Positions 1 through 64,000 of a DNA stretch of 64,000 bases are shown here, piece after piece. This DNA is from Enterococcus rotai (GTDB lineage Bacteria > Bacillota > Bacilli > Lactobacillales > Enterococcaceae). The notes beneath the pieces were generated by a model that was not told the DNA's origin, searched no databases, and saw nothing but the letters and a program-made list of their open reading frames with translations. The DNA is taken from NCBI RefSeq assembly GCF_001465345.1, contig NZ_CP013655.1:1253349-1317348 (forward strand), read 5' to 3'. The stretch's first letter is position 1; every line of letters begins with the position of its first letter. The position numbers were made by a program, and so were the translations under genes.

Positions 1-40
1 AGGTTTTGATTGTCTAATTATTTAGGAATGTTAATAACCG

Positions 41-204
41 GACAAAGATGTCCTGTTAGAAAAAGACAGAAAAAAGTAAAGTAATACATGTAAAGAGGAA
101 ACAGAGCAAAAAACTAGAAAGGAGCTAACGAGTTCTAGTAAGGATTATAAAAAATGACAAAGATGTCCTGTTAGAAAAAAGGATAAAACAGTAAAGTAAT
201 ACAT
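41..204 (+). repeat. Two 49-bp direct repeats upstream of the peptide locus
   Basis: Copies lie at 41-89 and 156-204 (offset 115). The first 20 bases (GACAAAGATGTCCTGTTAGA) are identical, and the last 14 (GTAAAGTAATACAT) also match; the middle is A-rich and diverged but has the same length. Each copy contains the dyad GACA-AAGA-TGTC, extended to GGACA/TGTCC in copy 1. Copy 2 ends 42 nt before the ATG of the small peptide ORF at 247. A regulated promoter/operator duplicated in tandem is the simplest reading, but I could not define a convincing -35/-10 pair. Confidence 0.6.
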
Positions 205-246
205 ATCAGGAAGACCTAAATAGAAAAGGAAAGGAGGAATTAGAGT

Positions 247-291
247 ATGAAATTATGGAGCATCTTATGTAATTTTTGGTGGAGAATATAA
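247..291 (+). CDS. 14-residue Trp-rich peptide ORF (possible signal or leaderless peptide)
   Basis: An ATG at 247 follows the ribosome site AAAGGAGGAA (229-238) at normal spacing and encodes MKLWSILCNFWWRI then TAA. The product has three Trp, one Cys and two or three basic residues, a composition like the aromatic core peptide encoded at 5913 and 6084. There is no room for a double-glycine leader or signal peptide. It could be a pheromone-type small hydrophobic peptide, a leaderless antimicrobial or a translated leader. The strong ribosome site and the direct repeats just upstream are the only evidence of expression, and I know of no matching family. Confidence 0.4.
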   Translation: MKLWSILCNFWWRI

Positions 292-371
292 AAAAACTTG
301 AGTAAGTATAAAATTATAACATGAGAGAAAAAAACATAAATAATTAGCTACTAAAAAGGTAGGGAATATTC

Positions 372-578
372 ATGACAAAGATAAAATATTTTTTTAAAGA
401 TCAAGAAGTTATACATAGAAAATTAGTTATTGTAAATGATGGCAATGAAGATAAGCTATTGAAAATACTTAACAAAGGCGAGCTGTTGAAAATTGTTATG
501 CTTCCTCAAAAAACAGAAAAGGAATTACTTTTTGATTATTTGAATGTAGAAGATGTTGAAGTGCTAGAAATAAAGTAA
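372..578 (+). CDS. Hypothetical protein, 68 aa
   Basis: This small, lysine-rich, probably cytosolic protein has no membrane segment and no motif I recognise. The N-terminal half alternates beta-like segments (KLVIVNDGNEDKLLKIL) and the C-terminus is acidic (YLNVEDVEVLEIK). A weak purine-rich ribosome site precedes the ATG. It sits 33 bases before the ABC ATPase gene and probably belongs to the same transcript. Its position invites a role in immunity or regulation of the peptide system, but nothing in the sequence shows this. Confidence 0.55.
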   Translation: MTKIKYFFKDQEVIHRKLVIVNDGNEDKLLKILNKGELLKIVMLPQKTEKELLFDYLNVEDVEVLEIK

Positions 579-611
579 AGAAAATTCAGTTAAATCATAG
601 GAGTGATAAAG

Positions 612-1508
612 ATGCAAGAAGTTACAATGAATAACTATTTAGTAAAAACGAAGAGTTTAGTAAAAAAATATAAAGATTATCATGCTGTAAATGAAGTATC
701 AATGACGATCAATCAGGGAGATATTTATGGATTTATTGGTAAAAATGGTGCAGGTAAAACGACTTTTATTCGGATGTTAACTAATTTAATCGAGAAAAGT
801 TCAGGTAGTATCGAATTTTTTAACGGTAAGGAAAAAATAAAAGTTGGTGCTGTGATAGAATCACCAGCATGCTACCCCTATCTATCTGCACAAGAAAATT
901 TGAATTATTATGCTATTCAAATTAATTTGCCTGATAGAAAAAATCGCATTAAAGAAGTGCTGGAGTTTATTGGATTAGGAGCTGTGGGTAAGAAAATGTT
1001 TAAAGATTTTTCTTTAGGCATGAAGCAGCGCTTAGGCATTGGGTTAGCTATTTTGAATAATCCGAATTTACTTATTTTAGATGAACCAACTAATGGTTTA
1101 GATCCACAAGGGATTGTTGAAATTAGAGAAATCATAAAAAAATTAAATAAAGAGTACAAAACAACGATCTTAGTATCCAGTCATATTTTATCAGAATTAT
1201 CAATGATAGCGACTAGATATGGAATTATTCACCAAGGAAAATTGATTAAAGAAGTGACGACTCAAGAACTTGAGACTGAATGCAAAAAAACAATCATTCT
1301 ATCAAGTATGGATAATCAAAAATGCCAGGATGTTTTAGAAAAAGAAGGGTATGTTGTGCATATTGATGATGCTAAATTAACAGTTAATGCAGAAAAGTCT
1401 GAAATGCCAAGTATTTCTGAGCTTCTATTTAACAATCAATTGTATCTTACTTATTTTTCATACAAAGAAGAAAGCTTAGAAGACTATTATTTAAAATTAA
1501 CAGAGTAG
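612..1508 (+). CDS. ABC-2 type exporter, ATP-binding subunit (self-protection candidate)
   Basis: The 298-residue protein has one ABC ATPase domain: Walker A GKNGAGKTT (about residues 43-51), signature SLGMKQR (about 134-140), Walker B LLILDEP (about 153-159) and the switch His in SSHILSE. It matches the BcrA/LanF-like ATPases of antibiotic and lantibiotic self-protection exporters. A GTG at 603 is in frame, but it overlaps the ribosome site AGGAG (599-603); the ATG at 612 has normal spacing and was chosen. It is followed 12 bases later by its membrane partner. With a bacteriocin-like peptide in the locus, a role in producer immunity is inferred from context. Confidence 0.88.
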   Translation: MQEVTMNNYLVKTKSLVKKYKDYHAVNEVSMTINQGDIYGFIGKNGAGKTTFIRMLTNLIEKSSGSIEFFNGKEKIKVGAVIESPACYPYLSAQENLNYYAIQINLPDRKNRIKEVLEFIGLGAVGKKMFKDFSLGMKQRLGIGLAILNNPNLLILDEPTNGLDPQGIVEIREIIKKLNKEYKTTILVSSHILSELSMIATRYGIIHQGKLIKEVTTQELETECKKTIILSSMDNQKCQDVLEKEGYVVHIDDAKLTVNAEKSEMPSISELLFNNQLYLTYFSYKEESLEDYYLKLTE

Positions 1509-1520
1509 AGGAGAGTTTAT

Positions 1521-2243
1521 ATGTTAAGTCTATTAAAATCAGATAGTTATAGAATTTTAAAAGGAAAGCTTGGTTTTTATTCAGTAGCAGGTTTAATCAT
1601 ATTCGGCATATTTTTTGGAATAGTTAGAGATGATACACCCAGTTTAGAAGTGATCCAAGATGGTTTATCTAGTGCTTCGATTTTTGTCTCAATTTTTATG
1701 ATCAATATTTTTATTATTGTTTGGGGCCATGAGTTTACTTATCGGGTCGTCAATAATTCATTGATTTTTGGAATTAAAAGATGGGTATATTTTCTAAGCA
1801 AGGTTGTATTAACCTTCGGTATGGTGATTCTCTTTTTAGTCATTTATACAGGAGCATTAGCGAGTACGGTGTGGATCACAGGTGGCGGTTTTTCTCTGAT
1901 CGAAATGATAAAAATAATGTTATTGCAGCTACCATTGTATTTTTCAGTCAGTCTTATAGGTGTATTGTTGTTTAACGTTATTAAATCAAGTAATGTTGCA
2001 ACGGCCGTATTTGTAGCGCTGATTTTGATTGGAGAAGGTCTAGTTTCAAGCATTATCTCAAGTTATTTTTTAGCAGCAAATGCGCTATTAGATACGCTAC
2101 TATTTACGAATATTAGACAACTGACAGACTATCAAAATGTATCAAACCAGACCTTTGTAATTGTTTTTAGCAGTGCATTAGTCTATAGCATCATATTCTA
2201 TGTATGTAGCTATACTTTATTTAAAGAAAGAGATTTCAAATAA
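1521..2243 (+). CDS. ABC-2 type exporter, membrane subunit
   Basis: The 240-residue protein has about six hydrophobic segments and the layout of ABC-2 permeases of the LanE/LanG and BcrB type: a short cytosolic N-terminus (MLSLLKSDSYRILKGK), a first helix at about residues 20-35, and a charged C-terminal tail. The ribosome site GAGGAG lies just before the ATG. It directly follows its ATPase and is followed by the anchored protein at 2272. The pair would export or expel a hydrophobic peptide from the membrane; the substrate is inferred from context. Confidence 0.82.
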   Translation: MLSLLKSDSYRILKGKLGFYSVAGLIIFGIFFGIVRDDTPSLEVIQDGLSSASIFVSIFMINIFIIVWGHEFTYRVVNNSLIFGIKRWVYFLSKVVLTFGMVILFLVIYTGALASTVWITGGGFSLIEMIKIMLLQLPLYFSVSLIGVLLFNVIKSSNVATAVFVALILIGEGLVSSIISSYFLAANALLDTLLFTNIRQLTDYQNVSNQTFVIVFSSALVYSIIFYVCSYTLFKERDFK

Positions 2244-2271
2244 TAAAAAATAGAAGAGGGAAGTGAATTGT

Positions 2272-2835
2272 ATGAAAAAGAAACTGATGATTTTAATCCT
2301 TGTGGTCGCAGTTGTTCTTTTTGTTGGCTATACAACAATACGCTCAGATAAAACCACAAAAGCTATAACAAAAGAGTGGAGTTTTTCAGCAGATGTGATT
2401 GACTCGCTATCGTTATTGGGCGCAGAACAAGATGTTAAGACAACGATTATTGAAACTGAAAAAGAAGAAACTGTGGTTAAATTAGCTGGAAAAGTGTCTG
2501 ATAAAACAGAAAAAGAGCTCAATAAGGCAAAGACTAAGGCAGCGAGTTTAGAAATTACATTGTCCGATATAGATGGATTCAAATTGATGCCAAGCAGTGA
2601 TGGGAAAAGTGAACTAGAAATGAAAGTTTTCTTAGGTAAAAATGCAAGCATAAAAAATTTGAAAATAGAGTCAATAGTAGGAAATGTTGATGTTACGGTC
2701 CCGCAAGATTTTCAAGGGAAGTATGTGACGACTGCTAAAAATGGCGGAGAAGTTTTAGCAGTTCCAGATACAAGTAAAGATCAGGATGAAGTTATAGAGA
2801 TTAGTACCATCGGAGATATTCGCATTAAAAAGTAA
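2272..2835 (+). CDS. Membrane-anchored beta-rich protein (DUF4097-like)
   Basis: The 187-residue protein begins with an uncleaved-looking N-terminal helix (KLMILILVVAVVLFVGY) and continues as an extracellular domain rich in short beta repeats (IKNLKIESIVGNVDVTVP, EVIEISTIGDIRIKK). This pattern resembles the DUF4097/adhesin-like beta-helix proteins often found beside ABC-2 exporters. A GTG at 2263 is in frame, but it is only two bases from the purine-rich ribosome site, so the ATG at 2272 was chosen. It lies between the exporter and the C39 transporter and may be a third component of the self-protection module. The family link is by general pattern only. Confidence 0.6.
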   Translation: MKKKLMILILVVAVVLFVGYTTIRSDKTTKAITKEWSFSADVIDSLSLLGAEQDVKTTIIETEKEETVVKLAGKVSDKTEKELNKAKTKAASLEITLSDIDGFKLMPSSDGKSELEMKVFLGKNASIKNLKIESIVGNVDVTVPQDFQGKYVTTAKNGGEVLAVPDTSKDQDEVIEISTIGDIRIKK

Positions 2836-2847
2836 GGAGAATGTACT

Positions 2848-4965
2848 ATGTATGCCCATTATATGCAACATTCAACGACAGATTGTGGAATCGCCTCGTT
2901 AAAAACGATATTAAAACAACTACGAATAAAAATTGGTAATGAGAATGAATTATATCAACATTATAGTATTAAAAAAACGCAAGGACTTTCTCTTGATGAA
3001 ATGAAAACCATTTTAAAAAAGTACGGAGTGAACTCTAGTGCATATGGAGTGACAGATTTTGAGAAATTAAAAAAAGTTGAAAAGCTTCCTATGCTATTGG
3101 TCGTAGAGAATGATGGTGTGGGTCACTATATAGTTGTTCATGAGATAAAGGATAATCAGTCATTCATAGTCTCTAATCCTGCAGAAAGAACTCTAATAGA
3201 ATACGATGAAGCCTATTTAAAATCGATATTTTTAGGCTATGCCCTATGTATTGCAGATTCTAATTCACTTGTTACAAATAGATCAAAAATGAAATTCAGA
3301 ATGAATAAGGTGGAATCAAGTTTAGGTAAAAGACTTTACAAAGAAGTCATGCAAGAGATTTCTTATAGCTTAAAAGTAAAAATGATTGGATTGATCTTGT
3401 TAAAATACCTACTTCCGATAGTAACAACTTTTCTAATTCAAGGAACACTATCATTAAATAGAACAGATTCTGCTCCTATGTTTGTTTTTGTAATATCTGT
3501 AGCGTTATTGTTGATTTTAGGATTCTATAAAATCAATATTATGGAAGGAAAGCAAAAAGTTACACTTGAAAATAAGATTCAAGAAAAAATTTTAATGAAA
3601 TATTATGTTCAAAAAGTTAGTGATATCAAATCTGGCGGTAATAGTGATAATGTCACTGGTTATTTTTGGAATTTGTTTGGTTCAGTTTCGGGTTTGCTGG
3701 AAAAATTTTATTTTAAGCTTAATTTAGTTTATGTGTTGCTATTGGCAAGTATTGTTTTCAGTATAACGCCTTTATTATTTGGTGTTTTAGTTTTCTGGAT
3801 TGGTTTATTTTCTTATTTTTTAAAAAGGAAAATAGATATTATTAGAAATAATGAAAAAGATGTCATTGGAAAATCATCGGCGTTTTCATTCTCTGTTGAG
3901 AATAATATTAAAAGCTCATTTGATATCAATTTGTTTTCCAAGAATAAAGAAGCAGAAAGCTTTGTTCAACAGAAAATCCAAGATTATTTTGAAAGTAAAA
4001 ATCAAATGGTCACGAATGATTTGAAAATAGCTTCAATGTTTCAAGTGTTTTCAACGCTTATCTCAATTTCAACATTTGTTGTGTTCGGTGTAAATGCAGC
4101 ACTTCACACTGGAAGTACTACTAGTTTATTAAATGATTCAAATGGTATTTTGATTATTTCTATCATACTTAGTTCAGTTGCGCCAGTTCTGCAATCATGG
4201 TTGAGTTATCAAAAAAGTGCCATTGCGATTGATTATATTCAAAGTGGCGAAGATTATACTGAGCAAGCGGAAAAATCAGAGGATGTATTAGATGTTCCAA
4301 AAATCACCACTATTGATGTGAAGAATTTGAATTTTTCTTATGATGAGAAAAAAACGATATTCAAACAGTTTGATACGAGATTTGAAGCAGGAAAACTATA
4401 CACTCTTATTGGAGATAATGGTTGCGGAAAATCAACACTCATTAATTTACTTTCAGGGGTGTTAGATCCAGATTCTGGAACAATGATTGTTAATGAATCA
4501 GTCGAAAAGAGCTCATTTAAAAATACCAATATTAGAGAATATATTAGTTTGTATTCGCCTGAATTCAATTTGTATGGCAATACCGTTGGTCGTAATATTC
4601 GCTATAAGGTGTTTAACGAGCCTTTGACAACAGAGGAGAAGTCTCACTATGATGACTTGCTGGATTTAAAGTTGCCAAATAGTTATTTCATTCAGAGTGA
4701 GGGGCGGAACTTATCTCAAGGTCAAAAACAAAAAATTCTATTAATGCGAGCTTTGTATCAAGATACAAGCCTTTATATTTTTGATGAACCAACTGGAAAT
4801 TTAGATAGTGCGTCTAAGAAAAAATTTATGAATTATATCAAAAAACTAGCCAATGATGAAAAAAAGATCGTGATTGTAATAAGTCATGAGACAGATGTTT
4901 TAGAATATGCTGATGAAATTATCAATATAAAAGAAAAAAGACGGGGGGATAAGAATGAAAAATAA
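2848..4965 (+). CDS. Peptidase C39 / ABC transporter for double-glycine peptides
   Basis: The 705-residue bifunctional exporter removes the leader of a double-glycine precursor and exports the core. The N-terminal C39 domain (1-135) has Gln7, catalytic Cys13 in TDCGIASLKT and His93 in GHYIVV; the usual third-residue Asp is replaced by Asn110 (VSNPAE). A transmembrane block follows at about 165-460, then the ATPase domain: Walker A GDNGCGKST (about 522-530), signature LSQGQKQK (about 621-628), Walker B LYIFDEPTG. The length fits the family. Its substrate is most likely the precursor encoded at 5913 and 6084. It overlaps the next gene by 11 bases, so translation is probably coupled. Confidence 0.9.
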   Translation: MYAHYMQHSTTDCGIASLKTILKQLRIKIGNENELYQHYSIKKTQGLSLDEMKTILKKYGVNSSAYGVTDFEKLKKVEKLPMLLVVENDGVGHYIVVHEIKDNQSFIVSNPAERTLIEYDEAYLKSIFLGYALCIADSNSLVTNRSKMKFRMNKVESSLGKRLYKEVMQEISYSLKVKMIGLILLKYLLPIVTTFLIQGTLSLNRTDSAPMFVFVISVALLLILGFYKINIMEGKQKVTLENKIQEKILMKYYVQKVSDIKSGGNSDNVTGYFWNLFGSVSGLLEKFYFKLNLVYVLLLASIVFSITPLLFGVLVFWIGLFSYFLKRKIDIIRNNEKDVIGKSSAFSFSVENNIKSSFDINLFSKNKEAESFVQQKIQDYFESKNQMVTNDLKIASMFQVFSTLISISTFVVFGVNAALHTGSTTSLLNDSNGILIISIILSSVAPVLQSWLSYQKSAIAIDYIQSGEDYTEQAEKSEDVLDVPKITTIDVKNLNFSYDEKKTIFKQFDTRFEAGKLYTLIGDNGCGKSTLINLLSGVLDPDSGTMIVNESVEKSSFKNTNIREYISLYSPEFNLYGNTVGRNIRYKVFNEPLTTEEKSHYDDLLDLKLPNSYFIQSEGRNLSQGQKQKILLMRALYQDTSLYIFDEPTGNLDSASKKKFMNYIKKLANDEKKIVIVISHETDVLEYADEIINIKEKRRGDKNEK

Positions 4966-5362
4966 AACAGGAATACTGTTATTGTCCATCGTTGTTATTG
5001 TATTTTTTGTGATTCTAACAGCAACTAAATCGAGTGCCAGTATAAAAGACAACACAATATCAATCCAGCAAATCGAAGATACCATTACAAACAAAGAAGA
5101 CACATTCATTTTAGTAGGAAATCGAAATTGCACGTCATGTCAAATGTTTCTCCCAATTTTAGAAAAAGCAGCGAAAAAAACAGATACTGAAGTCTATTAT
5201 CTGGATACTGAAAATACTAGTAATAAAAAGTTTATAACTAGTAATAACGTAACAGTGACACCAACGATACTAGTGATCAAAGCTGGTGAACTAACACGCT
5301 ATGAAGGTGCTCTAGAGTATGACACAACAAAAAATATTCTTGAAGGTAGGGAAGTAGAATGA
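4955..5362 (+). CDS. Thioredoxin-like membrane-anchored protein (peptide disulfide handling)
   Basis: The 135-residue protein has an N-terminal signal anchor (about residues 5-22) and an extracellular thioredoxin-like domain. The CxxC motif is C59-T-S-C62 in NRNCTSCQMF, and a TPT segment (VTVTPTILV) fits the cis-Pro loop. The gene overlaps the transporter by 11 bases and the next gene by 4 bases (ATGA). Similar proteins beside bacteriocin exporters help form disulfides in the exported peptide. The core peptide here has exactly two cysteines, which fits. Whether it acts as oxidase, isomerase or redox partner cannot be read from the sequence. Confidence 0.8.
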   Translation: MKNKTGILLLSIVVIVFFVILTATKSSASIKDNTISIQQIEDTITNKEDTFILVGNRNCTSCQMFLPILEKAAKKTDTEVYYLDTENTSNKKFITSNNVTVTPTILVIKAGELTRYEGALEYDTTKNILEGREVE

Positions 5363-5871
5363 AGTTAAAGAGAATAGCAGTAATCTTGTCAGTAATTGGA
5401 TTGTTTAGCTTGGGTGGAACGGCATATGCATTAAAAGTAGACAATGATAAGAAAGATCAGCAATTAGTTGTTGAACAGTCTAACTATCCAGAGATTTACA
5501 ACACGGTAGATTCAATTACGTTTGATAGCTTTAAAGAAAAACTTGAAAAACGAGAAGATTTTTATGTTTATGTAGGTCGACCTACATGTGGAGACTGTAA
5601 TGACTTTGAGCCGGAATTTATTAAATTGGTGGAAGAAAAAAACATTTCACAACAGATATTTTATTTAAATGTCGCAAAGGTTAAAGAGAATGAGGAAGAA
5701 TGGGAAAAGTTCAAGTTGGATTACAACATTAAGTATACTCCAACACTAGCTAAATATAGTAAAGGTATTTTGACGAATAAAATAGAGTGGACACCCGAAA
5801 ATGGAATATCCCTGCAGAAAGTCGCAGAGTGGATAGATAGATATGTTGAGCCAGCAGCGTTAGTCAAATAA
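5359..5871 (+). CDS. Bacteriocin accessory protein-like thioredoxin-fold protein
   Basis: The 170-residue exported protein has an N-terminal signal or anchor (about residues 5-24) and a thioredoxin-like domain with C77-G-D-C80 in GRPTCGDCNDFEP and the cis-Pro-type segment IKYTPTLAKY. This is the pattern of PedC/Bta-type bacteriocin transport accessory proteins. It is translationally coupled to the preceding thioredoxin-like gene (4-base overlap) and lies 41 bases before the first peptide gene. Two such proteins in a row suggest a redox pair, one oxidising the peptide and one recycling or isomerising; that division of labour is inference. Confidence 0.8.
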   Translation: MKLKRIAVILSVIGLFSLGGTAYALKVDNDKKDQQLVVEQSNYPEIYNTVDSITFDSFKEKLEKREDFYVYVGRPTCGDCNDFEPEFIKLVEEKNISQQIFYLNVAKVKENEEEWEKFKLDYNIKYTPTLAKYSKGILTNKIEWTPENGISLQKVAEWIDRYVEPAALVK

Positions 5872-5912
5872 CTACTGAGTTATTAAATCCATAAAAAGAG
5901 GAGGAAAAGAAG

Positions 5913-6008
5913 ATGAAAGAATTAACGAAAAATGAAGCAAAAACAGTAGAGGGTGGATTGAGATTTTGTTTCTTCTATTGGAAAGGCTGGGGCTTCTTCT
6001 GTAAATAA
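5913..6008 (+). CDS. Double-glycine leader precursor of a 16-residue two-Cys aromatic peptide, copy 1
   Basis: The precursor has 31 residues and is preceded by a strong ribosome site (GAGGAGG, about 5899-5903). The leader MKELTKNEAKTVEGG ends in GG and has hydrophobic residues at -4 (Val), -7 (Ala) and -12 (Leu), the spacing recognised by C39 peptidases. The predicted mature peptide is LRFCFFYWKGWGFFCK: 16 residues, charge about +3, eight aromatic residues, and Cys at core positions 4 and 15, which could close a 12-residue disulfide ring. A processing exporter and two thioredoxin-like proteins are encoded just upstream. Bacteriocin or secreted signal are both possible. I do not recognise the core from any described bacteriocin. 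Confidence 0.82.
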   Translation: MKELTKNEAKTVEGGLRFCFFYWKGWGFFCK

Positions 6009-6083
6009 GAAGGCAGTAAGTAAGAGAGAACAGGTTTAAAGGGAATCAATGTAAAGCAACCATAAAAAGAGGAGGAAAAGAAG

Positions 6084-6179
6084 ATGAAAGAATTAACGAA
6101 AAATGAAGCAAAAACAGTAGAGGGTGGATTGAGATTTTGTTTCTTCTATTGGAAGGGCTGGGGCTTCTTCTGCAAATAA
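6084..6179 (+). CDS. Double-glycine leader precursor of a 16-residue two-Cys aromatic peptide, copy 2
   Basis: The encoded protein is identical to that of the gene at 5913; the DNA differs at two silent positions. It has the same ribosome site at the same distance. Two copies would raise peptide dose, and the absence of any amino-acid change argues for a recent duplication, gene conversion or strong selection on the sequence. A terminator follows about 100 bases downstream. Confidence 0.82.
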   Translation: MKELTKNEAKTVEGGLRFCFFYWKGWGFFCK

Positions 6180-6278
6180 AAAGAAGTAGCTAAGAGATCA
6201 CTAAGTTATTGAATAGAGTAAGTAATGAGTAAAAAAAGATAGAGATTTAAGTAGTTTATTCATAGAAACTACGATCGT

Positions 6279-6314
6279 GACCTGGTCCATTTAGGAACAG
6301 GTTGCGTTTTTTTG
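6279..6314 (+). terminator. Terminator of the peptide locus
   Basis: The stem ACCTGGTCC (6280-6288) pairs with GGAACAGGT (6294-6302) with one mismatch across a five-base loop, followed by a run of seven T. It closes the transcript carrying the peptide genes. A second inverted repeat, GTAGTTT/AAACTAC (6251-6272), lies just before it. Confidence 0.8.
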
Positions 6315-6493
6315 TTTGTAATAGAAGTTGACTATGTGATTTTATAAGATAACTTTTTATAGCATACACTCGTAAGGTAATTTCACGCTTTAGAATTTGA
6401 GTATTTGTTGAAAGGATTCTTTTGTTATAGGCAAATCAATATCATTATTTTTTTATTCGGCTTATGATAAAGAAAGGAAGAGGTGAGGGAATC

Positions 6494-7027
6494 ATGGAAC
6501 ACAATTACGAAAAAGCGATTTTTGCAGGAGGCTGTTTTTGGTGCATGGTCAAACCATTTGATACTCAACCAGGTATTATTTCGGTTGTAGCCGGATATAC
6601 TGGTGGACATGTCAAAAATCCAACCTATGAGCAAGTCACAACAGGAATGACTGGTCACACAGAAGCTGTTGAGATAACCTATGATCCTACGATTATTCCA
6701 TATGAAGAACTAGTAGAAACATATTGGCAGCAAACAGATCCAACCGATGCATTAGGACAATTTGCAGATCGTGGGGATTCTTATCGACCTGTTATCTTTT
6801 ATGCAAATGAAGCACAAAAAGAAAGTGCAGAAAAATCAAAAGCGGCATTACAAGCAAGTGGTCGCTTTACGCAGCCAATCGTTACCAAGATTGAGCCAGC
6901 ACAAGCTTTTTATCCCGCAGAAGACTATCACCAAGATTATTATAAAAAGCATAGTGTACATTATAATCTGTATAAGGAAGGTTCCGGACGTGCTGGATTT
7001 ATTCGGAAAAATTGGAAAGCTAAATAA
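6494..7027 (+). CDS. msrA: Peptide methionine-S-sulfoxide reductase MsrA
   Basis: This 177-residue enzyme reduces the S-epimer of methionine sulfoxide in proteins. The catalytic motif GGCFWC has Cys14 near the N-terminus, and the typical [15 protein letters not shown] and AEDYHQDYY segments follow. An upstream ATG at 6464 lacks a ribosome site; the ATG at 6494 follows AGGTGAGGG (6481-6489) and gives the usual family length. It is cytosolic and stands alone between the peptide locus terminator and its own terminator. Confidence 0.95.
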
Positions 7028-7036
7028 TTTGAAGTG

Positions 7037-7084
7037 ATGAGCCGGTACAAAACTAAAGTCAGTTTTGTCTCGAGCTCATTCTTT
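7037..7084. terminator. Terminator between convergent msrA and prepilin peptidase genes
   Basis: A long imperfect stem pairs GAGCCGGTACAAAACT (from about 7039) with AGTTTTGTCTCGAGCTC (7061-7077) around AAAGTC. T-rich flanks on the right and A-rich flanks on the left suit termination from both sides. Confidence 0.7.
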
Positions 7085-7769
7085 ATTTCCATATTAGTAC
7101 AAAAAATAGTCCGATACTTAAAAAAGGCACAAAAGGCAGTTGTCGGATAGTTTTCTTTAAAATGTATTGGGAGATGAAAAGAAAAAGCAAGCCGCTACTG
7201 CTGGCAATGAACAATAAAAATATAATCGCTTCGCCACCTAAAAATAAGCCCCACACTGTTAATAAGAAAATGTCGCCACCTCCCACAGAATCAGGAAAGA
7301 TATAGTTTAGTATCTGTAAACCAATGAATAAAATCAAACTTGTAAACAGGTAAAAGGGGAATGCCAAATAAATATGTCCAATACATAATAAGATGGAACC
7401 GATATAAAATAATTTAGGTTCTACGATTAAATAAAGGAGGTCAGTTAAAGATAAAACGACAGCCATCAATAAAAAAAATAGAGAATAAATAGGATGAACC
7501 GCTTCAAGCAATACGTAAAAACACAGTGATCCGCAAATCAACTCACTAAAAAAATAAACATAAGATAGCTTACATTTGCAGTAACGACAGCGAAAACCCA
7601 AACATAGAATTGAAACGATCGGGATCAATTCGACCATCTTTAATTTAGTTTGGCAATAAGTGCAGTGGGAAGCAGGGCGCACTATTGATCGGTTGGCAGG
7701 TATACGTTCTGCCACTAAACAAAGAAATGAACCTATCACACTACCAATAATAAAATAAATAATCGACAT
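7083..7769 (-). CDS. Prepilin peptidase (type IV leader peptidase, ComC/PilD-like)
   Basis: The 228-residue polytopic membrane aspartic protease should cut and methylate the leaders of type IV pilin-like (competence pseudopilin) proteins. It has the N-terminal GSFLCLVAERIP region, two zinc-type Cys pairs (C36/C39 and C61/C64), and the two catalytic aspartates D110 (SLTDLLY) and D166 in GGGD. A longer reading starts at 7787, but that ATG sits within the ribosome site; AAAGGAG lies correctly before the ATG at 7769. No pilin genes are nearby, as is usual for comC in Lactobacillales. Confidence 0.88.
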   Translation of the reverse strand: MSIIYFIIGSVIGSFLCLVAERIPANRSIVRPASHCTYCQTKLKMVELIPIVSILCLGFRCRYCKCKLSYVYFFSELICGSLCFYVLLEAVHPIYSLFFLLMAVVLSLTDLLYLIVEPKLFYIGSILLCIGHIYLAFPFYLFTSLILFIGLQILNYIFPDSVGGGDIFLLTVWGLFLGGEAIIFLLFIASSSGLLFLFISQYILKKTIRQLPFVPFLSIGLFFVLIWK

Positions 7770-7871
7770 AGAAAATACTCCTTTCATAAATAAATACGCA
7801 AATATCTCCCTTTTTAACTAGACAAATATTTTTTTATTAGGAATAATGAAAGGGAGAAATGAGGCGAGAAC

Positions 7872-9401
7872 ATGGAAAAAATAGCAATTGGTGTAGATAT
7901 TGGTACAACGCAAACAAAGGCAGTCGCTTTTAGTGAGGATGGAGCAGTTCAAGCATCTGCTTATATTCGTTACCCGCTCATTCAGGAAACAGAAGGTATG
8001 GCAGAGCAAGATATAGATCAGATTTTTCAGGCTGTCATTACTTGTATTAGCTCGGTGGTGGCAAAAGTGCAGCCACATGAAATTTCAGTAGTATCCTTTT
8101 CAACGGCGATGCATGGCTTGATCGTCATGGACAAAAATCATCGGCCATTGACAAGAGTTATTACGTGGGCTGATAATCGTGCAGAGAAATATGCAGAAGA
8201 ACTAAAAAACACGGCACTAGGAACATCTATTTATCAAAATACAGGGTTACCGATGCATCCAATGACCCCGTTTCATAAAATCCGCTGGCTGAGAGAAGAG
8301 TTTCCAGAGGTTTATGAACAAGCATATAAATTTATTGGGATGAAAGACTATATTTTTTATCGTTTATTTGATCAATATATTACCGATATCAGCACTGCTT
8401 CAGGAACAGGCTTTTTAAATATTCATGACCTGTTATGGGATCAACAAGCATTAGCGGAGCTGGAAATTACTACAGAGCAGTTGCCAAGACTAGTTAAACC
8501 TACTCAGCAATTAACTGGTTTAAAGAAAGAATGGTTAAGTCTGTTAGGATTGACGCCTCAAACAATTTTTGTGTTAGGCGGAGCAGATGGTCCGCTATCA
8601 AATTTAGGCTTAGGGGCTTTGAATCAAGGAACAGCTACTTTAACGGTTGGAACCAGTGGCGCATTGCGCTATATTGTTGAGCAGCCTCAGACTCATCCAC
8701 AAGCAGAGACCTTTTGTTGTGTGCTGGATGAACATCGTTGGGTAATTGGCGGTGCAACAAGTAATGGTGCTGGTATTTTTGACTGGGCTTGTGAAAACTT
8801 TTTAAAAGAAGTTCAAATGGAAGCCCGTGAGACTGGTAAAAATCCTTATGATGCCGTGATGGAACTTGTGAAGGAGACACCGGCAGGAGCTAAAGGCTTA
8901 CTGTTTCATCCTTATTTACTAGGAGAACGGGCACCATTATGGGATGCGGAGGCTACCGGTAATTTTGTTGGACTGAAAAGAAATCATGATGATAAGATTA
9001 TGATGCGGGCTGTGGTTGAAGGAATTTGTTTGAATTTGAAACGTATTTTAACGGAATTGGAAGAGCTAGGCGGATCAGTGAAGGAAATTCGGGCCACAGG
9101 TGGATTTGCTGATTCAGAGGTTTTTAAACAGATCATGGCAGATATTTTTGGTTATAGGTTATCAATGACAGAAAGTGTCGAGGCATCTGCCATGGGGGCA
9201 GTTTTAGTAGGCTGGCAAAGCTTAGGAAAAATTCCCAGCTTGAAAGCAGCAGGTGATTTGGTAAAGATTTGTGAAATAGTTGAACCGAATAGTGAAAAGC
9301 AGCAAATTTATCAACAGATTTATCCACTATTTATCGCAACGCAACAGCAATTATCAGCCAGTTATCATCAATTAGCCAAACTAAGAGCTGATTTAGACTA
9401 A
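7872..9401 (+). CDS. gntK: FGGY-family sugar kinase, probably gluconate kinase
   Basis: The 509-residue kinase has the FGGY fold: phosphate-1 motif IGVDIGTTQTKAVAF (residues 5-19), the MHGLIVMD and TWADNRA segments of the substrate side, GGADGPLSNLGLG, and a C-terminal GGFADSEVFKQIMAD adenosine-site region. The overall match is to Lactobacillales gluconokinases; xylulokinase is the main alternative. It would phosphorylate gluconate to 6-phosphogluconate for the pentose-phosphate route. No gluconate transporter is adjacent, so the substrate assignment is moderate. The ribosome site GGGAGAAATGAGG precedes the ATG, and it is divergent from the prepilin peptidase gene. Confidence 0.8.
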   Translation: MEKIAIGVDIGTTQTKAVAFSEDGAVQASAYIRYPLIQETEGMAEQDIDQIFQAVITCISSVVAKVQPHEISVVSFSTAMHGLIVMDKNHRPLTRVITWADNRAEKYAEELKNTALGTSIYQNTGLPMHPMTPFHKIRWLREEFPEVYEQAYKFIGMKDYIFYRLFDQYITDISTASGTGFLNIHDLLWDQQALAELEITTEQLPRLVKPTQQLTGLKKEWLSLLGLTPQTIFVLGGADGPLSNLGLGALNQGTATLTVGTSGALRYIVEQPQTHPQAETFCCVLDEHRWVIGGATSNGAGIFDWACENFLKEVQMEARETGKNPYDAVMELVKETPAGAKGLLFHPYLLGERAPLWDAEATGNFVGLKRNHDDKIMMRAVVEGICLNLKRILTELEELGGSVKEIRATGGFADSEVFKQIMADIFGYRLSMTESVEASAMGAVLVGWQSLGKIPSLKAAGDLVKICEIVEPNSEKQQIYQQIYPLFIATQQQLSASYHQLAKLRADLD

Positions 9402-9407
9402 ATTTTT

Positions 9408-9437
9408 TTGACAAATAACGCTGAACTTGTTTTACTA
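9408..9437 (+). promoter_or_regulatory. Sigma-A type promoter of the lipoprotein gene
   Basis: TTGACA at 9408-9413 is followed after 17 bases by TTTTAC (9431) or after 18 by TTTACT (9432-9437). It lies between the kinase stop codon and the lipoprotein start. Confidence 0.55.
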
Positions 9438-9462
9438 GTAGTAAGAGAACGGAGGAAAGGAA

Positions 9463-10200
9463 ATGAAAAAAGTCTGGATCACTTCTTTGCTTTTGGTCGG
9501 AATTTTTCTGACAAGTTGCGGCTCAAAAGGAATCTCCGCAGAAGAGGCTGGTGAATTGTTTGTTGATCGCTTGGTCTATCAGAAAAGAGAAAATGAATTT
9601 TCGAAGGAATTTCGTGATGGCGAACAAGTAGGCAAAGAGTTAGATAAAAACAGTAATACGTTTGAAGAAAACTTTGCAAAAGGATTATCCTCAACAGGTG
9701 CCAAAGTTCCGCAAAAAGCAGCAAATCAACTAACAAAAGAATTATTACAACAGACAAAAGCAAAAACATCCTATAAGATTATTAAAATAGATGAAACAAA
9801 AACTGGGGCTGTAATTTCTTATTATGTAACTGGTTTAGATTTAGTGAGTGCTATGCAGGAGATGACCAGGCAGTTGGTAAAAGAAACCTTAGCTGATCCA
9901 GAAATAGCGAAAGATGATCAAAAAACACTAGATGCAACTTTTTCTATTTTGGAAGAACGGGTCAAATCAATCAAAATCAAAACAGATCCAGTTCAGCTTG
10001 AACTACGTTTAGAAAAGGAAAAGGGTAAATGGTTTATACCAGATAATCAAAAAGAAGCTGTATCCAATTTGTTCCTAGCATTTATTTCGGGTTCTGAAAA
10101 TACAGAAGCGATGAATCAGGAGCTAGAAGAGGCAATGAATGAAGTTGCTAAAGAAATTATTGACTCATTAGATACTATGCCACTACCTAATAACAATTGA
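9463..10200 (+). CDS. Predicted lipoprotein of unknown function
   Basis: The 245-residue protein has a lipoprotein signal peptide with lipobox LTSC (Cys19), so it should be anchored to the outer face of the membrane. The rest is helical and charged, with repeated Glu/Lys-rich segments and no cysteine after the lipobox. The arrangement resembles DUF5105-type Firmicute lipoproteins, but I do not claim a specific family. It has its own promoter just upstream and precedes dps without an obvious shared function. Confidence 0.75.
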   Translation: MKKVWITSLLLVGIFLTSCGSKGISAEEAGELFVDRLVYQKRENEFSKEFRDGEQVGKELDKNSNTFEENFAKGLSSTGAKVPQKAANQLTKELLQQTKAKTSYKIIKIDETKTGAVISYYVTGLDLVSAMQEMTRQLVKETLADPEIAKDDQKTLDATFSILEERVKSIKIKTDPVQLELRLEKEKGKWFIPDNQKEAVSNLFLAFISGSENTEAMNQELEEAMNEVAKEIIDSLDTMPLPNNN

Positions 10201-10209
10201 TATTTCAGA

Positions 10210-10224
10210 TTATAATAATTATCA
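10210..10224 (+). promoter_or_regulatory. PerR-type box upstream of dps
   Basis: TTATAATAATTATCA matches the Bacillus Per-box consensus TTATAATnATTATAA at 13 of 14 fixed positions. A second, weaker AT-rich half-similar stretch follows (about 10228-10241). It lies about 100 bases before the dps start codon, so peroxide-responsive control of dps is likely; the regulator itself is not in the window. Confidence 0.65.
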
Positions 10225-10323
10225 AAAGATAATATTTATAAAAATGAAGATTTTACTGTACTTTTCCGGCATTTCGTACTACAATTATAGATGTAGATAA
10301 AAACTTTAGGAGGATGATGTATA

Positions 10324-10812
10324 ATGAAATTTGAACAAACTAAAGAAGTGTTGAACCAACTAGTTGCAGATCTAAGCCAGTTTTCAGTGGTAATCCACCA
10401 AACACACTGGTATATGCGTGGCCCAGAATTCTTGACATTGCACCCTAAAATGGATGAATACATGGACCAAATCAATGACCAATTAGATGTTGTTTCTGAA
10501 CGTTTGATTACATTAGATGGAGCTCCGTATTCAACTTTACAAGAATTTGCAGATCATACTGGTATTGCAGATGAAATCGGTACTTATGAACGCACAATTC
10601 CTGAGCGTATGGAAAAATTAGTTGAAGGTTATCGCTATTTAGCTGACTTATACCAAAAAGGAATCGATGTTTCCGGCGAAGAAGGCGACGATTCTACACA
10701 AGATATCTTTATCGCAAACAAAACTGATATTGAGAAAAATATCTGGATGTTGCAAGCAAAATTAGGGAAAGCACCTGGTATTGATGCAGATTCACGTACT
10801 AAAACTCGTTAA
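10324..10812 (+). CDS. dps: Dps-family ferritin-like protein
   Basis: The 162-residue protein belongs to the Dps/mini-ferritin family, which stores iron by oxidising Fe(II) with hydrogen peroxide and protects DNA. The ferroxidase pattern is visible: H28 in HQTHWYMRG, H40 with D44 in LHPKMDEYMDQ, and E59 in VSERL. It should form a cytosolic dodecamer. The ribosome site AGGAGGATG precedes the ATG, a PerR-type box lies upstream and a strong terminator follows, so it is probably monocistronic and induced by peroxide. Confidence 0.93.
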   Translation: MKFEQTKEVLNQLVADLSQFSVVIHQTHWYMRGPEFLTLHPKMDEYMDQINDQLDVVSERLITLDGAPYSTLQEFADHTGIADEIGTYERTIPERMEKLVEGYRYLADLYQKGIDVSGEEGDDSTQDIFIANKTDIEKNIWMLQAKLGKAPGIDADSRTKTR

Positions 10813-10824
10813 TTTAAAACTTGT

Positions 10825-10869
10825 AAAAGCATATGAAAGATAGTTAGTTATCTTTCATATGCTTTTTTT
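10825..10869. terminator. Bidirectional terminator between dps and argH
   Basis: A perfect 18-bp stem, AAAAGCATATGAAAGATA (10825-10842) and its complement (10849-10866), encloses a six-base loop. T follows on the right and A precedes on the left, so it can serve both convergent genes. Confidence 0.93.
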
Positions 10870-12253
10870 AGTTTTCTTCGTTAGCTAGTTTCAGCTTGCT
10901 ACGCATAATGGCAGCTTGGACTTGTTCAAAGCCGGTTCCACCGTATGAAGTCCGCCGTTCAACAGCTGTTTTTGAGGCTAAAGTTTGGTAGATGTCAGCT
11001 TCGATTAAGGGGGTAATCGTTTGGTATTTTTCTAAGGGAACATCTTGTAAGTAGATGCCTTGTTTTGTACATTCTAGGACTAATTTACCAACAATTTCAT
11101 GTGCTTGCCTAAATGGTAACCCTTTGTTGGCTAGGTAGTCTGCTAATTCTGTAGCATTTGAAAAATCTTTTTCAGTTGCTTTTTCCATGATGTCTGTATT
11201 CAGCGTCATTGACTCAACCATACCAGCCATGATCTCTAAACTAGTTAAGATCGTGTGAGACGTATCAAACATCCCCTCTTTGTCTTCTTGTAGGTCTTTG
11301 TTGTAAGCTAACGGCAACCCTTTTAAAACGGTTAAGAGGCTGAATAAATTGCCATATACGCGACCAGATTTTCCTCGAATCAATTCTGCCATGTCAGGAT
11401 TTTTTTTCTGTGGCATAATCGAGCTGCCAGTAGAAAAAGTATCGGTCAATTCGATAAATTGAAATTCGTGACTACACCATAAAATGATTTCTTCGCAAAA
11501 TCTCGAAAGGTGCATCATTAAAATAGAACTATTGCTAAGAAATTCTAGAATAAAGTCACGGTCGCTCACGCCGTCCAAACTATTGTCATAGATCGAAGCA
11601 AAACCTAGTAGTTTAGCGGAATATGCTCGATCGATGGGAAATGTCGTACCCGCGAGTGCTGCACAGCCCAATGGCGAGATGTCGATTCGTTTTAAGCTCT
11701 CTGAAAAACGTTCTTGGTCTCGAGTTAGCATTCCATAATAGGCCATCATATGGTGGGCAAACGAAATCGGTTGAGCATGCTGTAAATGTGTATAGCCAGG
11801 CATGATCGTTTCAATATTTTCCTCAGCTTTATCTACTAAGACTTGGCGTAGTAAATGGATTTTTACAATGACTTCTTGAACGACTTCTTTTAAGTAAAGA
11901 TGCATATCGGTTGCCACTTGATCATTTCGGCTGCGTCCTGTATGTAGTTTGCCAGCCACAGGACCAATTTCTTCATGTAAGTGCTTTTCGATATTTAAAT
12001 GGATATCTTCATTTTCTATGCTGAATTCCAGTTCGCCAGCGTTTAGTTTTTGCTGAAGAGTATTAAGTCCGAAAGTAATCTGCTTGGCTTCATCAGTCGT
12101 CAAAATACCTGTTTTAGCTAACATTTTTACATGTGCGAGACTCCCTAAAATATCTTGTTTGGCTAATGTTTGATCGAAAGGGATCGAAGCACCGAATGAA
12201 TCGATCCAAGCTTCACTTTTTCCTTCAAAACGTCCGCCCCATAATTTTCCCAT
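10868..12253 (-). CDS. argH: Argininosuccinate lyase
   Basis: The 461-residue enzyme cleaves argininosuccinate into arginine and fumarate, the last step of arginine synthesis. The fumarase/aspartase-superfamily signature [12 protein letters not shown] is intact, as are [13 protein letters not shown] and the catalytic-loop region. The chosen ATG (12253) has AGAGGTG before it; the longer reading from 12277 has none. It lies 193 bases downstream of argG on the same strand and probably shares its transcript. The gap contains no clear terminator. Confidence 0.97.
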
Positions 12254-12446
12254 TATCTGCACCTCTTTATTATGCATTATTATTCATTCTCAAGTTGCTT
12301 ATTTTTCTTCATGGCCTATTGATTTCCTTATTTCCATCCGCAGGTAGAAAAGAAATTCTCCTAGAACAAGCCACTCGTTGAAGGTGAAACAATCGGATAA
12401 CCTTATTTACAACGAATGTAAAAGCTATCTCACGTATAGAATCACT

Positions 12447-13652
12447 CTAATTTTGCTTGTTTAATGATGCTTGAACTTCCGCATTGACTTTAGTTGGTAG
12501 GCCCCAAAGTTTGATAAAGCCAACAGCTGCTGCTTGATCAAAAGTATCAGCAGATGTATAAGTTGCTAGATTTTCGTTGTAGAGACTATTTTCTGATTTA
12601 CGACCTTCAACAATTGCATGCCCTTTGAACAATTTTACTCGAACTACGCCATTTACGTATTTTTGAGTAGACTTTAAAAAAGCGATCAAGGCATCGGTTA
12701 ACGGATTGAACCACAATCCATCGTAAATGATTTGTGATAATTGATTTTCGATGATTGGTTTAAAATGAGCCATTTCACGGACAAAGGTCAAATCTTCCAG
12801 CTCTTTATGAGCGGTCATTAGAGTGATCGCTGCTGGACATTCATAAACTTCACGTGATTTGATTCCCACTAAGCGGTTTTCCACATGATCGATTCGCCCA
12901 ATGCCATGTTTACCAGCTAAGTCATTTAAATCGAGGATCAACTCAGATAACAGCATGGTTTTGCCATTGATAGCTGTCGGAACGCCCTCAACAAAAGTTA
13001 GCTCGATGACATCTGCTTCATCAGGTGCATTCTCCAAACTGGCGGTTAGTTCGTAGGCGCCTTCAGGAGGTGTAGCCCAGGGATCTTCTAAAATGCCACA
13101 TTCATTAGCTCGGCCCCAAAGGTTTTGGTCAACTGAATAAGGATTGTCCAAATCAGCTGGGACGGGAACCCCTTTTTCTTTAGCGTAATTGATTTCTTCT
13201 TCACGAGACCATTTCCATTCACGAACAGGTGCAATAACACTGATTTCGGGTGCAAGGGCATTGATCGCAACCTCAAATCGAACTTGATCATTCCCTTTTC
13301 CTGTACAACCGTGGGCAATTGTTGTTGCCCCTGTTTCGTGAGCTAATTCGACTAATTTTTTAGCAATCAAAGGACGAGATAACGCAGAAACTAGAGGGTA
13401 AGATTGCTCATAAAAAGTATGGCCTTGTAAAGCAATCAAAGCAAATTCTTGGGCGAACTCTTCTTTGGCATCAATAGTATAAGAAGCAGATGCCCCCACT
13501 TCTAACGCCTTATTCTTGATAAAATCTAAATCTTTCTTTTCACCAACATCTAAACAGCAAGCGATCACATCATAGCCTTCATCCACTAACCATTTAACAG
13601 CAACAGAGGTATCTAGTCCTCCAGAATAGGCTAAAACAACTTTTTCTTTCAT
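12447..13652 (-). CDS. argG: Argininosuccinate synthase
   Basis: The 401-residue cytosolic enzyme joins citrulline and aspartate using ATP. The PP-loop AYSGGLDTS (near residues 8-16) binds ATP, and the [14 protein letters not shown] segment is the citrulline/aspartate site. The ATG at 13652 follows GGAGTG at good spacing; a GTG at 13661 overlaps that site. No other arginine biosynthetic gene is present, so the pair works as citrulline to arginine salvage or as part of a split pathway. ATGTATATT repeats and a good promoter lie upstream. Confidence 0.97.
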
Positions 13653-13696
13653 GAGTAACACTCCTTATTTTCTAATTGTCTTTTTTGATTGTTCTC

Positions 13697-13725
13697 ATCA
13701 TATCACTTGAAAATGCAAAAATCAA
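13697..13725 (-). promoter_or_regulatory. argG promoter
   Basis: On the minus strand TTGATT (13725-13720) and TATGAT (13702-13697) are separated by exactly 17 bases, about 45 bases before the argG start. Confidence 0.7.
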
Positions 13726-13740
13726 CACTTTTTATAAATA

Positions 13741-13809
13741 AATATACATAAAAATAAATATTTTAGGAATAATATACATTTTTGCTTTTGGAAGGCGCGT
13801 AATATACAT
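13741..13809. promoter_or_regulatory. Three ATGTATATT repeats at 30-bp spacing, possible ArgR sites
   Basis: AATATACAT occurs at 13741-13749, 13771-13779 and 13801-13809, each exactly 30 bases apart (ATGTATATT on the argG strand). The AT-rich surroundings resemble ARG-box half-sites bound by ArgR/AhrC. The sites lie just upstream of the argG promoter, so arginine-dependent control is plausible. They are also upstream of the rplM promoter, but by a greater distance. Confidence 0.5.
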
Positions 13810-13906
13810 TACGCATATTTAGGTGTTTTCCATTTTGAAATTAGAAGTAAAATTTTTTAATCTTAAAAAAATTAGAAGAAAAATAGTGGAAAACCTCAGA
13901 AATTCA

Positions 13907-13935
13907 TTGACTTTACTAGTGATAGAAGGTATCAT
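13907..13935 (+). promoter_or_regulatory. rplM-rpsI promoter
   Basis: TTGACT (13907-13912) and TATCAT (13930-13935) are separated by 17 bases. It starts a leader of about 80 bases before the rplM start codon. Confidence 0.75.
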
Positions 13936-13944
13936 ATTAAATGG

Positions 13945-14012
13945 TATTGTTTGCCCCACAATGAGCCCCGGAAACTCAAGTGAATGTCAAACATCGAATA
14001 GAAAATTGGAGG
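13945..14012 (+). promoter_or_regulatory. Structured mRNA leader of rplM (L13 leader-like)
   Basis: Downstream of the promoter, TGTTTG (13948-13953) can pair with CAAACA (13988-13993), enclosing a hairpin TGAG...CTCA (13962-13977). A leader that binds free L13 is known for rplM in Firmicutes. The match here is by position and base pairing only, not by a model search. Confidence 0.45.
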
Positions 14013-14020
14013 AAAGAATT

Positions 14021-14464
14021 GTGCGTACAACATATATGGCCAAATCTGGCGAAGTAGAACGTAAATGGTATGTAGTAGATGCAACAGATATCCCAATGGG
14101 ACGTCTTTCAACTGTAGTTGCTTCTATCTTACGTGGAAAAAATAAACCAACATTCACACCACATGTGGATACTGGAGATTTCGTAATTGTAATTAATGCT
14201 GATAAAATCAAATTAACTGGTAACAAAGCAAGTGATAAAATTTACTACCGTCACAGCCAATACCCAGGTGGGTTGAAATCTGTTACTGCTGGTGAATTAC
14301 GCGATAAAAACTCTCGTCGTTTAATCGAAACTTCTGTAAAAGGTATGCTTCCTAAAAACACTTTAGGCCGTAAACAATTTACTAAGTTAAACGTATACGG
14401 TGGAGCTGAGCATCCACATGCTGCACAACAACCAGAAGTATTAGATATTACTAACCTAATTTAA
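14021..14464 (+). CDS. rplM: 50S ribosomal protein L13
   Basis: The 147-residue ribosomal protein has the family core: [32 protein letters not shown], and the C-terminal [14 protein letters not shown]. It starts at GTG 14021 behind GGAGG. A longer open frame runs back to 13823, but it would cross the promoter and leader and is not part of the protein. Co-transcribed with rpsI 13 bases downstream. Confidence 0.98.
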
Positions 14465-14477
14465 GGAGGGAAATTCA

Positions 14478-14870
14478 TTGGCTCAAGTACAATATAGCGG
14501 CACTGGCCGTCGTAAAAAATCTGTAGCTCGCGTACGTTTAGTACCAGGTACTGGTAAAATTACTGTAAACAAAAAAGATGTTGAAGAATATATTCCACAC
14601 GCTGACTTGCGTGAAGTTATCAACCAACCATTTGGCGTAACTGAAACTAAAGGCGCTTATGATGTAATGGTAAACGTTAACGGTGGAGGCTACTCTGGTC
14701 AATCAGGTGCGATCCGTCACGGTATCGCTCGTGCATTATTAGAAGTAGATCCTGACTTCCGCGGAGCTTTAAAACGCGCTGGTCTTCTTACACGTGATGC
14801 CCGTATGGTAGAACGTAAAAAACCAGGTCTTAAGAAAGCTCGTAAAGCTTCACAATTCTCAAAACGTTAA
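14478..14870 (+). CDS. rpsI: 30S ribosomal protein S9
   Basis: The 130-residue protein shows the S9 pattern from [14 protein letters not shown] through [19 protein letters not shown] to the basic tail [12 protein letters not shown], whose C-terminus contacts P-site tRNA in the ribosome. It starts at TTG behind AAGGAGGG. A strong terminator follows, so rplM-rpsI is a closed two-gene operon. Confidence 0.98.
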
Positions 14871-14962
14871 TTATTGGAGTCGTTGCGAATTTATTCGCTT
14901 ACGAATGCAATATGGGACGGAGATTTCGCAAGAAATCGAGTACCATTCAATTACAATGTTTC

Positions 14963-14998
14963 AAGACACTTTCCAAATTTTTGGAAAGTGTCTTTTTT
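14963..14998 (+). terminator. Terminator of rplM-rpsI
   Basis: The stem AAGACACTTTCCAAA pairs perfectly with its complement across a short T-rich loop and is followed by a T run. Confidence 0.93.
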
Positions 14999-15414
14999 GA
15001 TTGGGTTAAGAGTTTGGTTTGTCTGTCTATATTCTTCCAAGCATTTAATTGTGTCAATTTTTTGTTTGTTTATTTGTATGTCCGTAAACTTTCTAATCCT
15101 ATTAGAAGTTTCTGCATGATCGGAAAGAAATTTAATAATTAGACAATTAATTCCTTGATTTAGTAAATCTGAAACAAATGTTTGTTGTAAGCTTTGGGAA
15201 CGGATGTGAGGAACTCTCTATTTTTTTATTAATTTCAAAGGTTCTTGAACGATTTTTATAGAGTAACATTTTTTCGCTGTTTCTATTCTCGATCTTTTTT
15301 ATTTTTTAGTCAGGTATATTTTTTTATTTGTCGGGTTTACTAACTATTCAAGGATGTTATAATTATTATGACTGTTTAATTGTTAACGGTAATAATTAAT
15401 AGGAGTGTGAAAAA
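14999..15414 (+). other. AT-rich intergenic region before the LXG cassette, with promoter
   Basis: This approximately 415-base stretch has no convincing gene. Near its end TTTACT (15336-15341) and TATAAT (15358-15363) lie 16 bases apart, a plausible cassette promoter, followed by an inverted repeat TTAATT...AATTAA (about 15376-15399) and the ribosome site AGGAG (15401-15405). The remainder is unusually T-rich, and I see no other feature in it. Confidence 0.5.
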
Positions 15415-15699
15415 ATAGGAGAAACGGTCAGTACAGATGGAAATGCAGTTGCTAAATTTGCTGCGGATATTTTAGTTGCAAAGGGAAGTATTGATTTTAA
15501 GCCAACAAATAGCATTAATACGTCTACAAGTCCAGCAACAAATGAGTTGAAAACTTTAATAACTAGTTTTCAACAAACAATTGATACTTATAAAACCTGT
15601 TTAACCACAGAGGTAAGAAATGTACAAGCCGTACATAATGCAATTGAAGAAGCAGATAAAAAAATAAAAGATAGCATATCAACAACGATGCAAGCATGA
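15415..15699 (+). CDS. Small T7SS-associated helical protein (TIGR04197/DUF3130-like) with ATA start
   Basis: The open frame encodes 94 residues beginning (I/M)GETVSTDGNAVAKFAAD, with two predicted helices around a short turn, like the small LXG-partner proteins that help target the toxin to the type VII secretion system. A TAG at 15400-15402 closes the frame upstream, and no ATG, GTG or TTG lies between it and the conserved N-terminus. AGGAG (15401-15405) lies nine bases before the codon ATA at 15415, exactly where a start is expected. Either ATA serves as a weak start or the original ATG has mutated. The next gene begins 10 bases after the stop. Confidence 0.7.
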   Translation: MGETVSTDGNAVAKFAADILVAKGSIDFKPTNSINTSTSPATNELKTLITSFQQTIDTYKTCLTTEVRNVQAVHNAIEEADKKIKDSISTTMQA

Positions 15700-15709
15700 G
15701 GTGGAATAG

Positions 15710-16069
15710 ATGGATAAAAATTTATTTAGCTTGCGTATGAAGGTAGAGGAAGCAGAAGAAGATTTCAACAGTTTGAAAAAGAAAACTGGAGAGATTCCAT
15801 TTGCTTATGAAGAGTGTCAAAAAGCGATCAATCGACAAAAAGAGATATGGGAACGTGTCCTACATTATTCTAAAGGGACAGATTCAGAAAGACAAGTCTA
15901 TCAAAAATTAGATGAACTGGAAGAAAAGCAAAGGGAACTTACAAAAGTTTTTTCTATTGCAGATGAAGAAATTGAAGACGAACTGACGGATAGAAAAGCA
16001 GTTTATGAAAAAGCTGAATTACTATATGAAGAAACTAGAAAGGAGGACTCCGATGAAAATAATGTATGA
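15710..16069 (+). CDS. LXG-associated helical protein (DUF3958-like)
   Basis: The 119-residue protein is almost entirely charged helix (VEEAEEDFNSLKKKTGEIP, LDELEEKQRELTKVFSIADEEIED) and probably forms a coiled coil. Position and pattern fit the second small partner of LXG toxins, thought to bind the N-terminal helical domain and form the secretion-competent complex. A GAGGTGG ribosome site precedes the ATG. The 3' end overlaps the toxin start at 16053 by 17 bases, implying coupled translation. Confidence 0.72.
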   Translation: MDKNLFSLRMKVEEAEEDFNSLKKKTGEIPFAYEECQKAINRQKEIWERVLHYSKGTDSERQVYQKLDELEEKQRELTKVFSIADEEIEDELTDRKAVYEKAELLYEETRKEDSDENNV

Positions 16070-17360
16070 GGAACTAAGTGATGTAAAAAGTAGTATTAGC
16101 TCTGAACGGTTAAATGCTGTAAGTAGTTTTAATTCTGTAACAAGTTCAATAGATGGATTAGCTGGGAATAGAAATTTATTAGGTGGTGGCTGGGTTTCAA
16201 CTGTGAGCCATCTCCAAGCATATCAAGAGATAGACAAAGCACTATTCAATGTTTATTATGAGATGGACAACAGTTTAAATAGCTATTTAACAGACTTTGT
16301 TGGTGAAGTTGGCAAGACAGATGAAGTATTAGACACAGATGATTTAGGCGGATTGCTTAGAGATTTACAAACGGCTCAAAACGAATATACTAATTTAATG
16401 AGTGATTTGGCTAAGTCGATGAAAAACGTTCCTGTATTAGGTGATTTTTTTAAACAACAGAGCATTGATCCTATTAAAGAAGATATTGAGATTTTACAGA
16501 AATATCAAGCTTTTGAATCTAGTCACGCCTCTCAGTATTCGGAATTATCTAGTTTGATTAGTGACGTAAACACAGGATTAGCACAATTAGGCAATCCAGC
16601 AAATTTTCTTAATCCAAGAGACGGTTATAAAATTATCAATTTTAACAACCAAAAATGGTACAAAAATCTAAAAGGCTATAATGATAGACAACCAAAAAGT
16701 CGTGTTGAAACGGTGACAGAATTGGATGATGCTGGAAATGTTGTTCATGTGGTCTATAGGAATGGTGTAAGAGATGAAAAATTAACAGCTCAGTTAACGG
16801 AAGCAATGAAAGGAAGTTTGCTGGACAGAAGTATAGATGCAGTTGCCAAATTTTTGGATATTGTAGGAAACGTTGTGTGGACTTCTCTAGGAATCGCGAC
16901 AACAATTACAGGTATAATTGGAACAATTGGAGGCTTGGCAATAGTTTCGACCACGAATGGTGTTGGTATTCTAGTTGGTGGAGAAGTCATTCTAGATGGA
17001 GTAGCTGTAACAGCAGAAGGAATAGCGATTACAATTGATGGTATAAATGGATTAACAACAAGTAACTTTACTTCAAGTGATGGTGGAGGAAGTTATAATA
17101 AAAAATTTCCAAAAGGAAATAAGGAATTTAAAAAGAATTTTGGAACAGATGAGAATACATTTCATAGAGATATTAAACCAGAAATTCAAAAGGATTTAAA
17201 AACGGATCCGAAGTTAAGCAAATGGCTCTCAAAATATGGTAAAAATCCAGATATAGGAGTAGATAGCTTAGGAAATATTGTTTTAAGAGCAACCAAAGGA
17301 GCAAAACCATTTGCTGAGATTGTAACAAATTTGAAATTAGAGTGGTATCTGTTACCATAG
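16053..17360 (+). CDS. LXG-domain polymorphic toxin
   Basis: The 435-residue protein begins with a helical LXG-type domain (about residues 1-200). A central glycine-rich hydrophobic stretch (about 270-345, WTSLGIATTITGIIGTIGG onward) follows, and the variable C-terminal tip is about 75 residues (FHRDIKPEIQKDL ... NPDIGVDSLGNIVLR). LXG proteins are type VII secretion substrates used against competing bacteria. The tip looks like a small beta-rich nuclease-type domain, but I cannot name the activity. The in-frame ATG at 16005 lacks a ribosome site; 16053 follows AAGGAGG. T7SS machinery genes are not in the window. Confidence 0.82.
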   Translation: MKIMYEELSDVKSSISSERLNAVSSFNSVTSSIDGLAGNRNLLGGGWVSTVSHLQAYQEIDKALFNVYYEMDNSLNSYLTDFVGEVGKTDEVLDTDDLGGLLRDLQTAQNEYTNLMSDLAKSMKNVPVLGDFFKQQSIDPIKEDIEILQKYQAFESSHASQYSELSSLISDVNTGLAQLGNPANFLNPRDGYKIINFNNQKWYKNLKGYNDRQPKSRVETVTELDDAGNVVHVVYRNGVRDEKLTAQLTEAMKGSLLDRSIDAVAKFLDIVGNVVWTSLGIATTITGIIGTIGGLAIVSTTNGVGILVGGEVILDGVAVTAEGIAITIDGINGLTTSNFTSSDGGGSYNKKFPKGNKEFKKNFGTDENTFHRDIKPEIQKDLKTDPKLSKWLSKYGKNPDIGVDSLGNIVLRATKGAKPFAEIVTNLKLEWYLLP

Positions 17361-17370
17361 GAGGAATTAA

Positions 17371-17910
17371 ATGGGATTTTCATTAGATGTATTTGTCATT
17401 GGACAAAATAAAGGTCAAAAGTATCAAAAAACAAATTCATTTTGTGCAGAGAAGCAATACGAATGGACAGAAGAAGATATTTTAGAAGAACAAAAAGAAA
17501 TAGAAAAACTAGGCGAAAAGGTTAATGAAGTTTCTTTTCCTTTTTATGAAAAAACTATTGGGAAATGGTATACTCTTGGGAAAGAAGAGGACGGAGAAGT
17601 TTGGTGGGCTTTAGGACTAATTGACACAGATTTTGATAAACATTTACCAGTATCAGCATCATGGTTAATTGATGAAGAGGATTTTAAAAATTTTTCACCA
17701 GTAATTGTATTTGATGAATATCAAGAAGATTTAGAAACATTATTGGGAGAAATGATTGAATCTTCCCCCACAAAATCACTGATAATTCGTCCAAGATATC
17801 AGAGTGGGGAGAATGAGATAGTTCAAGGTGTTATTCCGTTTGAAAAATATATGAAGTTATTAAAAGAAGAAAAAATTCCTTTTAATGTTTATACAATTGT
17901 AAGAAAATAA
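17371..17910 (+). CDS. Putative immunity protein to the LXG toxin
   Basis: The 179-residue, acidic, cytosolic protein follows the toxin gene by 10 bases behind an AGGAGG site. It has a Trp-rich core (WYTLGKEEDGEVWWALGLID) and ends in a basic tip. I do not recognise a named family. Immediate downstream position and acidic composition opposite a basic toxin tip are typical of cognate immunity proteins, so the role is inferred from context. Confidence 0.6.
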   Translation: MGFSLDVFVIGQNKGQKYQKTNSFCAEKQYEWTEEDILEEQKEIEKLGEKVNEVSFPFYEKTIGKWYTLGKEEDGEVWWALGLIDTDFDKHLPVSASWLIDEEDFKNFSPVIVFDEYQEDLETLLGEMIESSPTKSLIIRPRYQSGENEIVQGVIPFEKYMKLLKEEKIPFNVYTIVRK

Positions 17911-17911
17911 A

Positions 17912-18343
17912 ATGAAGAATATAAATCAATTTATTAATGAATGGGAAAAAGGATCCAAGCGACTACATTCAGAGCATATCGATTTTTTCATAAATAAAGA
18001 TACATTCGATTACGAAGATTGTTTAGTAATTATAAATGATATTAAAAAGGAACTAAAGAATAGAGGAATCAACAGTCCCAAAGTAATGGTTAGAATCCAA
18101 TGTGGACAATCAAAAAGAATACAAAATTGGGGAGAATTATTTTGGCAGTTAGTAGATGCTAATTCAACACCACCAGAACTTTTTATTAGTAATCAAGACT
18201 TCTTAGATTCTAGTGTTTTTAGTCAACAGATCAAACATCCAAATCAAGGAAAGAATATTGAAAACTATATTGCATTCTATCCTGATGAAGATGGATTTAA
18301 TCGTTGTTTAAACCTAGTTGAAAAAGAGGTGCCTTATGTCTAA
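17912..18343 (+). CDS. Hypothetical protein in LXG cassette (immunity-like)
   Basis: The 143-residue cytosolic protein starts one base after the previous stop codon, so it is read from the same message. It has no membrane segment. Segments such as KVMVRIQCGQSKRIQNWGELFWQLVD and YIAFYPDEDGFNRCLNLV suggest a compact alpha/beta fold. It may be an extra immunity gene kept from an earlier toxin tip or a second part of the present one. Confidence 0.55.
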   Translation: MKNINQFINEWEKGSKRLHSEHIDFFINKDTFDYEDCLVIINDIKKELKNRGINSPKVMVRIQCGQSKRIQNWGELFWQLVDANSTPPELFISNQDFLDSSVFSQQIKHPNQGKNIENYIAFYPDEDGFNRCLNLVEKEVPYV

Positions 18344-19052
18344 TCTTACTTATTTTTTAGAAAAAGTGAAGAAACGAGAGAATTCATTTGTTTATATAGA
18401 TGACTTGCTTCAAAAAGAAGAAGTCACGTATGGTGAAGTGGTAGTAGTATTAAATGAATTGGCTGAAAATATATCGGCAGAACAGTTTTTAGAATGTCAA
18501 ATTTCCTCAGAGACAGAAATCATGGTAAATAATAGTGAAATTTTATTTAATTTACCCATTGATACGGAATGGAGTATACCAACTATTGAAAGTAGTGGAA
18601 CGTTGATTTGGTATCCAAAAGAAGAGGAAAAAATTATAAATATTGAAGGATTATCAGAAACATTAGTAGCAGTTTATTATATTCAATCAGGCGAATATTA
18701 TTTAACAATAGTGTCAAAGACAGTCTTTGATACTAGGCGTGTTTCTGAGGATGTTTTAAATTTGATCATTCCAATTTCTGAAGGTGACATGGTTCTTTGG
18801 GACAGTGATCAATATATTGGTGAGAAAAGATTTAAAGAAATTGTAGACTATTTGGAGAGTTCTGGCTATATTTTTATCGTTCATAAAAATATAGTTGATA
18901 ATATGGAGTCTATCACAATAAAATCGACTATTGATTGGAAACAAAAAGAAATTTATAGTATTGAGCTTACAAAAAAAGGTAGAGGGTATTATGCAAATAA
19001 TGAACTAGGTCTTGAAGTAATGAAATTTGTTCATGATATATCTGTAGATTGA
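18336..19052 (+). CDS. Hypothetical protein in LXG cassette (immunity-like)
   Basis: The 238-residue acidic protein overlaps the preceding gene by 8 bases; AGAGGTG precedes the ATG at 18336, whereas a start at 18318 has no site. It contains a beta-rich N-terminal half with repeated WY/WYPKEEEK segments and no signal peptide. No named family is apparent. It closes the cassette before a strong terminator. Confidence 0.55.
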   Translation: MSNLTYFLEKVKKRENSFVYIDDLLQKEEVTYGEVVVVLNELAENISAEQFLECQISSETEIMVNNSEILFNLPIDTEWSIPTIESSGTLIWYPKEEEKIINIEGLSETLVAVYYIQSGEYYLTIVSKTVFDTRRVSEDVLNLIIPISEGDMVLWDSDQYIGEKRFKEIVDYLESSGYIFIVHKNIVDNMESITIKSTIDWKQKEIYSIELTKKGRGYYANNELGLEVMKFVHDISVD

Positions 19053-19068
19053 ACTTAATAAAAATAAC

Positions 19069-19113
19069 AAAAACAGAAAGCTACTTTAACTTCAAGTAGC
19101 TTTCTGTTTTTGT
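19069..19113. terminator. Terminator of the LXG cassette
   Basis: An 18-base stem starting AACAGAAAGCTACTT pairs with AAGTAGCTTTCTGTT around an approximately 7-base loop, with T runs on the right and A runs on the left. It can serve the convergent regulator gene too. Confidence 0.9.
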
Positions 19114-19115
19114 TT

Positions 19116-19344
19116 TCAACTTAAGTCTTTAAAACTAAAAATATCTTCAATAGAAACATGAAAATATTTTGCGATATTATGTGCAAGTAGTAAGGACGGG
19201 GTGTAACGATTTCTTTCTAGTTGAATGATTGTTTGTCTGGAGACACCTACATTATCAGCGAGTTCTTGTTGTGTTATTCTTTCCATTGCTCTGTGAACGA
19301 ACATGAATCGAACTTTCAAAATCTGTCTGGTTCTTTTTAATCAT
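19116..19344 (-). pseudogene. XRE-family regulator with disrupted reading frame near its start
   Basis: From 19319 to 19116 the frame encodes a complete helix-turn-helix domain (TQQELADNVGVSRQTIIQLERNRYTPS) of the short XRE type, 67 residues. Its only upstream start options are a TTG with no ribosome site or internal ATGs. A perfectly spaced site AAGGAG (19357-19352) and ATG (19344) exist, overlapping the MATE stop codon. That ATG opens a different frame (MIKKNQTDFESSIHVRS, then stop after 29 codons). A one-base frame change would join the two. So this is a mutated regulator, an assembly error, or a gene with an unusual start. Confidence 0.6.
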
Positions 19345-20662
19345 AATAATTCTCCTTGTCCTTCCTGTTCAATTTCTTTGTAAAAAAGACACTTAAAACA
19401 AAAAAGTTAATAAAATATAAGAAGAAAATCGAATCCAGTGTCAGCATTTTTTGAAGACTGATCATCACCATCCCGAAAATACAAAAAGCATTAACCAAAA
19501 AAGTGGTTTTAATCACATACTTTTCATGTTCTGTCGATTGAAGGCTATACTTACTTATTTCATATCCCACAGTTGAAATAGAAAAAAGGAAAAGTATAGG
19601 CAATTTTTCTGTTGCAAGATTTAATACTGCAGAATCAGTAGAGAAAAAGGACAAAAATGGCTCTTTTGCGAAATAAATAATGAAAGAAAACAAGCAATAA
19701 CCTAGCAAAGACAAGAGAAAGGAGATTTTAGTGATCTTACCTATTTTTTTCGCCTTTCTTTCTCCGTAAGCTTCGCTGACAAAGACTGTTACAGCATTAG
19801 CAAACATAAAAGTAGGTAATTTTATAATAGTTAATCCCTGTGCGATTAATGCATAGGAAGCTAGGTTTAGTTTACCTGATCGAGCGATGATTGCTTCAAA
19901 TACAATAATAAAAATAACTCCTTCTAATATTTCCTGCCCAAGTAAAGGCAATCCTTTTTTTACGAGGTTCTTTATATAAATTGGTTTTTCTAAAATAGCT
20001 AGTTTAATTTGATTTTTCACTAAAAAAGTATAAACGAATAAAGTAAACAACAAAGAAATGTTTAAAGACAAACCAGCTCCAACTACGCCCATTTTAGGGA
20101 ATATGAACAAACCGTTGATGAAAGTATAGCTTAGAAATAGTTGTAAAATAGAACTTGCAAGGGAGATTGTAAAAATATACATAGTCTTTTTTTCTACTTT
20201 TAAAATATTCGTTAAAGTAAAAGAGTATAGCGTTAATAAAATATACGGAGACATTGAGAGTAAATAGATACTGGCTATTTCTTGTAATTCACCTGTGAAT
20301 CCATAAATTTGATGAAGAAATGTATTTCCAAATAGAACTATTAAGGCTATGACTCCAAAACCAACGATTGTATTAAGGACTGTAATAGAAGAAATATACT
20401 GGTAAAAACTCTTCTTATCTTTCTGTCCCAATGCTTTTGACCCTAACATATTAAAAGCCACACTTAAGACTCCTAAAATACCACCAACAGAAAATAGTAA
20501 GCTATCTATCGTATTTACGGAGGATAAAGTTGACGATGAAAGTCTTGAAACAATAGCAAACGAGATTTGGCCTATTAAAAGTTGTATTAAACTTGAAGCT
20601 AATAGGGGGAATGAAAATGAACTTAATTCTTTTGTTAATGACAGATTAGCTTTTTTCTTCAT
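19337..20662 (-). CDS. MATE-family multidrug/metabolite efflux protein
   Basis: The 441-residue protein has about 12 membrane segments in two related halves (about 15-215 and 240-430), the MATE arrangement. LLASSLIQLLIGQISFAIVS and GLPLLGQEILEGVIFIIVFEA begin the halves. It should export cations or drugs by H+ or Na+ antiport at the cell membrane. A short XRE regulator fragment follows with overlapping start and stop codons, suggesting an operon with autoregulation. The substrate is not indicated. Confidence 0.85.
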   Translation of the reverse strand: MKKKANLSLTKELSSFSFPLLASSLIQLLIGQISFAIVSRLSSSTLSSVNTIDSLLFSVGGILGVLSVAFNMLGSKALGQKDKKSFYQYISSITVLNTIVGFGVIALIVLFGNTFLHQIYGFTGELQEIASIYLLSMSPYILLTLYSFTLTNILKVEKKTMYIFTISLASSILQLFLSYTFINGLFIFPKMGVVGAGLSLNISLLFTLFVYTFLVKNQIKLAILEKPIYIKNLVKKGLPLLGQEILEGVIFIIVFEAIIARSGKLNLASYALIAQGLTIIKLPTFMFANAVTVFVSEAYGERKAKKIGKITKISFLLSLLGYCLFSFIIYFAKEPFLSFFSTDSAVLNLATEKLPILFLFSISTVGYEISKYSLQSTEHEKYVIKTTFLVNAFCIFGMVMISLQKMLTLDSIFFLYFINFFVLSVFFTKKLNRKDKENYYD

Positions 20663-20866
20663 AATTTACTTCCTTAAATGGGGAAATTTCTAAATATAAG
20701 TGGTTTTGAATTAGATTAGTGTAGATAAGATCTTTAATGTGAATGAGATCACATGATTTTCTGTGAAGAATAATGTATACTTCTCCTTTATGCTATTTAT
20801 TCATTACTAAAAATGGTATCAAAAAGCTTTTTTGTTGTCAATATAAGGTGTAAATTACTTGAATAC

Positions 20867-20902
20867 AAAAAAAGACCTGAACACCATTCTAAAAATGATA
20901 TC
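20867..20902 (-). terminator. Terminator of the MFS-esterase operon
   Basis: On the minus strand an imperfect stem (GATATCATT with AATGGTGTTC, containing wobble pairs) precedes a run of seven T. It lies about 50 bases after the esterase stop codon. Confidence 0.5.
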
Positions 20903-20948
20903 CAAGCCACAAAATGATTAATTCAAATAGAAACAAGCATTTCAATTC

Positions 20949-21782
20949 TTATTCCGCCACATTCCCACTACTCAAATAATTTCCTTTTTCATCCAAAGGT
21001 AACCAATCCAAGAAATTTTTCACATATTTATCCCAGAAATCCCACTCATGTCCACCCTCATCTTCAATATAAGTAAGTGGAATTTCTTTCTCATCCGCAA
21101 ATGATTTAAAGCTTCGAACACTTTCAAGTAAGAAATCTTCTGTGCCGATTGGAAGATATATCTTAGGAATGTCTTGTTTGTTTTCGATCAATTGATTGAT
21201 TAAATAGTAATAATCTTTATCACTATCTTTAATCGTATCGATCCCTCCAAAGGCATTGTCATAAAAGTCTAAACTCCAACCTGTAACGGATAATAATTCA
21301 GAACGTGCAATAATTTGATCGATCATCAAACCTGGTGAAAAAGCACCGATATGGCTAAAGGTTTCATGGTATTTCAATCCGTTGATCATAGCGCCATAGC
21401 CACCCATTGAAAGACCAGCGATGAAGGTATCTTCTTTTTTATGAGACAAAGGAAACATGTTTCTCGTAAATTCAACCAGTTCATCTGCCACGTAGGCACC
21501 GTAGTTTTCACCACGATTTGGTTTATCGACATAAAATTGATTTTCACCTGATGGCATGATAACAGCTAGATTATGCTCTTCAGCCCAGCGTTGAATACGG
21601 GTGCCAGATAAATAATCCGTATAATTACCAAAAGCGCCGTGTAATAAATACAATGTTTTTAGTGGCTTTTGTTGGACCACTTCTTCTTTTCCAAATGAGA
21701 TATGATCTAAAGGAATAATTGCGTTAAAGGTTACCGTGCGTGATAACATTTTTGAAATAAAGTTTACTTGTACTAAAGCCAT
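20949..21782 (-). CDS. Esterase of the tributyrin esterase/S-formylglutathione hydrolase type
   Basis: The 277-residue alpha/beta hydrolase has the nucleophile elbow GLSMGGYGA, the preceding LLHGAFGNYTDYL oxyanion-hole segment, and the catalytic His in EGGHEWDFWDKY; an Asp in GTEDFLLES completes the triad. No signal peptide, so it is cytosolic. It overlaps the MFS stop codon by one base (TAATG), so the two are coupled. The enzyme probably removes acyl groups from small esters or from a sugar derivative brought in by that transporter. Confidence 0.82.
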   Translation of the reverse strand: MALVQVNFISKMLSRTVTFNAIIPLDHISFGKEEVVQQKPLKTLYLLHGAFGNYTDYLSGTRIQRWAEEHNLAVIMPSGENQFYVDKPNRGENYGAYVADELVEFTRNMFPLSHKKEDTFIAGLSMGGYGAMINGLKYHETFSHIGAFSPGLMIDQIIARSELLSVTGWSLDFYDNAFGGIDTIKDSDKDYYYLINQLIENKQDIPKIYLPIGTEDFLLESVRSFKSFADEKEIPLTYIEDEGGHEWDFWDKYVKNFLDWLPLDEKGNYLSSGNVAE

Positions 21783-23002
21783 TATGCATCCTCTTTTCTA
21801 ATTTTTATCGTATCTTTTTGTATAGCAGTTTGCGCATTCTTTTTCTTTTGAATACTTAACAGAATAAAAGAGCATGCACTTAATAGAATGAGACCTATTC
21901 CACTCATTAAAAAGCTATCGGAAGCGGTTGTCATCCCAAAGGTTTTACTTAAAAAGCTATTGATTGTGGGAGATAAAAAGACGCCTAAGTTGATCCCGAC
22001 TAATAACACACCTGTCGCTAAGTTAGCGGAATTCTTCGGTGCAATTTGCCCGACTAACATAAACATGAAAGGCGCTGCTAAACTAAAGGCTAAACCTGAG
22101 ATAATAGCACCAAGAGTTACAATCGCAACTGAATTGGCGGATAAAATAATGATAAAGCCAAGACCGATACCTAATAGTCCAATTGGCAATACCAGCTGTT
22201 TTAACCACTTGAAAATCTTGCCATAGAAAACACCTACAACAATGCCGACAATTGTAACGGAACCTAAAATACTTGCGGCAGTTTCTGGTTTGCCAATGCC
22301 AGTTTCCACCAGTAAAGTAGCTGTTTTTAACATGATGACAAAAAATAAAGCGTATACAATTAAAGCAAAAAGCATTAAGCCGATGGTCGCTCCGTTGACA
22401 CGTTCTTTTTCTTTTTTAGTGTTAGCGGTCGGATTATCTAGTTTTTCCGCTGCAGGTAAGGTCACAAAAAGAGCGAATAACGCTAGTGGTAAAACGGTAA
22501 TAGCGTAAACTAAAAAAGAATTCTGCCATCCAAATTTAGTAAAGTAGCCAACTAATAAGGTCATCACAGTGCTGCCAATCGACCCCATGGCTCCTTGAAG
22601 CCCCATCAAACTAGCCTGCTCATCCCCAGAATAAAGTTCAGTAATTAAACTTACGGCAAGGGCATTAAATAAACCAACTCCTGCTCCAAACATAAAACGT
22701 GATGCCAAGATAGCTGTGTAGTTTTCTATAAAAACAGGAATAAGGCCAGAGATCAACGCAATGATGAGCCCTAATAAAACCGTCTTTTTCTTGCCTAGAA
22801 ATTTAACAAAAATATTACTTAACAAAACAAAAATTAAAATCCCAAAGTTAGGAATTGTGGCAATGAGTTCAATTGACGAGGTACTTTGATCTGGAAAAGA
22901 CTGCTGCATCAAAGGGATAAGTGATGATACGGCGGGTCCCGCTACTAAAACTAATGAGATAGACAGTAATGATGCTTTAAATAAAAAGCTGTTTTTATTC
23001 AT
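21782..23002 (-). CDS. MFS transporter
   Basis: The 406-residue protein has 12 predicted membrane segments with the MFS pattern of two six-helix halves and a basic central loop (DNPTANTKKEKERVNG). LGKKKTVLLGLIIALISG matches the loop 2-3 motif. A perfect cre palindrome lies just upstream of its start, which points to carbohydrate-type regulation. Together with the coupled esterase it probably imports a small glycoside or ester; the substrate is unknown. Confidence 0.82.
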   Translation of the reverse strand: MNKNSFLFKASLLSISLVLVAGPAVSSLIPLMQQSFPDQSTSSIELIATIPNFGILIFVLLSNIFVKFLGKKKTVLLGLIIALISGLIPVFIENYTAILASRFMFGAGVGLFNALAVSLITELYSGDEQASLMGLQGAMGSIGSTVMTLLVGYFTKFGWQNSFLVYAITVLPLALFALFVTLPAAEKLDNPTANTKKEKERVNGATIGLMLFALIVYALFFVIMLKTATLLVETGIGKPETAASILGSVTIVGIVVGVFYGKIFKWLKQLVLPIGLLGIGLGFIIILSANSVAIVTLGAIISGLAFSLAAPFMFMLVGQIAPKNSANLATGVLLVGINLGVFLSPTINSFLSKTFGMTTASDSFLMSGIGLILLSACSFILLSIQKKKNAQTAIQKDTIKIRKEDA

Positions 23003-23023
23003 GATAGCTCCTCCAAAAGGTTA

Positions 23024-23039
23024 TTGTAATCGATTACAA
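23024..23039. promoter_or_regulatory. cre site (CcpA operator) upstream of the MFS gene
   Basis: TTGTAATCGATTACAA is a perfect 16-base palindrome and fits the catabolite-response consensus WTGNAANCGNWNNCAW at every fixed position. It lies 22 bases before the MFS start codon, where binding would block transcription. Confidence 0.8.
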
Positions 23040-23095
23040 GGAAAGGATATCACGAATTTACTCATTAAAAAGGGCGGAATCTATCGAAAAAAAGG

Positions 23096-23965
23096 TCATT
23101 TTCTGCCATTTTGTTTTTTTCGATAGTCCAATTGATATTTTTTTGGTGTTTGCTGGAAAACATCTTCAAAGGTTCTTCTAAATGATTTCTCATTGGGGAA
23201 ACCAACGATATCAGAAATCACATGAATTGGTTTGTCACTATGAAGTAATAGTTCTTGCCCTCGATTGATTCGAACCAACTGGACGTATTTCATAACGCTT
23301 AATCCAAGACTTTTCTTAAAAAGTTTGCTTAAGTAATTTGTCGATACGTGAAATTGATCAGCTAGGCTCCCGACAGATAATTCTTGCTGATAATTTTTTT
23401 GAATAAACGATATGATGGGCTGCATTTGACCTAAATGTTGCTGATAGACATTAGAATTGATCGGCATTTTTTCGCGGTGCATCCAATCTTTTGCCATTAA
23501 ATAGATTAATTCGTAAGTTAAACGGATCAATTGCAGCTCTAAAAACGCTTCCGGTTCCCGTCTGACCAGATGATAAAATTGACTAAGAACTTCCCGTAAT
23601 TGATTGAGTTGCGCAATTTTTCCTGAAGGTAGATGATCAAAACGCATATACTCAAAGTCAGGAATCAGCTTACTTAAAAACTCATAAGGAATCTGGATCG
23701 TCAATGCTTCTAGATCAGCGCAATAACTGGAAACAGCACCGTGAACCTCTGCTGAATTAATGAATAAAATGGTGCCAGGTTCTGTTTGATAGGTCACATT
23801 ATTGATTGTATAGTTTTCGATTTTTCCAGAATAAGTGTAGGAAATCTCGAAAGAAGTGTGCCAATGTGGCAATACTGTTCCTGCTGAGTGATCTGAACCA
23901 TGAACGATCCAATTGACGGGAATTAATTCGTGTGTATATTCAATAAATTCATGCTCAAAAACCAT
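23096..23965 (-). CDS. AraC-family regulator with cupin sensor domain
   Basis: The 289-residue regulator has an N-terminal cupin-like sugar-sensing domain (HWHTSFEISYTYSGKIENY) and a C-terminal double helix-turn-helix (about 185-285: LSVGSLADQFHVSTNYLSKLFKKSLG, then VISDIVGFPNEKSFRRTFEDVF). It starts 12 bases after the other AraC gene on the same strand. It most likely controls the divergent MFS/esterase and ROK kinase operons. Confidence 0.85.
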   Translation of the reverse strand: MVFEHEFIEYTHELIPVNWIVHGSDHSAGTVLPHWHTSFEISYTYSGKIENYTINNVTYQTEPGTILFINSAEVHGAVSSYCADLEALTIQIPYEFLSKLIPDFEYMRFDHLPSGKIAQLNQLREVLSQFYHLVRREPEAFLELQLIRLTYELIYLMAKDWMHREKMPINSNVYQQHLGQMQPIISFIQKNYQQELSVGSLADQFHVSTNYLSKLFKKSLGLSVMKYVQLVRINRGQELLLHSDKPIHVISDIVGFPNEKSFRRTFEDVFQQTPKKYQLDYRKKQNGRK

Positions 23966-23977
23966 AATTGCACCTCT

Positions 23978-25078
23978 TTAATTTTTTTCATGCCAATAGC
24001 TCTTTGGTGTCATATGTTCATACTTTTTGAATACTTTGATAAAATAACTCGCATCATTAAAGTGAAGCAAGGAGCTGATCATATTTAAATCGTACTGTTT
24101 AAACTCTAATAGTCGTTTGCTTTCTTCTATTTTCTGCTTCATCACATATTGATTGATAGAAAGCCCGACTTCTTTTTTAAACAACTTAGACAAATGAGGC
24201 ACAGAATAATTTGTATAAGCAGCGATCATCGGGACAGATAAATTCGAGTAGATATTTTTATGGATGAACTCACATGTTTTTTTGACAGTGGTAGAGTACT
24301 TGATATAATTGTATTTACGTACCTCTTTACAAAATAATAGGAGTATTTCTAATACGGGCGGTTGGGCTCCATGAAAGTGATTTTTTCGTTCAATGTCTTG
24401 AATCAAGTTGTCGCTTAAAGTATACGCTCGTTCATACGGAACGCCGCCTTTAATCGCGTATCTTGTGGAAACGGCTACGGCTACAATTAGGATGTTTTTT
24501 TGATTCCTCAATTCTGATTCAGTTGAAAGTATGCCTGTCTGGCTATTTTTTTGAAAAGCGTAATAGTATCTTTTTAATCCTTCTTCATTACCGTTCATGA
24601 CTTCGATAAACATAGCCTCTTCGCTTTCGAAATCATGATGATAAAGTTGTTGTTCGATTTGCTCACTTAGCACTTTTTCAATGATCGTTTCTCTTAGGTA
24701 GAGAATATTTTGATTGAGAGACTGAACTTCTTTAGCTGTGAATTCTTTTTCCTTCATAAATAGATGAATGGTTTCAGAAATCTTCAATAATCGATCGTTA
24801 TGAGAAATAAAATTGCCGACTTCATCATCAATGAATAGACAGACCAATTGATTTAATTTATGGGTATCATAAGCGAATAATAGTAATTTTTGTTCTTTGA
24901 AATAGTAATTATGAATGATACTTGTTTGCGTGATTATTCGTTGAATTTGTTTATCTGTCAACTGATGATTCGTAAGATTCTTCTGGTGATTGATCTGTCC
25001 ATTTGCTTTATCCACAACAATATAAGAAAAAATAGCGATATCGGATAGATGATTCAAAAATTTTATAAGCGCTATCAT
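23978..25078 (-). CDS. AraC-family regulator with long non-cupin sensor region
   Basis: The 366-residue protein ends in an AraC DNA-binding domain (about 260-363: LSVPMIAAYTNYSVPHLSKLFKKEVG, FNDASYFIKVFKKYEHMTPKSYW). The N-terminal 250 residues resemble YSIRK-type/GAF-like sensing regions of streptococcal and enterococcal AraC regulators, with no cupin signature. A longer reading to 25117 is possible, but AAGGAG sits correctly before the ATG at 25078. It is divergent from the ROK kinase operon and forms a pair with the next regulator, so two sensors guard one locus. Confidence 0.78.
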   Translation of the reverse strand: MIALIKFLNHLSDIAIFSYIVVDKANGQINHQKNLTNHQLTDKQIQRIITQTSIIHNYYFKEQKLLLFAYDTHKLNQLVCLFIDDEVGNFISHNDRLLKISETIHLFMKEKEFTAKEVQSLNQNILYLRETIIEKVLSEQIEQQLYHHDFESEEAMFIEVMNGNEEGLKRYYYAFQKNSQTGILSTESELRNQKNILIVAVAVSTRYAIKGGVPYERAYTLSDNLIQDIERKNHFHGAQPPVLEILLLFCKEVRKYNYIKYSTTVKKTCEFIHKNIYSNLSVPMIAAYTNYSVPHLSKLFKKEVGLSINQYVMKQKIEESKRLLEFKQYDLNMISSLLHFNDASYFIKVFKKYEHMTPKSYWHEKN

Positions 25079-25159
25079 CGTTTTCAGCTCCTTTGATATA
25101 AAAATACCATTAATCATAAAATTATACTATTATTTCTCTCTGAAATGAGTAGAATACAA

Positions 25160-25175
25160 TTGAAAGCGCTGTTAA
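25160..25175 (+). promoter_or_regulatory. cre-like site upstream of the ROK kinase operon
   Basis: TTGAAAGCGCTGTTAA fits the catabolite-response consensus except for the C near the 3' end. It lies 34 bases upstream of the kinase start, in the promoter region. Confidence 0.5.
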
Positions 25176-25208
25176 AATCGTATCAAGAGATAATAGGAGG
25201 AAAGCCGT

Positions 25209-26126
25209 ATGACTGAATTAACCACTCACTTTTTAAGTATTGATATTGGAGGCACCTACATTAAGCACGCCTTAATTAATCGTAGTGGCCAAATTATTTT
25301 TGTGAAAAAGGAAGAGACACCAAAGAATATTGAAGAGTTCAAAAGCTGTTTAACTGGTATTCTTGATCAATACAAAGGACAAGTTAAAGCGGTAGCTGTT
25401 AGCTGTCCAGGTAAAATCGATTCTAAAGAAGGGGTTGTTTATCATGGGGGAGCCTTGGTTTACTTACATCAATTCCATTTGAAAGAATTTATTGAATCTT
25501 ATATGAACCTAAGATGCGCCATAATGAACGACGGTAAATCAGCAGCACTTGCTGAATTGTGGTTAGGGCAGTTAAAAGACATCGAAAATGGTGGTGTGAT
25601 GACACTTGGTACAGGCATTGGTGGCGGTCTTGTTTTAAATAAAGCACTTCACTCAGGCAGTCATTTCCAAGCAGGAGAGTTAAGTTTTATGCTCCTTTCA
25701 ACGAATGTTCCAATCAGCTTGGAGACTGTGGCGGGAGCGAAAGGTTCTGCAGTAAATTTCATTCGACAAGCATCAAGCCTGCTGAATTTAGATAATCCGT
25801 TAGATGGTAAAAAAGTTTTTGAGGAATTAGAAAAGAAAAATGAGTTGATTTATCCATTATTTGAAGAATTCTGTCGTAATGTGGTGATTGTGATCATGAA
25901 TGTTCAATCCGTCGTTGATTTACAACGAATCGCTATTGGTGGCGGTATCAGCGCACAACCAATTCTTGTGGAAGAAATAAAGCAACAATATCAACAATTA
26001 CTTGCCTCTGCTCCAGTGTTAGAGACGATGTTGACGCCAGTAGAAATTGTTCCTTGTCATTTTAAAAATGAAGCTGGATTGTTGGGAGCTTTGTATCATT
26101 TACTTGAAGAATTAGAAGAAAATTAA
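25209..26126 (+). CDS. ROK-family sugar kinase
   Basis: The 305-residue kinase shows the ROK ATP-binding motif LSIDIGGTYIKHALI at the N-terminus, the MNDGKSAALAE and LGTGIGGGLVL segments, and a C-terminal IGGGIS. It lacks the ROK zinc CxCGxxGC cluster seen in glucokinases, which favours a beta-glucoside or N-acyl sugar kinase of the BglK type. It begins the plus-strand operon that continues with a lipase-like hydrolase and a PAP2 protein. The phosphorylated product probably feeds on from the divergent MFS importer. Confidence 0.82.
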   Translation: MTELTTHFLSIDIGGTYIKHALINRSGQIIFVKKEETPKNIEEFKSCLTGILDQYKGQVKAVAVSCPGKIDSKEGVVYHGGALVYLHQFHLKEFIESYMNLRCAIMNDGKSAALAELWLGQLKDIENGGVMTLGTGIGGGLVLNKALHSGSHFQAGELSFMLLSTNVPISLETVAGAKGSAVNFIRQASSLLNLDNPLDGKKVFEELEKKNELIYPLFEEFCRNVVIVIMNVQSVVDLQRIAIGGGISAQPILVEEIKQQYQQLLASAPVLETMLTPVEIVPCHFKNEAGLLGALYHLLEELEEN

Positions 26127-26152
26127 TCATTTCACTTTTGGGAGGAATCATA

Positions 26153-27262
26153 ATGGCACGGGAATACGATCTAAAATTAGTAGAAGCGATTAAAAATAAG
26201 CAATATACAGAAATACGTCGTGATGTGTCGGTCATCGTAAAACCAATTCCAGATTGCGATATTGATGGTGCGATGGATCCACGGGTGTATAAAGGGGCTA
26301 AAAAAATGAGTCTACTGATGAAATTTATCCCCAAAAGTATGCTGAAAATGGATGCTAGTCCAAAATCAATCAAACGTTTGCGAAAAATGTTTAATAGCGT
26401 AGATTCAACACCAATGGTTGAAGCAGACATTAAAGAAATGACTTTTACGATTAAAGCGGAAGATGGTTTTGATATTCCCATGACTCGTTTTCAATCGGAA
26501 AAACCGATGACTCATTCACCTGTTCTCTATTTTATTCATGGCGGTGGTTTCTTTGCTGGCAGTACGGATGTTGTGAGAGAAGCCTTGAGGTTATTTGTTA
26601 GTCAAACCAATATGATTGCGGTCAGTATCGATTATCGTTTAGCACCTGAAAATCCTTTTCCAATTGGACATACGGATTGCTACTCTGGCTTAAGATGGTT
26701 AGCCGACCATGTGGAAGAATGGGGAGCTGATAAGCGGAGTATTTTCGTCGCGGGAGATAGCGCTGGTGGGAATTTAACAGCCTATTGTAGTAACCGAAAT
26801 ATTGAAGAAAATCGTGATGATGTCTGTGGTCAAATTTTACTTTACCCAACACTTAATATGGGTGGGATCAAGGATCAATATACTGAATTTGATATTGATC
26901 AAGATGTAGCGATTTATCCGAAACAAGCCAGCGTTATTCGTCCCGGTATTGAGATTTTTGGTGAAATGACGACCGGTTTATCCGATATTTTAGGGACAAA
27001 AGATATTTTAAATAAATACTTAACACCCTATATGTCAGTCAGTGAAAAAATGCCAACAACGATGATCACTTCAGGAGAACATGACTTTTTAACCTTTGAA
27101 AGTTTAGCATATGCTAAAAAATTGGTTGATTTAGGAGTGGATACGACCTTTACTTTATACAAAGGTATGGGGCATGCGTATATTGATCATGTAGGGAATT
27201 ATCCGCAGGCAGAAGATTGTATGCGAGATATTAGTGAATTTATTAATAAAAATAGGAGATAG
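26153..27262 (+). CDS. Alpha/beta hydrolase of the hormone-sensitive-lipase family
   Basis: The 369-residue hydrolase has HGGGFFAGS as oxyanion hole and GDSAGGN as nucleophile elbow; TSGEHDF and GMGHAYIDH carry the expected Asp and His. This is the HSL/acetyl-esterase class. It begins at the ATG 26153, placed nicely behind GGGAGG; the in-frame upstream codon at 26138 lies within that site. Cytosolic. It is the second esterase of the locus, consistent with removing acyl groups from an imported substrate. Confidence 0.85.
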   Translation: MAREYDLKLVEAIKNKQYTEIRRDVSVIVKPIPDCDIDGAMDPRVYKGAKKMSLLMKFIPKSMLKMDASPKSIKRLRKMFNSVDSTPMVEADIKEMTFTIKAEDGFDIPMTRFQSEKPMTHSPVLYFIHGGGFFAGSTDVVREALRLFVSQTNMIAVSIDYRLAPENPFPIGHTDCYSGLRWLADHVEEWGADKRSIFVAGDSAGGNLTAYCSNRNIEENRDDVCGQILLYPTLNMGGIKDQYTEFDIDQDVAIYPKQASVIRPGIEIFGEMTTGLSDILGTKDILNKYLTPYMSVSEKMPTTMITSGEHDFLTFESLAYAKKLVDLGVDTTFTLYKGMGHAYIDHVGNYPQAEDCMRDISEFINKNRR

Positions 27263-27265
27263 AAG

Positions 27266-28075
27266 ATGAAAAAACAAACAAAAATCTTTTTTTGTTTCGT
27301 TGCTTGTGTACTGCTTATCTTTACTTTTACTGATTTACAGATTTCGGAAACGCTTTACAATCCAAAGAGCACGTTTGGTTGGTTCTTTGAATCGTTTGGA
27401 GAAGTGATTATCGCATTGATTGGTTGTTTTAGTACAGTTGGAATGATCAGAACAAGTGGAAAAAAATGGTCTGTCAGCAATATTCTATTAGGAACTCTAT
27501 TTTTGTTTGATACCTTTATGGCAAGCTTTTTAATTACGCATTATTTAAAATTACCAACTTTTGCTATGGGGTTATTAGGAATTTGCTGCGTGGTTATTTT
27601 CCCTTTAATTGGACGTAACATTAAACCTGCTGATTTTGAAGTGGTTCGGCGGATAGCCAAAGCTGGCGTTGTGATTTCCCTTGCTCCGATCCTCATCGTG
27701 ACGTTAGTCAAAATGCTGTGGGGACGGCAACGTTTCCGCTCAATGCTCAACCCAGCAGCCGAGTTTACGCCTTGGTATGTGATAAACGGATTTACCATGA
27801 ATGATGATTTTATGTCTTTTCCTTCGGGCCATTCGGCTAATAGTGCTACCATCATTTGGATCACTTGGTTACCGTTATGGTTAGAAAGAATAAAAGGGAA
27901 AGAGACGCTGCTATCTCTTATTTCTGGTATATGGATCATTTGTGTGATGTTAAGTCGTGTCATTATGGGCGCCCACTTTGCTAGTGATGTGTTAATGGGG
28001 GCATCAATCGTGTTGTTTTTAAATATGTATTTAAAGAAGAAGTGGTATCCTTCTATTGAACTTGGGACACATTAA
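27266..28075 (+). CDS. PAP2-family membrane phosphatase
   Basis: The 269-residue protein has about six membrane helices and the three PAP2 motifs: KMLWGRQRF, SFPSGHS, and SRVIMGAHFASDVLMG, including the catalytic His residues. It starts 3 bases after the hydrolase stop codon, so it is part of the same operon. Substrates in the family are lipid phosphates such as phosphatidic acid or undecaprenyl diphosphate; its link to the neighbouring esterase and kinase is unclear. Confidence 0.86.
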   Translation: MKKQTKIFFCFVACVLLIFTFTDLQISETLYNPKSTFGWFFESFGEVIIALIGCFSTVGMIRTSGKKWSVSNILLGTLFLFDTFMASFLITHYLKLPTFAMGLLGICCVVIFPLIGRNIKPADFEVVRRIAKAGVVISLAPILIVTLVKMLWGRQRFRSMLNPAAEFTPWYVINGFTMNDDFMSFPSGHSANSATIIWITWLPLWLERIKGKETLLSLISGIWIICVMLSRVIMGAHFASDVLMGASIVLFLNMYLKKKWYPSIELGTH

Positions 28076-28111
28076 AAGTTTGCATGAAAATAGGTATGAT
28101 TTTGTGAGAAG

Positions 28112-28136
28112 TAGGCAAAAACAGGCCTATTTTTTG
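28112..28136 (+). terminator. Terminator after the PAP2 gene
   Basis: The stem TAGGC/GCCTA is closed by an A-rich loop and followed by six or more T. Confidence 0.65.
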
Positions 28137-28237
28137 CTACTTTCTTTATGTTCATGTAGACGGAACTTGTAATGTATATTACTATGAGAGCTATAAATAG
28201 ATTGTTGAGGACATACAAAAGACTTGGGGGAGTTGTT

Positions 28238-28957
28238 GTGAAAAAAATGAAAAGAACTATTTTATTTGGTTTATGCATGGTGTTTTTTGGGATTTTAGTA
28301 GGGTGTAATAATTCTGCTAAATCGAGCGTTGATACGGCTATATCATCATCTAGTAGTACAGAAACGACAGAGTTGACCGCCAGTAGTAAAGAAACTAAAG
28401 AAACTACAGAATCAATTACTAAACAATCAAGCACAGTTCAGGACACGAAAGAAACAGATGAATCACAGGAACAAGTAAAAGAAGAGCAAGCAAATGAAGT
28501 AACTGAAGAAATGAATCTCTCCCAAATTCAACAAGGCGATTATTCGAGCCTTAATGGAACTTGGGTGAACGGACTGGGTAATACAATCTTTGTAGAAAAC
28601 ACTACAATGAGTTTTACAGACATTTCTAACCAGAAGCAAGCAGCGGAAATAAATGGATTAAACATAAATATTCCCAATTTGAATTCGCCAGATGGGACAC
28701 CTGAGTTAGTATCTTTTATGGGAGATAATAATAAAGTTCAATCGTATGAACAGCAATTAGGAATTGAAGAGAATCAAGGATTTATTTCTTTAAAAAGTAG
28801 TCTTCCAAGTGCAGCAATCTACGTATCATTTTTACCAAAAGGGGTAGTGGGAGACATATTTGAGGGAGATAGCACTAGAGATAAAATTGTTGCTGTGGGT
28901 ACGCAAAATACCGCTACATCAGTTCGAGCAGAGTATGTCTATTATAAAATCGACTAG
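28238..28957 (+). CDS. Predicted lipoprotein with low-complexity linker (DUF6287-like C-terminus)
   Basis: The 239-residue protein has a lipobox ILVGC and then about 75 residues rich in Ser, Thr, Glu and Lys (SSSSSTETTELTASSKE) forming a linker that should extend from the membrane. A compact domain of about 130 residues follows, with SLNGTWVNGLGNTIFVEN, a pattern seen in DUF6287-type lipoproteins. A GTG at 28238 follows GGGGGAG at good spacing and was chosen over the longer reading from 28172. The function is unknown. Confidence 0.68.
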   Translation: MKKMKRTILFGLCMVFFGILVGCNNSAKSSVDTAISSSSSTETTELTASSKETKETTESITKQSSTVQDTKETDESQEQVKEEQANEVTEEMNLSQIQQGDYSSLNGTWVNGLGNTIFVENTTMSFTDISNQKQAAEINGLNINIPNLNSPDGTPELVSFMGDNNKVQSYEQQLGIEENQGFISLKSSLPSAAIYVSFLPKGVVGDIFEGDSTRDKIVAVGTQNTATSVRAEYVYYKID

Positions 28958-29034
28958 ATAGGTGTTAAGGAAATAAAACAATGCATTCAAAAAAATAGTA
29001 TGTATCTATAATGAGATACTGTGATTTCTTTATG

Positions 29035-29063
29035 AAGTGCCCACAAAAAATGGGTGCTTTTTT
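29035..29063 (+). terminator. Terminator downstream of the lipoprotein gene
   Basis: GTGCCCA (29037-29043) pairs with TGGGTGC (29051-29057) with one wobble pair, followed by six T. Confidence 0.7.
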
Positions 29064-29093
29064 GCTTATTATCCTGACCAAAATCAAAAGAAA

Positions 29094-29118
29094 AAGCGCT
29101 CCATTTTAGCGAGCGCTT
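29094..29118 (-). terminator. Terminator of the dus gene
   Basis: AAGCGCTC (29094-29101) and GAGCGCTT (29111-29118) form a perfect 8-bp stem, with TTTTTCTTTT following on the minus strand. Confidence 0.8.
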
Positions 29119-29142
29119 AAAACAACTTATTCTATCAGAGAC

Positions 29143-30105
29143 TCATTTCTCTTTATAAAAATCTTTCAAAATCTCACGCACTTCATCCGTCGATTTCGTC
29201 CCCATCAATTTAACACGCAAATCACTAGCGCCAGGAAATCCCTTCACATAAATCTTAAAGAAACGATGTAAACCAACGATTGAGCGTGGTACCATTTCAG
29301 CATACTGATCCTGTAAATTAAGCTGCATCTCCAATAATCCAAGTAAGTCTTGAGATGAATGCTCTTTCGGTTCCTTTTCAAACGCATAAGGATTTTTAAA
29401 AATTCCCCGACCGATCATAATCCCATCGACGCCATATTGTTCTGCAAGTTGCAAACCTGTTTGTCGGTCAGGAATATCACCATTGATCGTAATCAGTGTT
29501 TGCGGAGCAATCCGATCACGAATATCCATAATTTGCGGAATCAAGTCCCAATGAGCATCAACTTTGCTCATTTCATTTCGTGTTCGTAAATGAACAGAAA
29601 GGTTGGCAATATCTTGTTTTAATAAATGGGTGATCCAATCTTCCATTTCCGCAATTTCTGCATAACCGATCCGAGTTTTAACACTGACAGGGATATCGCC
29701 TGCTTTTGCGGCTTCGATCAATTCAGCGGCCACTTCAGGACGCAAAATCAACCCACTGCCCTTGCCGCGACCTGCAACATTAGGAACAGGACACCCCATA
29801 TTCAAATCAATGCCTTTAAAGCCCATTTCGGCTAAGCCAAGGCTCATTTCTTTAAAAAATTCTGGTTTGTCTCCCCAAATATGAGCGACCATCGGCTGTT
29901 CATCTTCAGTAAAAACCAAACGTCCACGCACACTTTCGATGCCATCAGGATGGCAATAACTGTCTGAATTCGTAAATTCTGTAAAGAAAACATCAGGTGC
30001 GCCGGCTTCTTTTACGACATGACGAAAAACGACGTCGGTCACATCTTCCATCGGTGCTAAAATAAAAAAAGGCTTTGGTAGTTCTGCCCAAAAATTATTC
30101 ATCAT
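29143..30105 (-). CDS. dus: tRNA-dihydrouridine synthase
   Basis: The 320-residue flavoenzyme reduces uridine to dihydrouridine in tRNA. The TIM-barrel motifs are present: LAPMEDVTD at the FMN entry, [24 protein letters not shown] with the catalytic Cys, [15 protein letters not shown] and [10 protein letters not shown]. It is a single gene flanked by terminators. The exact Dus subclass (DusB or DusC type) cannot be fixed by eye. Confidence 0.93.
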
Positions 30106-30256
30106 TCTATACTCTCCACTCTATTGCTTTCAGTTAGATTCTGAAAAACATACTCATTATACTAATAATACTGGAAAGAATCAAAGGGAAGATTTTTATA
30201 TCAGCTAAGGTTAGTGTTAGTCGTAATACAAGTTAGAGATAGAAAGTAAAAATAAT

Positions 30257-30310
30257 TTGCTTATTTTTAGTAAGTGTATTATACTGGCGTTATCAGTTTA
30301 GTTCTAAACT
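30257..30310 (+). promoter_or_regulatory. Promoter and palindromic operator of the MarR operon
   Basis: TTGCTT (30257-30262) and TATACT (30280-30285) are 17 bases apart. Just downstream, AGTTTAG-TT-CTAAACT (30295-30310) is a perfect inverted repeat lying about where transcription begins, so it is a good candidate site for the MarR protein to repress its own operon. Confidence 0.72.
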
Positions 30311-30328
30311 AAAAGGAGGTTCAAAAAA

Positions 30329-30754
30329 ATGGAAAAACTATCACTTACAGAAAAAGTAAAATTAAGTTGTTGGATGTCCATCTTGCAGTTTGTACAAAAA
30401 AGCAATCTCCAGTCCAATGAGTTTTTAAAACAATATGACCTAAATGCTTCAAAATTTGATATGCTTCATCAGATTCAGGAAAACCAACCGATCACGCAAA
30501 AGGAGCTAGGGGAGAAATTGCTTATCTCCAAGGGCGGTGTTTCGCAAATGATCAAACAGTTTGAAGCGGACGGCTGGATCACACGCCAACAAGAGTGGAA
30601 GGAAAAATACATTTCCTTGACCGCTAGAGGGCAAGAACAGCTAGATAATTGTTTTATTGCCCAAAGTAAGCTGCAAGCATCCGCATTTGATAATTTAACG
30701 AAACAAGAAGTCCTTCAATTAGCAAAAATCAGCAAAAAATTGATGAAATCATAA
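30329..30754 (+). CDS. MarR-family transcriptional regulator
   Basis: The 141-residue regulator has a winged-helix domain (about 35-105: ITQKELGEKLLISKGGVSQMIKQFEADGWITR and the wing EKYISLTARGQEQ) between dimerising helices. It heads an operon with a luciferase-like monooxygenase and an FMN reductase, and a perfect inverted repeat overlaps its transcription start. It probably represses these redox enzymes until an aromatic or electrophilic ligand is present. Confidence 0.87.
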   Translation: MEKLSLTEKVKLSCWMSILQFVQKSNLQSNEFLKQYDLNASKFDMLHQIQENQPITQKELGEKLLISKGGVSQMIKQFEADGWITRQQEWKEKYISLTARGQEQLDNCFIAQSKLQASAFDNLTKQEVLQLAKISKKLMKS

Positions 30755-30788
30755 CAATAGTTAGAGAATAAAAAAGGAGTGTAAAAAA

Positions 30789-31856
30789 ATGAACGAAAAA
30801 TTCGGAATAGATTCTTCAAAAGGCATGGAAATCGGGTTATATTCATTAGGAGATCACGTTAAAAATCCAATGACAGGCAAGCTGATCAGCGAGCAACAAC
30901 GAATCAATGATATTATCGAAGCAGCAAAGTTTGCTGATGAAGCAGGCATCGATGTGTTCGGTGTTGGCGAAAGTCATCAAAGTCATTTTATCGGACAAGC
31001 GAACCAAGTGATTTTATCGGCAATCGCAGCACAAACAAAAGATATTAAGATTTCTAGTTCCGTTACCGTTTTAAGTACCAACGATCCAGTCCGAGTGTAT
31101 GAAGAGTATGCAACGTTGGATTTGATTTCCAATGGTCGTGCTGAAATCGTTGCAGGACGAGGCTCTCGTGTGGGTGTTTACGAGCTACTTGGGTTTGATT
31201 TGAAAGATTATGAAGAATTGTTTGAAGAAAAAATGCACTTGTTGAAACTCTTGAATGAGGCTACACCAAATGAGCGGATAAATTGGGAAGGGAACTTCCG
31301 TGCACCCTTACAAGATGCGGAAATTCTCCCACAGCCAGTTCGTGGACATTTACCTGTTTGGCGAGCTGTAGGTGGTCCTGCAGAAAGTGCAATCAAAGCT
31401 GGATTAGATGGGATCCCAATGATGCTAACAACATTAGCTGGACCAGCTCCGATTTTTAAACGCTCAGTAGATGCGTATCGTTTAGCTTTAACGGAAGCGG
31501 GCTACGATGAAAAGGAATTTCCGTTGGCAACAACAAGCTTGTTTTATGTAGCTGAGACAGGCATCCAAGCGCGTAAAGAAATGTATCCATTTTTAAATGC
31601 TGGTTGGGGAGCAATTCGTGGCGGAACGTATCCAAAACAACATTTTGCTCAATCACAAGATACCAGAGACACGCTAATGGTCGGAGGTGTCAATGAGATT
31701 ATTGAAAAGATGCTTTATCAATATGAATTGTATGGACATCAACGGTTTATGGCGCAAATTGATTTTGGTGGTGTACCTCTGGACCTAGTTAAGAAAAATA
31801 TTGAATTGATTGCGACAAAAGTTATGCCGGAAGTTAAAAAATACACCAAAGAATAG
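30789..31856 (+). CDS. LLM-class flavin-dependent monooxygenase
   Basis: The 355-residue TIM-barrel protein has luciferase-like monooxygenase features: EIGLYSLGDHV at the start, VFGVGESHQSHFIG, ISSSVTVLSTNDPVRVYEEYATLD and the GRAEIVAGRGS segment. It would use reduced FMN, probably supplied by the reductase gene immediately after it (11 bases apart from the chosen start). The substrate is unknown. Confidence 0.87.
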   Translation: MNEKFGIDSSKGMEIGLYSLGDHVKNPMTGKLISEQQRINDIIEAAKFADEAGIDVFGVGESHQSHFIGQANQVILSAIAAQTKDIKISSSVTVLSTNDPVRVYEEYATLDLISNGRAEIVAGRGSRVGVYELLGFDLKDYEELFEEKMHLLKLLNEATPNERINWEGNFRAPLQDAEILPQPVRGHLPVWRAVGGPAESAIKAGLDGIPMMLTTLAGPAPIFKRSVDAYRLALTEAGYDEKEFPLATTSLFYVAETGIQARKEMYPFLNAGWGAIRGGTYPKQHFAQSQDTRDTLMVGGVNEIIEKMLYQYELYGHQRFMAQIDFGGVPLDLVKKNIELIATKVMPEVKKYTKE

Positions 31857-31867
31857 GAGGGATGTTT

Positions 31868-32434
31868 ATGAAAATCGTAGCAATAATCGGTTCAGCATTC
31901 GGCAGTAAGTCAAGAGTAGCTGTAAACTATACGGTTAATAAAATAAAAGCAGTACGAGAAAATGTAGATGTGGATGTTATTGATTTTTCTGAAATACAAT
32001 TTCCCTTTGCTGATGGTCGTGAGTATTTTCAGTATGAAGGAGAAGTTGGGGCGGCATTGAAAAAGATCATGGACGCGGATGGCTTGATCATTGGAACACC
32101 AATTTTTCAAGCGTCGATGCCAGGGACTTTGAAGAATTTATTTGATCTGCTGCCAGTTAGTGCTTTTAGAAATAAGGTGGCAGGTATGATTGTCACGGCT
32201 GGATCGGAAAAACATTTTTTGATTCCTGAACAACAAATCCGTCCAGTTTTGAGCTATATGAAGGCTAATCTTGTGCCTAACTATGTATTTATTACAGATG
32301 AAGATGTTATGCGGCAAGAAATCAAAAATCCTGATATTGAGTTTCGTCTGGATCGTTTTGTGGATGATCTTTTCTTATTGTTGGATACGTATCAAATGAT
32401 GATGCAACAAAAAGAAGCGGAATATGATTTTTAA
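31868..32434 (+). CDS. NAD(P)H-dependent FMN reductase
   Basis: The 188-residue flavodoxin-like reductase has the phosphate-binding loop IIGSAFGSKSR at its N-terminus and the GTPIFQASMPGTLKNLFDLLP motif typical of SsuE/YLM-type FMN reductases. The ATG at 31868 is preferred over 31862 by its spacing to AGGAGGG. It pairs with the preceding LLM monooxygenase as an FMNH2 supplier. Confidence 0.87.
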   Translation: MKIVAIIGSAFGSKSRVAVNYTVNKIKAVRENVDVDVIDFSEIQFPFADGREYFQYEGEVGAALKKIMDADGLIIGTPIFQASMPGTLKNLFDLLPVSAFRNKVAGMIVTAGSEKHFLIPEQQIRPVLSYMKANLVPNYVFITDEDVMRQEIKNPDIEFRLDRFVDDLFLLLDTYQMMMQQKEAEYDF

Positions 32435-32518
32435 AGAAAAGCTTATAGATAGGATGTTGGGGTAGCTTGATACAAAACTATCGTGATACGATGAAGTAAA
32501 CTTTCTGGAGGTCATTAT

Positions 32519-33109
32519 ATGGGAACCATTGATCAAGAATATTTACAAGAGTCGATAGAACAATTTCTGTGTGAAGCGAATTGTTTAAAAACGTATACAC
32601 ACTGTATTGCTGTAGGTGATTATGCCTGTAAGTTAGCAGAGCGGTTTATGGCGGACCCACATAAGGCTCAGATTGCTGGGTATTTGCATGATATTTCTGC
32701 CATTTATCCAGATGATCAACGAGTGGCTGTAGCGAATAAGATGGGTATAGCGCTATGCAAAGAAGAACTAACACTGCCTATGATCATTCATCAGAAAATA
32801 TCTAGGGAAATTGCTTTAGGTCAATTCAATATAACGGATCTGGAGATACTATCTGCGATTGAATGTCATACTACTTTAAAAGGAAACTACTCTACTTTAG
32901 ATTTAGTGGTGTTCATAGCAGATAAAATAAAATGGGATCAAGATGGCGAACCGCCATATATTACGGGTCTAATGACGGCCTTGGATCATTCATTAGAATC
33001 TGCAGCTTATTATTATATTGATTATTTATTGAATCATGATATTCAGGTGATCCACCCATGGTTGAATGAAGCCTATGTGAAATTGAAACAACAATTAGAG
33101 TCTGCTTAG
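32519..33109 (+). CDS. HD-domain phosphohydrolase (YqeK-like)
   Basis: The 196-residue protein has the HD motif HC...GYLHDISA, H in MIIHQKIS, and VVFIADKIKWDQ, the metal-binding pattern of YqeK-type proteins. The family includes diadenosine tetraphosphate hydrolases; YqeK usually sits beside nadD, but here it stands alone, so it may be a paralogue. The ribosome site GGAGG lies before the ATG, and a very strong terminator follows. Confidence 0.78.
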   Translation: MGTIDQEYLQESIEQFLCEANCLKTYTHCIAVGDYACKLAERFMADPHKAQIAGYLHDISAIYPDDQRVAVANKMGIALCKEELTLPMIIHQKISREIALGQFNITDLEILSAIECHTTLKGNYSTLDLVVFIADKIKWDQDGEPPYITGLMTALDHSLESAAYYYIDYLLNHDIQVIHPWLNEAYVKLKQQLESA

Positions 33110-33134
33110 GCTTTATTTATAGAAGGATATAATG

Positions 33135-33184
33135 AAAAGACCTACTTAGCTCTCTTTTATAAAAAAGCTAAGTAGGTCTTTTGG
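33135..33184 (+). terminator. Strong terminator after the HD-domain gene
   Basis: The 17-bp perfect stem AAAAGACCTACTTAGCT (33135-33151) with its complement (33166-33182) encloses a 14-base loop. A T-rich tail is short; the A-rich left flank could also serve the other strand. Confidence 0.85.
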
Positions 33185-33446
33185 ATAATTATGATATATT
33201 TAATTTGTTTTACAACAAATCAGCATCTTTCAAAATATCCCTCCTGATTTTTGATCTGTTACGCCGTCATTGTAACAAGGATCATTTTTGTCAACAAAAG
33301 ATAGCTGTATAAAATTGGACAATTGGTTGATTTTGTCTGAAAAATAGTGTTAGGAGTATAAGAAAAAAGCTTTCTAACAGTGTTGATTGCTAGAAAAGCT
33401 TACTAGTTATGTTGACTGAAAATAGAGAGAGGCGATGAACCTGTGA
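33185..33446. other. Intergenic stretch without recognised gene
   Basis: About 260 bases separate the terminator from the convergent unknown gene. There is a short inverted repeat (TGTTACgccgtcatTGTAACA, about 33260-33280) and two similar stretches rich in AAAGCTT (33365-33375 and 33394-33402). I see no gene. Confidence 0.4.
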
Positions 33447-34253
33447 TTATTGAACAACGGTCCACTCGTTAAGTGTTTTTCCAGTGGCATCAATCAATTC
33501 CAACCAACTATTTGTTCCGCCAAAATATAAAAATAGACCCACTTCATTGACGCTTTTTAAAATAATATCTTCTGTGGTCACATTGTTTTTCACCTTGTCT
33601 TGATGATCTTCTCTGATTCTTTGCCCCATTTTTGCTGAAAAGCCTAAAGACCCATCTTTATTAAGTGGCGGTTTGGCCATCATAGTAGCGCCAGCTTTTA
33701 ACAACATTTCATTACGTTTGTGCCAAAGGGCGGTTGCTTTGCTCTCACGTGTATCGATAAAAAATTCGATTTGGCTGACTTCTTTGGTCCATTTATGCCG
33801 AGCTTTTGCTGGTTTTGCTTTGGCCTTTTTAGGTTCTTCATGATGTTTAAGCGGGTAGCCAAATTTTTCTAAGACCATAAGCACTTCATTTTTATAGGTC
33901 GTAAGTGTTTTGGTAGCGCTAGATGGAATTTTTGTTGCTACTCTAGAGTTCTGTTCTAGCTGGATGCCGTTTTCTAAAGCCTCTGTGATCAATTGCTGTT
34001 CTAAATAGCCTAATTCAATATCCCATGAAGGAACAATAGTGATCATTTTATTAAAAGTGACTTCAGTGTGAAAAGCCCCGGCTTCTGATTTGCCTATCGA
34101 AACAATCGTATTTTCATTTAGCAAAACATAGACAGCTGCATGTTCAAGCAGGATGCCTTCGTTAGTATCAAATAGGGTGATGGTTCCTTGTTTGTTATTA
34201 AATTCAATGGTTGTTTTGGTTTCCGTGATGAGGACAGATAAGTTGATATTCAT
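33447..34253 (-). CDS. Hypothetical protein, 268 aa
   Basis: The protein has no signal peptide or membrane segment. The middle (about 135-165) is a lysine/alanine-rich basic segment (KKAKAKPAKARHKW) that could bind nucleic acid; the flanking domains look alpha/beta. The C-terminal part (SLGFSAKMGQRIREDHQDKV) has some resemblance to DUF4357-type small domains. I do not recognise the family with confidence. It is transcribed alone on the minus strand. Confidence 0.6.
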   Translation of the reverse strand: MNINLSVLITETKTTIEFNNKQGTITLFDTNEGILLEHAAVYVLLNENTIVSIGKSEAGAFHTEVTFNKMITIVPSWDIELGYLEQQLITEALENGIQLEQNSRVATKIPSSATKTLTTYKNEVLMVLEKFGYPLKHHEEPKKAKAKPAKARHKWTKEVSQIEFFIDTRESKATALWHKRNEMLLKAGATMMAKPPLNKDGSLGFSAKMGQRIREDHQDKVKNNVTTEDIILKSVNEVGLFLYFGGTNSWLELIDATGKTLNEWTVVQ

Positions 34254-34687
34254 ATTAGACTCCTTTTTAATCCTTGTTTTCGGTTTATAAGTAAGTAAAT
34301 AGTAGCATGAAATTCGTCATAAGTCCTGTAACTTAGACCAAGCGATAAATGTTATATAAAATAATATAGGTTATTTATGGTGGTATTTGTAATTTTCAGC
34401 AGGCTGTGTGTTATTTCTATAGTTTTTTATGAGAATAGAACTTGTATTTCAGGAGGTGGATGCGGTTGTTTCCTCATTTTTAATAGGTTAAGTGGTGATG
34501 GAAATTATCTTTTTTTACTTTATGAAGTTGATAATACTGCTTTCTCGTTGAATAAATAATAGGTTAAGTATGAAAAATTAAATGAATTTGCTCACATTTG
34601 ATTCTCATTTTAATAATAAAAAAATAGTTGAAAAATAAGTGGCGTCTTGTTATTCTGTTCAGTAAATTGATGAAGGTGGTTCGGTCG
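34254..34687. other. AT-rich intergenic region before the glycan island
   Basis: The 434-base stretch contains no convincing gene; a 60-codon open frame at 34377 has no good ribosome site and a composition unlike its neighbours. The words TAATAGGTTAAG occur at 34482 and 34556. The expected promoter of the DUF2264 gene must lie here, but I could not fix it. Confidence 0.4.
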
Positions 34688-36442
34688 ATGGAAAAGCTTA
34701 AGAATAATGACTTTATAACGAAACAGGATTATCAAATGGCTTTGGAAGAGATCATTCGTCCTTTGAGACAGAAAATACTTGAATCAGATAGTCCAAGTTT
34801 ACATTTAGGTAGTAGTGGAGCCGTCTATGATCAACAGCGGGCAGACATGGAAGCGCTTGTTCGGCCGCTGTGGGGCATTGCCCCTGCTTGGCGGTTTCAA
34901 AAGGATGATGAATTAAGAGATGCCTACTTAACAAAACTAATCAAAGGGACTGATCCAGCTAATCCTTACTACTGGGGCTTGATCGAGGATTATGATCAAT
35001 ACATCGTTGAGACAGCCGCCCTGTCATTGACATTGTTGTTGCACAAAAAATATGTTTGGGAATTATTGTCAAATACAGCGCAACAGAACATGATAAACTG
35101 GCTGTCGCAAGCGTTAGTGCGGAAAATCCCTAAAAATAATTGGACTTTTTTTAAAGTATTGATCCGAACTGCGTTGTTTCATTGTGGTGAAAAACTAGAC
35201 CGAAAAAAACTAACTGAAGAATTTCAATTGATTGATTCGATGTATATTGGTGAAGGCTGGTATGTAGATGGGAAAGCGACACAAAGAGACTATTATATTC
35301 CGTTTGCTTTTCATTACTACGGCTTGATTTACGCAACTTTCATGAAGGAAGAAGATCCTGAAAGGGCCCAATGCTTGATTGATAGAGCGAAGTTATTTGC
35401 CCAAGATTTTATATATTATTTTGATAATGATGGTGAAGGACTACCGTATGGCCGCAGCTTAACATATCGTTTTGCACAAGGCGCTTTTTTCTCAGCATTG
35501 GTTTTTGCTGATGTTGAAGTAATTCCTTGGGGAGAAGTAAAAACAATTCTATCAACACATTTAAAAAAATGGCTAAACCATGATATTTTTACTTTTGATG
35601 GTCGGCTTTCGATTGGCTATCATTATGAAAATCTTGTGATGGCAGAAGGGTATAATGCGCCAGGTTCACCTTATTGGGCGCTAAAGACATTCTTGTTGTT
35701 GGCTGTGCGTAATGATCATCCTTTTTGGGAAGCAGTGCCAATGCCAGTGAAGAAACAAGGGAAGAAATTTGTGGAAAAAGGAAATATGCTTTTAATGCAG
35801 GCGCGAGACGGAGAGCACTTATTAGGGTTTCCGGCTGGGATGATGGTCGAGGGACAAGCTCATGCACAAGCTAAATATAGTAAGTTTGTCTATTCTACAA
35901 AATTTGGCTTCAGTGTCCCTAAAGCAGGTAGCAGCTATGAAGAAGGTGCCTTTGACAATACCTTGGCTATTGCTCGTGCCGGGGAAGATTGTTTTCAAAC
36001 GAAAGGTGTGACAGAAAGTTACTGGCTGACAGAAGAGTGTGTTTATCAGAAGTGGTCGCCATTTGCTGGTGTAACAATCGAAACGGAAGTTTATCCTTTT
36101 GATCAATGGCATCTACGAGTGCATGAAATCGATACAAAAGTCCCGTTAGAGGTTCGAGAAGGTGGGTTTAGTCTGCCGTTATTGGGAAGAAAACCACAAG
36201 GTCAGCAAGGCTTAGATTGGAGTTTTGTAAGGGAAAAAGATTGGCTATCTCAGATTGTTGCGATAGAAGGATATGATGAAGCGCTGATTATTCAGCCGGA
36301 ACCGAATACTTCTTTATTTTTCCCCAGAACTAGCTTGCCGTGCTTGAAAAAATCATTGCCTGCAGGTAAACATCGCTTGATTTGTCTGGTTGGCGGTATG
36401 ATTAAAAGTGATAAGGAGACGAGAAATAATGATAAAAATTGA
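34688..36442 (+). CDS. DUF2264 domain protein, glycan island
   Basis: The 584-residue protein matches the DUF2264 pattern: an alpha/alpha-barrel-like N-terminal domain (PLWGIAPAWRFQKDDELRDAYLTKLIKGTDPANPYYWGL) and a beta-rich C-terminal part. There is no signal peptide, so it acts inside the cell. DUF2264 proteins occur in polysaccharide-utilisation loci. The ATG at 34688 follows AAGGTGG and was chosen over 34628. It overlaps the following F5/8-type gene by 14 bases and heads the transcript that leads to GH88 and GH35. The precise activity is unknown. Confidence 0.78.
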   Translation: MEKLKNNDFITKQDYQMALEEIIRPLRQKILESDSPSLHLGSSGAVYDQQRADMEALVRPLWGIAPAWRFQKDDELRDAYLTKLIKGTDPANPYYWGLIEDYDQYIVETAALSLTLLLHKKYVWELLSNTAQQNMINWLSQALVRKIPKNNWTFFKVLIRTALFHCGEKLDRKKLTEEFQLIDSMYIGEGWYVDGKATQRDYYIPFAFHYYGLIYATFMKEEDPERAQCLIDRAKLFAQDFIYYFDNDGEGLPYGRSLTYRFAQGAFFSALVFADVEVIPWGEVKTILSTHLKKWLNHDIFTFDGRLSIGYHYENLVMAEGYNAPGSPYWALKTFLLLAVRNDHPFWEAVPMPVKKQGKKFVEKGNMLLMQARDGEHLLGFPAGMMVEGQAHAQAKYSKFVYSTKFGFSVPKAGSSYEEGAFDNTLAIARAGEDCFQTKGVTESYWLTEECVYQKWSPFAGVTIETEVYPFDQWHLRVHEIDTKVPLEVREGGFSLPLLGRKPQGQQGLDWSFVREKDWLSQIVAIEGYDEALIIQPEPNTSLFFPRTSLPCLKKSLPAGKHRLICLVGGMIKSDKETRNNDKN

Positions 36443-37256
36443 GTTGAAAAATAATCAAGATCGACTGATCGTGGGCAAGATCGACCATGAAAAGGAGGAA
36501 CAGTCATATCTAGCCGAAGGGGCTGAAATGGCAGTTTTAGCTATCAAAGATTACACGTATGAAGTAGGAGATAAAATCGTGGTGTCGACAACGGAGCTAA
36601 GCTCATACTTGGCCGTACAACTTGATGAAACCCTACCGTTGTCGATTATTTATGTTGCTCAACAAACATGGGAATATCAAATTCCGCTTATAGAATCACT
36701 TAGAAAAGCTTCTGTTGAAACAGCATTTCAGTCAAAACGCCATCATTTGATGGTACGAAAAGCCCATGACTTTGAAATTAAGAACTATCAAAATCTTTCA
36801 TTCAATTCTCATGATCAAAAGGCAAAATCAGGTGCGTACCCCCATGCAAGTGCGAATGTAGAAACGAGAGATGATGCAGTATTTTTTGCTAAAAATGCTA
36901 TTGATGGAAAATATGGAAATTTATCTCATGGCTCGTATCCCTTTGCATCATGGGGCATCAATCAACAAAAAGATGCAGCGTTAACAATTGAATTTGGCCG
37001 TAAAGTTGAAATTGATTGGATCAGATTACTATTTAGAGGAGATTATCCTCACGATAGCTATTGGACTGAAGTAACACTAGAATTTTCAGATGGCACACAG
37101 CAAATTCTAGCCACAACCAATGACACAATGTTTCAAGAAATTAAATTTTCAACCAAAGTAACAGAGTTTGTGACCTTGAAAAATCTAAAAAAAGCCGCGG
37201 ATGATTCTCCGTTTCCAGCGCTTACTCAAATCGAAGTTTTTGGGAGAAATAAGTAA
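36429..37256 (+). CDS. Hypothetical protein with F5/8 type C-like domain
   Basis: The 275-residue intracellular protein has two parts: an N-terminal beta domain (1-100) and a C-terminal discoidin-like jelly roll (about 130-270: FFAKNAIDGKYGNLSHGSYPFASWGINQQKDAALTIEFGRKVEIDWIRL and ALTQIEVFG). Such domains often bind glycans. It overlaps the DUF2264 stop region, so the two are translated together and probably act on the same substrate. The start at 36429 has a ribosome site (AAGGAG, 36413-36418). Confidence 0.68.
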   Translation: MIKIELKNNQDRLIVGKIDHEKEEQSYLAEGAEMAVLAIKDYTYEVGDKIVVSTTELSSYLAVQLDETLPLSIIYVAQQTWEYQIPLIESLRKASVETAFQSKRHHLMVRKAHDFEIKNYQNLSFNSHDQKAKSGAYPHASANVETRDDAVFFAKNAIDGKYGNLSHGSYPFASWGINQQKDAALTIEFGRKVEIDWIRLLFRGDYPHDSYWTEVTLEFSDGTQQILATTNDTMFQEIKFSTKVTEFVTLKNLKKAADDSPFPALTQIEVFGRNK

Positions 37257-37263
37257 AGAAATG

Positions 37264-37304
37264 AACCATGATCTTTTGCCTAGAAAGCAATCATGGTTTT
37301 TTTG
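37264..37304 (+). terminator. Terminator after the F5/8-type gene
   Basis: AACCATGAT (37264-37272) pairs with ATCATGGTT (37290-37298), followed by a run of T. Confidence 0.8.
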
Positions 37305-37351
37305 TTGGAAAAATGTCGTAAGAAGCATTCGCTTTTTCATTTTGTTTGGGT

Positions 37352-37385
37352 TATAATGATTTTAGTTAATATGTTAACAAGTTAA
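37352..37385 (+). promoter_or_regulatory. GH88 promoter -10 and GntR-type operator repeats
   Basis: TATAAT (37352-37357) is followed by TTAATATGTTAACAAGTTAA (37366-37385), three TTAA half-sites spaced eight bases apart. The same TTAAn/TAACATGTTAA pattern recurs at 41119 and 41269 beside the gntR and PTS genes. Position directly after the -10 box suits repression by the GntR protein. Confidence 0.65.
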
Positions 37386-37398
37386 GGAGCTGTAAAAT

Positions 37399-38562
37399 AT
37401 GTCTCTTCAGGAAAATAAAGATAAGCTGATCGATTTGGGTGAAAAGGTAAGCCCACAATGGTTAGCAGAACAAATCAATTGGTGCATCACACAAATCGAG
37501 AAAAACATGCAACGATTTGGTACACAATTTCCTTCTGCCAGTGCTACCAACGGGAAATACCGGATCAAAGCCAATGATGATTGGACGAATGGTTTTTGGA
37601 CTGGAATGCTTTGGTTAGCATATGAATGGACTGGAAAAGAAACGTTTTTAAAACGAGCAATGGAAAATATCGTCAGTTTTCAACAACGTTTAGATGATCA
37701 TTTTGTATTGGATCATCATGATATCGGTTTTTTATATAGTCTATCAGCAGGTGCGGGCTATCAAATAACTGGAAGTGAGTCCTGTAAGACAGAAATTATT
37801 CAAGCCGCAGATGTTTTGATGGCACGTTTTCAGAAATTAGGTAGTTTTATCCAGGCTTGGGGGAAATATGGTGATCCTAAAGAATATCGCTTGATTATTG
37901 ATTCTTTGATCAACTTGCCTCTTTTATTTAAAGCAACAGAAATTTCAGGCGATGCTCGCTATTCAGCTGTTGCAACGAAGCATTACCATACATTGTTAAA
38001 GACTGTGATCAAAGCGGATGCAACAACGTTTCATACGTACTATTTTGATCCTGAAACAGGCCAACCGAGTCATGGAGCTACGCATCAAGGGAATAGCGAT
38101 GAATCAATTTGGGCAAGGGGCCAAAGTTGGGCAGTCTTAGGGATTCCGTTGAATGAAGGGTATCTGCAATCTAAACCATTTCCAGAAAACTATGCACAAA
38201 TTGTTGATGTATTTTTAGCGCATTTACCTGAAGATCTTGTGCCTTATTGGGATTTTGATTTTAATGACCAATACTCGTCAGATAAAGACAGTTCTTCTGC
38301 GGCTATTGCGGCGTGTGGTTTATTAGAAGCTGAAACGATGCACGCCTATCCAGATGCAAAAGCAATCGCCAAGGGAATGATTTATCAATTAGGAGAACAC
38401 TACTCTGCTAAAAATACAGGTGGGAATGAAGGGTTGTTGCTCCATGGAGTATATGCACATGGAGAAGGCAAAGGAATCGATGAACCAAATTTATGGGGCG
38501 ATTATTTTTATTTGGAAGCCTTGATCAGATTAGCAAAACCAGAATGGCAAAGATACTGGTAA
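37399..38562 (+). CDS. ugl: Unsaturated glucuronyl hydrolase, GH88
   Basis: The 387-residue enzyme removes the unsaturated uronic acid from lyase-produced disaccharides by hydration. The two catalytic aspartates of GH88 can be seen: D108 in HHDIGF and D168 in LIIDSLIN, 60 residues apart, and the QSWAVLG and GHY-type aromatic residues are present. It has no signal peptide, so it acts inside the cell on the PTS import product. It precedes GH35 in one transcript. Confidence 0.9.
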   Translation: MSLQENKDKLIDLGEKVSPQWLAEQINWCITQIEKNMQRFGTQFPSASATNGKYRIKANDDWTNGFWTGMLWLAYEWTGKETFLKRAMENIVSFQQRLDDHFVLDHHDIGFLYSLSAGAGYQITGSESCKTEIIQAADVLMARFQKLGSFIQAWGKYGDPKEYRLIIDSLINLPLLFKATEISGDARYSAVATKHYHTLLKTVIKADATTFHTYYFDPETGQPSHGATHQGNSDESIWARGQSWAVLGIPLNEGYLQSKPFPENYAQIVDVFLAHLPEDLVPYWDFDFNDQYSSDKDSSSAAIAACGLLEAETMHAYPDAKAIAKGMIYQLGEHYSAKNTGGNEGLLLHGVYAHGEGKGIDEPNLWGDYFYLEALIRLAKPEWQRYW

Positions 38563-38574
38563 AGGGGAATGACG

Positions 38575-40353
38575 ATGCAAACGTTTGAGATAAAAGAAGA
38601 TTTTTTACTAGATGGTAAACCAGTCAAATTGATCAGTGGTGCGATCCATTATTTTCGGATGACACCAGGGCAATGGGAAGATAGTTTATATAACCTAAAA
38701 GCTTTAGGAGCTAATACTGTAGAAACCTATATACCTTGGAATCTACATGAACCTGTTGAAGGAACGTATGATTTTGAAGGCTTAAAAGATATCGAAGCAT
38801 TTGTAAAACTTGCGCAAGAAATCGGGCTGCTCGTTATTTTACGCCCTTCGGTTTATATTTGTGCTGAATGGGAGTTTGGTGGTCTGCCCGCTTGGTTGCT
38901 AAGAGAAAAAGGCATGCGATTGCGTTCGACTGATCCACGTTTTATGGAAAAAGTTCGTCAATATTTTAGTGTTCTAATTCCTAAACTAGTACCGCTGCAA
39001 TCGACTCAAGGTGGGCCTGTGATCATGATGCAGATCGAAAATGAGTATGGGTCTTATGGAATGGAAAAAGACTATCTTCGTCAAACCAAACAATTGATGG
39101 AAGAGTTTGGCGTTGATGTACCACTGTTTACTTCAGATGGTGCGTGGGATGAAGTACTTGATGCTGGAACATTGATTGAAGAGAATGTTTTTGTGACAGG
39201 GAATTTTGGGAGTCGCTCAAAGGAAAATGCCCAAGTGATGCAAAACTTCATGGAACGTCATGGAAAAAAATGGCCGATCATGTGTATGGAATATTGGGAT
39301 GGTTGGTTTAATCGTTGGAATGAGCCGATCATCAAACGAGATGGACAAGAGCTAGCGGCAGAGGTCAAAGATATGTTGGAAGTTGGTTCGTTAAATTTAT
39401 ATATGTTTCATGGTGGGACAAACTTTGGCTTTTATAATGGCTGTTCAGCACGCGGTGTGCTAGATTTGCCGCAAGTCACAAGTTACGATTATGATGCATT
39501 GCTGACGGAATGGGGCGAGCCGACCGAAAAGTATTTTCATGTTCAAAAAGCCATCAAAGAAGTCTGCCCAGAAGTTTGGCAAGCAGAGCCGCGCAAAAAA
39601 GAACCGATGAACCTCGGGACGTATCCTGTAAAAGAAAGTGTTTCACTATTTGCAACAAAGGATCAGATGATCCAGGCTCAGCAGGCGATGTATCCATTAA
39701 GCATGGAAGAAGCCGGTGAGGGATATGGCTATATGTTGTATTCAGTAGAATTGAAAAATTATTTTCATGAGAATAAATTGAAAATCGTAGAGGCGAGCGA
39801 CCGAATCCAAGTTTATGTGGATGGAGAGCATCAGACGACGCAGTATCAAGAAACAGTTGGAGAAGAGTTGACGATAAATGGACAGCCGGATAAAAAAGAA
39901 ATCAGTTTAGATGTTTTGGTTGAAAATTTGGGTCGAGTCAATTATGGATTTAAGCTAAATAGTCCCACTCAATCAAAAGGGATCCGTGGCGGTATTATGC
40001 AGGATATTCATTTTCATCAAGGCTATCGACACTATCCGTTAACGTTGTCTGAAAGTCAGTTGCAGGCTATTGAGTATACAGCGGGAAGTAATCCACAACA
40101 GCCTTCGTTTTATCGAATAGAGGTTGAGCTGGATACATTAGGGGACACGTTTATTGATTGCTCTGACTATGGCAAAGGGGTTGTGTTCGTCAATGGTGTC
40201 AACCTTGGGCGCTACTGGGAGGTCGGGCCGATCCGATCATTATATTGCCCAAAAGAATTTTTGAAAAAGGGGCATAACGAAGTGGTGATTTTTGAGACGG
40301 AAGGTCGAGAAATCAAAGAACTGCACTTCTCAGAAAAAGCCATTGTCGATTAA
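38575..40353 (+). CDS. Beta-galactosidase, GH35
   Basis: The 592-residue intracellular enzyme has the GH35 core: GAIHYFRMTPGQWEDSL, RPSVYICAEWEFGGLPAWLL, and the catalytic pair in IENEYGSYG (acid/base Glu157) and MEYWDGWF (nucleophile Glu239). Beta-rich C-terminal domains follow. It likely frees galactose-type residues from the glycan. GRG in the C-terminal NLGRYWEVGPIRSLYCP matches the family end. The ATG at 38575 has better spacing to GGGG than the one at 38569. Confidence 0.9.
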   Translation: MQTFEIKEDFLLDGKPVKLISGAIHYFRMTPGQWEDSLYNLKALGANTVETYIPWNLHEPVEGTYDFEGLKDIEAFVKLAQEIGLLVILRPSVYICAEWEFGGLPAWLLREKGMRLRSTDPRFMEKVRQYFSVLIPKLVPLQSTQGGPVIMMQIENEYGSYGMEKDYLRQTKQLMEEFGVDVPLFTSDGAWDEVLDAGTLIEENVFVTGNFGSRSKENAQVMQNFMERHGKKWPIMCMEYWDGWFNRWNEPIIKRDGQELAAEVKDMLEVGSLNLYMFHGGTNFGFYNGCSARGVLDLPQVTSYDYDALLTEWGEPTEKYFHVQKAIKEVCPEVWQAEPRKKEPMNLGTYPVKESVSLFATKDQMIQAQQAMYPLSMEEAGEGYGYMLYSVELKNYFHENKLKIVEASDRIQVYVDGEHQTTQYQETVGEELTINGQPDKKEISLDVLVENLGRVNYGFKLNSPTQSKGIRGGIMQDIHFHQGYRHYPLTLSESQLQAIEYTAGSNPQQPSFYRIEVELDTLGDTFIDCSDYGKGVVFVNGVNLGRYWEVGPIRSLYCPKEFLKKGHNEVVIFETEGREIKELHFSEKAIVD

Positions 40354-40395
40354 AAAATCGAAGCAGAAGCTTACTCAGCTTCTACTTCGATTTTT
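40352..40395. terminator. Bidirectional terminator between GH35 and gntR
   Basis: An almost perfect long stem (AAAAATCGAAG, AGAAGCT with AGCTTCT, CTTCGATTTTT) overlaps the last codons of the gntR gene. It should end transcription from both sides. Confidence 0.85.
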
Positions 40396-41078
40396 GTTTT
40401 GAAATATTTCCAGTGTTTATAACTGACGATATATTCGGCAACACTTCCGTCGGTAAGGTAAGAATGTTTGACTTGTTTAACTGCGGGTTCCCGAAAACTC
40501 AATTGCAATAAATTTAACAGCTCTGGATCGTTTGGAAAGACGATTTCATTGGTTTCGACAGAGGCTAATGAAAACAAATCGATCGCAAAATCTTTCCGAA
40601 CTTTTTCGTAGACACTTGCATAAGCAGTAAGGTCTTTTTCGATTGGTTCTTTCATCAATTTTTTAGGCAGATGTGTGATATGGGCTAAAAAAGGTGTATC
40701 GCCAAAAGAGCGCACACGAATAATCTTATAGTAGCTGGCATTAGCAGGTAAGCCTAGCTGTTTTAGAATCTCAGGTTTATTTTCTTCTTCAACAGAGATT
40801 ACTTGAACTTTCTCAGTATCTAAGGAGTGAAGCTCTATATCAGAAAACTTAACGTTTTGGGAGATCTTGGCTTTTGAAACAAACGTCCCTTTACCTTGAA
40901 TACGGTACAAATAGCCTGCGCTGGTTAATTCGTTCAATGCTTTAACCGCAGTGATAGAACTGACAGAATAAATCCGTTTGATATCTGCCTCAGAATAAAA
41001 TTTATCGCCAGGAATGAATGTATGATTTTTTATTTCGGCTAAGAGATCTTGTTTGATCTGTTCATATTTAGGAATCAT
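40371..41078 (-). CDS. GntR-family repressor with UTRA domain
   Basis: The 235-residue regulator has an N-terminal winged helix (about 1-70: ADIKRIYSVSSITAVKALNELTSAGYLYRIQGKGTFV) and a C-terminal UTRA ligand domain that senses a sugar phosphate. It is divergent from the PTS operon. Three TTAA-type sites in the island lie beside its own start and the PTS and GH88 promoters, so it probably represses all three and is released by an unsaturated uronate or its phosphate. Confidence 0.87.
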   Translation of the reverse strand: MIPKYEQIKQDLLAEIKNHTFIPGDKFYSEADIKRIYSVSSITAVKALNELTSAGYLYRIQGKGTFVSKAKISQNVKFSDIELHSLDTEKVQVISVEEENKPEILKQLGLPANASYYKIIRVRSFGDTPFLAHITHLPKKLMKEPIEKDLTAYASVYEKVRKDFAIDLFSLASVETNEIVFPNDPELLNLLQLSFREPAVKQVKHSYLTDGSVAEYIVSYKHWKYFKTKIEVEAE

Positions 41079-41118
41079 GAGAGATTACCTCCATTCTCAT
41101 AAGATAGTCAATTAAGGA

Positions 41119-41129
41119 TAACATGTTAA
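41119..41129. promoter_or_regulatory. GntR-type operator TAACATGTTAA (gntR side)
   Basis: The palindromic word TAACATGTTAA occurs here with an extra TTAA 7 bases before it, 41 bases upstream of the gntR start codon. The identical 11-mer recurs at 41269. Confidence 0.65.
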
Positions 41130-41223
41130 TTTTACTTTAGCAATTGCTTTATAAGAGTATCTGTTAGTAAATATACACAATAAGTAAGGTCATAATAAAA
41201 ATTCAACATATTAAGATATTAGG

Positions 41224-41279
41224 TTTACGGATGGGTTATCATGTGTTATAGTATATTCGTAAGGAACATAACATGTTAA
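41224..41279 (+). promoter_or_regulatory. PTS operon promoter with GntR-type operator
   Basis: TTTACG (41224-41229) and TATAGT (41247-41252) are 17 bases apart. TAACATGTTAA at 41269-41279 follows directly, in a position to block initiation or elongation. Structured repeat element 1 starts some 20 bases after the operator. Confidence 0.7.
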
Positions 41280-41300
41280 GTAGGGCGGCCTGCATTGCTA

Positions 41301-41414
41301 TCTAGCTACGCGGGCTAACCTTTCGGGAAAAAGATAAAACCTGAATGTGACAAAAAGCGTCACAGTCATGTTTTCCTATTTTCCTGTCAAGGTTAAACGA
41401 GCCCGCTGCGCTTT
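41301..41414 (+). repeat. Structured repeat element, copy 1 (PTS operon leader)
   Basis: The approximately 114-nt element lies between the operator and the ribosome site of the EIIAB gene, so it is in the mRNA leader. GCGGGCT (41310-41316) pairs with AGCCCGC (41400-41406), AACCTT with AAGGTT, GGGAAAA with TTTTCCT, and the inner stem TGTGAC with GTCACA. It ends in CGCTTTTA. Three more copies occur downstream of EIIAB. Confidence 0.75.
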
Positions 41415-41434
41415 TATTTTAAGGAGGGAATCAA

Positions 41435-42367
41435 GTGGAAAACATTGTATTGATAAGCCATGGCGGGATGGCTGAAGGTGTTAAAGGCAGTTTGGAGATG
41501 ATTGTTGGACAACAAGAACATATTCATACCGTATCTTTACGACCTGATGGGGATAATATCCAATTTGAAAATGAGTTAAATTCAAAAATGAAAGCCCTTA
41601 ACGGATCGACACTGATCATTGCAGACTTATTAGGTGGGACGCCTTGTAACGTTGCAGTGAAAAATTATTTGAATGTGGCTGGTGTTGAAATTATTGCCGG
41701 AATGACTCTTTCAATCGTAATCGAAGCTGTTGTAAATCAGCAAGCTTCTATCAAAGAACTTGTCTGTTTGGCGAAAGAAAATATTGTGGACGTCAAAGCT
41801 GGTATGAATAAAGCTGAGAAAGATATTTCGGAAGCAAATTTAGAAACAGAACTCAGTAATTATGGTGAATATGCAGGTTATGCCAATATCGTCAATACCC
41901 GTATCGATGAACGCTTGATTCATGGGCAAGTAGCTGGGATTTGGTCAACAAGTTTAGATACACAAAGAATTATTGTGGCCAACGATGAAGCAGCCTCAGA
42001 TCCTTTGCAAAAGTCTTCTCTTAGAATGGCGGCACCTACTTCTATGCGATTATCGGTTTTACCTATTGCAGAAGCTGCGGAAAATATTTGTGCTGGTAAA
42101 TATGGTAAACAAAGGCTGTTCTTGTTATTCAAAAACCCAGCAGATGTTTTAAGGTTTATTGAAGCAGGCGGACCAATCGATACTGTGAATGTTGGCAATA
42201 TGAGCTACAAAGAAGGCGCTCGTGAAGTAACGAAAAGTATTCAGGTTTTAGAAAATGAAGAGAGTATTTTTGAAGCGATTGCTTCAAAAGGGATAAATGT
42301 TACGGCTCAATTAGTTCCAAATGACCCGGCAATTGATTTTATGAAGAAAATGAAAAGTAAAAATTAA
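41435..42367 (+). CDS. PTS mannose-family EIIA-EIIB fusion
   Basis: The 310-residue cytosolic protein joins an EIIA domain (1-135; phospho-His9 in LISHGGMAEG, and LLGGTPCN) to an EIIB domain (about 150-310; His163 in RIDERLIHGQV). It passes phosphate from HPr to the incoming sugar. EIIAB fusions are common in the mannose family. Downstream EIIC and EIID complete the permease. Its ribosome site AAGGAGGG lies after structured element copy 1. The substrate is likely a disaccharide from the lyase, judging by the neighbours. Confidence 0.9.
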   Translation: MENIVLISHGGMAEGVKGSLEMIVGQQEHIHTVSLRPDGDNIQFENELNSKMKALNGSTLIIADLLGGTPCNVAVKNYLNVAGVEIIAGMTLSIVIEAVVNQQASIKELVCLAKENIVDVKAGMNKAEKDISEANLETELSNYGEYAGYANIVNTRIDERLIHGQVAGIWSTSLDTQRIIVANDEAASDPLQKSSLRMAAPTSMRLSVLPIAEAAENICAGKYGKQRLFLLFKNPADVLRFIEAGGPIDTVNVGNMSYKEGAREVTKSIQVLENEESIFEAIASKGINVTAQLVPNDPAIDFMKKMKSKN

Positions 42368-42466
42368 TATATTATCTCACTTTGAAATGTGCCAGGAAAC
42401 ACAGTGAATGAAAAGAACTGATGTTGAAAAGTACAAGGTGAAGCAAAGCGGAACGTTGTTACCATA

Positions 42467-42581
42467 TCTAGCTACGCGGGCTAGCCTCTCGGGAAAAAGA
42501 TAAATTATGAATGAGGCAAAAAGCACCTCAGTCCTAATTTCCTATTTTCCTGTCGAGGCTGGACGAGCCCGCTACGCTTTT
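42467..42581 (+). repeat. Structured repeat element, copy 2
   Basis: GCGGGCT (42476-42482) pairs with AGCCCGC (42566-42572), AGCCTC with GAGGCT, and the inner hairpin is TGAGG with CCTCA around AAAAAGCA. Position: between EIIAB and EIIC, within the operon. Confidence 0.75.
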
Positions 42582-42587
42582 AAATTA

Positions 42588-42705
42588 TCTAGCTTCAAGA
42601 GCTAGCCTTTCGGGAAAAAGACAAAATCCGATTGTGGCAAAAAAGCGCCACCCTCTGATTTTTCTATTTTCCTGTCAAGGCTGATCAAGCTCTTTCAGCT
42701 TTTGC
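42588..42705 (+). repeat. Structured repeat element, copy 3, with altered outer stem
   Basis: The outer stem is AAGAGCT (42597-42603) with AGCTCTT (42688-42694), replacing GCGGGCT/AGCCCGC of the other copies, so both strands changed together. The second stem is CCTT with AAGG, and the inner hairpin is TGTGGC with GCCAC. Confidence 0.75.
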
Positions 42706-42778
42706 TTTGAAACACAGTGAATGAAAAGAACTGATGTTGAAAAGTACAAGGTGAAGCGAAGCGGAACGTTGTTACCAT

Positions 42779-42894
42779 ATCTAGCTGCACGGGCTAGCTC
42801 TTCGGAAAAAAGATAAAATCTGCCTGTGGCAAAAAGCGCCATAAACAGATTTTCCTATTTTTCTGTCAGAGCTGGGCGAGCCCGCTACGCTTTT
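42779..42894 (+). repeat. Structured repeat element, copy 4
   Basis: CGGGCT (42790-42795) pairs with AGCCCG (42879-42884), AGCTC with GAGCT, AATCTG with CAGATT, and the inner hairpin is TGTGGC with GCCATA. It ends about 8 bases before the ribosome site (AGGAGG) of the EIIC gene. Confidence 0.75.
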
Positions 42895-42913
42895 AAATTT
42901 AGGAGGAAAATTC

Positions 42914-43705
42914 ATGCATTTAGCGGCGTATCAAATTATTCTTATTACGGTTTATGCTTTTATTGCAATTAATGATTCACTTATTTCAAATACGTTGACG
43001 CAACCTGCCATTGCCGGAATGATTTCGGGGATGATCATGGGGGATTTGAAAACAGGGTTGATGGTCGGTGGGACTTTACAGCTTATGCGTTTAGGAATTG
43101 CGGCATTTGGTGGAGCTTCTGTACCGGATTATTTTACTGGAGCGGTGCTTGGGACAGCCTTTGCGGTTATTTCAGGTAAGGGAGCTGAATATGGGATCGG
43201 TTTAGCTGTGCCAGTATCACTATTGATGTTACAGCTGGATGTTGTGGCACGGTTTTGTAATGTGTTTCTGTTGCATCGTGTCGACAAAGCAATCGATAAC
43301 ATGCAGGTCAAACGGATTCCACGTTTAGTATTGTCAGGTTCATTTTTATGGGGATTGTCTCGTGCTATCCCGATTTTATTGATGTTGTTAGTTGGAGATG
43401 CAGCAGTTACGACCATTACTGAAAATATGCCGGAATGGTTGATGACGGGTCTGAAAACAGCAGGTGGTGTTTTACCAGTGGTGGGTGTCGGGATTTTACT
43501 ACGTTACTTACCGACTAAACAATATATTCCTTATCTATTATTAGGATTCTTTTTGGCAGCTTATCTACAAGTACCAATGCTAGGTGTTTCAATCGTTGGA
43601 ATGGTAGCAGCTATGCTGGTATTTAAACGGGATAGTGACAAACCAGTAGCGCAAGCAAACGCTGGGACAAGCAACTTTGAAGGAGGATTTGATGGCGATG
43701 AGTAA
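42914..43705 (+). CDS. PTS mannose-family EIIC
   Basis: The 263-residue membrane protein has about seven helices and EIIC features of the mannose/sorbose family (QPAIAGMISGMIMGDLKTGLMVGGTLQLMRLGIAAFGGASVPD). With EIID it forms the sugar channel. The 546-base gap to EIIAB is filled by the structured repeats, so they lie within the operon transcript. The 3' end overlaps EIID by 14 bases. Confidence 0.92.
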   Translation: MHLAAYQIILITVYAFIAINDSLISNTLTQPAIAGMISGMIMGDLKTGLMVGGTLQLMRLGIAAFGGASVPDYFTGAVLGTAFAVISGKGAEYGIGLAVPVSLLMLQLDVVARFCNVFLLHRVDKAIDNMQVKRIPRLVLSGSFLWGLSRAIPILLMLLVGDAAVTTITENMPEWLMTGLKTAGGVLPVVGVGILLRYLPTKQYIPYLLLGFFLAAYLQVPMLGVSIVGMVAAMLVFKRDSDKPVAQANAGTSNFEGGFDGDE

Positions 43706-44498
43706 TCAAAAACTAACGAAACAAGAATTGAATGCAATCAGCTGGCGCTACATTTTAGGAAGTCAATTAAACTGGAACTATGAACGAATGATGAGTTCTG
43801 GCTATTTATATGGTATTTTACCGGTATTGAAAAAATTCTACGGACATGATGAACAACAATTCCAAGATATGATGCGCACGCACAATCAATTTTTTAATAC
43901 CAATGCTATTTTCGGAAACTTGATCATGGGGATCGATGTTGCGATTGAAGAACAAGATGGCTACAAAGCAAAAGACACGATCGTAGCGCTAAAAACAGCG
44001 TTGATGGGTTCCTTAGCAGGTGTTGGTGACTCATTGTTCCACGTGATTTGGGGAACGATTTTTGGTTCAGTTGCTGGAACCTTGGCACAAAATGGTTCGG
44101 TTGTGGGTTGTGTGATCTGGATCATTGCCAATATTGCGTTATTGTTTGGACGAGCTGCATTATTGCCACTTGGCTATAAACAAGGTGTCAAACTCGTAAC
44201 GACTTTAAAAGATAAATTATCGGCATTTACGAATGCTGCAACGGTTTTAGGGATCACTGTGATCGGTGCGTTGATTCCTTCAGTAATTAAAGCAACAGTG
44301 CCATTTGTCTATAAAAAAGATGGTGTTGAGCTAGTTATTCAAGATACATTAGATGCTATTTTGCCATCATTAGTCCCAATCCTTCTAGTCCTTTTGACTT
44401 ATTGGATGTTAGGGCAGAAAAAATTAAATTCAACTCGTGTGATCTGGATTATTTTGATTCTTTCGATTGCATTAAGTGCTTTTGGAATTTTGGGATAA
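43692..44498 (+). CDS. PTS mannose-family EIID
   Basis: The 268-residue membrane protein shows the EIID pattern: NWERMMSSGYLYGILPVLKKFYG-type N-terminal region, MGIDVAIEEQDG, ALMGSLAGVGDSLFHVIWGTI, and C-terminal membrane helices. It starts at 43692 behind GGAGG, inside the EIIC coding region. It completes the importer with EIIC and EIIAB. Confidence 0.92.
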   Translation: MAMSNQKLTKQELNAISWRYILGSQLNWNYERMMSSGYLYGILPVLKKFYGHDEQQFQDMMRTHNQFFNTNAIFGNLIMGIDVAIEEQDGYKAKDTIVALKTALMGSLAGVGDSLFHVIWGTIFGSVAGTLAQNGSVVGCVIWIIANIALLFGRAALLPLGYKQGVKLVTTLKDKLSAFTNAATVLGITVIGALIPSVIKATVPFVYKKDGVELVIQDTLDAILPSLVPILLVLLTYWMLGQKKLNSTRVIWIILILSIALSAFGILG

Positions 44499-44522
44499 TA
44501 AAACGCAGAAATAGGTGATTAG

Positions 44523-45167
44523 ATGAAACGAGTCAATATTTTATCTCGTTTAGAGAAAACAGGTGTGGTTGCAGTTGTCCGCGGTGCGACGAAAGAAGAA
44601 GCGTTAAAAGCTAGTCACGCAATTATTGAAGGTGGCATGACTGGTATTGAATTGACCTTCACTGTACCGCAAGCTGCTGAAGTGATCAAAGAATTAGTCG
44701 GGATTTATAGTGATCGTCCTGATATCGTCATTGGTGCAGGCACTGTACTAGATGCGGTAACTGCTCGTTTAGCGATTATGGCAGGTGCTCAATATGTCGT
44801 TAGTCCAAGTTTTAATCGGGAAACAGCGGAACTTTGTAATTTGTATCAAGTTCCATATTTGCCAGGCTGTATGACAATCACTGAAGTACAAGAGGCATTG
44901 AAAAGTGGAGCGGATATCGTGAAGCTATTTCCAGGTAGTGTTTATGGACCAAGTATTATCTCTGCTTTTATGGCGCCGATGCCTCAAGTGAGTATCATGC
45001 CGACAGGCGGTGTCAATTTAGACAACATGGCGGATTGGTTTAAAGCCGGAGCGGTAACTGTTGGTGTTGGTGGGGATTTATTGGCGCCAGCGACTTTCGG
45101 AGACTTCCAAAAAGTTACAGAAACAGCCCGTCTCTATATGGCGAAATTAAAAGAAATTAAGGGATGA
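44523..45167 (+). CDS. kdgA: 2-keto-3-deoxy-6-phosphogluconate aldolase
   Basis: The 214-residue aldolase splits KDPG into pyruvate and glyceraldehyde-3-phosphate. GIELTF carries the catalytic Glu and DIVKLFPG the Schiff-base Lys; MPTGGV is the phosphate-binding end. It is the last enzyme of the uronate route in this operon and follows EIID by 24 bases. Confidence 0.93.
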   Translation: MKRVNILSRLEKTGVVAVVRGATKEEALKASHAIIEGGMTGIELTFTVPQAAEVIKELVGIYSDRPDIVIGAGTVLDAVTARLAIMAGAQYVVSPSFNRETAELCNLYQVPYLPGCMTITEVQEALKSGADIVKLFPGSVYGPSIISAFMAPMPQVSIMPTGGVNLDNMADWFKAGAVTVGVGGDLLAPATFGDFQKVTETARLYMAKLKEIKG

Positions 45168-45171
45168 GCAG

Positions 45172-46170
45172 ATGGGAAAAGTCGTTACTTTAGGTGAAAT
45201 CATGTTGCGGTTATCAACGCAGTCGGGAAATCGTTTAGTTCAAAGTGACTCTTTGCAAGCTCATTATGGCGGTGGTGAGGCTAATGTCGCTATTTCTTTA
45301 GCAAATTATGGACATGAAGTTGTTTTTGCGAGTAAAGTACCGAATACAGCTTTAGGTGAGGCAGTTCGTAAGCATTTGTGGAGATATCATGTAGACACAC
45401 ATTATCTGTTAACCGGCGGCAAGCGACTCGGGACTTACTACCTGGAGACAGGTATTGGTGAACGGGCAGCCTCGGTTATTTATGACCGAGCAGGCTCAAG
45501 TTTTGCTGAAATGAAAGTACTTGAATGGGATTTAGCTACTTTATTTGATGATGTGGATATTTTTCATATTTCAGGTATTACACCGGCCCTATCAAAGCCT
45601 TGGCAGACAATGACCCTTGAATTAATGAAACAAGCAAAAAAAGCTGGCTGTAAAGTTAGTTTTGATTGTAATTATCGTAGTAAATTGTGGAGTTTGAAAG
45701 AAGCAGGACAACTGTTTACGCAAATTTTGCCTTATGTTGATTATTGTTCAGCTGGGAAACTGGATGCCGTTAACTTATTGGGCATTTCAGTCGATTCAGA
45801 TGAAGAATTAGCTTTTTATTATGAAAAAATGCAAGAACACTTTCCCAATATCCAACTGTTTTACTCAACGAAACGGACAGTCCGTTCAGCCAGTGCCAAC
45901 CAATTGATTGGGACACTTTGGTACAATCACCAGTATTACGAATCAGCAATTCATGAAATCAATCCGATTGTAGACCGAGTTGGAGCAGGCGATGCGTTTG
46001 CTGGTGGAATTTTACATGGTGTATTAGAACAAATGACGCCGCGAGCAACAGTCGATTTTGCTACTGCAGCAGCAGCTTTGAAGCATACGGTTTATGGAGA
46101 TTGTAATCAGTTCAGCAAAGAAGAAGTCGCTGATTTTTTAATATGCGGCTCAGGAAAAATAATACGATAG
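45172..46170 (+). CDS. kdgK: 2-keto-3-deoxygluconate kinase
   Basis: The 332-residue PfkB-family kinase phosphorylates KDG to KDPG. The N-terminal GEIMLRLST and GGGEANVAISLA, and the C-terminal signature DRVGAGDAFAGGILHG (with catalytic Asp), are present. It starts 4 bases after the aldolase stop. Confidence 0.92.
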   Translation: MGKVVTLGEIMLRLSTQSGNRLVQSDSLQAHYGGGEANVAISLANYGHEVVFASKVPNTALGEAVRKHLWRYHVDTHYLLTGGKRLGTYYLETGIGERAASVIYDRAGSSFAEMKVLEWDLATLFDDVDIFHISGITPALSKPWQTMTLELMKQAKKAGCKVSFDCNYRSKLWSLKEAGQLFTQILPYVDYCSAGKLDAVNLLGISVDSDEELAFYYEKMQEHFPNIQLFYSTKRTVRSASANQLIGTLWYNHQYYESAIHEINPIVDRVGAGDAFAGGILHGVLEQMTPRATVDFATAAAALKHTVYGDCNQFSKEEVADFLICGSGKIIR

Positions 46171-46183
46171 AGGAGTATGAATT

Positions 46184-47026
46184 ATGCAAAATATGGACAA
46201 TAGATATACGCATAGTCCGGAAGATATCCGTCACTATTCAACAGAAGAATTACGTAGAGAGTTTTTAGTCGAAAAAGTGTTTACACCAGGCGAAATCAGC
46301 TTGACGTATACACACAATGATCGAATGATCTTTGGTGGAGTAACGCCAACAACAGAACCATTAGAGATTGTGTTAACGAAAGAATTAGGTGTTGACTACT
46401 TCTTAGAACGTCGAGAATTAGGAGTAATCAATATCGGTGGTTCAGGCTCGATCACAATTGATGGTCAAACCGAATCTATGAAAAAGCAAGATGGTTATTA
46501 TATCGGAAAAGAAACCAAACAAGTGATTTTTCAGTCAGATGATCCCAAAAATCCAGCTAAGTTTTATGTGAATAGCGTTCCAGCACATCATAAATACCCG
46601 AATGTGAAAATCAGTATCGATCAAATCAAACCGATGGAAACAGGAGAAGCGTTAACCTTAAACAAACGTAAAATCTATCAATACATTCATCCAAATGTTT
46701 GTGAAAGCTGTCAACTTCAAATGGGCTACACAGTCTTGGAACCAGGTAGCTCGTGGAATACAATGCCTTGTCATACACACGTTCGTCGGATGGAAGCTTA
46801 TCTTTATTTTGATTACGCAAACGAAGACACTCGTGTATTCCATATGATGGGTAAACCAGATGAAACCAAGCATTTAGTTGTCGCTAATGAACAAGCGATC
46901 ATTTCACCAAGTTGGTCGATCCACTCAGGTGTGGGGACAGGGGATTATACATTTATCTGGTCAATGTGCGGCGAAAATATCACGTATACAGACATGGATA
47001 TGGTGCCGATGGATCAACTAAAATAG
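46184..47026 (+). CDS. kduI: 5-keto-4-deoxyuronate isomerase KduI
   Basis: The 280-residue cupin isomerase converts 4-deoxy-5-ketouronate to the 2,5-diketo acid. CHTHVRRMEAYLYFD carries the metal-binding His and Glu residues, and SWSIHSGVGTGDYTFIWSMCGEN matches the C-terminal cupin. It acts on the product released by GH88. Confidence 0.95.
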   Translation: MQNMDNRYTHSPEDIRHYSTEELRREFLVEKVFTPGEISLTYTHNDRMIFGGVTPTTEPLEIVLTKELGVDYFLERRELGVINIGGSGSITIDGQTESMKKQDGYYIGKETKQVIFQSDDPKNPAKFYVNSVPAHHKYPNVKISIDQIKPMETGEALTLNKRKIYQYIHPNVCESCQLQMGYTVLEPGSSWNTMPCHTHVRRMEAYLYFDYANEDTRVFHMMGKPDETKHLVVANEQAIISPSWSIHSGVGTGDYTFIWSMCGENITYTDMDMVPMDQLK

Positions 47027-47041
47027 AAAAGAGGAATACAA

Positions 47042-47845
47042 ATGAACTTTAATATGGATATGTTCCGTTTAGATGGGAAAGTAGCGTTAGTAACAGGCGC
47101 TGTACACGGTATTGGCTTTGAAATTGCTAAGTCATTAGCTGCAGCTGGCGCTACGATCGTTTTTAATAATCTATCTCAAGAATCTGTAGATAAAGGACTA
47201 GCTCTTTACCAAGAAGCAGGGATCAAGGCACGAGGATACGCTTGTGATGTAACAGACGAAGAGGCGGTTCAAGCGACAGTCCAACAAATCAAAGAAGAGG
47301 TTGGCTCGATCGATATTTTGGTGAACAATGCGGGAATCATCAAACGAATTCCCATGATCGAAATGTCGGCGGCAGAATTTAGACAAGTGGTCGATGTGGA
47401 TTTGAATGCGCCTTTTATTATGGCTAAAGCAGTCATTCCAGATATGATCGAAAAAGGCGGCGGCAAGATCATTAATATTTGTTCAATGATGAGTGAGCTG
47501 GGCAGAGAAACAGTCAGTGCTTATGCGGCAGCTAAAGGCGGTCTTAAAATGTTGACGAAAAATATTGCTTCTGAATACGGTCAATATAATATTCAGTGTA
47601 ACGGTATTGGACCTGGCTACATTGCGACACCGCAAACAGCACCGCTAAGAGAGAAACAAGAAAACGGTGAACGGCATCCTTTCGATCAATTTATCGTAGG
47701 ACGAACACCAGCAGCTCGTTGGGGCGAACCAGTCGACTTAAGTGGTCCAGCAGTTTTCTTAGCTTCAAGTGCATCAGACTTTGTGAATGGACACATTTTA
47801 TACGTTGATGGTGGTATTTTAGCGTATATTGGCAAACAACCGTAA
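47042..47845 (+). CDS. kduD: 2-deoxy-D-gluconate 3-dehydrogenase/diketo-uronate reductase KduD
   Basis: The 267-residue SDR enzyme has the cofactor loop TGAVHGIG, NNAGI, and catalytic residues in the SMMSE...YAAAKGG motif. It reduces the KduI product to 2-keto-3-deoxygluconate. It follows kduI by 15 bases and completes the uronate pathway. Confidence 0.93.
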   Translation: MNFNMDMFRLDGKVALVTGAVHGIGFEIAKSLAAAGATIVFNNLSQESVDKGLALYQEAGIKARGYACDVTDEEAVQATVQQIKEEVGSIDILVNNAGIIKRIPMIEMSAAEFRQVVDVDLNAPFIMAKAVIPDMIEKGGGKIINICSMMSELGRETVSAYAAAKGGLKMLTKNIASEYGQYNIQCNGIGPGYIATPQTAPLREKQENGERHPFDQFIVGRTPAARWGEPVDLSGPAVFLASSASDFVNGHILYVDGGILAYIGKQP

Positions 47846-47914
47846 ACGACTTATAATAGTAGAAAGAGCAACCCATGATCGCCAATCGTATTATGGGTTC
47901 TCACTTATAAATAT

Positions 47915-47930
47915 ATGAAAGCGTTTGCTT
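47915..47930 (+). promoter_or_regulatory. cre-like site upstream of the PL8 gene
   Basis: ATGAAAGCGTTTGCTT fits the catabolite-response consensus except at the last CA dinucleotide (CT). It is 26 bases before the PL8 start codon, so catabolite repression of the secreted lyase is likely. Confidence 0.6.
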
Positions 47931-47956
47931 TTTAATCAGAGAAGGAGGGTACAATA

Positions 47957-50900
47957 ATGATCAATAGATCTAAAAAATGGCTGTGTATTGTAGGCTGTTC
48001 ACTTTTACTTGGTAGTTTTTCTAATGCATTGAGTGGTGAGAGTTTTGCTGAGGAAGTAACTCAAGTCCAGACTGGTGTTTACGAATCAGATTTTGCCAAT
48101 CAACTGGGAGAATGGCAAGATGTTGTTGGAAAAGCTGACAAGGCAAGTACAGCTAATGGGTTGATTATTGGAAATACAAAACAAGGAACAAATTTAGAGT
48201 CTGTCTCCTTAAATAAAAATGCCGGAAGTAAAAGTGCTGGTGATCTGGAATATACATTTTTATATGAAGGACAAACGAATTTTGGGTTAGTCTTTCGCGC
48301 TGATTCGCAAGATTCAAAAAAATGGCAATCTTTCGCTTATACTCGAGATGGGCAATGGCAATTAGGACAACCTGGAGGAAAATGGATCACAACGATTACT
48401 GGGCCTAAATTGATTTCAGGGCAACGCTATAAAATATTGATCCGTTATGAAGGAAAGAGCTTCAAAGCGTTTTTGAATGATCAACTGTTATATGAAAATA
48501 ATGAAGTGATTTACCCGAATACTTCTACGAGCATTGATGGTGATTGGGAAGGATATGTAGGGATTCGCCTTTTTGGCAATCTATCAAAACTAAACGTCCT
48601 GTCAATGCGTAGTGGTGCAGTTGGGAGTCTTCCTGTTGAAAATAACCTAAGCGATTATGCGGCTTTAAAAGAAAAATGGAAAAATCAATTAGTTTCTGAT
48701 CAGTATGACGAAACCAATACGACCGTTGTAAACTACGTTAAAAAACTTTCAGAAGAAGCGGAGCAATTATATCAAACCTTAAATAAAGACCCAAATCGAA
48801 CATATCTTTGGCCAATCGAGCAAGGGAACACAGCTTCAGCAGATTTGACGACACAATTTACTAAATTACAAAAACTTGCTTTAGCCTATGGAACAAAAGG
48901 GAGTGCCTTTTATCATGATCCGCAGATAGCTACTGCAATCAACGACGGCTTAGATTTTATGGTGACAAAAAAAGGCTACGACGGGAAGAAATATCATGGC
49001 AATTGGTGGGATTGGCAGATCGGTGTGCCACAAAAATTTGTTGGTATTTTAATGATTTTAGGAGATCAAGTACCACAGGCTAAACAACAGCAGTATACGG
49101 AAGCTGTGAGCGGCTACGTGCCTGATCCGTTTAAACAATTGTATACCAAAGCTCAAGGAACGTTTGTCGATCTAGCATTTATTCCTAACTTTGTAACTTC
49201 AGGAGCGAATCGTACAGATTTAGCTCAAACTGTTTTAGCGTTGGGCATTTTACAAGAAAATGATGGGAAAATCAGTCAAGCATCTAGTAGCATTGTTGAT
49301 GTTTTCAAATTAGTGACCAAAGGCGACGGTTTTTATCAAGATGGTTCATTTATTCAGCATAATAATATTCCCTATACAGGATCATATGGCAATGTGCTGA
49401 TGAAAGGTGTGGGCCAAATCTTAGCAATCACTAAAGATTCTAAATTTGAAATGGAACCAGCGATTGTTCAAGCATTTGTTGAAAATGTTGACAAGGCATT
49501 TATTCCTTTGATCTATCAAGGCGAAATGTTACCAGGTGTCAATGGTCGTTCGATCTCTAGAGCGCCAGCTAAAACGAAAACAGGTTATGGTTCCACAACA
49601 CTTTATAATTTATTGATTGTCTCAAAATTTGCTCCAACGGAATACCAAACGAAATTTAAAGAAGCTGCTAAATATTGGATGAAAGAAAATCCAACCTATT
49701 ATTTGACTAATGCAAGAGATTATAATGATTTACAAATGACTATGTCTGTGTTGGGTGATGACTCAATTGCTGGAGAGACATTGCCATTTGTCGGGACAAA
49801 AATGTATGCCTCAATGGACCGATTTGTTCAAAGAACACCCAATTACATGATGGGTTTAAGTTTGTATTCAAGTAGAATTTCTTCCTTTGAAGCAGGCAAT
49901 AAAGAAAATAAACGTGGTTGGCATACAGCGGATGGTATGGTGTATTTGTATAATGATGATGAAGTACAATTTAATTCTGCTTATTGGCCAACAGTCGATC
50001 CTTATCGGTTACCTGGTACAACCGTAGATACCGTTCCTTTAAAGGATGAAGTTTCCGCATTCACAACGGTCACCTCTAAAGAAAAATGGGTTGGCGGCGT
50101 AGCGCTAGATGATCAAGCTGTTGTAGGAATGGCGTTGAATAAAACAGGAACAAAAAATAATGGGACCGTGTTACCAATGAATCTCCAAGGAAAAAAATCA
50201 TGGTTTGTAGTAGATGGACAAATTGTTGCATTAGGCGCGGGAATCAAAGGAGATACGACAGCTTCGATTGAAACGATTGTCGATAATCGTCTATTAAATG
50301 ACAACTATACCTATGACGTACTGTCAAATAATGGTGTGATTCAACAAGAAAAAGAACGCAGTACGAAAGAATGGCTACTATTAAAATCGGATCATCAAAA
50401 TGCGAATATTGGCTACTATTTCCCGGAGAATGCAACAGTGGATGTAATCAGTGAAGTTCGTAAAGGATCGTATACAGAAATCAATGAAGCTTTTCCTAGT
50501 AACGATCAATACACTGGAAACTATCGCAAGTTTGTACTAGATCACGGGAAAAATCCAGCGAATGAGCAGTATGCATATGTAACCTTGCCAGGAATCGATG
50601 AAGCAGGTCTAAAAAAATATGCAGCAGAAAAACCTGTAACAGTTTTGGCTAATTCAGCGGATATTCAAGCTGTAGAGTTGAAAAAATCCAATTACTTAGG
50701 TGTGAATATCTGGAAAGAGACTGGTGGCAGCATAGCGGGAATCACGTCGAACAAGGCGGTGTCTTTATTGAAGAAAACAAACGAAGGCAAGAAAACCTAT
50801 GTATTAGCAGAGCCAACGCAATCAAATGTCGTGATGACAGTCAAAATACCTAAAGACTTCCAGAAAATTATGACGCTAAGTGAAGGGATCAACTATGACG

Positions 50901-50971
50901 AATCCACTGATACCTTTACGATTCATTTCGAGAACGCAGGTGGAAGTAGTAAACAAATCGTTGTAGAGTAA
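47957..50971 (+). CDS. Secreted polysaccharide lyase family 8 (hyaluronate/chondroitin lyase type)
   Basis: The 1004-residue protein has a signal peptide (about 1-31), an N-terminal concanavalin-like carbohydrate-binding region (about 35-225), then the PL8 alpha-barrel with GNWWDWQIGVPQ and the catalytic His and Tyr in SFIQHNNIPYTGSYG, Arg in NGRSISR, and beta-sheet C-terminal domains. It should cut uronic-acid-containing polymers by beta-elimination to unsaturated disaccharides for the PTS. There is no LPxTG, so it is released or held non-covalently. Which polymer (hyaluronan, chondroitin or other) is not fixed. Confidence 0.9.
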   Translation: MINRSKKWLCIVGCSLLLGSFSNALSGESFAEEVTQVQTGVYESDFANQLGEWQDVVGKADKASTANGLIIGNTKQGTNLESVSLNKNAGSKSAGDLEYTFLYEGQTNFGLVFRADSQDSKKWQSFAYTRDGQWQLGQPGGKWITTITGPKLISGQRYKILIRYEGKSFKAFLNDQLLYENNEVIYPNTSTSIDGDWEGYVGIRLFGNLSKLNVLSMRSGAVGSLPVENNLSDYAALKEKWKNQLVSDQYDETNTTVVNYVKKLSEEAEQLYQTLNKDPNRTYLWPIEQGNTASADLTTQFTKLQKLALAYGTKGSAFYHDPQIATAINDGLDFMVTKKGYDGKKYHGNWWDWQIGVPQKFVGILMILGDQVPQAKQQQYTEAVSGYVPDPFKQLYTKAQGTFVDLAFIPNFVTSGANRTDLAQTVLALGILQENDGKISQASSSIVDVFKLVTKGDGFYQDGSFIQHNNIPYTGSYGNVLMKGVGQILAITKDSKFEMEPAIVQAFVENVDKAFIPLIYQGEMLPGVNGRSISRAPAKTKTGYGSTTLYNLLIVSKFAPTEYQTKFKEAAKYWMKENPTYYLTNARDYNDLQMTMSVLGDDSIAGETLPFVGTKMYASMDRFVQRTPNYMMGLSLYSSRISSFEAGNKENKRGWHTADGMVYLYNDDEVQFNSAYWPTVDPYRLPGTTVDTVPLKDEVSAFTTVTSKEKWVGGVALDDQAVVGMALNKTGTKNNGTVLPMNLQGKKSWFVVDGQIVALGAGIKGDTTASIETIVDNRLLNDNYTYDVLSNNGVIQQEKERSTKEWLLLKSDHQNANIGYYFPENATVDVISEVRKGSYTEINEAFPSNDQYTGNYRKFVLDHGKNPANEQYAYVTLPGIDEAGLKKYAAEKPVTVLANSADIQAVELKKSNYLGVNIWKETGGSIAGITSNKAVSLLKKTNEGKKTYVLAEPTQSNVVMTVKIPKDFQKIMTLSEGINYDESTDTFTIHFENAGGSSKQIVVE

Positions 50972-50984
50972 ATAAGTAAAAAAT

Positions 50985-51042
50985 GATTTCTAGTCTGACT
51001 TCCCTAAGTAATAAGGAATGTTTAGGCTAGAAATCGTTTTTT
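50985..51042 (+). terminator. Terminator after the PL8 gene
   Basis: GATTTCTAG (50985-50993) pairs with CTAGAAATC (51027-51035), followed by seven T. The loop is long (33 bases). Confidence 0.75.
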
Positions 51043-51074
51043 TAAAGCAGAATAAAATAAAGTGATTTTATTTG

Positions 51075-51126
51075 TTGACATTTTTAAAGAATCGCAGTAA
51101 GATTTAAATGTAACTTAGAATGTTAC
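51075..51126 (+). promoter_or_regulatory. Promoter and operator of the Rrf2 gene
   Basis: TTGACA (51075-51080) and TAAGAT (51098-51103) are 17 bases apart. GTAACttagaatGTTAC (51110-51126) is an inverted repeat over the transcription start, probably the site for Rrf2 autorepression. Confidence 0.72.
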
Positions 51127-51146
51127 TAAGAGTTGGAGTGATAGAC

Positions 51147-51569
51147 ATGGCCATGTCGACGAAATTAAGTGTCGCAATCCACATTCTCAGTTTGATTGAG
51201 ATCGGACCACCCGATCGTGTCAATTCTGAATTGATTGCATCAAGTGTAAATACCAATCCGGTTGTCGTCAGAAGGTTGATGAGTAAACTAAAAAAAGCTG
51301 GACTTATCCACACAAGCAGAGGCGCAACTCAAACCTATTTGTTGAAAAAACCAGAAGATATTTCTCTGTATGATGTTTATGAAGCCGTCGAGTTAGATCA
51401 TGAAGTATTCAACATTCATCAAAATCCTAATCCGAACTGCCTTGTTGGAGCGAATATCCAATCTGCTTTAGAAGAACAATATAGTAAAGTGCAGCAAAGC
51501 ATGGAAGCCGAATTAAAAGAAATTGCCTTAGCTGATGTGATTCATCAAATTAAGCAACAAGAGACTTAA
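51147..51569 (+). CDS. Rrf2-family regulator (YwnA-like)
   Basis: The 140-residue winged-helix protein has the Rrf2 domain: STKLSVAIHILSLIE, NPVVVRRLMSKLKKAGLIHTSRGATQTYLL. It lacks the three-cysteine iron-sulfur cluster ligands of IscR or NsrR, so it is of the YwnA or CymR type. It is followed by an NAD(P)-binding protein like YwnB, the same pair as in Bacillus. The start at 51147 has a purine-rich site; 51120 does not. Confidence 0.83.
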   Translation: MAMSTKLSVAIHILSLIEIGPPDRVNSELIASSVNTNPVVVRRLMSKLKKAGLIHTSRGATQTYLLKKPEDISLYDVYEAVELDHEVFNIHQNPNPNCLVGANIQSALEEQYSKVQQSMEAELKEIALADVIHQIKQQET

Positions 51570-51639
51570 ACGTGTCTCTTCTCTTTTTAAGAGTAAATGT
51601 AACAAAAAAAGTTTCATTATAAGAAAGGAAGAATAGAAC

Positions 51640-52263
51640 ATGAAAGTAGCAATTTTAGGAGCAAACGGTAAAGCAGGTTCAGCAATTTTGGAAGAAGCAA
51701 AAAAACGCGGATTAGACGTAACAGCGATCGTTCGTGATGCAGAAAAAATTACAGATGGTACACCCGTTATCGAAAAAGATGTATACAGTTTAACAACAGA
51801 AGATGTGCAAGGGTTTGACGTTTTAGTTAGTGCGTTAGGATTCTGGGGTGATGTTAGTGAATTTACTGGCTCAACCCAACATTTGATCGATATTTTAACA
51901 AATACAAAAACACGTTTGTTGGTTGTCGGTGGTGCCGGAAGTTTATTTGTAAATTCAGAACACACTGTTCGCTTGAGTGAAACACCAGATTTTCCAGAAG
52001 CATTTAAGCCATTAGCAACAGCTATGGGTAAAGGGTTGGACTTACTAGAAGCTGCGAAAGATATTAACTGGACCTACATTAGTCCAGCAGCTGAATTTGA
52101 TGCGGAAGGTCCTGCAACAGGTAAATATGTTGCGGCTGGCGAAGAATTAGAAACGGATCAAACTGGTAAGAGTTATATCTCTTATGCTGATTATGCAATT
52201 GCAATGGTGGATGAAATTGAAAAAAATGTACATCCAAACCAACGTTTTAGTGTTCATCAATAA
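51640..52263 (+). CDS. NAD(P)-binding oxidoreductase-like protein (YwnB-like)
   Basis: The 207-residue protein has a Rossmann fold with GANGKAGSAI at the start, VSALGF and VVGGAGSL segments, and the NmrA/atypical SDR pattern. It probably binds NADPH and may act as a redox sensor or reductase. It follows an Rrf2-type regulator and is probably controlled by it. Confidence 0.83.
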   Translation: MKVAILGANGKAGSAILEEAKKRGLDVTAIVRDAEKITDGTPVIEKDVYSLTTEDVQGFDVLVSALGFWGDVSEFTGSTQHLIDILTNTKTRLLVVGGAGSLFVNSEHTVRLSETPDFPEAFKPLATAMGKGLDLLEAAKDINWTYISPAAEFDAEGPATGKYVAAGEELETDQTGKSYISYADYAIAMVDEIEKNVHPNQRFSVHQ

Positions 52264-52273
52264 AAAATGAAAT

Positions 52274-52319
52274 AATAGCCTGGGATATAACTTAAAAAGT
52301 TATATTTCAGGCTATTTTT
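52274..52319. terminator. Terminator after the YwnB-like gene
   Basis: The stem AATAGCCTG, ATATAACTT with AAGTTATAT, CAGGCTATT is nearly complete and followed by T; A-rich on the other side. Confidence 0.85.
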
Positions 52320-52415
52320 ATCCGAATAAATGGTGGGAGTAGAAGCACCTAATTGGTTAGATTAGTTTGGGCGTCTCATTGTAACATGTCTGTATGACTC
52401 TGTTTTTAGTGGTGA

Positions 52416-53594
52416 TTAATAGCATTTTGAGCAAGGTTCCAGCCCCTCGGCTAATGCTTGTTCTAATGTTGCAGGTGTATAAGTTCCATTTCCGCATTTG
52501 CGGTTATGATATTTTGCACCTGTACGAGTAACTAAGACCATTCCACCTGTTCCTTGGGTATTTGGTGCTGGTGTTTCAGGTGTTTGTGCTGCTGCGGCCG
52601 CCTGTGCTTGTTGTTGTTCAGAAGCGTCTTTTTGAGCGTCTTCTTCGGCTTTCTTTTGCGCTGCGGCGACTTTTTTTGCTTCTTCTTTTTGAGCCGTTAT
52701 TGTTTGTTTTACACCATTTGCCCGAGCGGTTAAGTCTGGATGACCATTGGGTAGTTCTTTGATTTTAGCGATTGCTTGGTTGTAGTGGTCGTCTGTTGGT
52801 TCTTGTTCAGCCTTTTCTACCGCTTCGCGAGCAGCTGCAATTTGCTTTTCGGCTTTTTCCTTTTCAGTGATTTTTTGTTGAACGGTTGTTAAGCGTTTTG
52901 AGAGAGCATCCTTGTTTAAGGTTGCTTTTGCAACTAACGCTGTTGCAGCATCGACGTGCTCTTTCGTTTGTTTTGTTTCTGCCAGTTCAACCGCTGCATA
53001 GATTGGGACATTGTCTTTAACAATGGCTAAACGTTTTGTAAAATCTTCTTGTTCCTTAGTCAATGAAGTGATGCGGGTTGCAGCCTCATCATAATTTTTT
53101 TGCGTAGGTTTACTTTCAGCTAATACTAGAGCTGTTTCAGCTTTTTCGAGAGATTCTTTATTTTGTTTTTCTTCATTTAAAAAGGCAACGAATGCTTTTG
53201 AAGGTTTGACTTCGATCGTTTCAGTTTGCTCTTTAGCACCGATTGAAGCCACAAATGTTAACTTTTGCGGTTGGTCGTCGTGCAGCGTTACTTTGTAGGA
53301 AAATTTGCCGTTTTTAGTGTCGATGGTTTTGCCGTCAACAGAGATTGTACTTTGTTCATTTGTTTTTCCGGTAATTGTTGCTATACCAGAATCATTTGTT
53401 TCTATAGTTTTTTCAGCTAATGAAATATTTGGTACTTCAGGTGATAAAGCAATGGCCCCGATCAGCGTTAAGAAACTGACTCCAGTTAAAAGTAAAGCTT
53501 TCTGTTTTGGTTGTTTTTTGAAAACGGCTTTTAGTGAAAATATGCCCCCAGTAATGAACCCTAAAAAACTTATAATACCAATAAATGCTGTCAT
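52416..53594 (-). CDS. Membrane-anchored coiled-coil protein with C-terminal zinc-type domain
   Basis: The 392-residue protein has two N-terminal membrane segments (about 3-22 and 33-52), a beta domain (about 60-130), then about 200 residues of charged helix with Ala/Glu/Lys repeats that should form a coiled coil. A Gln/Ala/Pro linker leads to a 34-residue C-terminal motif GAKYHNRKCGNGTYTP...GLEPCSKCY, which places one His and three Cys in the pattern of small zinc domains seen in extracellular and nuclease proteins. The function is unknown; the motif may bind metal or nucleic acid outside the cell. Confidence 0.72.
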   Translation of the reverse strand: MTAFIGIISFLGFITGGIFSLKAVFKKQPKQKALLLTGVSFLTLIGAIALSPEVPNISLAEKTIETNDSGIATITGKTNEQSTISVDGKTIDTKNGKFSYKVTLHDDQPQKLTFVASIGAKEQTETIEVKPSKAFVAFLNEEKQNKESLEKAETALVLAESKPTQKNYDEAATRITSLTKEQEDFTKRLAIVKDNVPIYAAVELAETKQTKEHVDAATALVAKATLNKDALSKRLTTVQQKITEKEKAEKQIAAAREAVEKAEQEPTDDHYNQAIAKIKELPNGHPDLTARANGVKQTITAQKEEAKKVAAAQKKAEEDAQKDASEQQQAQAAAAAQTPETPAPNTQGTGGMVLVTRTGAKYHNRKCGNGTYTPATLEQALAEGLEPCSKCY

Positions 53595-53833
53595 TAATTC
53601 TTTTTCCTCCTTATTTTTAAAGGCTGAATGGGCTCGTTCAATTTTTTTCGAAAGACTAACCCATGCAGCAAGATAACGCGATGAACAAATTGTACCATAT
53701 TATTTTTTAAATGATAAATATTTCACTGTTTGAAAAATAAATTAAATGAAGCCGTTTGAAAGCAATAAAAAAATTTCCTGTGATAAAATGAAATAAGAAT
53801 CGTTTACGTATCTTATTAGAGAAGAGGAGAAAA

Positions 53834-55081
53834 ATGAAAGCAGAGATCATTGCAGTTGGTACAGAGTTGTTATTAGGACAGGTTGTCAATACAAATGCAA
53901 CGTTTCTATCACAAGAGTTGGCAGATTTGGGAATCGAGGTGTATTATCATACCGTTGTTGGAGACAATCCACAGCGTTTAGAACAATTATTAGTTGAGGC
54001 TGAGGAGCGTAGCGATTTAATCGTTTTATGCGGCGGCTTAGGTCCAACGGACGATGACTTAACGAAAGATACAGTAGCAGCACATATCCATCACTCTTTA
54101 GTCCAAGATGAACAGGCACTTGCTCGTCTTCACGACTTTTTCAAGTTTTCGAAAAGAAGTATGACAGAAAATAATTTAAGACAAACGTTGATGATCGAAG
54201 ACGGTATTCCCATTCAAAACCCTACAGGTTTAGCTGTTGGTACCCTGATTACCAAAGAGGATACGACCTATCTATTACTACCAGGACCGCCCAATGAATT
54301 AAATCCAATGTTTCAGCAAAACGTTCGTCCATTACTAGCAGCACGATTTCCGCAAGCAGAACAGCTAATATCGAGAGTGTTGAGGTTTTATGGCATTGGT
54401 GAATCACAGTTAGTAACTGATTTAAAAGAATTGATAGATAGGCAAACCAATCCAACGATCGCACCTTACGCCAAACCAAACGAAGTTACATTACGTTTGA
54501 CTGCGAAGGTTGCGGATGAAGGTTTAGGACAACAACTGTTGGATGAGTTAGAAGCGAAAGTCATGGCTAAAGTAGGCACGTATTTTTATGGCTACGGGGA
54601 TGAGAATAGCTTAGTGAAAGTGACTGTTGACGCATTAAAGAAATATGGAAAAACTGTAACAGCCGCAGAAAGCTTAACCGCAGGATTGTTTCAAAGTACG
54701 TTAGGAGACATAACTGGTGTATCAGAGGTTTTTAAAGGTGGTTTTGTCACCTATTCTGCTGAAACAAAAGCACATTTTTTAGGTATTGATGTGAAACTAT
54801 TGGAAAAAGAAGGCACTATTAGTGAAGCTTGCGCAATCGCAATGGCAGAGCGAGCAAGAATAGTAGCGGATGCAGATTATGCAGTGTCCTTTACTGGAGT
54901 TGCAGGTCCAGATGAATTAGAAGGAAAACCTGCTGGTACCGTTTGGATTGGTTTTGCTGAAAAAGGTCAGTCAACAATAGCTGTGCTTCAACATTTCAAC
55001 CGTGATCGACGTTCTATTCGCAAAAGTGCTGTGATGAAAGGTTTAGACCTGATTTTAAGAGCAGTAAATAAGAAAAATTAA
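53834..55081 (+). CDS. cinA: CinA: nicotinamide-nucleotide amidase/competence-damage protein
   Basis: The 415-residue protein has the N-terminal MoCF-type domain ([32 protein letters not shown]) and the C-terminal CinA domain with [34 protein letters not shown] and GVAGP. It deamidates or pyrophosphorolyses damaged nicotinamide nucleotides and is associated with competence. It lies just upstream of recA, as in other Lactobacillales. Confidence 0.95.
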
Positions 55082-55086
55082 AAAGG

Positions 55087-55100
55087 CGAATGTTTGTTCG
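55087..55100 (+). promoter_or_regulatory. LexA (DinR) box upstream of recA
   Basis: CGAATGTTTGTTCG fits the Gram-positive SOS consensus CGAACNNNNGTTCG with one mismatch (T for C). It lies just upstream of the recA -35 box, so SOS control is likely. Confidence 0.65.
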
Positions 55101-55108
55101 TTTTTCTC

Positions 55109-55137
55109 TTGCTTTTTTTAAATAAACCAGTTATGAT
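55109..55137 (+). promoter_or_regulatory. recA promoter
   Basis: TTGCTT (55109-55114) and TATGAT (55132-55137) are 17 bases apart, 52 bases before the recA start codon. Confidence 0.7.
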
Positions 55138-55188
55138 ATATTTATTGAAAAGGAATTTAAATCGTTTATATATAAGGAGGATTATCGA

Positions 55189-56241
55189 TTGGCAGATGAT
55201 CGTAAAGTGGCCTTAGACGCCGCACTAAAAAAAATCGAAAAGAACTTTGGTAAAGGTTCAGTAATGAAATTAGGGGAGAAGATCGATCAACAAATCTCGA
55301 CGATCCCTAGTGGTTCTCTAGCATTGGATGTGGCTTTAGGTGTCGGCGGTTATCCTCGTGGACGGATCGTTGAAGTCTATGGACCAGAAAGTTCTGGTAA
55401 AACAACGGTGGCTTTACATGCAATCGCTTCTGTGCAACAACAAGGTGGCACAGCTGCCTTTATCGATGCTGAGCATGCGTTAGATCCTCAATATGCACAA
55501 GCTTTAGGGGTTAATATTGATGAATTACTTCTTTCACAACCCGATACTGGTGAACAAGGCTTAGAGATTGCAGATGCCTTAGTTTCAAGTGGTGCGATTG
55601 ATATCGTCGTAATTGACTCTGTAGCGGCGCTAGTACCTCGTGCAGAGATCGATGGCGAAATGGGTGCAAGTCACGTTGGATTGCAAGCACGTTTGATGTC
55701 ACAAGCCTTACGTAAGCTTTCAGGTTCAATCAATAAAACGAAGACGATTGCGATCTTCATCAACCAAATCCGTGAAAAAGTTGGGGTTATGTTTGGTAAC
55801 CCAGAAACAACACCAGGTGGACGTGCCTTGAAATTCTATGCAACAGTTCGTTTAGAAGTAAGACGTGCGGAACAATTGAAACAAGGAACAGACATTATTG
55901 GGAACCGGACAAAAATCAAAGTTGTAAAAAATAAAGTGGCACCGCCATTTAAAGTAGCAGAAGTTGATATCATGTATGGACAAGGTATCTCTCAAGAAGG
56001 CGAATTACTTGATATGGCTGTTGAAAAAGACATTGTTGATAAGAGTGGCGCGTGGTATAGCTATAAAGAAGAACGAATCGGTCAAGGACGTGAAAATGTC
56101 AAAGTCTATATGACGGAGCATCCAGAAATGGTGGAAGAAGTTTCGAAACGTGTCCGTGATGCATTCGGTATCGGCGATGGAACAGGAATCGTTGAAGAAG
56201 AACAAGCACAAGAAGAACTTCTTCTGGACGAAGAAGAATAA
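55189..56241 (+). CDS. recA: Recombinase RecA
   Basis: The 350-residue RecA polymerises on single-stranded DNA for strand exchange and stimulates LexA cleavage. Walker [10 protein letters not shown] (about 66-74), [31 protein letters not shown] and an acidic C-terminal tail are present. It starts at TTG behind AAGGAGG. LexA box and promoter precede it, and a terminator follows. Confidence 0.98.
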
Positions 56242-56254
56242 ATACACAACAAAG

Positions 56255-56299
56255 CAAACCAATGAGAGCCACTCAAGGCTTTTTATTGGTTTGTTTTTT
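56255..56299 (+). terminator. Terminator of recA
   Basis: CAAACCAAT (56255-56263) pairs with ATTGGTTTG (56285-56293), followed by six T. Confidence 0.9.
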
Positions 56300-56497
56300 A
56301 CGTAGATAGAATTCTTTTCAGCATCAGAGCTCTTTCAACCAGAAAGGGCTTTTTTAAGTTGACACACTGGTGTACAAACATTAGAATAAAGTTGTGTGCT
56401 AAACACGTATGCAAGTAGGCATATTGATAATTGATTATAGTTTATCAGAAAACTACATGAATATTGAAAAATTGAAGATAGTACGGAGGTGGAAACA

Positions 56498-58054
56498 ATG
56501 GTTTTAGGAATTCTCCTCGCTATCATCGGTTTAGTTGTCGGTCTTGGTTTAGGGTTAGTCGTTGCAAAATCACGTCATGAAAAGGCTATAGATGGTGCAA
56601 AGTCCTCTGCAGAAGGCATAATCGAAAGTGCGAATAAAGAAGCAGAGACTCTGAAAAAAGAAGCTTTATTAAAAGCTATGGAAGAAAACCAGAAGTATCG
56701 TTCAGAAATTGAAAGTGAGTTGAAAGAAAGCAAAGTAGAACTTAAATCTCAAGAAAATCGTTTACTACAAAGAGAACAAACATTAGATCGTAAAGATGAC
56801 TCTCTTGAAAAACGTGAAAACTCACTGGAAGAAAAAGAAGAGAAACTTGGTGCTAGACAGCAATTAATTGATGAGCGAGAAAAAGATGTAGAAGAACTAG
56901 TTGAAAAGCAACACCAAGAAATAGAACGTATTGCTTCACTATCTAAAGACGAAGCAAAAGATATTATCATGAAATCAACAGAAGAAGAACTAAGTCATGA
57001 GTTAACCGTAATGGTCAAGGAATCTGAACAACGTGCAAAAGAAGAATCAGATAGAAAAGCGAAAAATTTACTTTCCTTAGCGATCCAACGTTGTGCGGCG
57101 GATTCAGTTTCTGAAACAACTGTTTCTGTTGTTAGCTTACCAAATGATGAGATGAAAGGAAGAATCATCGGCCGTGAAGGACGTAACATTCGTACATTAG
57201 AGACCTTAACAGGAATCGATTTGATTATTGATGATACGCCGGAAGCTGTGGTACTTTCAGGATTCGACCCAATTCGTAGAGAAATTGCTCGTATGACACT
57301 AGAAAAATTGATTCAAGATGGCCGGATTCATCCAGCCCGTATTGAAGAAATGGTTGAAAAGTCTCGTAAGGAGATGGACGAACGAATCCGTGAATACGGA
57401 GAGCAAGCAGCTTTTGAAGTTGGTGCTCATACGTTACATCCAGATTTGATCAAGATTTTAGGTCGATTGCGTTTCCGTACAAGTTATGGTCAAAACGTAT
57501 TGAATCACTCAATCGAAGTGGCTAAATTAACTGGTGTCTTGGCCGCGGAAATAGGCGAAGATATCCAATTAGCAAAACGTGCAGGTTTACTACATGATAT
57601 TGGTAAAGCATTGGATCATGAGATTGAAGGATCTCACGTCGAAATCGGTGCTGAATTAGCTGCTAAATACAAAGAAAATTCAACAGTTATTAATGCGATT
57701 GCATCGCATCATGGCGATGTAGAAGCGACTTCTGTTATTTCAGTCTTAGTAGCAGCAGCGGATGCTTTATCTGCTGCTAGACCTGGCGCTCGTAGCGAAT
57801 CAATGGAAAACTACATTCGCCGCTTAGAAAACTTAGAAAATATTTCTAATGGATTTGAAGGCGTTGAATCTAGCTTCGCTGTACAAGCAGGACGTGAAGT
57901 TCGCGTCATGGTCAAACCAGATGAAATCACAGATTTAGAAGCTGTTCGTTTAGTAAGAGATATTCGTAAGAAAATCGAAGACGACTTGGATTACCCAGGA
58001 CACATCAAAGTGACTGTTATCCGGGAAACACGTGCAGTCGATTACGCCAAATAA
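56498..58054 (+). CDS. rny: Ribonuclease Y
   Basis: The 518-residue membrane-anchored endoribonuclease starts mRNA decay. It has an N-terminal membrane helix, a long coiled coil (about 30-200), a KH domain ([33 protein letters not shown]), and an HD domain with [12 protein letters not shown]. The ATG at 56498 follows GGAGGTGG; a GTG at 56489 overlaps that site. It follows recA in the usual enterococcal order and has its own terminator. Confidence 0.96.
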
Positions 58055-58065
58055 GTAATGAATGA

Positions 58066-58102
58066 AAGAAGCAACGCCTTAGGGTGAGTTGCTTCTTTTT
58101 TT
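58066..58102 (+). terminator. Terminator of rny
   Basis: AAGAAGCAAC pairs with GTTGCTTCTT across about 12 bases, followed by seven T. Confidence 0.9.
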
Positions 58103-58158
58103 AGTTTACATTAGAAAAAATTCAGAATATTTTTACTAAACCCACTATGGTGCTTTAA

Positions 58159-58187
58159 TTGTGACCAACTTAGAACTTTGTTATATT
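58159..58187 (+). promoter_or_regulatory. Promoter of the oppA-like gene
   Basis: TTGTGA (58159-58164) and TATATT (58182-58187) are 17 bases apart, upstream of a GGGGG-type ribosome site. Confidence 0.65.
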
Positions 58188-58222
58188 CTTTGTAGCTTTT
58201 ATTAAAATTGGGGGTTTTTTAG

Positions 58223-59875
58223 ATGAAATTAAAGAAAAGTGCCTTACTAGGCTTGATTGCTTTATCAAGTATTGCCCTAGCTGCATGTGGTGGGAATTCT
58301 AAAAATGCTGATGGTGGGTCTGGTAGCGAAGAAAAAGTATTTAGATACATTGAAAGACAAGAAATGCCAAGTGCAGATCCTTCATTAGCGACAGATGAAG
58401 TAAGTTTTGTAGCCTTAAATAATGTCTATGAAGGAATTTATCGTTTAGATAAAGAGAATAAACCTCAACCGGCTGGAGCTGCTGAAAAGGCAGAAGTTAG
58501 TGAAGATGGTTTAACGTATAAAGTGAAATTAAGAGAAGATGCTATGTGGACTGACGACAAACCAGTAACAGCTGCAGATTTTGTTTATGGCTGGCAAAGA
58601 ACGGTTGATCCAGCAACTGGGTCAGAATATGCATACATGTTCAATTCTGTAAAAAATGCTGAAAAAATCTCTAAGGGCGAAATGAAAAAAGAAGAGTTAG
58701 GGATAAAAGCAGTAGGTGATTATGAATTAGAAATCACTTTAGAAAAAGCAACACCTTACTTTGATTACTTATTGGCTTTCCCATCATTTTTACCACAAAG
58801 ACAAGATATTGTTGAAAAATATGGTAAAGACTATACAACGGCTAGTGATAAATCAGTCTATAATGGTCCGTTTACCTTAACTGATTTTGATGGACCAGGA
58901 ACAGATACAAGCTGGTCTTACTCAAAAAATGATAAATATTGGGATAAAGATACAGTTAAACTAGATAAAGTAGCGATCGATGTTGTAAAAGAAGCACCAA
59001 CATCATTGAACTTGTTCCAAGACGGTCAAGCTGATGAAGTACCGCTATCTGGTGAATTAGCGCAACAAATGAAAAACGAACCTAACTATATTATTTTAAA
59101 AGGTGCTTCAACATTCTATCTTGAACCAAATCAAAGAGAAGAAAACTCACCTTACCGAAATGTCAATTTACGTAAAGCATTATCTTATGCAATTGACCGT
59201 AAAGCGTTAGTTGAACAAATTTTAGCGAATGGTTCGGCTGTTCCAATGGGATTAGTTCCAGAAGGTTTGGCGGCAGATCCAAAAACAGATGAAGACTTTG
59301 CTAAGGAGCTAGGTGACGAAGTAACCCACAATGTTGATAAAGCCAAAGAATCATGGAAAAAAGCCAAAGATGAATTAGGTGTTTCTACAGTATCAATCGA
59401 TTTATTGATTGATGATACCGATAATGCGAAGAAAATGGCTGAGTATCTTCAAGGGTCATTGTCTGATACATTAGAAGGCTTAAAAGTATCTGTTAGTCCT
59501 GTACCTTTCTCAGTCCGCTTAGATCGTTCAAATAAAGGGGACTTCCAAATCGCTGTTAGTGCGTGGGGAGCGGACTATGCTGATCCAAGTAGTTTCTTAG
59601 ATCTATTTACAACAGGTAACTCTTATAATAGAGGACACTATTCAAATCCTGAATATGATAAGTTAGTAGAAAGTGCTGCAACAACGAATGCAAATAACCC
59701 AGAAGCACGTTGGCAAGATATGTTGGATGCAGAGAAAATATTAATGGATGATATGGGTGTTATTCCGTTGTATCAAAAAGCTGAAGCACACCTTCGTTCT
59801 GAAAAAGTAAAAGATGTTGTGTATCATTCAACTGGTGCGAAATATGACTTTAAATGGACCTATATTGAAGACTAA
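58223..59875 (+). CDS. Oligopeptide ABC transporter substrate-binding lipoprotein (OppA type)
   Basis: The 550-residue protein has a lipobox LAAC (Cys22) and the SBP family 5 fold: LATDEVSFVALNNVYEGIYRLDKENKPQPAGAAEKAEVSEDGLTYKVKLRE is cut here to its key segments NVYEGIYRL and AEVSEDGLTYKVKLR, and AWGADYADPSSFL. It binds peptides outside the cell, possibly including sex pheromones in enterococci. No permease genes follow, so it is an orphan binding protein that must use another Opp system. Confidence 0.92.
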   Translation: MKLKKSALLGLIALSSIALAACGGNSKNADGGSGSEEKVFRYIERQEMPSADPSLATDEVSFVALNNVYEGIYRLDKENKPQPAGAAEKAEVSEDGLTYKVKLREDAMWTDDKPVTAADFVYGWQRTVDPATGSEYAYMFNSVKNAEKISKGEMKKEELGIKAVGDYELEITLEKATPYFDYLLAFPSFLPQRQDIVEKYGKDYTTASDKSVYNGPFTLTDFDGPGTDTSWSYSKNDKYWDKDTVKLDKVAIDVVKEAPTSLNLFQDGQADEVPLSGELAQQMKNEPNYIILKGASTFYLEPNQREENSPYRNVNLRKALSYAIDRKALVEQILANGSAVPMGLVPEGLAADPKTDEDFAKELGDEVTHNVDKAKESWKKAKDELGVSTVSIDLLIDDTDNAKKMAEYLQGSLSDTLEGLKVSVSPVPFSVRLDRSNKGDFQIAVSAWGADYADPSSFLDLFTTGNSYNRGHYSNPEYDKLVESAATTNANNPEARWQDMLDAEKILMDDMGVIPLYQKAEAHLRSEKVKDVVYHSTGAKYDFKWTYIED

Positions 59876-59898
59876 TATATAGAAAGAAGGAGGATGGG

Positions 59899-59943
59899 AC
59901 AGAAGTATTCAACCCCGACAAATAAGAGGGGGTGCTTCTGTTT
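59899..59943 (+). terminator. Hairpin after the oppA-like gene
   Basis: ACAGAAG (59899-59905) and CCCC pair with GGGG and CTTCTGT (59935-59941). The T tract after it is short, so it may be a terminator or a processing hairpin. Confidence 0.55.
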
Positions 59944-59963
59944 CCACTGCTTATTTGGATTCC

Positions 59964-60010
59964 AAGTGATTGAGTTGTAACTCGTAGAGTTATGGCCCAA
60001 TCACTTTTTT
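59964..60010 (+). terminator. Terminator before the ABC/two-component operon
   Basis: AAGTGATTG (59964-59972) pairs with CAATCACTT (59998-60006), followed by six T. Confidence 0.85.
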
Positions 60011-60111
60011 GCTTTATACATGACAAATGTCATCTAGATTCATGACAAGATCATCTAACAAGATTCCCCATACTCAGATAAGATAAGGACATAAGCAAAG
60101 GGGAGAAAAAA

Positions 60112-60996
60112 ATGATCACAGTCAATCAACTCACAAAAACAATCAACAAAAAGATAATTTTAAAGCAAGTTTCTTTAAACGTAAATAAAGGTGAAATCAT
60201 CGCTCTAGTTGGGCCAAATGGTGCTGGAAAAACCACATTGATCAATTGTTTAATTGGCTTGATTCGCCCAACAACGGGGGAAATAAACCTCTTTGGTGCA
60301 AAACCACTGAATAAAAAAAATAAAATGAAACTAGGTGTGATGCAGCAAGAAAGCACGACGTTAGACAATGTTAAAGTCAAAGAACTACTGACACTTTTCC
60401 GTAGTTTTTACCTCAATCCGCTTTCTCTAGAGGATTTGTTAGACATAACTGGGTTAAATGAGCATCAAAACACGTACACAACGAAATTATCTGGCGGACA
60501 AAAACGACGCCTGACATTTGGGCTATCGATTATCGGCAATCCAGAACTGCTTTTTTTAGACGAACCAACAACGGGAATGGATGTAACCAGCCGAAAAATG
60601 TTCTGGGAAAAAATCCAAATACTAAAAGAACAAGGGAAAACCATTATTTTAACGACACATTATCTAGAAGAAATTGAAAAAGTGGCTACTCGAATTTTAC
60701 TGATGAAGCAAGGTGAAATCGTTCATGATGGTACATTAGAAAGCATTCAAGCCGAAATGCTGCAAAACAAAGTAAGTTTTCAGCTAGTAGATGATCATGA
60801 TGAAACAAAGCTCGGTGATCTGCCCTATGTATCATCAATTGAAAAAAAAGAAAACAACGTAACGCTGTATACTGCAAACAGCGATGAAACACTGATAGAA
60901 TTATTTACAACCGAAATTAAATTCAAGAATTTATTGATTATTCCAGGGAACTTAGAAACAGTCTTCAATACCTTAGTCGAGGAGGAAAACGAATGA
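60112..60996 (+). CDS. ABC-2 exporter ATPase (YvfR-like)
   Basis: The 294-residue ATPase has Walker A GPNGAGKTT, signature LSGGQKRR, Walker B LLFLDEP, and THYLEE at the switch. The arrangement ATPase, permease, histidine kinase, response regulator is that of Bacillus yvfRSTU and the related Lnr systems for antimicrobial resistance. It overlaps the permease start by 4 bases. Confidence 0.9.
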   Translation: MITVNQLTKTINKKIILKQVSLNVNKGEIIALVGPNGAGKTTLINCLIGLIRPTTGEINLFGAKPLNKKNKMKLGVMQQESTTLDNVKVKELLTLFRSFYLNPLSLEDLLDITGLNEHQNTYTTKLSGGQKRRLTFGLSIIGNPELLFLDEPTTGMDVTSRKMFWEKIQILKEQGKTIILTTHYLEEIEKVATRILLMKQGEIVHDGTLESIQAEMLQNKVSFQLVDDHDETKLGDLPYVSSIEKKENNVTLYTANSDETLIELFTTEIKFKNLLIIPGNLETVFNTLVEEENE

Positions 60997-61745
60997 ATAC
61001 ATTGATCGTGCAAACTAAAACAGACTTAAACCGCTCTTTATTTAGAAGCAAACCATTTATCTTTTTTTCTTTAGGGATGCCAGTTGGTTTTTATCTTCTA
61101 TTTACCAAAGTCTTTAATATGGGGGTTCCTGAAGAATATATGTCTGTTTTTTATAAAGACAGTATGATTCAAATGGCAACCTATAGTGTAATGATCAGTT
61201 CCTTATTTTCTTTTTCTATGACCTTGATTGAAGACCGTAAACAAGGCGTGAAGCAATTTTTACGTCTGTCCCCTATGCCAGAAAGTATTTATTATGGGAG
61301 TAAAATTTTAACACAGTTTTTAATCAATAGTTTATTGCTGATCGTGATTTTTTTAGTCGGGCATTTTGTTAATGGGGTGCAAATGGATTCCATGACGTGG
61401 CTTACTAGCGGCCTATGGATTTTATATGGTTGTTTGCCAATCGTGGCATTAGCAACGATTGTTAGTCTTGTGAAAGATCCAAATACCGCGAGTGTGCTGA
61501 ACAATATGATTTTGATGCCCCTTGCAATTGTCAGTGGTTTATGGTGGCCGATCGATATGTTTCCAGAAGTGGTTCAAAAAATAGCGACAGGATTACCAAC
61601 CTATTACGCAGCACAAGGTGCGAAACAGTTAGCCGCAGGACAATTACCAGATGGCAAAGGAATCTTGATCATCTTCATTTATTTTGTAGGAATTATGGTA
61701 TTATCAATATATCTGAATGGTCGTAAAGAAGAAATAAAACGTTAG
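60993..61745 (+). CDS. ABC-2 exporter permease (YvfS-like)
   Basis: The 250-residue protein has six predicted membrane helices with the ABC-2 pattern (DRKQGVKQFLRLSPMPESIYYGSKILTQFLIN loop; SGLWWPIDMFPEVVQKIATGLPTYYA). It pairs with the ATPase before it. The exported compound is unknown, but neighbouring sensors suggest an antimicrobial or lipid substrate. Confidence 0.88.
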   Translation: MNTLIVQTKTDLNRSLFRSKPFIFFSLGMPVGFYLLFTKVFNMGVPEEYMSVFYKDSMIQMATYSVMISSLFSFSMTLIEDRKQGVKQFLRLSPMPESIYYGSKILTQFLINSLLLIVIFLVGHFVNGVQMDSMTWLTSGLWILYGCLPIVALATIVSLVKDPNTASVLNNMILMPLAIVSGLWWPIDMFPEVVQKIATGLPTYYAAQGAKQLAAGQLPDGKGILIIFIYFVGIMVLSIYLNGRKEEIKR

Positions 61746-61754
61746 GGGTAAGTT

Positions 61755-62873
61755 ATGATTGGCAAGTTTAGGTTGTATCCAAAAGAGGATGGTTTTGTTT
61801 CGTTTATTTGGTTGATTTTTATTTTGATTCCGATCATTGCAATGTTTCCCTATGATAATATTGATAAGAAGTTAGCACTAGCTACTCTGGGGATTTTTGT
61901 GGTGACCTATCGAAATTGTTTATTTAATGGGAAGTGGTTTCCGTTTTGGATGGCGTTGATGTATGGAATATCACTGTTTTATACGATGTACTTTGGTTAT
62001 ATCTATTTATTTATCTATCCAGCGTGGATGATTGGTTTTATTCCAATGAAGAAGCACGTGTTTAAGTATTATTATATTGCGTTATTATGCACACTAACAC
62101 CTGTGCCGTTTAGTTTAAGTCAATTGCCGGAATATGTGACACAAGATTTGAAAATCACGATTTTTGTTTATGGATTTTTTATCTGTGCGGCTCCATTTGC
62201 TGGTCGATCGATTCGTAAACAGGCGGAATTGCGGAAACAAATGTATCAGTCTACGCAGCGGATGGAATACGTGATCAAACAAGAAGAACGTTATCGGATC
62301 GCAAGAGATTTACATGACACATTAGGTCAATCTTTATCGATCATGACGATCAAAACAGAATTAGCAGGAAAACTGCTAGACAAAGATTCTGAACGAGCGA
62401 AAAAAGAAATCGCAGAAGTTGCAGAGACTTCCAGAGGAACCCTACAAACAGTTCGGGAAATAGTTTCAAGCATGCGTCATGTTTTGATTGCTGAAGAAAT
62501 GATTACAATTGAAAAAAGTTTACGGGCTGCGAAAATCATTTTATCCACAGAAGGGGAAGAATTAACTAGCGAGCTAGCTACGGACCTTCAAAATACGGTG
62601 AGTTACTGTTTACGTGAATGTGTCACGAATGTGATTCGTCATAGTAGAGCCAGCCACTGTAGGATCATCATTGAGAAGAGTGACGTAGATTATATCTTTA
62701 CAGTTGCAGATGATGGTAAAGGAATGAAAGACTCGATTCAGGGGAATGGGCTAACGGGGTTAAAAGAGCGAATCGAAAGCATCTGTGGAAAACTCGAATT
62801 TACTCAAAAAAATGGAATGAAGGTGATATTCACAGTGCCTGTGGATAAAAAAGAGGAGCCGATCCATGATTAA
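61755..62873 (+). CDS. Histidine kinase of the NarL/DesK class
   Basis: The 372-residue kinase has about five N-terminal membrane helices, a dimerisation region with phospho-His187 in RIARDLHDTLGQSLS, and an HATPase domain (CVTNVIRHSRASHC, DDGKGM, GNGLTGLKERI). It lacks a long extracellular domain, like DesK- or LiaS-type sensors of the membrane. It overlaps the response regulator by 8 bases. Confidence 0.92.
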   Translation: MIGKFRLYPKEDGFVSFIWLIFILIPIIAMFPYDNIDKKLALATLGIFVVTYRNCLFNGKWFPFWMALMYGISLFYTMYFGYIYLFIYPAWMIGFIPMKKHVFKYYYIALLCTLTPVPFSLSQLPEYVTQDLKITIFVYGFFICAAPFAGRSIRKQAELRKQMYQSTQRMEYVIKQEERYRIARDLHDTLGQSLSIMTIKTELAGKLLDKDSERAKKEIAEVAETSRGTLQTVREIVSSMRHVLIAEEMITIEKSLRAAKIILSTEGEELTSELATDLQNTVSYCLRECVTNVIRHSRASHCRIIIEKSDVDYIFTVADDGKGMKDSIQGNGLTGLKERIESICGKLEFTQKNGMKVIFTVPVDKKEEPIHD

Positions 62874-63465
62874 ACTAATTATCGCTGAAGATCAAGGGTT
62901 ACTGTCATCAGCTTTAGCAACGATTCTGGGATTAGAAGAGGATTTAGAAGTTGTAGGGATCGCCAAAAATGGTGTGGAAGCATTGGAACTGATTGAAAAG
63001 CATCAACCAGATGTTTGTTTGACTGATATCGAAATGCCTTTAAAAACGGGCTTGGATATAGCGGAAGAGTTACAGTGTCGAGAACAAAAGGTGATTATTT
63101 TAACTACGTTTGCTAGAGAAGGTTATTTTGAACGTGCCGTGAAAGCGAACGTATCAGGTTATCTTCTAAAAGACACGCCGACCGACGAGCTGATTGAAAA
63201 TATCCGAGCTGTGATGCAAGGGAAAAAATTTTATTCCCCTGAACTGGTAACTGGACTGTTTTCACAGCAAGAAAATCCTTTGACTGAACGGGAACAAGAA
63301 GTGTTGCTCGCAGTAGGGGAGGGCTTGTCCTCAAAGGAAATTGCGGGAAAGTTGTTTTTGACGAGCGGAACGGTACGAAATTATATGTCAGAGATTTTGA
63401 ATAAACTAGGGGCAAAAAACCGAATTGAAGCGGTAAGTATTGCGAAGGAAAAAGGCTGGATTTGA
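62866..63465 (+). CDS. Response regulator of the NarL/LuxR class
   Basis: The 199-residue regulator has a receiver domain with phospho-Asp54 in LTDIEMP and Lys in LLKDTP, and a LuxR-type helix-turn-helix (about 135-195: TEREQEVLLAVGEGLSSKEIAGKLFLTSGTVRNYMSEIL). With its kinase it should control the preceding ABC exporter. Confidence 0.93.
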   Translation: MIKLIIAEDQGLLSSALATILGLEEDLEVVGIAKNGVEALELIEKHQPDVCLTDIEMPLKTGLDIAEELQCREQKVIILTTFAREGYFERAVKANVSGYLLKDTPTDELIENIRAVMQGKKFYSPELVTGLFSQQENPLTEREQEVLLAVGEGLSSKEIAGKLFLTSGTVRNYMSEILNKLGAKNRIEAVSIAKEKGWI

Positions 63466-63638
63466 TTAGGAAGATACATGTAAAGTAAATAAGAGTGGGA
63501 ATCAAGTATGCATATGGATATATAGTAAAAAAACGTTTTTTATTGATTAAATTTTTAATAAGTATCGTGATATAAAATGTATTTATTTAATTTTTCTTTT
63601 ATTATTTGAGAGTACATTTTATAAAAAGGAGCTTAATT
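63466..63638 (+). other. AT-rich region before the wall-protein gene
   Basis: The 173 bases contain the palindrome AAAAAACGTTTTTT (about 63527-63540) and a purine-rich ribosome site (AAAAGGAG, 63625-63632). No gene or terminator is clear. Confidence 0.4.
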
Positions 63639-64000
63639 ATGAAAAAGACTATTGTCAGCATGATAGTTTTAGCAACAGCGGTATTTTTATTGCCATTATC
63701 AAGTGAAGCAGCACAACTTAATTTTTATGATATTGATACACTTAGTTCACAGGAAAAAGAAGCTATTATCAAAGAAAAACCTTCAATAAGTTCAGAGTAT
63801 GAGCAGTATACGATTGTTTATCAAAAGGATTCAGCAGGTGCTGGAACGGATGAACATACTGACTTAGGCGGTTCATTTGGACAGGGAAACTCTGGAAAGA
63901 CTTTAAAGTCAACGACCCAGTCCGCGTTACCAAAAGCGGGAGAACTTGATCATGCTAATTTACTCTTATACGGAAGTGGTATTATTGCGATTAGTTTATT
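63639..64000 (+). CDS. Small cell-wall-anchored protein with LPKAG motif, truncated by window end
   Basis: The frame runs to the window edge, 120 codons so far. It has a signal peptide (about residues 1-24, ending SSEAA), a short exported region, and the sorting motif LPKAG (about residues 98-102) followed by a hydrophobic helix (LLLYGSGIIAISLL). The usual Thr of LPxTG is Ala. Small LPxTG proteins like this one often head WxL surface-protein operons in enterococci, but the following genes lie outside the window. Confidence 0.8.
   Translation, partial: MKKTIVSMIVLATAVFLLPLSSEAAQLNFYDIDTLSSQEKEAIIKEKPSISSEYEQYTIVYQKDSAGAGTDEHTDLGGSFGQGNSGKTLKSTTQSALPKAGELDHANLLLYGSGIIAISL

Follow-up and report, generated by a model that had tools for sequence, protein, structure and literature searches.

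Short peptides closed by one disulfide into an amphiphilic hairpin are an established design in animals, as in bactenecin and arenicin, and in bacteria the glycocins (sublancin, enterocin F4-9) bring together a C39 exporter, thioredoxin-like oxidases and disulfide peptides. Bactofencin A is described, in the accessible part of the source, as a peptide of 2782 Da with an intramolecular disulfide (PMC5465099). The streptococcal ComR boxes are 20-bp pseudo-palindromes with an inner GACA/TGTC, and the type II XIP pheromones bear a WW motif (accessible text of PMC5131891). ScuR/SarF of Streptococcus salivarius are ComR paralogues driving bacteriocins (PMC5131891, PMC6703854, both in their accessible parts). 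In a census of 13,513 complete genomes, ComR occurred mainly in Streptococcus; the key-genera table, the part accessible here, gives only PrgX for Enterococcus (PMC9765709). No enterococcal ComRS was found among the matches listed in our search of open-access rather than subscription papers, which included the accessible parts of PMC10075063 and PMC13361665.

A compact cassette in Enterococcus rotai

The window analysed here is a stretch of 64,000 nucleotides from Enterococcus rotai, whose genome (G000; G and L numbers denote genomes and loci of this study) is a single contig of 3.75 Mb. The window carries an operon that, on balance, probably makes a quorum-controlled miniature class-II-like bacteriocin under a ComRS-type switch, its placement in class II being suggested by the leader, the exporter and the lack of modifying enzymes. 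On the forward strand, two ComR-box promoters (41-82 and 156-197) are followed by a 14-aa ORF, a 68-aa ORF, an ABC ATPase, a permease, a 190-aa protein, a C39 exporter, two thioredoxin-like proteins, two precursors and a likely terminator:

37..56, + strand: ComR-box-like 20-mer 1; inner GACA-N4-TGTC at 41-52, -10-like TAAAGT at 77-82
152..171, + strand: ComR-box-like 20-mer 2; inner GACA-N4-TGTC at 156-167, -10-like TAAAGT at 192-197
247..291, + strand: XIP-like pheromone precursor MKLWSILCNFWWRI, 14 aa with WW; AGGAGG site
372..578, + strand: 68-aa protein of a type found beside ComR regulators; no Pfam or NCBIfam match
603..1508, + strand: ABC ATPase, lantibiotic-protection-like, putative immunity; Pfam ABC_tran
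1521..2243, + strand: ABC permease, putative immunity; from position and hydrophobic sequence, no Pfam match
2263..2835, + strand: membrane-anchored beta protein, 190 aa, between permease and exporter; start probably at 2272
2848..4965, + strand: C39 peptidase/ABC exporter; Pfam Peptidase_C39, E 2.1e-20
4955..5362, + strand: thioredoxin-like protein 1; thioredoxin fold, CTSC motif
5359..5871, + strand: thioredoxin-like protein 2; CGDC motif, PedC/BrcD-like below cut-off
5913..6008, + strand: precursor copy 1; 15-aa leader and core LRFCFFYWKGWGFFCK, GGAGG ribosome site
6084..6179, + strand: precursor copy 2; same protein as copy 1, GGAGG ribosome site
6276..6313, + strand: likely intrinsic terminator closing the operon; stem at 6276-6306, then 7 T

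The terminator stretch folds at -20 kcal/mol (z -3.58), and a simple scan did not list 6276-6313. Flanking genes include a glucosamine-isomerase-like gene, msrA, a prepilin peptidase, a sugar kinase, a DUF5105 protein, a ferritin-like gene (dps), argH and argG. The sole Rfam match in the window at the gathering threshold is a ribosomal protein L13 leader (RF00555, 13943-13997).

An earlier note, made from the sequence without database searches, had placed a C39 exporter, two thioredoxin-like proteins and an "ABC-2 exporter" upstream of the precursors; the exporter and the thioredoxin-like pair stand, and the last item resolves into an ATPase matching Pfam ABC_tran and a putative permease without a Pfam match. 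Against TIGR03740 the ATPase scores 229 bits, under the cut-off of 309.75. Foldseek and VIA relate the 190-aa protein to putative adhesins through a common beta arrangement alone, and no function was assigned to it from this likeness. The note's statement that modifying enzymes are missing agrees with the 16 proteins in and around the cassette (10 from the cassette region, 6 flanking), among which none of lanthipeptide, sactipeptide or glycocin type was found, and the Pfam matches of the window cassette include no known bacteriocin immunity family. Its proposal of a unit that makes, oxidises, exports and protects is upheld for the first three functions by the conserved precursor-exporter-thioredoxin neighbourhoods described below; protection is plausible only. 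A CxxC motif occurs in 37 of the 38 thioredoxin-like proteins of 19 cassettes, the window's two proteins being those compared with Pfam; the exception is the truncated second gene of E. crotali.

The precursor peptides

Both ORFs (5913-6008 and 6084-6179) encode the same 31-residue precursor, as the earlier note had claimed, with leader MKELTKNEAKTVEGG and core LRFCFFYWKGWGFFCK; what distinguishes the copies is 2 synonymous changes in 96 bases. Recomputation returned the reported properties of the core, namely aromatic residues at 8 of 16 positions, a charge of +3 and cysteines at positions 4 and 15, and direct reading likewise found no YGNGV box of the pediocin-like class IIa. In the leader, also read directly, positions -4, -7, -12 and -15 are hydrophobic and position -8 is E, in keeping with the consensus for such leaders. 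Its assignment to the C39 type is borne out by the double-glycine ending together with the adjacent C39 exporter, a pairing kept in 13 array cassettes, and export by this route is very probable.

A precursor search of 22 genomes of the genus found four copies in G007 and four in G010, identical or one residue off, and three diverged matches in G012. Because near-identical precursors recur in G007 and G010, the window precursors are not chance ORFs and are almost certainly real genes. The 10 copies of the window-type core differ by 8 synonymous variants and by no amino-acid variant, where all possible single-base core changes stand at 20:124, which suggests purifying selection.

No family in Pfam or NCBIfam exceeded its curated cut-off for any of 11 precursors, and six core strings were absent from the open-access literature searched, in line with the earlier opinion that this is not a described peptide. 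Nothing alike appeared in the titles and abstract starts of the matches listed for short hairpin double-glycine bacteriocins, or for bacteriocins and quorum sensing in these species. The sub-cut-off candidates for the precursors were dismissed: Pfam Sec7-like_HDS (E 0.00089, 19.5 bits against a cut-off of 23.5; others likewise below theirs), NCBIfam MPN313 (E 0.11), and small_SCO1431, leader_Chryseo and RNaseT2Fam (E 0.05-0.09).

A family of tandem arrays

With exporter residues 1-488 as query, 21 places were found in 19 of 105 genomes of the bacterial family, and 13 of these places, picked as array cassettes after inspection of exporter loci and cores, hold tandem arrays of 2-9 precursor copies, 74 in total. 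Conserved neighbourhoods of precursor and exporter, the test that the earlier note had named beforehand, are thus present in 13 cassettes. All 74 array precursors contain exactly two cysteines, spaced C-x10-C or C-x6-C, two Cys being part of the array search pattern and the arrays having earlier been read without it. The other eight exporter places adjoin C-x9-C peptides (L065-L067), one C-x11-C peptide (L068) or larger multi-Cys peptides (L070, L071), or have a truncated exporter with no peptide found (L069, L072). At L069, in Enterococcus sp. BWB1-3, this is a second cassette with no array found, where an AgrD-like ORF adjoins a run of three kinase-like genes. The core table leaves out one chance ORF from L069 and, separately, three ORFs that are AgrD.

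The cores of the family are 12-19 aa long, and their types include KFCVVDAWGFKLFCWY, KWCFVNSILGIKICF, WKCVVVIGKIGLICWS and KFCVIMVGKVGIFCWS. The 12-mer core WVCVLWGA[IV]CWG occurs in 5-7 copies per array and has a charge of 0, unlike most cationic antimicrobials. One array, at L062, has 7 identical precursors, the largest has 9, and at L033 two of the 4 copies are overlapped by a reverse-strand ORF. In E. quebecensis (G012; L034:10247-11405) two different two-Cys cores alternate through three pairs, each core behind a leader of 41-42 aa, an arrangement like that of a two-peptide bacteriocin. Inspection of 10 of 17 weak precursor matches (E 0.09-0.93) found precursors only in the G002 pair. In an alignment of 19 rows, two of them the same, the invariant columns are Gly at -1 and the two Cys. 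The KFCVV copies (n=14) have 9 synonymous and 2 replacement changes in the core and 6 and 10 in the leader, and cores vary freely in the MFKL type (6 and 6; 8 and 10) and in the 58-aa G012 precursors (2 and 3), these counts leaving out two short and two long L057 copies of unequal length.

Beyond the bacterial family, an exporter profile matched 19 times in 395 sampled genomes of the order, twice outside the family, and in 398 sampled genomes of the phylum it gave one weak match besides the window's own genome. By eye, one of the order-level loci (G366) showed no array and another (G195) a 63-aa multi-Cys peptide. Peptides of 62-63 aa with three Cys at L070:3539-3727 and L102:13110-13301 look alike and have the same type of exporter, the two loci coming from different bacterial families. 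In the plasmid collection the precursor had no match and the exporter one (28%, Weissella), and no relative was found in viral contigs; these searches give no sign of mobility in the collections covered. Judged from their sequences, these peptides belong to an undescribed family. As far as we searched, three things are new: this family of peptides in arrays, a ComR/WW circuit in Enterococcus, and the swapping of regulators.

Predicted disulfide and hairpin

The loop between the cysteines comprises 10 residues, or 6 in the 12-mers. Glycine occupies one of the two central loop residues in 20 of 23 distinct loops (centre pairs KG, NG, WG, FG and GK), against 6.1 expected from loop composition, and none of 20,000 permutations reached 20 such loops; the permutation treats related loops as independent, which makes its p value too optimistic. 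This loop-centre Gly fits a disulfide-locked beta-hairpin, in which a central two-residue turn would give 4+2+4 and 2+2+2 registers with the cysteines facing each other. We hold the disulfide to be highly likely and the hairpin to be likely. For the oxidised window core the calculated monoisotopic mass is 2131.995 Da ([M+2H]2+ 1067.005), 2.016 below the reduced form. An AlphaFold2 model of the precursor, with strands at 19-21 and 28-30, was dropped as support for the hairpin, its pLDDT of 52.5 being too low.

Candidate ComR-type regulation

The gene for a ComR-family regulator lies directly upstream of the operon, just outside the window. Its G007 orthologue, to which the G000 gene is 89% identical, matches Pfam ComR_TPR (2.3e-58) and PDB entry 5fd4, "ComR" of S. 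suis (1.1e-52), and through this orthologue it is recognised as a ComR-type HTH plus TPR regulator. The earlier note, from which comR was hidden by the window boundary, had omitted the ComR boxes and the 14-aa ORF at 247-291.

The inner GACA-N4-TGTC occurs in the window at 41 and 156 only, a number that is not unusual for 64 kb (14 of 100 shuffles reach 2), and no WW ORF follows box 1. The geometry is more distinctive: in 14 loci, each of the 24 boxes is accompanied, exactly 36 bases from its start, by a -10-like hexamer that agrees with TATAAT at 4 or 5 positions out of 6; four of the boxes have a better hexamer at +48. When 7 box sites in six further loci were tried in both orientations, 5 fitted +36 in one orientation, and three of these (L128, L130, L135) have an orientation to comR that differs from that of the cassette boxes; the 2 non-fitting sites both lie inside coding sequence. 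A strict pattern of box plus -10 found 17 sites in 8 of 10 genomes (8 with a comR orthologue, 2 without), all between comR and this operon, and 0 when reversed; the pattern was modelled on these very sites and would miss weaker targets elsewhere. In G000 its only occurrence is at this locus, weaker sites again being liable to be missed, and because of this confinement there is no sign of competence control.

Of the 8 ComR cassettes, 7 have a WW ORF behind a box, as does the E. caccae relic described below; there are three such units in G012 and two in G004, and the G045 ComR cassette has only a single-Trp candidate peptide. Control of the operon by ComR is strongly suggested by these features.

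Among the 105 genomes, 17 have ComR homologues, at 21 places in all: 8 in cassettes, 1 in the relic and 12 elsewhere. Further ComR-type regulators with boxes were seen near ruvAB-like genes and other sites (L126, L127, L128-L131), with candidate pheromones that carry NWW or HW near the end; in G002, three comR paralogues lie side by side. A protein of 66-68 aa stands, by eye, directly behind ComR-type regulators and boxes in the window (372-578) and at L127:5886-6092, L129:6809-7015, L131:7858-8064 and L132:5881-6081, occurring also where no peptide cassette was seen. It is a possible ComR partner.

Regulators of the related cassettes

Grouped by regulator, the 13 array cassettes comprise 8 with ComR, 4 of Agr type and 1 that is ComQXPA-like. 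The Agr-type cassettes (L035, L058-L060) have no ComR box, and AgrB, AgrD and AgrC/AgrA-like genes lie beside the array; family tests were made at L035 only, where AgrB (1e-24), a GHKL kinase, a LytTR regulator and AgrD (20.1 bits against a cut-off of 19) were recognised. At L062 (G016), a polyprenyl synthetase (prenyltransferase), a HATPase kinase and a LuxR-type regulator form the ComQXPA-like set, together with a 52-aa ComX candidate that matches no family. The 12-mer core is found with ComR in G004 and G018 and with the ComQXPA-like set in G016. GHKL kinases accompany the looser relatives, whose peptides are of C-x9-C or C-x11-C type, and of these L068 also has the ABC, permease and 190-aa genes.

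In the exporter tree (midpoint root, two truncated exporters left out), a ComR-bearing clade (100/99) encloses the Agr clade (100/100), whose placement as sister to L057 has lower support (89/91). Cassettes with ComR and with the ComQXPA-like set occur together in the 12-mer clade (100/100). The peptide form stays constant while the regulator changes, which makes the peptide more likely an output than a signal. The two-Cys peptides are thus probably a quorum-controlled product.

Within the same exporter clade, longer C-x9-C double-glycine peptides lie by GHKL kinases at L066:788-1096, L065:1317-1421 and L067:7334-7438, and the second L066 peptide (986-1096) has an extra Cys in its leader. The surroundings of L065-L067 contain, by eye, a MacAB-like ABC set.

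Deletion in E. caccae and putative immunity

In E. caccae (G001; L125:3811-7862) the locus retains comR, the boxes and the WW ORF, along with open 68-aa, ABC, permease and 190-aa genes. A stretch of about 3.7 kb that begins at the start of the exporter and ends beyond the array is missing, so that exporter, thioredoxins and array were lost in one clean deletion. The flanks are 97% identical to G010, with a 5-base overlap at the junction, and a second, distant exporter cassette with C-x9-C peptides lies elsewhere in the genome. The gene content fits a protected non-producer of the window-type peptide; retention of the ABC genes could also reflect mere recency, the flanks still being 97% identical. 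Self-protection by the ABC pair plus the 190-aa gene is plausible, and for the ABC transporter an immunity function appears reasonably likely.

Proposed mechanism and alternative explanations

As in streptococcal ComRS, the 14-aa WW peptide (247-291) would be exported, trimmed and re-imported, and together with ComR it would activate the promoters at 77-82 and 192-197, leading to transcription of the whole operon to the terminator at 6276-6313. The C39 exporter would cut the leader after GG and export the 16-residue core, and the two thioredoxin-like proteins would close a Cys4-Cys15 disulfide spanning a 4+2+4 beta-hairpin with a Lys-Gly turn. The resulting amphiphilic aromatic hairpin might act on related bacteria by attacking their membrane or a target in it (we judge such antagonism fairly probable), while the ABC pair and the 190-aa surface protein would confer self-protection and multiple gene copies would raise the dose.

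A different role is conceivable for the two-Cys peptide, which could itself be the secreted signal (a pheromone, or a kin or host cue), with no more than fine adjustment left to the ComRS-type circuit. Some double-glycine peptides with C39 exporters are known pheromones, and the C-x9-C peptides of L065-L067 adjoin GHKL kinases with no AgrD noticed by eye in their ORF lists. However, the window cassette has no kinase, arrays reach 9 precursors and repeat one precursor 7 times in L062, and each of the three regulator types in the array cassettes comes with its own signal-gene candidate; a signalling role is therefore unlikely. The earlier note had left such a role open, observing that no kinase was nearby; that observation holds for the window cassette, and the role it left open is mostly superseded by the cassette's own ComR/WW switch.

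Two further readings are less probable still. The alternating pairs of two cores behind longer leaders in G012 are two-peptide-like and would suit a bacteriocin acting as a non-covalent pair or oligomer of linear peptides, with thioredoxin-like proteins that keep them reduced or serve the exporter, but two Cys in 74 of 74 precursors and loop-centre Gly in both loop lengths point to an intramolecular disulfide, which leaves this reading doubtful. A cassette that is now without function, as a neutral or decaying remnant, is very improbable: losses are seen in the E. caccae deletion, in exporters truncated in G016 (contig 23) and G075 and in the truncated thioredoxin of E. crotali, whereas in the window all genes are open, the precursors differ only synonymously, and boxes, -10 hexamers, WW ORF and terminator are present.

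The quorum-controlled bacteriocin is the reading that we retain. A broader proposal, on which we are evenly divided, is that these peptides form a new effector class: single-disulfide beta-hairpins of 12-19 residues in two registers (C-x10-C and C-x6-C), encoded by near-identical genes in tandem arrays on a portable cassette for making, oxidising, exporting and protecting, which is found across three and perhaps four peptide quorum-sensing systems that are unrelated to one another. One of them would be a dedicated circuit of ComR and WW pheromone outside Streptococcus. The 23 distinct loops would then offer very small, synthesisable and possibly antimicrobial disulfide hairpins with genes for oxidation, export and protection, and ComR/XIP-type signalling would be extended to Enterococcus. 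One effector cassette swapping quorum-sensing switches would constitute a natural experiment, and E. caccae, as a predicted sensing and tolerant non-maker of the peptide, could be used for social-evolution tests.

Comparison with known systems

The likeness to bactenecin and arenicin is one of analogy only, the charge being lower in window-type cores. Glycocins differ from the present system in that no glycosyltransferase is among the Pfam matches of the window cassette and the window cores are far shorter. The pneumococcal Rtg locus, which controls double-glycine peptides, differs from the window cassette in regulator family, peptides and thioredoxin pair. What the two have in common, in the accessible part of PMC13361665, is an Rgg-type regulator (RtgR) with a short Trp-containing pheromone (RtgS).

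The bactofencin A-related system, in the accessible text of PMC5465099, also has a structural peptide, an ABC transporter and a thioredoxin-family accessory protein. Compared with bactofencin A at 2782 Da, the window core is smaller (2132 Da, family cores 12-19 aa), and the cassette has two thioredoxins, tandem arrays and an ABC pair in the place of an immunity family, with no YGNGV box (PMC5465099, accessible part). The regulatory part resembles streptococcal ComRS in the sequence of ComR, the GACA/TGTC inner box and the WW pheromone (PMC5131891, accessible part). It differs from ComRS and from ScuR/SarF in its occurrence in Enterococcus, in its 14-aa precursor and in its coupling to the 68-aa protein and the peptide cassette.
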